From a virus: a stretch of DNA of 30,002 nucleotides. Below are positions 1-30,002 of the stretch, piece by piece. The DNA lies in IMG/VR virus record IMGVR_UViG_3300048922_000430, positions 1-30,002 of that record. One strand, 5' to 3'. The position numbers and the translations under genes were made by a program. Numbering within the stretch: position 1 is the first letter of the stretch; each line of letters starts with the position of its first letter. The notes below the pieces were generated by a model, which did no database searches, was not told the DNA's origin, and saw nothing but the letters and a program-made list of their open reading frames with translations.

Positions 1-2
1 CT

Positions 3-569
3 TTATTCTCCCACTATCAGTTTTGCGGAAACTTTACCGATAATTGATACGTCCGATAATTTTATGTCGACCGTAATTTTCCCATAATCTATCTTGATTT
101 TATTCTCAGGTAATCTGATCAAATTCTTGATAGAGAATTTTCCATCAATAGAAATCAACCATTCTCCATCCACAGCATCAACTTGCTTGGTATCAATCAA
201 GAAAGAATCCTTTCCATCCTGTACCAACACTGGGTGGATAATGTTATTGGGCATTAACACCTTATCAAACATGATGCTCCCTGCATCACATAGGACGCCA
301 TCAATAATTTTCTTCTTTTGAACATGCAAAATATCCGAGTGAACATGTTCGAACTTCGGTCCAATACCAAATGTCAGCCATTGCAGGGATGCTTTAGTTT
401 CCAGTGCACACTGGATGATCCAATCGGCAGGGAAAGAATCCCGCATATATCTTGTAGCCAAACTGCTTTTTGAAACACCTAACTGTTCACATAATGCCTG
501 TCTAGTCGTAAAGCCATAGGCTTCCACCATACGTTCAATGGCACCTTTGCCGCCGCTACTTAAATCCAT
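3..569 (-). CDS. cI: 186-type CI lysogeny repressor
   Basis: This is a 188-residue repressor that keeps the prophage silent by binding operators at the early promoters. The N-terminal part (about residues 8-45) carries a helix-turn-helix around TRQALCEQLGVSKSSLATRY. The phrase CALETKASLQWL follows, and the C-terminal half resembles the oligomerisation domain of coliphage 186 CI (192 residues, Phage_CI_repr family). The frame stays open up to 707, but that would run through the early promoter and past the start of the opposite gene. ATG 569 has AGGA about 10 bases upstream, whereas ATG 578 has AGG directly abutting it, so 569 is preferred (578 would give 191 residues). The stop is at 3-5. The integrase normally lies next to this gene on the same strand and would be outside the window. 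The family call is from remembered similarity to 186 CI. Confidence 0.88.
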   Translation of the reverse strand: MDLSSGGKGAIERMVEAYGFTTRQALCEQLGVSKSSLATRYMRDSFPADWIIQCALETKASLQWLTFGIGPKFEHVHSDILHVQKKKIIDGVLCDAGSIMFDKVLMPNNIIHPVLVQDGKDSFLIDTKQVDAVDGEWLISIDGKFSIKNLIRLPENKIKIDYGKITVDIKLSDVSIIGKVSAKLIVGE

Positions 570-594
570 GGGTTTCATCCTGTGAACTTTAATG

Positions 595-623
595 TTGACG
601 ATTTCAATATGTGATCGTATAGT
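595..623 (+). promoter_or_regulatory. Rightward early promoter (pR-like)
   Basis: TTGACG (595-600) and TATAGT (618-623) are separated by exactly 17 bases, a near-consensus sigma-70 promoter. It reads towards the Apl/Cox-like gene at 696 and would start transcription near 630. It is the expected lytic early promoter repressed by CI. Confidence 0.75.
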
Positions 624-647
624 CGCTTTGATTTCAAAAAGTGACTC
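600..647. promoter_or_regulatory. Direct-repeat operator candidate in the CI-apl switch
   Basis: GATTTCAATATGTGA (600-614) recurs as GATTTCAAAAAGTGA (630-644), exactly 30 bp apart, which is about three helical turns. The first copy sits inside the rightward promoter and the second just downstream. A short dyad, GTGACTCATCAC (641-652), overlaps the end of the second copy. These are plausible binding sites for CI or for the Apl-like protein; the sequence does not show which. Confidence 0.5.
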
Positions 648-662
648 ATCACAACTCGTCAA
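634..662 (-). promoter_or_regulatory. Possible leftward lysogenic promoter (pL-like)
   Basis: On the minus strand a perfect-looking -35 element TTGACG lies at 657-662, but the element 17 bases downstream (TTTTGA at 634-639) is a poor -10. A weak lysogenic promoter here would face the rightward promoter, as pL and pR do in phage 186. This is inferred mostly from the 186 layout. Confidence 0.35.
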
Positions 663-695
663 TGTTAAACACACTAAAAGAGGAGATGTTGCACT

Positions 696-917
696 ATGCC
701 TCCGCATATTTCAATCACCTTGGCCGTGCCTTCGATTTCTGTCGAAAAGTACAGTGAACTCACTGGATTATCTATTGATACCATAAATGACATGCTCTCT
801 GATGGACGGCTTAAACGCCATCGCCTTCGCAAAGATAAAAAACGCGAGAAGGTGATGATCAACATTGCTGCTATGACAGTTGATGCTTTGGCTGATTGCA
901 ATATGACACTTTGCTGA
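696..917 (+). CDS. Apl/Cox-like excisionase and early regulator
   Basis: A 73-residue basic protein is encoded as the first rightward gene opposite cI. Residues 14-45 (ISVEKYSELTGLSIDTINDM, then LSDGRLKRHRL) look like a MerR/excisionase-type helix-turn-helix, as in 186 Apl and P2 Cox. Those small proteins bind both the switch promoters and the attachment site and direct integrase towards excision. The start is set by AGGAG (681-685) ten bases before ATG 696. Position, size and helix-turn-helix support the call, but sequence similarity to any named Apl was not checked. Confidence 0.75.
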   Translation: MPPHISITLAVPSISVEKYSELTGLSIDTINDMLSDGRLKRHRLRKDKKREKVMINIAAMTVDALADCNMTLC

Positions 918-949
918 TGCAATTTTGAAACGCATAGGGATTGTTGAAT

Positions 950-1453
950 ATGTTTGATTATGAGACTTCTAAACATGATCATTTCGATTGCGCTTGCCGA
1001 GCATTTGCATTGGCACACAATTTAGAGGAAGTGGCCGCTGCCGTTGGTATGCGCCCGCAACTGCTGCGCAATAAGTTAAACCCACTTCAGCCTCACCGTC
1101 TCACCTGCGATGAGCTTCTGGCTATCACTGACCATACAGAAGATGCGCGTCTAATGGATGGAATACTCGCGCAGATCAACTGCCTGCCAGCTGTTCCAGT
1201 CAATAACGCAACAGAAGCCAACATGCAGTTTTGCGCGCTTAGTGCGACTGCATGCGTGGGCGCGATTGCTGGGGAAGCGGTATCAACAGATCACATGACA
1301 GCTGCCCGCCGCACTCAAATTCTTGATCGTGCTCGCGATGCAATCCGCAGCCTTTCTGTTCTGGCTTATACCGTTGAAAGCCGTGTTTCCTCAATGCCTG
1401 TGTTAGCTGCGGCCGTCGATATCGTGACGACAAATGCCACCGGGCTGATCTGA
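950..1453 (+). CDS. cII: CII-like establishment regulator (Phage_CP76 family)
   Basis: This 167-residue protein resembles the CII protein of phage 186, which activates repressor synthesis when lysogeny is established. Residues 21-45 (NLEEVAAAVGMRPQLLRNKL) form a helix-turn-helix, followed by a segment containing LTCDELLAITDHTEDARLMDG that is typical of this family. The alanine-rich C-terminal half is helical and probably used for multimerisation. A TTG lies nine bases upstream in frame, but ATG 950 has AGGGA at 936-940 with good spacing and is preferred. It is the second gene of the rightward early operon. Confidence 0.82.
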   Translation: MFDYETSKHDHFDCACRAFALAHNLEEVAAAVGMRPQLLRNKLNPLQPHRLTCDELLAITDHTEDARLMDGILAQINCLPAVPVNNATEANMQFCALSATACVGAIAGEAVSTDHMTAARRTQILDRARDAIRSLSVLAYTVESRVSSMPVLAAAVDIVTTNATGLI

Positions 1454-1462
1454 GGCGTTCTT

Positions 1463-1651
1463 ATGAAAGACATTGCATCAATGCTCAAAAGACAATCACC
1501 GACGCCGCAACTTCCCAGCTATGGAAATGGCTGTATTGAACTGCCAAACGGTAAGCGCTGGAACCCGTCTCATATTCATAAATTTAATACGCGCCCGCTT
1601 TCTATGTGGGAGCGTTTCATCGAATTTATCGGAGGTGTCCATGCCTTCTAA
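1463..1651 (+). CDS. Fil-like small early protein (DUF2724)
   Basis: A 62-residue protein begins ten bases after the cII stop and overlaps the next gene. The central segment YGNGCIELPNGKRWNPS, with conserved glycines and tryptophan, resembles the small early proteins annotated as filamentation protein Fil in 186-like phages. Phage 186 Fil blocks host cell division when over-expressed. Placement directly after cII fits. The assignment rests on this one motif and on position, and no experiment-backed residue can be pointed to here. Confidence 0.6.
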   Translation: MKDIASMLKRQSPTPQLPSYGNGCIELPNGKRWNPSHIHKFNTRPLSMWERFIEFIGGVHAF

Positions 1652-2045
1652 TCTTGAGCGCATCCAGGAATTACGCGAACAGCTGTTTCCTGGTCATTCG
1701 GAGGCGGCTAAATACTGGGACTCGCTTAAACCCGAGTGGCGGGGGTTAGTCCTTCATGCTGCATCACTATACGGTGCCGAGGCGTTGAGTTCGGGCCTGG
1801 CAGGATGTAACTGGTGTGAGCTTTACGCGCGTCTGGATCATCGCCGAATGTTGCAGCTTCGTGCCGGTATTCAGCATGCACTCAACTTTTTTGCGGGTTT
1901 CGGTTCGCTGAGGAAACAGGACTTTTCCCCGCGAACTGCCCGACGCATCACTAATAAGACCTGCACACCACAGCAATCCGCTGCCGTACTTCCCGCAAGT
2001 ACTGCAAATCTGATAGCCGGGCGCAATCAGCTGCGTCAGCGATAA
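1641..2045 (+). CDS. Early-operon protein of unknown function
   Basis: This 134-residue protein starts at ATG 1641, with GGAGG at 1631-1635, inside the last codons of the preceding gene, so the two are probably translationally coupled. The first 95 residues look well folded and contain FPGHSEAAKYWDSLKPEWRG and LVLHAASLYG, a tryptophan-rich helical pattern that recurs in P2-like early regions. The last 40 residues are basic and low in order. Its position matches the host-replication-depressing dhr gene of 186, but no similarity to Dhr is claimed. A longer reading from 1473 in this frame lacks a ribosome site and is rejected. Confidence 0.7.
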   Translation: MPSNLERIQELREQLFPGHSEAAKYWDSLKPEWRGLVLHAASLYGAEALSSGLAGCNWCELYARLDHRRMLQLRAGIQHALNFFAGFGSLRKQDFSPRTARRITNKTCTPQQSAAVLPASTANLIAGRNQLRQR

Positions 2046-2061
2046 ACCCAGGACTTCCGCT

Positions 2062-2463
2062 ATGACAATAATTTCTGTAGACAAAACCACACTTGCCACC
2101 GAGCTAAACGCCTGGCTGGTGCCTATGAATTACGCTCTGATGTTCATCAGCAAAAATACTGATAAGGCCGGGCGTGTTTCGCTGCATCCGTTCTTCTTCA
2201 ACGATACGGAGCACCTGACGAATCAGAGGCACTGGCTGGCCATTAATGCCGCTATGTGGTGCACCGTTTACCGGGAAGCCGAAATAAGAGAACGCCAGAT
2301 TGAGGCGCTGGCCAGTCTACGCGCTTTGTTCTACACCGCCGGCGCGCTTGGACAGGGAGAGATTAAGGCGTTAATTCAGGAGTGGTGGCGTCAGACTTAC
2401 CCACTACATAAAGTCCCGGCACCAAATCATACAGCTGTAGTTAAAACTCCCGCTTTTCACTAA
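2062..2463 (+). CDS. Early-operon protein of unknown function
   Basis: A 133-residue protein starts at ATG 2062 with AGGA at 2050-2053. It contains ALMFISKNTDKAGRVSLHPF near residues 26-45 and a tryptophan-rich helical middle (RHWLAINAAMWCTVYREAE). In P2 the helicase-loading protein B is encoded in this part of the early operon, so a replication or host-takeover role is possible. No motif such as a Walker box or zinc finger is visible to confirm that. The short gap to the next gene (2464-2529) contains no terminator. I do not recognise the family. Confidence 0.65.
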   Translation: MTIISVDKTTLATELNAWLVPMNYALMFISKNTDKAGRVSLHPFFFNDTEHLTNQRHWLAINAAMWCTVYREAEIRERQIEALASLRALFYTAGALGQGEIKALIQEWWRQTYPLHKVPAPNHTAVVKTPAFH

Positions 2464-2529
2464 CTAACCCTGGATTTTTTCGGCCATTACTCCAATGGCC
2501 GGGGATTCTTTTGCCCTGGAGAAACGAAC

Positions 2530-2775
2530 ATGCCGACCATCATCAAGCCAAAGCCAGAAAAACAGAGTGATTCAGCCGCCGGGCTGGCGCTGGCTTTGAT
2601 GCTTCAGAAAGCCACGCGAGAGGGTAAAGCAGCTGCCGCAGATCTGTGTTCCGTCCGCCTCGATAAGCTGGCCAACCATGCGGTAAATGAAGGCTTATCT
2701 GCTTTGGAAATTATAGAGCTCATCCGTGAAGAGTCTGCGGCCATTTGCAGTAAAGGCGGTGCGGCATGGCAGTAA
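2530..2775 (+). CDS. DUF2732 family early protein
   Basis: This 81-residue, alanine-rich helical protein fits the DUF2732 family found just upstream of gene A in many P2-like phages. The characteristic part is CSVRLDKLANHAVNEGLSAL, followed by an IIELIREES helix. GGAGA lies about ten bases before ATG 2530. Its function is unknown. The last codons overlap a 15-codon reading frame that leads into gene A, so translation may continue through this junction. Confidence 0.72.
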   Translation: MPTIIKPKPEKQSDSAAGLALALMLQKATREGKAAAADLCSVRLDKLANHAVNEGLSALEIIELIREESAAICSKGGAAWQ

Positions 2776-2813
2776 CGACCCCGCTTAATTCCATTTTGAA
2801 GTTTTGCGCATGA
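2766..2813 (+). CDS. Candidate 15-residue leader peptide coupled to gene A
   Basis: The frame ATG 2766 to TGA 2811-2813 encodes MAVTTPLNSILKFCA. It starts within the end of the DUF2732 gene and has AAAGG at 2752-2756 with good spacing. Its stop overlaps the ATG of gene A in an ATGA arrangement. Gene A itself has no convincing ribosome site, so reading this short frame may deliver ribosomes to the gpA start. It may be only a translational device rather than a functional peptide. Confidence 0.45.
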   Translation: MAVTTPLNSILKFCA

Positions 2814-4825
2814 CACTTGGTACTCATGGCCAACATCACGCCGTTGAGGCCTGGCGGCGTGAAACCTTCGCGCCTGGCATGCCAGCAGATGCGACGATAA
2901 CTGAGCGCCGTTTATGGGCTGTGAACCCAAAGGACTATGAATGGCGCTCCCAGTACCTGCATGAAATACCCGACTGGCTGGCCGGGTATTTCGGCCACCG
3001 CTACGAAAAGCTTTATAACGGCGTTGATGGTCGTCGCCGTGCCAATACATTCCTGCGTAAAACTATCGCCGGGAATGTATTGCCACGCCTGCGCAAAGTC
3101 ATGTCCCGGTATGCATTGACGGGCGACGTTGACGATCTCCCCTTTGGTAAAGCGCTTAATCGCCTGCCATCCCTTGACCGTTCCGAACTTAAAAAGCTGG
3201 CCGGGCGCGTTGCTGCCTGGCTGACCAAGGCATTCTGTGATTTTACAGACACCCTTAATGGAGAGACGCGAGACGAAAACGAGCTGGCCAAGCGCGCGGC
3301 GCTGGCCTTTGTCCATATGGGTGAACTGGTACAGCAGATTAATTTCACCGCGCCCTACTGGGGGGCGTTTATTGCTGACAAGCTGACTGAGCGGCAGGCG
3401 CATTCTGGCATTTTGCGTATGATGGCGCCTGACTGGTGGTATCTGCGTCTTAAACGAGCCCGCGATCTCCAGCGTGAACATCTGGCCATTGCCGTAGGGC
3501 AGGTACAAAAAGCCGCAAGCGCATACGTGTCACGCAAAACCCTGGGCGAATGGGTAGAGCAGAAAAAACGTAATACCGAGTTTTTTAAAAAGTTCGACCT
3601 CATTAACGAAGATGGTGATCGCGTTGCTCTTGGCGATATGGTTTACGGCAGCGTGGCCAATCCTGCGATCCGTCGCTGTGAACTGATGGTTCGCATGCGA
3701 GGATTTGAGGATATCGCAAACGAAGAGGGGTTGGCCGGGGAGTTCTATACCATCACCGCGCCTTCACGCTTCCATGCCGTACACAGTAAGGGTGGCTTTG
3801 TCAGCCAGTGGAACGGATGCAGCCCACAGGACACACAGCGTTATCTCTGCCGTGTGTGGGCTAAGTGCCGTGCCGCGATTTCGCGCGCCGGCATCAAGGT
3901 TTTTGGCTTCCGTGTGGTTGAGCCTCATCACGATGGTACACCACACTGGCACATGCTGTTATTCATGCCCCCGCATGATGTTGCCGCTGTTCGCGACATT
4001 CTTTGCTATTACGCCCGTATAGCGGATTCAGAAGAACTTCAGTCACCCCACGCGCTTAAGGCGCGTTTTCACGTTGAGCCTATCGATCCGGAAAAAGGTT
4101 CCGCCACCGGCTATATCGCTAAATACATCTCCAAAAATATTGACGGTTTTGCACTTGATGGTGAGACAGACGAGGAAACCGGGGAAAGCCTGCGGGATAT
4201 GTCCAAAGCGGTTACGGCATGGGCGTCCCGGTGGCGCATACGTCAGTTTCAACAGATTGGCGGCGCGCCGGTGACGGTCTGGCGCGAGCTGCGCCGTTTG
4301 CGGGATCAGCGGCTGACTGATAGCCGCATGGATGCCGTTTTAGCAGCGGCAGATGTGGGCGACTGGGCTGCGTATACGCAATTGCAGGGCGGCGCACTGG
4401 TAAAGCGCTGTGATCTGGTCGTGCGCCTCGCTTATGAAATCACAGAGCAGGGGAATGAGTACGCAGAAGATGTGCAGCGTGTTCAGGGGGTTTACTCACC
4501 TCTTATTCCTGACTCTGAAGTTTGCACACGTCTCGTCAAATGGCAGAAGGTCGCGAAGTTGGCCGAAGCGCCAGCAGAGGCTGGTTTTTCTGGCGGCAGC
4601 GCCGCCCCTTGGAGTTCTGTCAATAACTGTACTGAGGGCGAAGCCCGCAGAGGATTAAAACTGGATCTGCATAGTCGTGGTTTTAACGGTGATGATGAAG
4701 AAGTAGACATTTTGATACGAGGAAGTGGGCTGATATACGGTAAGAATTCTTTGATCTACCGAAATGGACAGCTACTGGAGAAACGTAGCAAGCTGCAAAA
4801 TGAAACATGGCCAGGCTGGTCATAA
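2810..4825 (+). CDS. A: gpA replication initiation endonuclease
   Basis: This 671-residue HUH-superfamily protein nicks the phage origin and starts rolling-circle replication (Phage_GPA family; P2 gpA is 761 residues). All three family motifs are visible: EFYTITAPSRFHA, the metal-binding HWH (H379 and H381, within DGTPHWHMLLF), and the two catalytic tyrosines in YIAKYISK (Y435 and Y439), spaced like Y450 and Y454 of P2. In P2 the origin lies within gene A itself; I did not locate the nick site here. ATG 2810 overlaps the stop of a 15-codon frame. TTG 2804 is an alternative start. This is the last gene of the early operon. Confidence 0.95.
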   Translation: MTLGTHGQHHAVEAWRRETFAPGMPADATITERRLWAVNPKDYEWRSQYLHEIPDWLAGYFGHRYEKLYNGVDGRRRANTFLRKTIAGNVLPRLRKVMSRYALTGDVDDLPFGKALNRLPSLDRSELKKLAGRVAAWLTKAFCDFTDTLNGETRDENELAKRAALAFVHMGELVQQINFTAPYWGAFIADKLTERQAHSGILRMMAPDWWYLRLKRARDLQREHLAIAVGQVQKAASAYVSRKTLGEWVEQKKRNTEFFKKFDLINEDGDRVALGDMVYGSVANPAIRRCELMVRMRGFEDIANEEGLAGEFYTITAPSRFHAVHSKGGFVSQWNGCSPQDTQRYLCRVWAKCRAAISRAGIKVFGFRVVEPHHDGTPHWHMLLFMPPHDVAAVRDILCYYARIADSEELQSPHALKARFHVEPIDPEKGSATGYIAKYISKNIDGFALDGETDEETGESLRDMSKAVTAWASRWRIRQFQQIGGAPVTVWRELRRLRDQRLTDSRMDAVLAAADVGDWAAYTQLQGGALVKRCDLVVRLAYEITEQGNEYAEDVQRVQGVYSPLIPDSEVCTRLVKWQKVAKLAEAPAEAGFSGGSAAPWSSVNNCTEGEARRGLKLDLHSRGFNGDDEEVDILIRGSGLIYGKNSLIYRNGQLLEKRSKLQNETWPGWS

Positions 4826-4879
4826 CTCGAAATGCATTAGTTATCGGCCGTAAGTGCCTATTGTACAAGAATTAACAGT

Positions 4880-4922
4880 TTCACAATTTATTATGGGATG
4901 TATACTGTATTTATGTACAGTT
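4880..4922 (+). promoter_or_regulatory. LexA-controlled promoter
   Basis: TACTGTATTTATGTACAGTT (4903-4922) matches the E. coli LexA consensus at 17 of 20 positions and has the invariant CTG-N10-CAG. It overlaps a -10 element TATACT (4901-4906). A weaker -35, TTCACA (4880-4885) or the register one base left, lies 15-16 bases upstream. The promoter reads into the 70-residue gene at 4944, so that gene should be induced by DNA damage. Confidence 0.82.
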
Positions 4923-4943
4923 GTTGTTTGAAGAGGAGGAGTA

Positions 4944-5156
4944 GTGCAGGACTTGTTCGTTGAAACGCTTACTACGCAGCGTATTGGTTTGCTTTTGAAA
5001 CTGGTCGCAAGAAGCGAATGCTCGGGAAGCGAGAAAGACCTCGCTTTTGGCTGGTTAACGGAATTAGCTTCTGATCTTGAAAATAGACTGGACAAATTCG
5101 AAATAAAGCCCCCCTCTAAAGGGGAGACTTCACATAGCGGCAGGGATTTTCAGTAA
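4944..5156 (+). CDS. SOS-controlled small protein, possible antirepressor
   Basis: A 70-residue protein directly follows the LexA box, with GAGGAGGA (4933-4940) just before GTG 4944. It contains QRIGLLLKLVARSEC and GWLTELASDLENRLD and appears mainly helical and acidic. I do not recognise the family. In phage 186 a LexA-controlled gene, tum, encodes an antirepressor that inactivates CI and makes the prophage SOS-inducible. A similar role is inferred here from promoter and context only, because this protein is about half the size of Tum (146 residues) and no similarity is claimed. Its 3' end overlaps the oppositely directed ogr gene by 27 bases. Confidence 0.65.
   Translation: MQDLFVETLTTQRIGLLLKLVARSECSGSEKDLAFGWLTELASDLENRLDKFEIKPPSKGETSHSGRDFQ
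5103..5124 (-). terminator. Possible terminator of the leftward ogr-Q-P operon
   Basis: On the minus strand CCCCT (5120-5124) and AGGGG (5111-5115) form a 5-bp GC-rich hairpin with a TTAG loop just after the ogr stop, followed by GGCTTTATTT. The T-tract is imperfect and the element lies inside the opposing 70-residue gene. Confidence 0.4.
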
Positions 5157-5399
5157 ATCGAGTGCCATTTGTTTTTGATCGGGTGACATTGTGTTAATCA
5201 GTGTTTGGATTAGCACGTCACCCGTTTTGGCACTGGGGCTGAGGGTGTGGGAGAACGTCAAATTCATAACAAAAGTGTGCCCGCACTCCACATCAGCACA
5301 GGCGCAGTAAATATCCGCAATCTTACGATGCTTTCGGTTCGTTTTGCGAATCACAGCCTTTGAGCCGCATTCAGGGCATTCAATCTTCAGGACTCTCAT
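5130..5399 (-). CDS. ogr: Ogr/Delta-like zinc-finger late transcription activator
   Basis: This 89-residue protein has the exact cysteine pattern of P2 Ogr, C-x2-C-x22-C-x4-C (C8, C11, C34, C39), which binds zinc. Ogr proteins recruit RNA polymerase to phage late promoters. A C-terminal tail of about 40 residues follows the finger. ATG 5399 puts the finger at the N-terminus as in the family. A longer form from ATG 5453 (107 residues) would overlap the portal stop in ATGA fashion and could be used by coupling. In P2, ogr lies downstream of gene D at the other end of the late region. Here it is the last gene of the portal-terminase operon. Confidence 0.88.
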   Translation of the reverse strand: MRVLKIECPECGSKAVIRKTNRKHRKIADIYCACADVECGHTFVMNLTFSHTLSPSAKTGDVLIQTLINTMSPDQKQMALDLLKIPAAM

Positions 5400-5449
5400 A
5401 TTCCGCTCTTCGGCTGTTAAATAATGCCTGGATTTTAACCTTTTTTTGC

Positions 5450-6481
5450 TCATGCCGCACCGTCTGTTTGTTGTGGGAAAGCAAAGTTAAGGTGCAGATA
5501 TTCCGGAATTTCCGGGTCGGCGCTGATGGCCTCCATAAAGCGGCGCTGAAGGGGCAGCACTTCGCTTTTTTTGTAAATGCGCTCTGCCTTCTCCGGGTCG
5601 CCCAGTCCGGCAGCATTCTGTGCGATTTGCCCGGCCAGACCTGCCGGAAAGCGGTGCGCATTCAGTACATCCTGAGCACTGATGCTTTTCACGCTGGCAA
5701 ACTCATCATTGGCAGAAATGTCGCCCATCTGAATAAACTGCACCCCGTCTTTTTGCCCGTTCGGGATATTCACCAGAATCGTGGAGAAGTTACCGATCCC
5801 TTTGCTGTCACGCAGCTGGCGTTCAATCTCTTCCTCCAGTTCGTCGGTCATGCTGGGGTCAGAGGTGTAGAGGATGCCACCCGTATGTGCGCCGTTGTGG
5901 TAGTAGCGGCGGCGGAAAATCACCGCCTCACTGTTAAGCAGCGCGGAGTGAATGCCGCCGATATAGTCCGGCAGGCCGTAGATATGCTGCTGCGGGTCAT
6001 ACATACGCAGAAAAACCACGTCTTCCGGCGGATAAATCAGCGGCTCACCCTGTTGCAGCACAGCAAACTCCCCTGTTTTACGACGACGCGTATACAGCCC
6101 CGGCAAGGGTGCCAGGGCGATAACGTCACCCCAGCCATTCCGGATTTTTACAATCCCCACATCCCCGAAGGTAATAAAATCAAACACCGCGGCTTCAAGG
6201 TCATCACGGGACAGCCCGCCGCCGATATAATCAGCCAGCACCATGTTTTTGCGTGAGTGAATGATGCCGCCGTGCTGACCATTCAGGTTAATGAGCTGCG
6301 CCAGCGCCAGCCTGTCAATCGGCAGCGTAAAGTGATTGGCCTCGTTGTCATACCATACATCACAGTAATCCGTGCCGGTTGTCAGTACCGGTTCAGGCTT
6401 GCCGAAACGCAGGATGCTCATCTTTCTGGCTGGCGCGTTTTTACCTTTACCGCGCGCGGCGGTGTATTTCTTCTTTTTCAT
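5450..6481 (-). CDS. Q: Portal protein (P2 gpQ family)
   Basis: This 343-residue portal forms the dodecameric ring through which DNA enters the head and to which the tail joins (P2 gpQ has 344 residues). Recognisable family stretches include LPIDRLALAQLINLNGQHGG, DDLEAAVFDFITFGDVGIVK, YPPEDVVFLRMYDPQQHIYG and the conserved RRRYYHNGAHTGGILY. The N-terminus is very basic (MKKKK). The start codon overlaps the terminase stop in an ATGA junction, so the two are translationally coupled, and ogr follows downstream on the same strand. Confidence 0.95.
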   Translation of the reverse strand: MKKKKYTAARGKGKNAPARKMSILRFGKPEPVLTTGTDYCDVWYDNEANHFTLPIDRLALAQLINLNGQHGGIIHSRKNMVLADYIGGGLSRDDLEAAVFDFITFGDVGIVKIRNGWGDVIALAPLPGLYTRRRKTGEFAVLQQGEPLIYPPEDVVFLRMYDPQQHIYGLPDYIGGIHSALLNSEAVIFRRRYYHNGAHTGGILYTSDPSMTDELEEEIERQLRDSKGIGNFSTILVNIPNGQKDGVQFIQMGDISANDEFASVKSISAQDVLNAHRFPAGLAGQIAQNAAGLGDPEKAERIYKKSEVLPLQRRFMEAISADPEIPEYLHLNFAFPQQTDGAA

Positions 6482-8253
6482 GCTGCCTCTTTCCTGATCC
6501 GCCAGCGACTCCGCGGTTTGTTCTCGTAGTTAAGGGGTTCGTTATGCAGTGCATGGGCTATCGCCCAGAAGGATTCCGCATGGCCGGTGTCCTGGCTGCG
6601 GTCTGCAACAAATGTCATTGCGCCACCGCTTTGCGTGGTGGTGCGGCGTATGGCCATAAAGCTGGCCGCGATCTCTTTCATGTCTTTATCCCACTCGATA
6701 CGCTGGCTCTCAACCACATCAGCGGCTTTCAGGACCAGCTGGTCTTTGGTATGACGGTCATAGCGGATAGCGACCGCCACACGCAGGGCAAAATGCTGAA
6801 TATTTTCATAAACGCCCTGGCCGATGCCGGTCACGTCGATGCCCAGATAGGTGAAGTTGTATTTGTGAAACAGCTCCTCGATCTGCTTTGCCTGCCAGCG
6901 AAAATTCATGCCCTTCCAGTTAAAGACGCGCAGCACCCGGTATCGCTCGGCGGCATACTCAGGCGGGGCGACAATGACAAAGCAGCTCAAATCACCGCTG
7001 CGGGCAGGGTCGAAACCGCCCCACACAGGGCGCTCGCCAAATGGCCGTGTTTTTCTGATGTCGTGATCCTGCCAGGTGTCCGTTTCTAAGCCGCAGGCCT
7101 CCAGATCAGAAAACCGGAAAACGCTGTCTTTGCTGTCCACGAACACGCACATATAAAGCATGGAAAAGGTGGCGTCGTTGTAGCGGTTGCGCAGCTTCTC
7201 GATGCTGGCGAGGTTAAAGCCGCCCGCGATCGCATCTTCCATCGTGATGATGTAGCGCCACTGACCATCCGGGCAAAGACGGCCACCGTTGCGCATATCG
7301 TCAAAGGACGGAAAGACTGCCGCCGCGCGCTTTTTACTGCCCTGTTTCCATTCCTCGCCAGTCCAGAACGGATAGGCCTGGTGGGTTTTGGCCGATGGCG
7401 TTGAAAAGTAGGTGGTGCGCCACTTGTCATGCGTGGCCATCGCGCTGGCCACTTCGTTCAGCCTGGCGAAGTTGGGCACCCAGAAATATTCGTCACAGTA
7501 CAGGTGCCCGCTGTATGACTGAGCGGTGTTTTTGTTCGTTGAGAGAAAGCGCAGCTCTGCGCCATTACTCAGGCGAATCGGGTTGCCGGTGAGCGTTATC
7601 CCGAAATACTGTTCGGCGATGTTCACGATGTAGGAGCGGAACACCTCGGCCTGCGCTTTGGACGCGGACAAGAAAATTTGCGGATCGCCGGTCATCACCG
7701 CATTTTCAAAAGCCTCATAAGCAAAATACCAGGTCGCGCCGATCTGGCGGCTTTTGAGGATGTTCCTCACCTGCTGGCCGATGTTAAGCCGCAGGTGCTT
7801 CTGGTATTCAAAGAGGTGCTCATCTGCCCAGGCATCAAAATCGTCCTGCGTCAGGGATGAAACATCATTCTTTTTATATTTGCGTTTTTTGCGCGGCTCC
7901 CCGTCGCCGTCCTCCGGGGTGTTGTCGCGTGTCACTCCCCGGTTTTCGGCCAGCTTCTCTTTATGTTTGTTGCTCTGTGCCCGCAGTTTGGTGGCATGCG
8001 CGATCAGCATGTCCATTTCTTTTAGTTCGGTGTCGCTTTTACCGTCGCGCGCAGCAAGCAGCTGGTAGCGGCGTTCAATCGCTTCCTCTGTGCTTTCGTG
8101 GCTCAGTAAGTCAGCCCAGCTGTATTTTTCCGCCCAGTAGTAAACGATCCGCGCATTCGGCAGATTTAATTCGGATGCAATTTCTTTTGGCGTGGCGCGA
8201 CGCAAATATAATGCACGGGCAACGCCTTTTAATTCTTCTGAGTATTTAGCCAT
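6478..8253 (-). CDS. P: Terminase large (ATPase) subunit, P2 gpP family
   Basis: This 591-residue packaging motor translocates DNA into the prohead (P2 gpP has 590 residues). Residues 1-45 form a helix-turn-helix (ATPKEIASELNLPNARIVYY). A charged linker follows, then the ATPase with Walker A KSRQIGAT (167-174) and Walker B LYCDEYFW (251-258, D254 and E255). The C-terminal half begins the nuclease-like fold at GGFDPARSGDLSCFVIV and includes GIDVTGIGQGVYENI. The gene is the first of the leftward operon and diverges from the scaffold gene across 160 bp that should contain both late promoters. Confidence 0.95.
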   Translation of the reverse strand: MAKYSEELKGVARALYLRRATPKEIASELNLPNARIVYYWAEKYSWADLLSHESTEEAIERRYQLLAARDGKSDTELKEMDMLIAHATKLRAQSNKHKEKLAENRGVTRDNTPEDGDGEPRKKRKYKKNDVSSLTQDDFDAWADEHLFEYQKHLRLNIGQQVRNILKSRQIGATWYFAYEAFENAVMTGDPQIFLSASKAQAEVFRSYIVNIAEQYFGITLTGNPIRLSNGAELRFLSTNKNTAQSYSGHLYCDEYFWVPNFARLNEVASAMATHDKWRTTYFSTPSAKTHQAYPFWTGEEWKQGSKKRAAAVFPSFDDMRNGGRLCPDGQWRYIITMEDAIAGGFNLASIEKLRNRYNDATFSMLYMCVFVDSKDSVFRFSDLEACGLETDTWQDHDIRKTRPFGERPVWGGFDPARSGDLSCFVIVAPPEYAAERYRVLRVFNWKGMNFRWQAKQIEELFHKYNFTYLGIDVTGIGQGVYENIQHFALRVAVAIRYDRHTKDQLVLKAADVVESQRIEWDKDMKEIAASFMAIRRTTTQSGGAMTFVADRSQDTGHAESFWAIAHALHNEPLNYENKPRSRWRIRKEAA

Positions 8254-8413
8254 AGACTTAATTATGCCGCGCCTGAATATAAAAAACGGCGGGTATTATT
8301 CGTAACCCTTCCGCTATAGGCTGTTATCCGAACTCATAAGAATTAACTGAGGTGAAGGCATCCGGTTATTCCGTAATAATCGCCCTGCAATATCAGCGAG
8401 GCGAGAGGAAATA
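8254..8413. promoter_or_regulatory. Divergent late promoter region between P and O
   Basis: These 160 non-coding bases separate the leftward terminase operon from the rightward head operon, as in P2, where Ogr-dependent promoters fire in both directions. The P2 consensus TGT-N12-ACA is not present. Related AT-rich stretches, GGTATTATTCGTAAC (8291-8306) and GGTTATTCCGTAATAAT, occur near the two ends. A good ribosome site, GAGAGGA, precedes the scaffold ATG. The promoter role is inferred from layout. Confidence 0.5.
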
Positions 8414-9214
8414 ATGTCTCAACTGTTAACAGACTGGCTGTGTATTGCCACCGAAGGAGATACGGTTGACGGACGCCAGATTTATCGCGACTGGATTATT
8501 GATATGGGTGAAACCTATGACTTTAACCATTACAGCGCGAGACTCTGGCCAGAGCATGAGCGTGGGTGGGGGACATTCGGGGAAGTACGCGAAGTAATGT
8601 GGCAGGACGGAAATGATGGTCTTGCCCGGCTTTACGCAAAAATCAGCCCTGCCATGAACCTTATTCATGCTAATCGCGAAGATCAGCTGGTTTATTTCTC
8701 CATTGAACCCGAAGAGGACTGGCGCGGCACCGGGCGCACCTATCTCAAAGGGCTGGCGGTCACTGACTCACCCGCCAGCGTGGGCACTACACGATTACGC
8801 TTCTCTGAGCGTAATAAAAATAAATCGGGTTACTACGCGTTTTCAGTAACCACCAACGGAAACATTAATAAGGCGATAAAAATGAAGCCACAATGGCAAA
8901 AATTATTTGGTATCAAGCCACACTTTGAAGAAGAGCCGCAGGAAGAAGTACCGGCCGGCGACGATAAATTGCAGGCGCTTGCAGAAGCTGTTAACGCACT
9001 GGAAACGCGTGTTACAGCGATTGAAGAAAAACTGAATTCCACTGCGGAAGATGTTGATCAAATTGCTGAGGCTGTGGATACGCAGGAGTTTTCAACGCTG
9101 CTGGCGAACATTAAAGACGTGGTGAAAAATTTCAGCAAGCTGGATAAACGCGTGACCGATCTGCCGCGCCGTCAGTTCGGCGATAAAAAAGATAAGCGCT
9201 TTAAATTTATCTGA
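8414..9214 (+). CDS. O: Capsid scaffold and maturation protease (gpO)
   Basis: This 266-residue protein directs prohead assembly and then cleaves the capsid proteins and itself (P2 gpO has 284 residues). The serine protease residues of P2 gpO align by eye: D19 in EGDTVDG, H48 in WPEHERG, and the serine in LVYFSIEP (S96, matching S107 of P2). The conserved GLAVTDSPASVGT follows. Residues 180-245 are a predicted coiled coil (LQALAEAVNALETRVTAIEE), the scaffolding part, and the C-terminus is basic (DKKDKRFKF). It is the first gene of the rightward late head operon. Confidence 0.94.
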   Translation: MSQLLTDWLCIATEGDTVDGRQIYRDWIIDMGETYDFNHYSARLWPEHERGWGTFGEVREVMWQDGNDGLARLYAKISPAMNLIHANREDQLVYFSIEPEEDWRGTGRTYLKGLAVTDSPASVGTTRLRFSERNKNKSGYYAFSVTTNGNINKAIKMKPQWQKLFGIKPHFEEEPQEEVPAGDDKLQALAEAVNALETRVTAIEEKLNSTAEDVDQIAEAVDTQEFSTLLANIKDVVKNFSKLDKRVTDLPRRQFGDKKDKRFKFI

Positions 9215-9228
9215 TCACCGTTTTCGCT

Positions 9229-9248
9229 AAAAGTCATTCGACTTTTTT
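9229..9248 (+). terminator. Small hairpin with T-run between O and N
   Basis: AAAAGTC (9229-9235) pairs with GACTTTT (9240-9246) around an ATTC loop, and the T-run continues to 9248. The stem is AT-rich and weak. It may act as an attenuator or RNA processing or stability element that lets capsid protein be made in excess over scaffold; full termination seems unlikely inside this operon. Confidence 0.4.
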
Positions 9249-9277
9249 ACTAAATCGCGTCAACGCGAGGGAACCGT

Positions 9278-10297
9278 ATGCAATTAAATAACCGTGCGCT
9301 GGATTATATTGATGCCTTCTCTGCCGGTCTGGCAGAACACTATGGCGTCACCAATCCATCCCGCGCATTCAAATTAACCGATCCGCAGGAAACAACCCTG
9401 CGCGCTGCGCTGCTGGAGTCTGTTGAATTCCTGAGCATGATCACCGTCGCCGATGTTGATCAGCTGAGTGGCCAGGTCGTGTCTGTGGGGGCATCTGCGC
9501 TTCATACCGGGCGCAAGGCAGAAGGCCGTTTTACCAAACGCGTTGGCGTTGACGGTAATGATTACAAGCTGGTTGAAACGGACTCCTGCGCCGCGCTGCG
9601 CTGGGATTTGCTTTCCATGTGGGCAAACGCCGGCAGTGAAGGTGAGTTTTTCCAGATGGTTCAGACGTTCAGTAATCAGGCGTTTGCGCTGGATATGCTG
9701 CGTATCGGCTTTAACGGCAAGTCCGTCGCGGTTGACACCGACCCGGAGAAGAACCCGAACGGTGAGGACGTGAATATCGGCTGGCATGCCCGTATGAAAA
9801 CCTTCAACGACGGCTTCCAGATCATGGACACGCCGATCACCCTGGACGACAAAGGTGATTACCGTTCGCTGGATGCGATGGCCTCTGATCTCATCAACGC
9901 CAAGATTCCGGCGCAGTTCCGCACCGATCCGCGTCTGGTCGTGCTGGTTGGCGCTGACCTTGTGGCCGCTGAGCAGTACCGGCTTTACCAGGCTGCTGAC
10001 CGACCCACGGAAAAAATCGCCGCGCAGTTGCTGGGCAGCACCATCGCAGGCCGTCCGGCCATCATCCCGCCGTTTATGCCGGGTAAGCGCATGGTGGTAA
10101 CGCCGCTGAGCAACCTGCATATCTACACCCAGCGCGGCACCCGCCAGCGTAAGGCGGAGTTTGTTGAAGACCGTAAGCAGTATGAAAACAAATACCTGCG
10201 CAACGAAGGCTATGCCGTCGAAGTGCCGGAGCTGTATGCGGCGATCGACGAAGAGGCTGTGACCATCGGCAAAGTGACCGAACCGGCTGAGGGCTGA
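9278..10297 (+). CDS. N: Major capsid protein (gpN)
   Basis: This 339-residue protein is the HK97-fold subunit of the icosahedral shell, of the P2 gpN family (357 residues in P2). The N-terminal part, FSAGLAEHYGVTNPSRAFKL, is the region normally removed by the gpO protease. Later landmarks are GEFFQMVQTFSNQAFALDML, NPNGEDVNIGWHARMK and the C-terminal NEGYAVEVPELYAAI, typical of the family. GAGGGA precedes the ATG. It lies immediately after the scaffold-protease that processes it. Confidence 0.95.
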   Translation: MQLNNRALDYIDAFSAGLAEHYGVTNPSRAFKLTDPQETTLRAALLESVEFLSMITVADVDQLSGQVVSVGASALHTGRKAEGRFTKRVGVDGNDYKLVETDSCAALRWDLLSMWANAGSEGEFFQMVQTFSNQAFALDMLRIGFNGKSVAVDTDPEKNPNGEDVNIGWHARMKTFNDGFQIMDTPITLDDKGDYRSLDAMASDLINAKIPAQFRTDPRLVVLVGADLVAAEQYRLYQAADRPTEKIAAQLLGSTIAGRPAIIPPFMPGKRMVVTPLSNLHIYTQRGTRQRKAEFVEDRKQYENKYLRNEGYAVEVPELYAAIDEEAVTIGKVTEPAEG

Positions 10298-10300
10298 AAA

Positions 10301-11002
10301 ATGGCACTTTCACCCGCACAGCGACACAGCCAGCGCCTCAATGTGGCGCAACAGTTAAAGCAGCGTAAGGCCATCGAGACGATGGAAAGCCTGCATATGC
10401 AGATCCAGATGCTGAATCAGGATGTGGCGTATGTGCGCGCGCTGCCGACCATTGCCGATCGCGAGGCGTACAAGCGTGATGAGCTTATTCCTCGCTGGAA
10501 ACCGACCATTGAAGCCTATCTGAGTGGCGACAGCGCGTATGAAAACCCGGTCCTGGCCTGGTACGTGGTGTGGATGTTTGATGCGGGCGATCTGGATGAG
10601 GCCTTGCGCCTGGCCGATATCGCCATCGAACAGCAGCAACCGACCCCGGAGGGCATCAAAAGCCGCTTCCCTGTGTTTGTCGCCGATACGGTGATGGCCT
10701 GGGCGGAAGACACGGCCGCAGTGGGTGAAAGTGTGGAGCCCTATTTCTCGCAGGTCTTTGAAAAAGTCACGCAGCACTGGCGGCTGCATGAAGAAATCAC
10801 CGCCAAATGGTTCAAGTTTGCCGGTCAGATGCTGCTGCGTGATGACAACGGTCAGCCACGCGCCACGGCAGTTGAGGATGTGGAAACGCTGGAAAAAGCC
10901 GATGCCCTGCTGGCCAGCGCTGAGCATCTTTACAAGCGCGTGGGCGTTACCACGCTGCGCGCCCAGATTGCCGCACGTATCCGCAGTCTGACAAAAGAAT
11001 AA
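10301..11002 (+). CDS. M: Terminase small subunit (gpM family)
   Basis: This 233-residue protein belongs to the P2 gpM terminase endonuclease subunit family (247 residues in P2), which recognises and cuts cos during packaging. Conserved stretches include ALSPAQRHSQRLNVAQ at the start, DELIPRWKPTIEAYL, the tryptophan-rich VLAWYVVWMFDAGDLDEALR and the late WRLHEEITAKWFKFAGQMLL. It starts three bases after the capsid stop, with GAGGG upstream, so the pair is co-translated. Its P2 partner gpP is encoded on the other strand. Confidence 0.93.
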   Translation: MALSPAQRHSQRLNVAQQLKQRKAIETMESLHMQIQMLNQDVAYVRALPTIADREAYKRDELIPRWKPTIEAYLSGDSAYENPVLAWYVVWMFDAGDLDEALRLADIAIEQQQPTPEGIKSRFPVFVADTVMAWAEDTAAVGESVEPYFSQVFEKVTQHWRLHEEITAKWFKFAGQMLLRDDNGQPRATAVEDVETLEKADALLASAEHLYKRVGVTTLRAQIAARIRSLTKE

Positions 11003-11099
11003 TAACGACTACCGCAAGCCGGGCGGGCGCGGCGGAGGGCAAAACACAGTGGTGTTATGCGCCTTGGATGCCGGTCAGCCCGCCTTTTTCGGGGGAGCC

Positions 11100-11552
11100 A
11101 TGTTTAGCGGAAAGCCGATCGACTATCAGGATGTGGCGTTAACCAATGACGGATTCTGGCCGGATCTGAATCTGGCCGATTTTCAGTCGCAGCGGGCGTT
11201 ACCGCCTGATATGGACGCCAGCACCCTTGCCAGTGCGTTACTGGCGGCAGTGATGGAAGTGAATGCCGATCTGGCCACGGTGGAGGCAAAACACCGGGCG
11301 GCGGGGCATGAAAACGCCGCTGATGTGCATGGCCCCGTCATGGATGGCCTTAACGGTCTTTGTGCGCAGTACACCAAAGCGGTGTTTGCCAGGGCAAAAG
11401 CCGATCTGCTCGGTGAGTTCGCCACTCTCGGGCGTCGTGAAACCCATCCGGGGCAGGAGAGCGACGAAACCCGCGCCGGGCTGATGGCTGAATCCTCAGT
11501 GACTATCCGGCATATGAAAGGCCTGAAACGTGCCGGGGTGCGCAAGGTATGA
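11100..11552 (+). CDS. L: Head completion protein (gpL)
   Basis: This 150-residue protein belongs to the P2 gpL family, which sits at the head-tail joint after packaging and stabilises filled heads. The family signature is the N-terminal MFSGKPIDYQDVALTNDGFW and the C-terminal ESSVTIRHMKGLKRAGVRKV. ATG 11100 is chosen because GGGGGAG lies at 11091-11097 and the family begins here; an upstream in-frame start at 11049 is not supported. The preceding 97-bp gap has GC-rich inverted segments (GGCGGGC near 11021 and GCCCGCC near 11079) followed by TTTTT, which may fold. Confidence 0.92.
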   Translation: MFSGKPIDYQDVALTNDGFWPDLNLADFQSQRALPPDMDASTLASALLAAVMEVNADLATVEAKHRAAGHENAADVHGPVMDGLNGLCAQYTKAVFARAKADLLGEFATLGRRETHPGQESDETRAGLMAESSVTIRHMKGLKRAGVRKV

Positions 11553-12049
11553 AAACACAGCTGGATTCGCTTACCGCATTTTTTACGCAGAACGTGCCGG
11601 AGCGCGCGCGCCGGAGTTTCGACAGCCAGATTGACGGGATGCAGGTTATTTCGGCAGCGCGTGATTTAGGCGCAGGGCAGTACCGCCTTTCCGTGCTGCG
11701 GTATAACGCGCTGCTGTCGTGGGAGCGCTTCCCGTTTCGCCTGGTTGCGCCGCAGCTGCTGGTTGCGCTGCTTGAAGTCTGGATGGATGAGCACGCCGCC
11801 CCGGTGATGCAAGAGCTGGGGATTGAAAACACGGAAGCCGACTGGGATGTGACGCTTGAGGATGAGGAAACCGCCACGGTGGTGCTGACCCTTCCCCTCG
11901 CGGATGAACTGGTTATCAGGCCGGATGCCGGTGGCCTTATCCCGTATCGTGGTGAACGCTGGTCACTGGTTGAGCCGGAGATCTGGACGGCGCTGAGTGC
12001 CACGGTTCACGGCGTAGATGAAGCGGGCGCGCCGGTGGGTGAGTCCTGA
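11549..12049 (+). CDS. R: Tail completion protein (gpR-like)
   Basis: This 166-residue protein resembles P2 gpR (155 residues), which is needed to finish the tail so that it can join the head. It begins MKTQLDSLTAFFTQNVPERA and contains LSVLRYNALLSWERFPFR, followed by a long stretch LLVALLEVWMDEHA; this layout is typical of the family. The start overlaps the end of L by four bases (ATGA), and the stop overlaps the next start (TGATG), which shows tight coupling. Confidence 0.85.
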   Translation: MKTQLDSLTAFFTQNVPERARRSFDSQIDGMQVISAARDLGAGQYRLSVLRYNALLSWERFPFRLVAPQLLVALLEVWMDEHAAPVMQELGIENTEADWDVTLEDEETATVVLTLPLADELVIRPDAGGLIPYRGERWSLVEPEIWTALSATVHGVDEAGAPVGES

Positions 12050-12744
12050 TGTTTGCGGGCGGGGAGCTGAACCCGGATCAGCTGGCCGGACTGCAAAACG
12101 CGCTGGCCAGCCTTGATTTGCCGCCCCGCAAGCGTCAGCGGCTTTTATGGCGCCTGGCGAAATACGGCCTGATTGCCGCCGCAAAACGCAATGTGCGCAA
12201 TCAACAGTCGCCCGATGGCAACGCATGGGCGGGGCGAAGAACAAAGCGCCGGGGCAAGATGCTGCGCAACCTGCCAAAGCTGCTGCATGTGCGGGAAATG
12301 CCGGAGATTGACGCCGTGCGCGTGTACTTGCAGGGCGGTGGCTACCGCAACGGGGCTTCGCCTGTTCCTGCCGGTGTGGTGGGGTACTCGCAGCAATACG
12401 GCATGTCCGTGCGGGTAAACCGCAGCGGGCAAAGAAGCCGGACGGAGCCGGGTAAAAAAGCCACCATCGCCCAGGCCAAAAAGCTGCGGGCGCTGGGGTA
12501 TGCAGTAAAGCGCGGTAAGCGGTGGAAAAAACCGACTTACCGGCAAATCACCGACACCCTGACTTACGCACAGGCGGGGGTAATTATCCGCAGGATGAGC
12601 GGCAGGGCGGTGAAGACAAGCTGGGTTATCAACGTCCCTGCCCGCGCATTTCTGGGCATGAATGATGATGAATTTAACAAGGCACTGGCGCGCCAGCTGC
12701 AAGCCATCGGCTTTGGCTGGGATGTGAACGCGCAGGACAGATAA
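12049..12744 (+). CDS. S: Tail completion/virion morphogenesis protein (gpS-like)
   Basis: This 231-residue, very basic protein belongs to the Phage_tail_S (virion morphogenesis) family. Hallmarks are RLLWRLAKYGLIAAAKRNVR followed by QQSPDGNAWAGRR near residues 25-65, and a late NVPARAFLGMNDDEF. P2 gpS is 150 residues; this protein has an extra basic middle (about residues 120-190, rich in RSGQRSR and KRGKRWKK). It helps finish the tail tip for head joining. The longer form fits the HP1/K139-like subgroup. Confidence 0.85.
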   Translation: MFAGGELNPDQLAGLQNALASLDLPPRKRQRLLWRLAKYGLIAAAKRNVRNQQSPDGNAWAGRRTKRRGKMLRNLPKLLHVREMPEIDAVRVYLQGGGYRNGASPVPAGVVGYSQQYGMSVRVNRSGQRSRTEPGKKATIAQAKKLRALGYAVKRGKRWKKPTYRQITDTLTYAQAGVIIRRMSGRAVKTSWVINVPARAFLGMNDDEFNKALARQLQAIGFGWDVNAQDR

Positions 12745-12753
12745 GGGGAAAAC

Positions 12754-13881
12754 ATGACCTGGCCAAGTGTGGACGTAAACCAGGTAAACCAGTTGCAGGG
12801 CGAAGTGACGGAAGTCGAGTGCTGCGTACTGTTTATCGGCAGGGGTAAAAAGGGCACCGGCAAAACGCAGGCGGTAAACACCCAGACGGATTTTGATGCG
12901 TTGCTGGGCAGTGCAGCGAGTCCGCTAAAAAGCTATCTCATGGCGGCACGGGCAAACGCCGGGCAGAACTGGTGGGCATTCGTGCATGTGCTGGCCGATG
13001 ACGCCGAGCCTGATGCCTGGGCAAAAGCCGTTCACGCGGCGCAGCTGGCGTGCTCCGTTGAAGGGGTGGTGCTGTGTGATGCCGTGAGCGACAAAGCCGC
13101 GATCAATCTGGCCGCCACGCTTCGCGCTGAGCTTATTGCAAAGTACGGGCGCTGGGTATGGTTTCTGCTGGCCGTGGAAGGTTTTCAGGCAAAAGAGACC
13201 CAGGCGGATTATCTGGCGCGGCTGTCAGCGCTTCAGGCAGGTATCGCAGAAAAGGCGGTTCAGCTGGTTCCGTGCCTGTGGGGCAACGAGCCGGGTGTGC
13301 TGGCCGGTCGGTTGTGTAACCGTGCCGTTACCGTCGCAGACAGCCCGGCGCGCGTGAAAACCGGGGCGCTGCTGAGTACCGGCAGTGACGAAATGCCGGT
13401 GGACGGCGCGGGCGAAACCATCACGGTGGCTACCCTCCAGGCGCTGGAGGCACAGCGTTTCAGTGTGCCGATGTGGTATCCCGACTATGACGGGCTTTAC
13501 TGGTCAGACGGGCGGACGCTGGATGTTGAGGGCGGCGATTATCAGTCGATTGAGACGCTGCGTATTGCTGACAAGGTGGCGCGCCGTGTGCGACTGCTGG
13601 CCATCGGCAAAATTGGCGACCGTTCGCTTAACAGCACCCCGGCGAGCATTGCCGCGCACCAGTCCATTTTCGCCGCGCCGCTGCGTGAAATGTCCCGATC
13701 CGTACAAATCAACGGTGTGACGTTTCCGGGAGAGGTGAAGCCGCCCCAGGATGGCGACGTGAAAATCGTCTGGAAAACTAAAAAACACGTCGAGATTTAC
13801 ATTGTGGTGCGTCCGTATGAAGTACCTCTGCAAATCTCTATCAGTCTTGTGCTCGATCAGACCGTGGAGGCCAGCGCATGA
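12754..13881 (+). CDS. Contractile tail sheath protein (DUF2586)
   Basis: This 375-residue protein matches the DUF2586 family, the sheath of HP1/K139-like phages and the counterpart of P2 gpFI. It begins MTWPSVDVNQVNQLQGEVTE, contains VECCVLFIGRGKKGTG and NAGQNWWAFVHVLADD, and has a C-terminal half with MWYPDYDGLYWSDGRTLDVE and DYQSIETLRIADKVARRVRL, patterns shared with many sheath proteins. The next gene starts four bases before its stop. The sheath contracts to drive the tube through the cell envelope. The assignment rests on family recognition and on its place just before the tube gene. Confidence 0.88.
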   Translation: MTWPSVDVNQVNQLQGEVTEVECCVLFIGRGKKGTGKTQAVNTQTDFDALLGSAASPLKSYLMAARANAGQNWWAFVHVLADDAEPDAWAKAVHAAQLACSVEGVVLCDAVSDKAAINLAATLRAELIAKYGRWVWFLLAVEGFQAKETQADYLARLSALQAGIAEKAVQLVPCLWGNEPGVLAGRLCNRAVTVADSPARVKTGALLSTGSDEMPVDGAGETITVATLQALEAQRFSVPMWYPDYDGLYWSDGRTLDVEGGDYQSIETLRIADKVARRVRLLAIGKIGDRSLNSTPASIAAHQSIFAAPLREMSRSVQINGVTFPGEVKPPQDGDVKIVWKTKKHVEIYIVVRPYEVPLQISISLVLDQTVEASA

Positions 13882-14333
13882 GTAAGCGTATCAGTGGCAT
13901 GTCATTTGATTTTCTGGTGAACGGTACGCAGGTGCACGCCGAGAAAATCACGCTCTCGATTACCGACAACACCGCCGCCACACAGACGCACGGTGTGCCG
14001 GATGGCTACGTTGACGGCGATGTGGCGGCAGAAGGTGAGCTGGAGCTGAGTATAAAGTATTTCGCCCTTATCAAAGGGCTGGCGCAGCAGGCCGGATCAT
14101 GGCGTGGCATCCCGCCACAGGATTTTATGTTTTACGCCAAAGCCGGGGATGAAGAGGCCAAAGTGGAGGCCTTCGGCTGCAAGATGATCATGTCTGACAT
14201 TCTGGATATCGATCCGAAGGGTGGGGCACTGGCAACGCGAAAAATCCCGTTCAAGGTGACTGACCCGCGTTTTATTAACATCGACGGCATCCCGTATCTG
14301 GAAGCGGAAGCCACGGCAAACCTTATCGGATAA
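13878..14333 (+). CDS. Tail tube protein (DUF2597)
   Basis: This 151-residue protein belongs to the DUF2597 family, positioned directly after the sheath as tube genes are. It starts MSKRISGMSFDFLVNGTQVH and includes TQTHGVPDGYVDGDVAAEGE and the segment FGCKMIMSDILDIDPKGG, consistent with the small beta-rich tube subunit of HP1/K139-like phages. It would correspond to P2 gpFII (172 residues). The start overlaps the sheath stop (ATGA). The functional role is inferred from family and order. Confidence 0.82.
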   Translation: MSKRISGMSFDFLVNGTQVHAEKITLSITDNTAATQTHGVPDGYVDGDVAAEGELELSIKYFALIKGLAQQAGSWRGIPPQDFMFYAKAGDEEAKVEAFGCKMIMSDILDIDPKGGALATRKIPFKVTDPRFINIDGIPYLEAEATANLIG

Positions 14334-14341
14334 CGGAAAAA

Positions 14342-14629
14342 ATGCAGGAACATGAAAAAAGTTTGTATTCGCTGCTGGCCATTGGCGCGCTGATCGCGAT
14401 TGCCAAAGTGCTGGCCAGCAATGACCCCATCACGCCGCGTCTGTTTGTCAGTCGCGTCATCCTGGGGAGCCTGGTTTCCGTTGTGGCCGGTGCCATTCTG
14501 ATTCAGATCCCCGATGCCAGCCCGCTGGCGATTCAGGGGCTGGGGGCAGGGCTCGGGATTGCCGGTTATCAGGCCGTTGAAATGTATCTCCGCCGCCGGG
14601 CGGGGAGCGAACCGGAAGAAAAACAATGA
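14342..14629 (+). CDS. Phage holin
   Basis: This 95-residue protein is mostly hydrophobic. Segments near residues 9-24, 36-56 and 62-80 could span the membrane, followed by a charged tail (RRRAGSEPEEKQ). Size, charge pattern and position directly before a peptidoglycan-degrading enzyme mark it as the holin that opens the inner membrane at lysis. The start is eight bases after the tube gene stop, so the lysis genes sit inside the tail operon. Its stop overlaps the endolysin start (ATGA). Confidence 0.85.
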   Translation: MQEHEKSLYSLLAIGALIAIAKVLASNDPITPRLFVSRVILGSLVSVVAGAILIQIPDASPLAIQGLGAGLGIAGYQAVEMYLRRRAGSEPEEKQ

Positions 14630-14967
14630 CCCTGAGCGAAAAACAACAGCTGTTTACGGCGCTGATTGCTGACCTGATCCACTGGGCGCAGAGCAAGGGC
14701 TATCGCCTGACCTTTGGCGAGGCATACCGTACCCCGGAGCAGGCAGCGCTGAATGCGAAAAAGGGCAGCGGCATCAGTAACAGTCTGCATACCCAGCGTC
14801 TGGCGGTGGACTTTAACCTGTTTATCAACGGTGTGTACCAGACGCAGACCGAAGCATACCGCCCCCTGGGGGAATACTGGGAAAGCCTTGGCGGCTGCTG
14901 GGGCGGGCGCTTCAAATCCCGCCCGGACGGTAATCATTTCAGCCTTGAGCATAACGGGGTGCGCTGA
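14626..14967 (+). CDS. M15-family peptidoglycan endopeptidase (endolysin)
   Basis: This 113-residue peptidase cuts peptide cross-links of peptidoglycan to lyse the cell. The zinc site of the D-Ala-D-Ala carboxypeptidase-like M15 family is visible: SLHTQRLAVD gives H55 and D62, and WGGRFKSRPDGNHF gives H104. The motif GEAYRTPEQAA precedes it. There is no signal peptide, so release depends on the holin. P2 uses a different class of lysin (gpK), so the lysis module is another difference from P2. It overlaps both neighbours by a few bases. Confidence 0.92.
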   Translation: MTLSEKQQLFTALIADLIHWAQSKGYRLTFGEAYRTPEQAALNAKKGSGISNSLHTQRLAVDFNLFINGVYQTQTEAYRPLGEYWESLGGCWGGRFKSRPDGNHFSLEHNGVR

Positions 14968-15326
14968 TGAGCAGGGCGGCGGTTGCGGTACTGGTGGGGC
15001 TGGCGCTGGCATTTCTGGCGGGCTGGAAAGTGGCGACGTGGCACCGTGACAGCCTCGATCTGGCCGTGCAGAAAGCAGCCGCCGCTACCGGCAACGTGTT
15101 CCGGGGCATTGCCAGCGACTCCGCCCGAAGTCTTGAAGACAAGCTGGCGGCGCTTAAGGCCGATCAGCCTGATGAGATTCGCTATGAAATCGTTAAGCCG
15201 GTTTTTACTAACGTCTGTGTGTCTGATGAGTTTGTGCGGCTGTACAACGACGCCGCAGATCGCGCCGAACGTGTCCTATCAGGAAAACCTGAAAACAAAA
15301 TGCCCGGAGAAACTGCCACGCCTTAA
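14967..15326 (+). CDS. Inner-membrane spanin (Rz-like)
   Basis: This 119-residue protein has an N-terminal membrane anchor (about residues 5-19, VAVLVGLALAFLAGW) followed by a periplasmic, largely helical region, the layout of the i-spanin. With the lipoprotein encoded inside it, it would join the inner and outer membranes during lysis. ATG 14967 overlaps the endolysin stop (TGATG). The C-terminal 48 codons are shared in another frame with the outer spanin. The helical part is short compared with lambda Rz (153 residues). Confidence 0.82.
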   Translation: MSRAAVAVLVGLALAFLAGWKVATWHRDSLDLAVQKAAAATGNVFRGIASDSARSLEDKLAALKADQPDEIRYEIVKPVFTNVCVSDEFVRLYNDAADRAERVLSGKPENKMPGETATP

Positions 15327-15459
15327 CGGCGTAACCGGGGCATATATTGCCGGGGCATTACTGGATTACCAGAATTTATATACATCCTGTGCAGCGCGTC
15401 ATAACACGCTGGTCGATGATATTAATAAACGAGAGGCAATAGTAAATGGAAAAGATTGA
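15184..15459 (+). CDS. Outer-membrane spanin lipoprotein (Rz1-like), embedded
   Basis: A 91-residue protein starts at ATG 15184 inside the i-spanin gene, in the +1 frame, and extends 133 bases beyond it. It has a lipoprotein signal, MKSLSRFLLTSVCLMSLCGC, with the acylated cysteine in LCGC (about residue 20), followed by TTTPQIAPNVSYQ. This overlapping arrangement with a lipoprotein is the hallmark of Rz/Rz1 pairs and is often missed by gene finders. A longer frame from 14983 would lack a start and the signal sequence at its end. The cysteine at -2 is a slightly unusual lipobox. The stop overlaps the next gene. Confidence 0.85.
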   Translation: MKSLSRFLLTSVCLMSLCGCTTTPQIAPNVSYQENLKTKCPEKLPRLNGVTGAYIAGALLDYQNLYTSCAARHNTLVDDINKREAIVNGKD

Positions 15460-15703
15460 ATTAATGATTGGCGGCGTTGAGCTGGTATTTACGCCTAATA
15501 CCACGGCATACAATAAATTCATCAACGAAATGTCGATGGATAATAAAGTCGCCCCGGCGGTGAATTATCTGAACCGTATTGTCGCGACGGAAAGTAAAGA
15601 AGCGCTGGCGGATATTGTGAAACGTCCGGGCGCGGCGCTCCAGCTGGTTGGTAAAATTAATGAGATTTACGCACCTGAGCTGGAAATCGAAGTAAAAAAC
15701 TAA
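15446..15703 (+). CDS. Tail assembly chaperone, short form
   Basis: This 85-residue protein starts inside the end of the outer spanin gene and resembles the putative tail assembly chaperones encoded before tape measure genes (counterpart of P2 gpE). It contains IGGVELVFTPNTTAYNKFIN and ends EIEVKN. The final codons form a slippery sequence, so a fraction of ribosomes should make the longer fusion described separately. Chaperones of this kind bind the tape measure protein and recruit tube subunits; they are absent from virions. Confidence 0.85.
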   Translation: MEKIELMIGGVELVFTPNTTAYNKFINEMSMDNKVAPAVNYLNRIVATESKEALADIVKRPGAALQLVGKINEIYAPELEIEVKN

Positions 15704-15891
15704 CGCAGCGGGTTCAGGCGATTGAATCAAATGGACTCTCGCAATATTTAATTTTACGCCGCCATTATCTCCCCCACGGGGAGGACACTGTTGATGATAT
15801 TGCTGCCGCCATCTGGCTGGATAACCGCCACTGGGAATTTATGTCTGCGGCGGTGGGCAATGGCATCGGAAAAGCGTTTAAAGGCTCCTGA
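15446..15891 (+). CDS. Tail assembly chaperone, -1 frameshift fusion
   Basis: A -1 shift at A AAA AAC (15694-15700) bypasses the TAA at 15701-15703 and continues for 63 codons to TGA 15889-15891, which gives a 148-residue product. The extension begins LTQRVQAIESNGLSQYLILR and ends NGIGKAFKGS; it is a good match in style to the E' extension made in P2-like phages (for example the recurring LRRHYLPHGED). The extension has no start codon or ribosome site of its own, and its stop overlaps the tape measure start (TGATGA). Frameshifted gpG-gpGT-type chaperones at this position are conserved across tailed phages; here the event is inferred from sequence. Confidence 0.82.
15694..15700 (+). promoter_or_regulatory. 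Programmed -1 ribosomal frameshift site
   Basis: The heptamer A AAA AAC sits in the correct reading phase directly before the zero-frame stop, a classic X XXY YYZ slippery sequence. The open -1 frame that follows and the position before the tape measure gene support use of the site. P2 uses T TTT TTG at the same junction. Confidence 0.82.
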
Positions 15892-17897
15892 TGAATGAAC
15901 TGGATTTTGAATTAAGGCTCATCGACAGATTAACGCGCCCGCTAAGGCAGGCGCAGCGATCGGTAACGGCTTTTGCCGATAAGTCTAAGGATGCCTTTAA
16001 CCGCATCGGCATGGGCGCACTGGCGATGTGGGGCGTGGCGCAGACCATTAAGGGGGCGCTGAGTCCTGCTATTGAAATGTATGACGCGCTTCAGGAGGCA
16101 TCGGCGCGGGGCGTGGACGACAACGCGCTGAAAACCGTCAGCCGTGATGCCACGCTTTTCAGCATGAAATACGGTGCCAGCGCGGTGGAGTTTGTGAATT
16201 CCACGGCAGAAATTAACGGCGCGATTGCCGGGCTGACCTCAACGGAGCTGCCAAAGGTGACGAAAGTTGCCAACACGCTGGCCTTTGCGATGAAAGCCAC
16301 CTCCGCCGAAACCGCTGAATTTATGGGGCAGATGTTCGGTAATTTCCGCAGTGATGCCGAGCGCCTGGGCAAAGTGCAGTTCGCCGAGCAGCTGGCGGGC
16401 AAAATGGCCTTTATGCGCCAGCAGTTTGGCGTTGAGCTGGGCACGGTCAAAGACCTGATCGAAGGCGCGCGCGGCGTCGGGACAAACTTCAATATCGGCC
16501 TCGATGAGCAGCTGGCCGTGCTGGGGCAACTGAGCCGGACGCTGGGCACAGAGGCCAGCGGGGCGTATGAGAGCTTTATCACCGGGGCAGTGGACGGGGC
16601 GAAAAAGCTGGGGTTGTCGTTTGAGGATGCCAACGGCAATCTCCTGTCCATGCCCGCCATGCTGGAAAAATTACAGGGCAAATACGGCAAGAGCCTCGAA
16701 GGGAACCTCAAAGCACAGAAAGAGCTGGATGATGCCTTTGGTGACAGTTCGGCCGTGGTGAAACAGCTTTACGGCAACGTGGCGCTGATGCAGCGCAATA
16801 TCACCGAGCTGGGCGGATCGGACGGGCTGAAGCGTACCCAGGAGATGGCCGCGAAAATGGTGAAGCCGTGGGATCGCTTTATGGCCATCCTTACCGCGAT
16901 CCAGACCGTTATTGGCCTGACGCTGATCCCGGTTCTCTATCCGCTGCTTAACCGTCTGGCAGATATGGGTGCCACGTTCGCAAAATGGATGGAGATGTTT
17001 CCCAATATCGCGCGCGTGGTGGGGTATGCCGCACTGGCCGTTATGAGCCTGGCCGGTGCCGGGGCGCTCGCCAATATCGTTATGGGCGTGTCATTTTTTA
17101 TCATGAGCGGCCTGCGGGGCATTATGTCCGCCGTCATGGCGGTCACGAAAGTACATATCGCCGTCATGTGGCTTGTCCGGGGCGCAACGGCGGCTTACGC
17201 CGCCACACTCTCTGCGCTGCGTGGGGTGCTGCTGGCGGTTCGTATTGCGTCGGTGCTGACCGGTGCGGCCATCAACTTTATGAGCTGGCCGATCCTGCTG
17301 ATTATCGGTGCGATTGCCTTGCTGGCCATCGGTTGTTACATGCTGATTAAGCACTGGGACGACGTGAAAGCGGCAGTGATGAACACCACGGCATTTAAGC
17401 TGGTTGAGAAATATATTTCGTGGCTGGCCGAAGTCTTTACGGGCGCATGGGAATACATCAGCGAAGGATGGAATAAATTTACGGCCTTACTGTCAGGTTT
17501 TTCCCCGTTAGCGTCGCTGGGGAATATGGCCTCCGGCATTATGGGGTTGTTCGATAATATCTGGAACACGATTAAAGGCGGATTTCTTAAATCGTGGAAC
17601 TGGATAGTTGAAAAACTAAATAAAATTCCCGGTGTTGATATTTCGCTTGCGGCGGAAACGGCAATTAATGCTGTGCCGGTGAGTGCGCAGGAAATACCTG
17701 CGCCAACCGTGACGCAAAACACGTTATCCACCGGCGGGCGCTTAACCGGTATTGATAAAGGCGGCATCAGCAAAACCATTTCCGCTAATACCAGTACCGT
17801 GACAGACCGCAGCCAGAAAATCGGCACCCTGAATATTAATACCCAGCAGCCGCTGACGCCGGGACAGCTTGCGGAATGGCAGGAGCTTCATGCATGA
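15891..17897 (+). CDS. Tail tape measure protein
   Basis: This 668-residue protein sets tail length, is bound by the chaperone during assembly, and is ejected ahead of DNA (P2 gpT has 815 residues). The N-terminal half is the PhageMin_Tail region, including FMGQMFGNFRSDAERLGKVQ and a stretch on GARGVGTNFNIGLDEQLAVL typical of TIGR01760 tape measures. Hydrophobic segments lie near residues 340, 376-416 and 462-487 and probably help cross the host inner membrane. The C-terminus is polar and low complexity. ATG 15891 shares bases with the stop of the frameshifted chaperone. Confidence 0.94.
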   Translation: MNELDFELRLIDRLTRPLRQAQRSVTAFADKSKDAFNRIGMGALAMWGVAQTIKGALSPAIEMYDALQEASARGVDDNALKTVSRDATLFSMKYGASAVEFVNSTAEINGAIAGLTSTELPKVTKVANTLAFAMKATSAETAEFMGQMFGNFRSDAERLGKVQFAEQLAGKMAFMRQQFGVELGTVKDLIEGARGVGTNFNIGLDEQLAVLGQLSRTLGTEASGAYESFITGAVDGAKKLGLSFEDANGNLLSMPAMLEKLQGKYGKSLEGNLKAQKELDDAFGDSSAVVKQLYGNVALMQRNITELGGSDGLKRTQEMAAKMVKPWDRFMAILTAIQTVIGLTLIPVLYPLLNRLADMGATFAKWMEMFPNIARVVGYAALAVMSLAGAGALANIVMGVSFFIMSGLRGIMSAVMAVTKVHIAVMWLVRGATAAYAATLSALRGVLLAVRIASVLTGAAINFMSWPILLIIGAIALLAIGCYMLIKHWDDVKAAVMNTTAFKLVEKYISWLAEVFTGAWEYISEGWNKFTALLSGFSPLASLGNMASGIMGLFDNIWNTIKGGFLKSWNWIVEKLNKIPGVDISLAAETAINAVPVSAQEIPAPTVTQNTLSTGGRLTGIDKGGISKTISANTSTVTDRSQKIGTLNINTQQPLTPGQLAEWQELHA

Positions 17898-18223
17898 GTG
17901 ACCTTTTATATATTGATTTACTGATTAATGGCCGGGACTTTGTTTTAAATCCGGGGAATGAGCCGACACTCTGCAATAACAGTAAAAGCATCGGGCAGGA
18001 CATTGTTCACGCCATTTTAGAAAGCGGTCTGGCAACTGAGCTTATCGCCGAGCGCAGCCCGACCCTGCGCGGCGACATTCTTACGCGTCTGGAGCTGCTG
18101 ATCGAAAGTGATGAGCGTATAGAGCCGGGAACGGTGGTCATCACAGAGGAAAACCTTAAGCGCCTCTGGATCACGGCGGGCACGTGGGAGTTCGGGGCAA
18201 TTTCTACCAGGGTGGAGCTATGA
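17894..18223 (+). CDS. DUF2590 tail/baseplate protein
   Basis: This 109-residue protein belongs to the DUF2590 family of HP1/K139-like phages. It contains LLINGRDFVLNPGNEPTLCN, SIGQDIVHAILESGLATELI and ITRL-like helical segments ending DERIEPGTVVI. That order recalls gp25/gpW-like baseplate wedge proteins, which P2 encodes just before J, and a wedge role is inferred from this and from position. ATG 17894 overlaps the tape measure stop and has AGGAG at 17881-17885. An upstream in-frame start at 17876 is less likely. Confidence 0.8.
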   Translation: MSDLLYIDLLINGRDFVLNPGNEPTLCNNSKSIGQDIVHAILESGLATELIAERSPTLRGDILTRLELLIESDERIEPGTVVITEENLKRLWITAGTWEFGAISTRVEL

Positions 18224-19404
18224 CAAATAAGCCGCAGGTTGATTTTGAAGAGGTGGTGAAGCAGTCCGGCATGCCGGTGACGGCTGAAGCGCTGCGCACC
18301 CGCTTTAACCATATCGTCGCCGACGAGGGCATCATCACCAATACCTCGCGTATGTCCCCGTTCTGGCGGTTAATCACCGCCATTGTGACCACGCCGGTGC
18401 TGTGGCTTAAGGATGTGCTGGTGAATACGGTGCTGGCCAGCATGTTTGTGGCCACCGCATCAGGGGAAATGCTGCGGCTGCTCGCCTGGGCGGTGAATGT
18501 CACGCCAAAGCCCGCCAGCGCTGCGCTGGGGATGATCCGCTTTTATAAAACGGATGCCACGGCGGTGGTCACGGTGAAGGCGGGAACGCTTATCCAGACC
18601 GAGCGCATTAACGGCGTGATTTACGTGCTGGCCACGCTGGACGATTTCACTATCACGGCCGACATGCCCGCTGCGCTTATCCCGGTAAAAGCCAGTGCGG
18701 AGGGCGGTGCGTATAACCTTGCGCCGGGTTATTACCGCATTCTGCCGGTGGCCGTGGACGGTATCAGCCACGCGGTCAACGAAGAGGACTGGCTGACGAC
18801 GCCTGGCGCGGATGAAGAGAGCGATGATGAGCTGCGCGAGCGCTGCCGCAACCAGTTCAATCTGGTCGGTAATTATCACACTGACGCCGTGTACCGGTCG
18901 ATGATTGCAGGCGTGGCCGGGCTGAGCATAGACCGCGTGTTTTTTAAGCATGACGCGCCACGTGGGCCAGGCACGGCGAATGCCTATCTTCTGCTTGATA
19001 CCGGCGTGGCATCCGATCCGTTTGTGGCAACCGTCAACGACTACATCACCACGCAGGGGCATCACGGCCATGGCGATGATATGCAGTGCTTTCCCATGCC
19101 GGAAACGCGGCATGCGCTGACCGTCACGGTGTATGTGCGAAACCTTGCCAGCGTCAGTGAGGATGCGCGCAGCAGCCTGAAAACCGGTGTGGAAAACATG
19201 ATCCGCTGCGCCTTTCGTGAAAACGCCGATTTCACCGTCGAAAAAACATGGCCGTATGCGCGTTTCAGTTTCTCCCGACTGGGGCAGGAAATCCACCAGG
19301 CCTTTCCGCTGGCCGATTCGGTGGCCTTTTCACTCCCGGATATTGTCAGTGAGCTGAGCGTGCCGCGCCTGCAATCGTTAACCGTGAGTGTCACTAATGC
19401 CTGA
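18220..19404 (+). CDS. J: Baseplate assembly protein J (gp47 family)
   Basis: This 394-residue protein is a wedge component of the baseplate (Baseplate_J family; P2 gpJ is 302 residues). It contains SGEMLRLLAWAVNVTPKPAS, the beta-rich GTLIQTERINGVIYVLATLD, and the strongly conserved NLAPGYY with GADEESDDELRERCRNQF, the usual family signature. It is longer than in P2 but typical for the HP1-like subgroup. ATG 18220 overlaps the DUF2590 stop (ATGA), preceded by GGTGGAG; earlier starts in this frame are within the previous gene. Confidence 0.93.
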   Translation: MTNKPQVDFEEVVKQSGMPVTAEALRTRFNHIVADEGIITNTSRMSPFWRLITAIVTTPVLWLKDVLVNTVLASMFVATASGEMLRLLAWAVNVTPKPASAALGMIRFYKTDATAVVTVKAGTLIQTERINGVIYVLATLDDFTITADMPAALIPVKASAEGGAYNLAPGYYRILPVAVDGISHAVNEEDWLTTPGADEESDDELRERCRNQFNLVGNYHTDAVYRSMIAGVAGLSIDRVFFKHDAPRGPGTANAYLLLDTGVASDPFVATVNDYITTQGHHGHGDDMQCFPMPETRHALTVTVYVRNLASVSEDARSSLKTGVENMIRCAFRENADFTVEKTWPYARFSFSRLGQEIHQAFPLADSVAFSLPDIVSELSVPRLQSLTVSVTNA

Positions 19405-19984
19405 GTTTATGAAAAAGCTGGCGGCGCTCGCGCTGCCGTTCTGGATGGATAACGGTGAGCCGCAGAAGCTGCTGCGCGCCGCGCGCACATTCTGGCAGGC
19501 CGTTTATGGCTGGGTGACGTGGCCGGTGAGTCAGTTCGATCCGCTCACCTGCGCTGAGCCGCTGCTTAACCTGATTGCCTATGACCGGGACATTTCCCGC
19601 TTCGATGGGGAGCCGCTGGCGCTGTTCCGTAAGCGGGTGGCCTATGCCTTTATCAATGCGGCGGATGCCGGTTCCGTTGAAGGGTTTATAAGAATCTTTC
19701 AGCGACTGGGGATCGGGCTTGTTGAAGTGCTTGAACGGCAGCCAGGGATTGACTGGGACATTATCACGCTACGTCTCACCGATGGCCAGATAGCCAGTAA
19801 CACGCAGTTGCTTGTGCAGATAATCCAGCAGTACGGCAGAACCTGCCGCCGTTATCAGTTTGAAGTCATCACCTCCGAAAAGCTGGCCATCCGGGCGGGC
19901 TGGGATCAGGGGGAATACATTTGTTATCCGGCCAGCCTGGCCGGTTCGGTCAGCGGCGGCGCGACGTTCAGCGCCAGCCTGTAA
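19397..19984 (+). CDS. I: Tail protein I (baseplate wedge)
   Basis: This 195-residue protein follows J as gpI does in P2 (176 residues). It contains LAYDRD-like LLNLIAYDRDISRFDGEPLA, which is the conserved core of the Tail_P2_I group, then FRKRVAYAFINAADAGSVEG. It completes the wedge to which fibres attach. ATG 19397 overlaps the end of J by eight bases; GTG 19388 in the same frame is an alternative that adds three residues. The C-terminus is glycine- and serine-rich. Confidence 0.82.
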   Translation: MPEFMKKLAALALPFWMDNGEPQKLLRAARTFWQAVYGWVTWPVSQFDPLTCAEPLLNLIAYDRDISRFDGEPLALFRKRVAYAFINAADAGSVEGFIRIFQRLGIGLVEVLERQPGIDWDIITLRLTDGQIASNTQLLVQIIQQYGRTCRRYQFEVITSEKLAIRAGWDQGEYICYPASLAGSVSGGATFSASL

Positions 19985-19996
19985 GGAGCAGTAAAA

Positions 19997-22252
19997 ATGT
20001 CACAGACAGCTATCACTACGGCATTCGAGCAATGGAAAGCCAGGCAGACCATCAGCAGTGAGCCTGTTGTGCTGGATGAATTCGTTTTCGCGAACGTACC
20101 CGGCCTTGATCCCTCGTTGCCTGTAGACCGTGCGGAGACGCTGCCGCCCGCATCGCAGATTGTTCACCGCCAGGCCGTGTCGCGCACCGGTGTGGTCAGT
20201 GCTAATGCCGTGGCCTTTTCAGTGGTGCTGGGCGCTGATGTGGGTAATTTCACCTTCAACTGGATCGGGCTTGTTAATAAAGCCAGTGGCATCCTTGCCA
20301 TGGTGGTGCATGCCCCGGCGCAGCAGAAGCTGAAAACGGCCGCAGGGCAGCAGGGTAATGTGCTGACCCGCTCGTTTCTGATGGAGTTCACCGGCGCGCA
20401 GGCTGAAACCGGTATTAACACGCCTGCTGAAACATGGCAGATCGACTTTACCGCCCGCATGGCCGGGATGGATGAGCGCCAGCGCCTGGAAAACATTGAT
20501 ATCTACGGCATGGCGGCATTCTTTGGTGACGGCTTTATGGTCGGACGAACCGGCACACAATACTTTGTTACCCAGGGCGCGGGATACGTGGCCGGGCTGC
20601 GCACGCAACTGGCGGCTAATCAGAACATTGCTCTTACTGCCAAGCCCGTTAACGTCTGGCTGGATGTGTGCTGGACGGGAACCCTGACCAGTGCCTGGAC
20701 GGTGCAAAGCAACATTACGGTGGCCGCAAACCTCGCGGATTACGTGCAGGACGGAGTGCAGCATTATGTCTTCGCGCTGGCGAATATTGATGCGGCCGGA
20801 AACATTACCGACCTGCGCCCGAAGGGAACCGTGAGCGCGCGCGACGCTGATAATGCCTTACGGCTGCATGAGCAATCCCGCAATCATCCCGATGCGACGC
20901 TGACGGAGAAAGGTTTTGTCATGCTCTCCGGCGCCACAAACAGTACCAGTCAGGCAATGGCGGCGACGCCCGCCGCGGTGAAAGTGGCGTTTGATAACGC
21001 CGAAGCCAGCCTGAAAAAAAGCCAGAACGGGGCAGATATTCCCGATAAACGGCAATTTGCCCGCACTATAGCGGCTGCTTATGCGTCTTCCGGTGCTGTG
21101 GATATTGGTGGAGACAGTAACAGCTGGACGACAAACGAATTTATCGCATGGCTTGAGGCACAGGGTGCTTTTAGCCATCCATACTGGATGTGCCGGGGAT
21201 CGTGGAACTACGCCACCAACAAAATCATCACCGATACAAACTGTGGCGATATCCAGTTAGCGGGCGCGGTCGTTGAGGTCATGGGCAGTCGGTATGCGAT
21301 GACTATCCGTGTCACAACGCCGACAACGGCTACCGGGGCACGCGCCATCACGAAAGCTGAGTTTATCTACATTAATAACCAGGACACGTTTAATCCGGCT
21401 TTTAATTATTCTCCGGGCTGGCGACGCAGTTTTAATACGGCACGTCCGCCTGCGCCCTCAGAGGTCGGTGCTGTTGCGAAAAGTGGCGACACGATGACAG
21501 GGCGGCTGAACATTTTTGCTGACAATGATGCTTTATCCATCACCACCCCTTCACCAGGCGCGGCCAGCTATATAGTTTCCCGCGATTCGTCTTCCTCAAA
21601 TCAGTGGTATATCGGGAAAGGCGAGGCCGGATCAAATGATGCGTCCTTTATCAATTACAAAGGCGGAAATAACGGCCTGGTACTGAGAGCCAGTGGCAGG
21701 GTTGAGTTGTTAACCAGAAACAGCCAGCCCCTCACCGTTAACGCTGAAATCGTTTCGACAAACCCTGATGCCCTGCGCATGGCATATGGGGAATACGGTG
21801 CATTCTGGCGGCAGGATAATGCGAATACCTATTTGCTGCTGACTAACAAGGGCGATCCGTACGGTAATTACAACTCCCTGCGGCCTTTAACGATCAACAA
21901 CGCCACCGGCAACATCTACATAGATCGCCTTTCGTTAAACGACTACAGCAACTTTGACGCCCGATACGCATTTAAAAATACAGCAAGTCTCAGTGCAAAT
22001 GGCTGGTTTAAGGATGCAGCAACAGGACTGATCACCCAGTGGGGCAGGGTCAGCAGCGGCGCGATAGGTTATCTCGGGGTGGCGTTCCCGATCGCGTTTC
22101 CGAATGCCTGTGTGGGAATTTCGTGCACCGCAGACCGTACCGGCATGAGTGCAGGGGATGGCAACTGGTCATCAGTCCGTAATGTAAGCAGAACGGGCTT
22201 TGAAGCGGGCTCTGACCTGAACGGCTCATACTGGATTGCGAAGGGGTTTTAA
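19997..22252 (+). CDS. H: Tail fibre protein (receptor binding)
   Basis: This 751-residue protein is a side tail fibre. Residues 1-160 match the Phage_tail_fib (DUF3751) N-terminal domain that attaches to the baseplate. Near residue 295-335 the fibre repeat SRNHPDATLTEKGFVMLSGA occurs. The tip has DAATGLITQWGRV and ends in FPIAFPNACVGISCT and SYWIAKGF, the gp53-like receptor-binding domain common in enterobacterial phages. The ribosome site AGGAG precedes ATG 19997. The middle and distal region (about 21060-22000) is less GC-rich than the flanks, which is usual for exchanged fibre tips. The host receptor cannot be told from the sequence. Confidence 0.92.
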   Translation: MSQTAITTAFEQWKARQTISSEPVVLDEFVFANVPGLDPSLPVDRAETLPPASQIVHRQAVSRTGVVSANAVAFSVVLGADVGNFTFNWIGLVNKASGILAMVVHAPAQQKLKTAAGQQGNVLTRSFLMEFTGAQAETGINTPAETWQIDFTARMAGMDERQRLENIDIYGMAAFFGDGFMVGRTGTQYFVTQGAGYVAGLRTQLAANQNIALTAKPVNVWLDVCWTGTLTSAWTVQSNITVAANLADYVQDGVQHYVFALANIDAAGNITDLRPKGTVSARDADNALRLHEQSRNHPDATLTEKGFVMLSGATNSTSQAMAATPAAVKVAFDNAEASLKKSQNGADIPDKRQFARTIAAAYASSGAVDIGGDSNSWTTNEFIAWLEAQGAFSHPYWMCRGSWNYATNKIITDTNCGDIQLAGAVVEVMGSRYAMTIRVTTPTTATGARAITKAEFIYINNQDTFNPAFNYSPGWRRSFNTARPPAPSEVGAVAKSGDTMTGRLNIFADNDALSITTPSPGAASYIVSRDSSSSNQWYIGKGEAGSNDASFINYKGGNNGLVLRASGRVELLTRNSQPLTVNAEIVSTNPDALRMAYGEYGAFWRQDNANTYLLLTNKGDPYGNYNSLRPLTINNATGNIYIDRLSLNDYSNFDARYAFKNTASLSANGWFKDAATGLITQWGRVSSGAIGYLGVAFPIAFPNACVGISCTADRTGMSAGDGNWSSVRNVSRTGFEAGSDLNGSYWIAKGF

Positions 22253-22254
22253 CG

Positions 22255-22677
22255 ATGTATTACTACAGTGCTAAACATAACACCTTTATTCCTCAGGCTC
22301 TGAAACAGGATTATATCGATGCGGGGACATTCTTTGAGGATGCCAGGGAAGTTGCCGATCACGTCTGGGAAGAGTTCGCCGGGAGCGCACCGCCGGAAGG
22401 CAAAATGCGAATGGCCGGGAAAAAAGGCCTCCCGGTCTGGGCAGACATTCCGTCGCCGGGAAAAGATGACCTGATCCAGCTGGCGACAGAGAAAAAGCAG
22501 AAACTCATCAGCAGCGTCAATGCCGCCATCGCCCCGCTACTTGATGCGGTGGAGCTGGGGATCGCGACAGAGGACGAAAGCGAATCACTCCAGGCGCTCA
22601 AAACCTATCGTGTGTTACTGAACCGCGTGGACGTGACCGCACCGGTCTGGCCGGAGGTACCTGCGGATGTGGCGTAA
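22255..22677 (+). CDS. Tail fibre assembly chaperone (Tfa)
   Basis: This 140-residue protein follows the fibre gene by two bases and belongs to the caudovirus Tfa family (lambda Tfa, P2 gpG type). It contains MYYYSAKHNTFIPQAL and WADIPSPGKDDLIQLATEKK, and ends in TYRVLLNRVDVTAPVWPEVP, the usual C-terminal signature. It helps fold and trimerise the fibre and normally varies together with the fibre tip. No fibre-gene inversion sites were noticed. Confidence 0.92.
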   Translation: MYYYSAKHNTFIPQALKQDYIDAGTFFEDAREVADHVWEEFAGSAPPEGKMRMAGKKGLPVWADIPSPGKDDLIQLATEKKQKLISSVNAAIAPLLDAVELGIATEDESESLQALKTYRVLLNRVDVTAPVWPEVPADVA

Positions 22678-23386
22678 AGCAACGCTGGCTTTTCCCGGGC
22701 AGTTTCCGGCGCTGAGCTGTTCCGTTGTGGCCGCGCACCCGTGGGTGTTCGGGCTGGGGCAGCAGACGGAGAACGGGGCGTATCTGAGCCCGGCCAATGC
22801 TGTTTCGTGGCTGGCGGAAAAATTATCCGGTGTGAGCGGCGAAACGGAGGTGGTGATCATGATGGCCACCGGCGCGACGCATGATGAATTTATGGCAGGC
22901 CTCGATCCACTGACGGCGGTTTTTCCCGCCCCGGCGTTCACACAGGTCAGTCGCCTTGCGCGTTCGGCGGCGGAGCTGGCCACGGTAAAAATGCAGAAGC
23001 CCGCGAGGGCGATGAACGGTCTGCCCGCTGCCCTGCCGCTGTCCGTTCCCACGGCCAGAACCGTCAGCAGCGCGGGCGCGATTGCGCAGGCGGGTGCGGC
23101 GGGCGGTCTGAATATGACAGCGCTCAAGGCTGCGCTCACCGGCTTCAGCGCCCGGCGCGCCGGTATGCTGGCCGATATTGCGACCAGCGCGGGCGGGGTG
23201 GCCGGGAAAAGCGCACGGGCGTGGGTATTTACCGCCCGCGGCAACGCGGCGGAAATCGTGCGCCAGCTGGCTGACGGAATTCCGGCGCTTTCATCCGTAT
23301 ACACCGTCGCGCTGATGCTCGCCGGTGCTGATTTGAGCAGTATCAGGAAGATGATCCATGACGACGACAACCACACTGGCGCTTAA
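22667..23386 (+). CDS. Phage tail protein of unknown function
   Basis: This 239-residue protein starts at ATG 22667 inside the Tfa gene, with GGAGG about ten bases upstream. It begins MWRKATLAFPGQFPALSCSV and contains TEVVIMMATGATHDEFMAGL, an alanine-rich middle, and a C-terminal WVFTARGNAAEIVRQLADGI. I recognise it only as a conserved gene of HP1/K139-like tail regions, with no known reaction. The first third may be a small alpha/beta domain and the rest is helical. Its overlaps with both neighbours suggest co-assembly with baseplate proteins. Confidence 0.75.
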   Translation: MWRKATLAFPGQFPALSCSVVAAHPWVFGLGQQTENGAYLSPANAVSWLAEKLSGVSGETEVVIMMATGATHDEFMAGLDPLTAVFPAPAFTQVSRLARSAAELATVKMQKPARAMNGLPAALPLSVPTARTVSSAGAIAQAGAAGGLNMTALKAALTGFSARRAGMLADIATSAGGVAGKSARAWVFTARGNAAEIVRQLADGIPALSSVYTVALMLAGADLSSIRKMIHDDDNHTGA

Positions 23387-23897
23387 CGGCGAAGCCATCC
23401 CCCTGAAAGGCATCCGCGTGACGGTGAGCCAGCAATTCCCCGACAAAGACCAGTCCGGGCAGACCAGTGCGACCAGTAAATCGGAGCAGGGCGCGAAGGG
23501 AAAAGAGCTGCGCATTAACGGTGAAATAGCCTTTAAAGATGTGGCGGTGCTGACCCGGCTTTTCCAGCTGGCCAACGCCACCGATTCCGGCGGAAAACGC
23601 ATGGTGTATCGTGTGGCCAACAGCGTTGCACGGGCGGTTAATCTGCGTGAAGCCTCATTCAGCGGCACCATCGATGCCCCGCAGCAGGACGGGCGTATGT
23701 CCTGGGCGATCACGTTTACCCTGAGTGAGCATATCAGCGTGGCGGAGAAAAAAGAGGCCGCAGTAAACAGCCGCAAAACCAGTAAGGCGCAGAAGCCCGG
23801 CGCAGCTGGCGGGGCGGCAGAGGCCGGAGAGGATGCAGAACAAATGACGTGGTTTGAGCGCAAGGTGCTGAAACCGGTGAATGATGCGCTGGGGTAA
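23358..23897 (+). CDS. Baseplate complex protein
   Basis: This 179-residue protein overlaps the previous gene by 29 bases and precedes the hub-spike gene by two bases. Residues 1-130 are beta-rich (ALNGEAIPLKGIRVTVSQQF, LREASFSGTIDAPQQDGRMS), then a disordered, alanine-rich linker (KTSKAQKPGAAGGAAEAGED) leads to a short amphipathic C-terminal helix (MTWFERKVLKPVNDAL). It resembles the protein annotated as baseplate complex protein in HP1/K139-like phages and may take the place of P2 gpU. The linker and terminal helix suggest it tethers to a partner. The role is inferred from family and context. Confidence 0.7.
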   Translation: MTTTTTLALNGEAIPLKGIRVTVSQQFPDKDQSGQTSATSKSEQGAKGKELRINGEIAFKDVAVLTRLFQLANATDSGGKRMVYRVANSVARAVNLREASFSGTIDAPQQDGRMSWAITFTLSEHISVAEKKEAAVNSRKTSKAQKPGAAGGAAEAGEDAEQMTWFERKVLKPVNDALG

Positions 23898-23899
23898 GT

Positions 23900-25600
23900 A
23901 TGAAACCTGTAAAACGTCTTTACCTGTCCGGTGACGAAGTGCATGCCGCTGATGTGAATATCGTGCTGGAGCTGAGCAGCTGCGGGCGGGGGTTTATCAC
24001 CGCCGCAACGGAGCAGGATTACACCGGCAAAATGGTGCGTCTCGATATTGGCTATGGTGAGTCACTCTTTCGCTGGTTTACCGGCTATGTTGAGCGCTCC
24101 CAGCCTGCGGAAAAGGGCTTTTCACGCCTGTTTGTGCGCGAGCTGTCCGGGGTGTTTGAAAAGCTGTGGCCATGCTCTTTCCAGCACCCCACGCTGCGCG
24201 ATATCACCGCCTGGCTGACGGAAAACAGCGGCCTGACGGTGGCCGTGCCGGATGCAGGGTACAGTGACAAGCCCGTGCCCCATTTCACGCATTCAGGCAC
24301 CGGGTTCCAGCTGCTGAATAATCTGGGCAAGGCCTTTGGCGTGGCGGATTATCTCTGGTATCAGCTGCCGGATGGCTCGCTTTACACCGGCGGGGCGGAA
24401 AAGTCCCTCTTTGCTGCGCGCCCGGTGGATATCCCGCATGAATTCAGCCAGGCAGCGGCGGGGGGCAACAGCATGACGCTGCCTATGATCCAGACAATGC
24501 GCCCCGGTGTTGAGATGAACGGCGAGCGGGTGACGAAAGTCAGTCTAACCGGCGACACGATGGTTATCACCTGGACGCCGCGCGACAGAGCCACCGGCGC
24601 GCCCCTGCAAAAAACACCGGCACAGCGGCAGATAGAAAGCCATTTCCCGGAGCTGGCCAGCGGTATGCACCTGCCTAAGTTTGCGCGGGTGATGGCCGCG
24701 AGTGAACCGGCTAGCAGCGGGAATTTTGCCGATCCATTCCGGCCACGTTATGCCGTCGATGTGCAGCTGCTAGACGCAGACGGCAAGCCCGACAGCGGTA
24801 CGCCGGTTTATTGTGCCGTGCCGCTGCCCGTGCCAATGGCCGGGAATGATTCGGGCATGTTCCAGTTTCCGCCCGAAGGGACGCTGGTAGAGGTGGCTTT
24901 CACCGGCGGCAGGCCGGATAAGCCGTTTGTGCGCCAGACCGTGCCGGAGGGCACAAGCCTGCCGGACGTGAAGCCCGGCGAACAGCTGCAACAGCAGCGC
25001 GCCGGGGTATCGCAGCGGGTGACGCAGGGCGGTGACTGGGAGCGACAGACGGATCAGTCAATCCGCGAAACATCCATGTCCCGCCACGTTCAGGCCGACA
25101 CCGAAACCCGCGAAATGGTGACGCGTGAAACCACCATTAAAGCCACGGACAAGACCACCGTACTGGGAACAGCCACCCTGATGGCCGGGCATATCCAGCA
25201 TGTGACCAGCGGCGATTATGCGATGGCCACCGGCGGGAAATACGTGGCGAGTGTGGCAGGCGATGCCGAAACGGAGATTGCCGGGAAACAGTCAACGAAA
25301 GTGACCGGCGGGATCAGCATTGAAACCAGCGGCGCACTGACTGAAAAGATTGCCGCGCTGCGCAAATCCGTGGCCGCCGGCGGTCAGCAGCTGATGGGGG
25401 AAACCGTGCATATCGGCAGCGAAAGCATTAATGCGCTGGCCATGATGCTGGACACCATCGATTTGCTGGCAGAGCTGGCGCAGCAGTGTGCCAGCCACAC
25501 CCACCCCGGCACCGGTGCACCGGCCAGTGCGAGCGCCTTTACGCAGGTGGCCGCCAGGGCGGGGCAGACCCGCAGCAAATACCAGAAGATAATCGCCTGA
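23900..25600 (+). CDS. Fused baseplate hub and spike protein (gpD-gpV-like)
   Basis: This 566-residue protein combines what P2 makes as two proteins, the hub gpD (387) and spike gpV (211). Residues 1-310 have the hub pattern (RLYLSGDEVHAADVNIVLEL near the start, then SGTGFQLLNNLGKAFGVADY). Residues 315-360 form an OB-like module (FQFPPEGTLVEVAFTGGRPD). Residues 370-500 are a repetitive, threonine-rich strand region likely to make a beta-helix spike. Near the end, ASHTHPGTGAPAS includes H533-T-H535, the HxH metal site seen at spike tips. A VgrG-like trimer is expected. It is the final gene of the late operon. Confidence 0.85.
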   Translation: MKPVKRLYLSGDEVHAADVNIVLELSSCGRGFITAATEQDYTGKMVRLDIGYGESLFRWFTGYVERSQPAEKGFSRLFVRELSGVFEKLWPCSFQHPTLRDITAWLTENSGLTVAVPDAGYSDKPVPHFTHSGTGFQLLNNLGKAFGVADYLWYQLPDGSLYTGGAEKSLFAARPVDIPHEFSQAAAGGNSMTLPMIQTMRPGVEMNGERVTKVSLTGDTMVITWTPRDRATGAPLQKTPAQRQIESHFPELASGMHLPKFARVMAASEPASSGNFADPFRPRYAVDVQLLDADGKPDSGTPVYCAVPLPVPMAGNDSGMFQFPPEGTLVEVAFTGGRPDKPFVRQTVPEGTSLPDVKPGEQLQQQRAGVSQRVTQGGDWERQTDQSIRETSMSRHVQADTETREMVTRETTIKATDKTTVLGTATLMAGHIQHVTSGDYAMATGGKYVASVAGDAETEIAGKQSTKVTGGISIETSGALTEKIAALRKSVAAGGQQLMGETVHIGSESINALAMMLDTIDLLAELAQQCASHTHPGTGAPASASAFTQVAARAGQTRSKYQKIIA

Positions 25601-25610
25601 CTTCACCTCT

Positions 25611-25635
25611 AAGCCCGCACCCTGCGGGTTTTTTT
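25611..25635 (+). terminator. Late operon terminator
   Basis: CCCGCA (25614-25619) pairs with TGCGGG (25623-25628) around a CCC loop, followed by a run of seven Ts. It lies eleven bases after the hub-spike stop and ends the rightward late transcript. Confidence 0.85.
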
Positions 25636-25765
25636 ATATATTGAGGTGCTACAGCTTTCTTGGGGCAGACTCTAAAATGTCGATGGTTGGTTAACTTTTG
25701 GACCCCTTCCCGTGTGACCATTCGGATTATGGTAAAATTTGGCTTTCACAGATGAGGAAATGACA

Positions 25766-26020
25766 ATGGTAAGCTGCTCCCTTAATCCCTTCTCCGACGT
25801 TGCGGATAAAGCCAAAAGTGACGCAATCGTAAAAGTACTCTCTTTGCTTCACACTCAGGATCAAACTCGTGAGACTCTACTACATGCAATAGGTAGTGGT
25901 GACTCATCGGAATATTTGCTGCATGAGATGCAAATGTTTGGTTTGGTTCAGTCGGGCTCAGATGATGGGTATTTGACTATTTCTGAACGAGGCGAATTTG
26001 CTCTTGATGACATGCAGTGA
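25766..26020 (+). CDS. Small unrecognised accessory protein, possible winged helix
   Basis: This 84-residue protein lies between two terminators, so it is transcribed on its own, apart from the late operon. ATG 25766 is chosen because GAGG (25754-25757) is eight bases upstream; ATG 25760 and TTG 25739 are alternatives. Helices around KAKSDAIVKVLSLLH and HEMQMFGLVQ are followed by a hairpin-like DGYLTISERGEFAL. That pattern resembles the recognition helix and wing of a winged-helix domain, though no family is recognised. Its position at the right end of the prophage is typical of accessory genes (morons), and it could be a regulator. No good promoter was found. Confidence 0.65.
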   Translation: MVSCSLNPFSDVADKAKSDAIVKVLSLLHTQDQTRETLLHAIGSGDSSEYLLHEMQMFGLVQSGSDDGYLTISERGEFALDDMQ

Positions 26021-26030
26021 TCTATTCGGG

Positions 26031-26055
26031 AGCCCGCCTTAGTGCGGGCTTTTTT
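26031..26055 (+). terminator. Terminator of the small accessory gene
   Basis: AGCCCGC (26031-26037) pairs perfectly with GCGGGCT (26044-26050) around a six-base loop and is followed by six Ts. It lies ten bases after the stop of the 84-residue gene. Confidence 0.9.
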
Positions 26056-26138
26056 ATACCCTCTCGCTAGAAGCCACACAACGCACTGTAGGCGCATTGC
26101 GAATCATCCTACCATCATGCAACCCCGTAAAGCGATCA

Positions 26139-26160
26139 CGCCAGCACCGTTACGCTGGCG
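26139..26160. repeat. Inverted repeat in the right-end non-coding region
   Basis: CGCCAGC and GCTGGCG form a perfect 7-bp inverted repeat separated by eight bases. No T-run follows, so it is not a typical terminator. It could be a protein binding site or part of a packaging region. Confidence 0.6.
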
Positions 26161-26209
26161 CAGCCGCACGCCGACAAAATAAATGTGTCGCAGACCAAAA
26201 CGGCACTAC

Positions 26210-26231
26210 ACCGCACCCGCCTGCGGTTTTT
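26210..26231 (+). terminator. Terminator-like hairpin
   Basis: ACCGCA (26210-26215) pairs with TGCGGT (26222-26227) around CCCGCC, followed by TTTTT counted from the last stem base. No gene upstream within 150 bases needs it, so it may act as a back-up terminator or have another role. Confidence 0.55.
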
Positions 26232-26525
26232 GGATCGATAAAATTTTTCAGTTTCTATTTTCTACAAAACAGACCGCCAGCCCGCGCCAGTGCCGAGCTC
26301 TGCCAGAAAATCGAAATTGAAAAGATTGAAAAGAATTTCAGTGTTTTTCAGTTTTGAGAATTATATTGAGATTGTGTATGTTTTTTAAGTGTTTGAAATT
26401 TATGTTTTTTAATTGTTTTTCGTGGGGCGTGCGATCTTAAAAAGCAATACGATATTGTCATATGAGTTGAATTTTTCCTGTTGGCATGTAAATAAATAGA
26501 TGGGTGAACTGAAAATACATGAAAT

Positions 26526-26550
26526 TGAAGCCTCTAATGAGGCCCCAATT
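26526..26550 (-). terminator. Possible terminator of the HEPN-like gene
   Basis: GCCTC (26530-26534) and GAGGC (26539-26543) form a hairpin directly after the stop of the leftward gene. Outer TTG and CAA extend the stem across a mismatch. On the minus strand it is followed by TTCAATTTC, a weak T-tract. Confidence 0.5.
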
Positions 26551-27792
26551 TTAAAGTTCAAAATAGAGGAATTCTGGCGATTGCGATTCAAATAAGTATT
26601 GAAGATGTATTTCAATAAACCATAGTGCAACTATTTTTAAAGTTAATTTGTTACATAAATGTACGAATCTAGTATAACTTATATCTCTTTCTGCCCCTGT
26701 TCCTCCACTCCTATATTTTATAATTTCACCATCGTGCCAGATAGACGCATGATGTGAACCGTTTCTAATAGTCGATTCTAAATCATTTTCACAAAACGGG
26801 GCCATCAGCGGACTGTCTTTAAAAGGATTGCTCTTGTTCTCTTTGCTTACGTCCTTAATGTATTTATTTAAGGTCATTGACTTAAATTGATCGAAGGCTC
26901 TACCATCGAGTATGTTATTTATACATGCTAATATAGTCATGTTTGAAGTTAAAGTTTCATAAGCATCCCCATAATAGTTTTTTATAGAGTCAAAGTTCTT
27001 TGAGCTAATAATTAGGTTGTCGATTTCATCATGGGATATACGTGCATAATAAATCAATTGTCCGAAATGGTCTCGATTGGACATGAATGTCGATAATATA
27101 TTAATATACCTTTGCAGGTTTTCATGTTTCAGACTTTGTTTATAGAACTGATAGAATGTATTAAGCTTTCCTTCCACTTTCAATCTGTCTAGTTCTGAAA
27201 GTATAGGTTCTGCAATATCAGGAGCAAGGGGGTAGTGCAATTTAGTAAGAAACTCATGCAGCAAGGTTAAATACGAATATTTTTCATTTTTTAAATAATA
27301 AATGCCGTCTTCATTTCTTTTTTTCATATATAATTTTGCAATATTGACAGCTTTGTCAGGTTTATTATTGTTGATCATTTGTAGGCCCGTTTTTAACTGA
27401 GACCATTTGCTGGGTGCGTTTGGCATATCAAATTCATGAGATATGCTTACCATACGCTGTCCAGGACTGACTTTTATATGCGGATGTAATAATCTTATCA
27501 TGTCCATTGAGGCAAATTTCATTGGATCATGCAGATCATTTTTATCAAATGCACAAGCAGGATGGAAATTTATGATTGTCAGTTCCCTGTCTGAAATTTG
27601 AGGGATTATCTCACAATTGCTTACTACTTCAATAATAGCTTCAGGGGGAGTTGCTCTTACAGCTACAACTATAGGTAAATAACAATTAATACAGTCCAAA
27701 TAATGCTTTTGATAACCGTCAAGTCCCACCCCGATCCGAACTCTATATTTTTCATCGCATGATGAACATTTTATATACTCAGTTATAACCAT
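26551..27792 (-). CDS. Zinc-ribbon and HEPN-like protein, candidate defence moron
   Basis: This 413-residue protein is encoded leftward, outside the phage operons, in DNA far richer in A and T than the prophage core, which suggests a separate origin. The N-terminus has two CxxC pairs (C9/C12 and C34/C37), a zinc-ribbon layout. The middle is helical, with a repeat-like stretch near KAVNIAKLYMKKR. The C-terminal part has LESTIRNGSHHASIWHDG: R343-N344-x3-H348 fits the R(N/D/H)xxxH active site of HEPN ribonucleases, followed by YTRFVHLCNKLTLKIVALW, a helix often placed after it. HEPN proteins are common in phage defence and toxin systems. No partner antitoxin gene is next to it. ATG 27792 has AAAGGA nine bases upstream. 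The function is inferred. Confidence 0.72.
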   Translation of the reverse strand: MVITEYIKCSSCDEKYRVRIGVGLDGYQKHYLDCINCYLPIVVAVRATPPEAIIEVVSNCEIIPQISDRELTIINFHPACAFDKNDLHDPMKFASMDMIRLLHPHIKVSPGQRMVSISHEFDMPNAPSKWSQLKTGLQMINNNKPDKAVNIAKLYMKKRNEDGIYYLKNEKYSYLTLLHEFLTKLHYPLAPDIAEPILSELDRLKVEGKLNTFYQFYKQSLKHENLQRYINILSTFMSNRDHFGQLIYYARISHDEIDNLIISSKNFDSIKNYYGDAYETLTSNMTILACINNILDGRAFDQFKSMTLNKYIKDVSKENKSNPFKDSPLMAPFCENDLESTIRNGSHHASIWHDGEIIKYRSGGTGAERDISYTRFVHLCNKLTLKIVALWFIEIHLQYLFESQSPEFLYFEL

Positions 27793-28170
27793 TCTTCAAT
27801 CCTTTTCTGAATTAATTGTATATAGTGAATAAATTAATCAGTATTTTTCTGAAAATGCAAACTTTTCCCTAAGATACACCGAAGCAATTTAGCGCTTGAT
27901 GATTTTTCTCATTTTTTCGATTAGGCATTCGGGAAAACATGAGTAAATAAACCGCAGCGTAAGATATTAACGATAACGTCGAAGCAAAAAATGAGACGTA
28001 AGTACATGGTTTATAAAAAATTTCAGACATGTGATGGGATTGGATAGGTAAAAACAACTTTGAATAAAAATTCTTTTAGTTGGATAAGAAGCTCTGTCGC
28101 CATTTTGTCGCCTGCGGGATGTTGGGTATAAGTTAAGTGATTGATTGTGAAGGCTATAAAAATTATTCAA
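27793..28170. other. Non-coding junction, probable location of the right attachment site
   Basis: This AT-rich stretch separates the last prophage gene from the ybjL terminator. It holds the upstream region of the leftward HEPN-like gene, with a TATACA-like -10 near 27823 on the minus strand but no clear -35. Small leftward frames at 27869-28057 and 27967-28236 lack ribosome sites. The prophage right end (attR) should be here or just beyond, but with the left end out of view the core repeat cannot be defined. No tRNA gene is present. Confidence 0.5.
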
Positions 28171-28214
28171 CAAAAAACCCATCAACCTTGAACCTAAGCG
28201 GCGGGGTTGATGGG
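28171..28214 (-). terminator. ybjL terminator hairpin
   Basis: CCCATCAACC (28178-28187) and GGTTGATGGG (28205-28214) form a perfect 10-bp inverted repeat. On the minus strand it is followed by TTTTTTG, so it terminates ybjL transcription about 100 bases after its stop codon. Confidence 0.85.
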
Positions 28215-28316
28215 CTCCACAATCGGGGGACATCAAAGAAAAGCAGTGGCACTAGTTATGACTGACACCCCACAAAAAAGTTCTGCGTATAAGCGAAATA
28301 TTTCTTAGCTTCGGAG

Positions 28317-30002
28317 TTATCCGAGTCCTGGCCAGATAATGATGATCAATGTCCCGGCGAGGGTAAGCAGCACGTTGGCGATGGCGTAGGTGCCAGCATA
28401 GCCCAGCGCGGGGATGTTGCTGCGCGCGGTATCGCTGATGATCTCCATTGCCGGTGCGCAGGTGCGTGCGCCCATCATCGCGCCGAAGAGCAGGGCGCGG
28501 TTCATTTTCAGCACGTAGGCACCAAACAGGAAGCAGATCAGCACCGGCACCAGGCTGACAAGTAATCCGGCGATCAGCATCTGTCCGCCGACAACACCAA
28601 GGCCGTTTCCGATGCCGCTCCCGGCGCTTAAACCGACCCCGGCCATAAACACCATCAGGCCGAACTCTTTCACCATCATCAGCGCGCCCTGCGGGATGTA
28701 ACCAAACGTCGGGTGGTTCGCGCGCAAGAAGCCGAGCATGATGCCAGCGAAGAGCAGACCGGCGGCGTTACCGACGCCGAAGCTGAAGGAGCTGAACTGG
28801 AAGGTGATCATGCCGATCATCAGGCCGACGATAAAGAAGGCGCAGAAGGCGAGCAGGTCGGTCACCTGGCTGTGAATGGAGATAAAGCCGATGCGGTCAG
28901 CGATAGTTTTCACACGCCGCGCATCGCCGCTCACCTGCAACACGTCCCCTTTGTTGAGCACGATATTGTCGTCGATGGGCATCTCAATCTGGCTGCGGAT
29001 CACGCGGTTGAGGAAGCAGCCGTGATCGGTCAGCTTCAGCTGCGCCAGGCGGCGGCCGACCACATTGTGGTTTTTCACCACCACCTCTTCGGTGACGATG
29101 CGCATATCCAGCAGGTCGCGGTCGAACACCTCTTTACCGTTACGGAAGCTCGGGTCGAGGCGCGCATGGGCATCCGGGTAGCCGACCAGCGAGATCTCAT
29201 CGCCCATCTGCAACACCGCGTCCCCGTCCGGGTTGGCGAGAATACCGTTGCGGCGAATACGCTCGATATAGCAGCCGGTCTGGCGGTAGATCCCCAGCTC
29301 GCGCAGATTTTTGCCATCTGCCCAGGCCACCAGTTCCGGCCCGACGCGATAGGCGCGGATCACCGGCAGGTAGACTTTGCGGTGAGCATCGGTATCCAGC
29401 CCGCGCTCGCGGGCGATCTGCTGGGCGCTGGTCTGCAAATCCTGATGCTGTAACTTCGGTAAGTAGCGGGCGCCAAAGATCAGGCTCACCAGACCAATCA
29501 GATACGTTAAGGCGTAGCCGAGGCTGAGGTTGTCCAGCGCGCTGGCAAGCTGGCTGCTCTCCATACCCGAGTGGCGCAGCGTATCGCCCGCGCCAACCAG
29601 AACCGGCGTCGAGGTCATCGAACCGGCGAGCATCCCGGCGGTTAAGCCGATATCCCAGCCGAAGAGTTTGCCGAGACCGAGCGCAATCAACAGCGCGCTA
29701 CCGACTAATACCAGCGCCAGCATCAGGTAATTCTTACCGTCGCGGAAAAAAATTGAGAAAAAGTTAGGTCCGGCTTCGACGCCAACGCAGAAAATAAACA
29801 GCATAAAGCCGAGGTTCAGGGCATCGGTGTTAATGCTGAAATGTTGCTGGCCTAATAATAAAGAAACGACTAAAACGCCAATAGAATTACCCAGTTGGAT
29901 AGATCCCAGTCGTAATTTTCCAAGGCAAAGCCCAAGCGCCAGAACCACAAACAATAACAGTATGTAATTCCCATTTAACAAATCTGCGACGTTTATATTC
30001 AC
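28317..30002 (-). CDS. ybjL: YbjL-type putative transporter (AAE family)
   Basis: This 561-residue inner-membrane protein matches E. coli YbjL in length and closely in sequence ([45 protein letters not shown] at the C-terminus). It belongs to the aspartate:alanine exchanger family. Residues 1-185 are a first set of membrane helices, residues about 205-375 hold two cytosolic TrkA_C (RCK_C) domains (for example [20 protein letters not shown]), and residues 380-561 are a second set with the conserved [12 protein letters not shown]. The substrate is not established. The GTG start (30000-30002) lies exactly at the window edge, so the frame is complete but nothing upstream is visible. This is the host flank of the prophage. 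Confidence 0.95.

Follow-up and report, generated by a model that had tools for sequence, protein, structure and literature searches.

A single-gene cargo cassette of an ESSI-2-like prophage encodes a predicted zinc-ribbon HEPN ribonuclease with a plausible role in anti-phage defense

Near the right end of the window (the whole 30,002-nucleotide stretch of viral DNA analyzed here), an AT-rich gene (26551 to 27792, minus strand) encodes a 413-amino-acid protein, P0001, in which an N-terminal zinc ribbon is combined with a C-terminal domain that, judging from its predicted structure, is almost certainly a HEPN domain. The conserved residues indicate that the protein is very likely an active RNase, and we propose that it probably functions as a stand-alone zinc-ribbon HEPN RNase in anti-phage defense, through abortive infection or superinfection exclusion. 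HEPN RNases themselves are already known, and the protein represents a new family-level variant of them. The enzyme prediction is strong; the defense role, which is drawn from the cargo slot and from the defense neighbors of cellular homologs, is plausible, and we infer that the gene is expressed in the lysogen.

The window represents a Peduoviridae prophage in an enterobacterial chromosome, closest to Cronobacter phage ESSI-2 and Escherichia ESSI2-type phages and integrated at rybB-ybjL. The last conserved late gene, encoding a baseplate protein (phrog_2258; 23900 to 25600, plus strand), forms the left border of an AT-rich cargo slot (26356 to 28090), in which our gene is the only one; conserved phage DNA stops at about 26355. 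As a likely attR core, GCTCTGTCGCCATTTTGTCGCC (28091 to 28112), follows the gene, together with the host sRNA gene RybB (28169 to 28247, minus strand) and host ybjL (28317 to 30002, minus strand; 81% identical to that of E. coli) on the host side of the junction, the gene is part of the prophage and sits between its last late gene and attR, in agreement with the right-end location originally predicted. The 22-bp sequence, considered a likely att core by comparison, also occurs in two P2-like prophages integrated next to RybB in E. coli; it reads GCTCTG(T/C)CGCCATTTTGTCGCC, and one E. coli copy has a further mismatch at its start. The left end of the record falls inside or just before cI, and the left and right att repeats are not comparable. 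The 3' side of rybB (28091 to 28169) appears to be an attachment region for both ESSI-2-like and P2-like prophages, which have this core in common; in E. coli S171-1, a P2-like prophage beside rybB-ybjL carries a reverse-transcriptase-domain gene in its ogr-attR slot (L037:1611-2381).

Several basic properties of the gene were also as first described. It is transcribed convergently with the late operon, its GC content is 33.7% versus 57.4% in the late region, and its open reading frame, which is backed by full-length homologs, contains the reported residues. A 13-pair hairpin does overlap the stop codon (26522 to 26551, minus strand), but its U-tract is weak, so that the terminator of its own attributed to the gene is only a possible one. 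The dN/dS ratios of 0.03 to 0.20 in close homolog pairs support purifying selection on the gene.

The protein can be divided into three parts. The zinc ribbon (residues 1 to 67; 27592 to 27792, minus strand) contains the CxxC pairs C9/C12 and C34/C37, has weak matches to Pfam zinc-ribbon families, including a weak one to Elf1, and in VIA-align comparisons of residues 1 to 69 is similar to ribosomal zinc proteins of the S27e type and to spliceosome subunits (Z of 3 to 6). A mostly helical central linker region (residues 77 to 215; 27148 to 27564, minus strand) is, according to the model and the alignment, the least conserved part. The HEPN domain, delimited by predicted structure matches, comprises residues 217 to 402 (26587 to 27144, minus strand) and contains the predicted catalytic Rx4H motif, R343-N344-G-S-H-H348 (26749 to 26766, minus strand). 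In a random protein of the same composition, 0.20 CxxC and 0.10 R[NDH]xxxH motifs are expected, versus two and one observed.

An alignment of 31 sequences, reaching 16% identity and including sister-family proteins from Leclercia, Rhizobiaceae, Enterococcus, and Streptomyces, has only 11 invariant columns: C9, C12, R19, C34, C37, Y274, E279, N293, R343, N344, and H348. As the four cysteines and R343, N344, and H348 are invariant at this depth, a chance occurrence of the motifs can be excluded, and the conservation of R343 and H348, on which the original prediction depended, is confirmed. Among a smaller set of 24 C-terminal domains, R343, N344, S346, H347, and H348 are all invariant; S346 is replaced by T in the L052 homolog. 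H347 is not retained in the sister family (phrog_13366), and the Rx4H motif therefore has H348, rather than H347, as its catalytic histidine. The invariant R343-x4-H348 spacing falls within the Rx4-6H range of HEPN domains, and the polar residue (N, D, or H) expected directly after the arginine is the invariant N344. An upstream acidic residue, common but not universal in HEPN domains and typically part of an Ex3[KR] motif (PMC3710099), is present as the invariant E279 (26956 to 26958, minus strand), a predicted active-site residue by analogy with the same source, which lies in helix 273-284 and has no K/R at +4.

Structure prediction is consistent with this assignment. The AlphaFold2 model of the full-length protein, built from a 21-sequence alignment, had a pLDDT of 92.3 and a pTM of 0.92. 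As Foldseek searches of the whole model against PDB and BFVD returned nothing significant, the HEPN region was modeled alone (pLDDT, 90.6); a Foldseek search with this domain model likewise gave no match at E < 0.001, and a PDB sequence search with the protein returned no relevant match. In VIA-align comparisons of the C-terminal domain model, however, HEPN proteins made up 11 of the 12 best chains (7ae6, 8xeh, 8yuf, 6m6w, 5yep, 6m6u, 7bxo, 8xdj, 4nqf, 8jbb, and 8jh1; Z of 5.9 to 7.5, values that are modest in that unrelated helical bundles can reach a Z of 7 by chance); these include HepT toxins, 4nqf, and Thermus thermophilus Csm6. Lower matches included HepS of the Salmonella Gifsy-1 prophage (9oij; Z of 5.1) and AbiV (9bj7; Z of 4.5). 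The HEPN call is therefore based on the run of HEPN structure matches together with the invariant active site, and both the four-helix bundle and the zinc ribbon-HEPN combination of the original prediction are supported at the level of the predicted model. In this model, the motif sits at the end of helix 340-347, followed by strands and by helix 373-402, as expected for a position at the end of helix 3 and before helix 4. The long hydrophobic helix noted earlier after the motif is thus present, but as the model assigns residues 373 to 402 to the HEPN bundle, where they form its final helix, a reading of this segment as a membrane anchor was rejected.

None of the models in Pfam, NCBIfam, and PADLOC covers the 413-amino-acid protein, and no Pfam HEPN model matched it. 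P0001 had no match to any system model of PADLOC-DB 2023, where ten relatives gave only weak partial matches and a match to a SEC-C tail. An Enterococcus faecalis plasmid protein with the same zinc-ribbon/HEPN layout (L042:3001-4365) carries an additional SEC-C metal-binding motif at its C terminus. An NCBIfam TomO match (E = 0.008) covering a similar stretch was too weak to use. The closest catalogued group is phrog_13366, a family of unknown function with plasmid proteins of Leclercia and Yersinia ruckeri and with Rhizobiaceae members, which is colinear over its full length with an N-terminal zinc ribbon and a C-terminal RN..H HEPN-type motif. Its PHROG profile matched P0001 at E = 3.2e-6 and the best relative at 9.8e-12, with partial coverage, and a profile-profile alignment (hhalign) of the two families extended over 368 columns (E = 1.3e-29) with the motifs in register. 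We treat it as a sister family, as its members differ in sequence (about 16% identity), in motif (RNxIAH versus RN[GA][ST]HH here), and in forming a separate tree branch. A TBLASTN search of phage records with a sister-family protein found nothing.

With established HEPN RNases (HepT, Csm6, and AbiV), the protein has in common the predicted helical bundle, the Rx4H motif with N after R at a helix end, and the upstream acidic residue, and the beta-hairpin after its motif resembles that described for Csx1 (PMC3710099); it differs from them in that it has a zinc ribbon at the N terminus and a central region of its own, and lacks a CARF domain and an MNT partner. A zinc-ribbon-HEPN fusion, Npun_R5629, was listed previously (PMC3710099). 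HepS of Gifsy-1 (PDB 9oij), a prophage for one gene of which a HEPN prediction has been published (PMC9879122), is likewise prophage-encoded, and its VIA-align match extends over 134 residues, but its chain of about 190 amino acids is too short to accommodate the zinc ribbon and central region, and the PDB sequence search revealed no sequence similarity to it. ApeA is likewise a single-protein HEPN defense system, but it has a beta-rich N-terminal domain of about 300 amino acids instead of a zinc ribbon and helices; membership in that family was rejected, the HEPN_Apea model (PF18739) having no match at E <= 10. Going by its description only, one of the E. coli systems reported by Vassallo et al. 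(2022) has the same zinc-finger/ribonuclease architecture and validated anti-phage activity; none of the PADLOC models, among them at least PD-T4-5 from that study, matched the present family.

HEPN domains with Rx4H-type motifs are metal-independent endoRNases that are common in abortive infection (PMC3710099). By analogy, we hypothesize that this single-gene prophage cassette encodes a zinc-ribbon HEPN endoribonuclease whose HEPN domains would dimerize, so that R343, N344, and H348, with E279, may make up a metal-independent RNase site where the two partners meet. Control would fall to the zinc ribbon and the helical central region, which would keep the enzyme off and may sense infection or bind target machinery. 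Upon infection by a rival phage, the enzyme would cut tRNA, mRNA, or rRNA, and the resulting stop in translation would block the rival, providing abortive infection or superinfection exclusion to the benefit of the resident prophage.

Full-length homologs (20 to 60% identity) have a sporadic distribution that includes Proteobacteria, Cyanobacteria, Campylobacterota, Planctomycetota, phages, and plasmids. TBLASTN detected four full-length relatives on alphaproteobacterial plasmids (22 to 26% identity). With P0001 as a single-sequence query, relatives were not found in viral contigs or phage records and an alignment was needed; profile-guided scans of viral contigs and genomes added relatives from cyanobacteria (38 to 39%), Campylobacterota, Planctomycetota, relatives of Burkholderiales, and Sphingomonas. 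Homologs were present in 3 of 398 Sphingomonadaceae genomes, in 1 of 218 genomes of the Dulcicalothrix family (Dulcicalothrix being the one match), and in 1 of 369 in the sample of the Nitrococcus class, that one being the center genome itself. The Nitrococcus mobilis homolog is split by a transposase gene (L028:6056-8429) and is thus probably a pseudogene. Related late DNA occurs in 492 E. coli genomes, and only one of 5,426 has a DNA-detectable homolog of the gene. The enterobacterial proteins group with cyanobacterial ones in the tree with full support, a placement at odds with species relationships that points to horizontal movement.

Some cellular homologs have defense genes as neighbors. 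In Rhizobium C104, Lamassu LmuB and ABC-3C genes are directly upstream on the same strand, with DRT8 farther upstream; the Sphingomonas homolog adjoins an ABC-3C-type cluster (PDC-M68B/DUF2326), that of a cyanobacterial MAG a BsuBI/PstI-type type II restriction-modification system, and that of Nitrotoga a gene for a GIY-YIG-type (T5orf172) protein matching PDC-S57. These are single loci rather than an enrichment over a null, and several cellular homologs have no recognizable defense neighbor.

In P2-like prophages, defense genes are carried in two slots, one of them flanked by the replication and portal genes (PMC9122126, PMC9519451). Homologs occupying the corresponding place elsewhere, which the original prediction suggested seeking in other prophages, were found in two other ESSI-2-like prophages, both about 59% identical to P0001 and in the identical slot and orientation. 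In E. coli MFDS1016424 (locus L059), the prophage is at mntR and the homolog (59%) is alone in the slot, whereas in the corresponding prophage of E. coli mip270_05, also at mntR, the HEPN gene is replaced by one for a PIN-domain protein. The host DNA of these two strains is 98.4% identical up to L059:8153, their phage DNA is 80 to 83% identical, and homology breaks off on both sides of the cassette (L059:8153-9797). The PIN-domain protein (470 amino acids; L038:8024-9436) is annotated and uncharacterized, and its gene is a candidate conflict gene. Other ESSI-2-like phages and prophages have acyltransferase-type genes near the att end, indicating that this is a general cargo slot rather than one reserved for defense.

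The same observations bear on the alternatives. The HEPN RNase might instead have a regulatory job in the lysogen, processing RNA or dampening translation through action on RNA of the host or of its own phage, while the ribbon docks on the ribosome or RNA polymerase. The likeness of the ribbon to S27e-type ribosomal zinc proteins and, weakly, to Elf1 would suit such a role, as would the lack of a partner gene, but we consider it unlikely: the sporadic occurrence in Sphingomonadaceae and the Dulcicalothrix family, the swapping of cargo, and the defense-gene neighbors are all more in keeping with an accessory conflict gene than with a housekeeping regulator.

That the protein is the toxin of a HEPN-MNT-like toxin-antitoxin pair stabilizing the prophage is quite improbable. 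Its nearest solved folds are the HepT toxins of such pairs, and VapBC-type pairs lie near some homologs; however, no antitoxin partner accompanies the gene, which is alone in its slot both here and in MFDS1016424, and membership in HEPN-MNT systems was rejected for want of an adjacent MNT gene. In the third prophage, a degraded relative (L006), the 59%-identical homolog is followed 28 bp downstream by a gene for a possible ADP-ribosyltransferase-like protein (L006:1264-2052), recognized by motifs identified by eye and without a Pfam or PADLOC match; an obligate partnership was rejected, as neither the window nor L059 has this gene. Finally, some HEPN domains lack RNase activity (PMC3710099), but a catalytically dead protein that binds RNA or protein is very improbable here, given that neither the acidic residue nor any member of the R-N...H set varies in the deepest alignment.

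We therefore retain the stand-alone defense RNase as the preferred reading. A bolder and rather doubtful extension is that the family exemplifies a widely scattered and hitherto undefined class of such RNases, in which an N-terminal zinc ribbon of the ribosomal or transcription-factor type would deliver the HEPN domain to translating ribosomes or transcribing polymerase, and infection-altered machinery, rather than a partner or a second messenger, would trigger cleavage. What emerges is a HEPN family not yet catalogued, whose active site can be tested and whose one-gene form turns up repeatedly in this cargo slot of related prophages. At mntR in E. coli, the two paired prophages, one with a HEPN gene and the other with a PIN gene, provide a natural swap for experiments, and the slot between the baseplate gene and attR of ESSI-2-like phages is a further place to seek swappable conflict genes.
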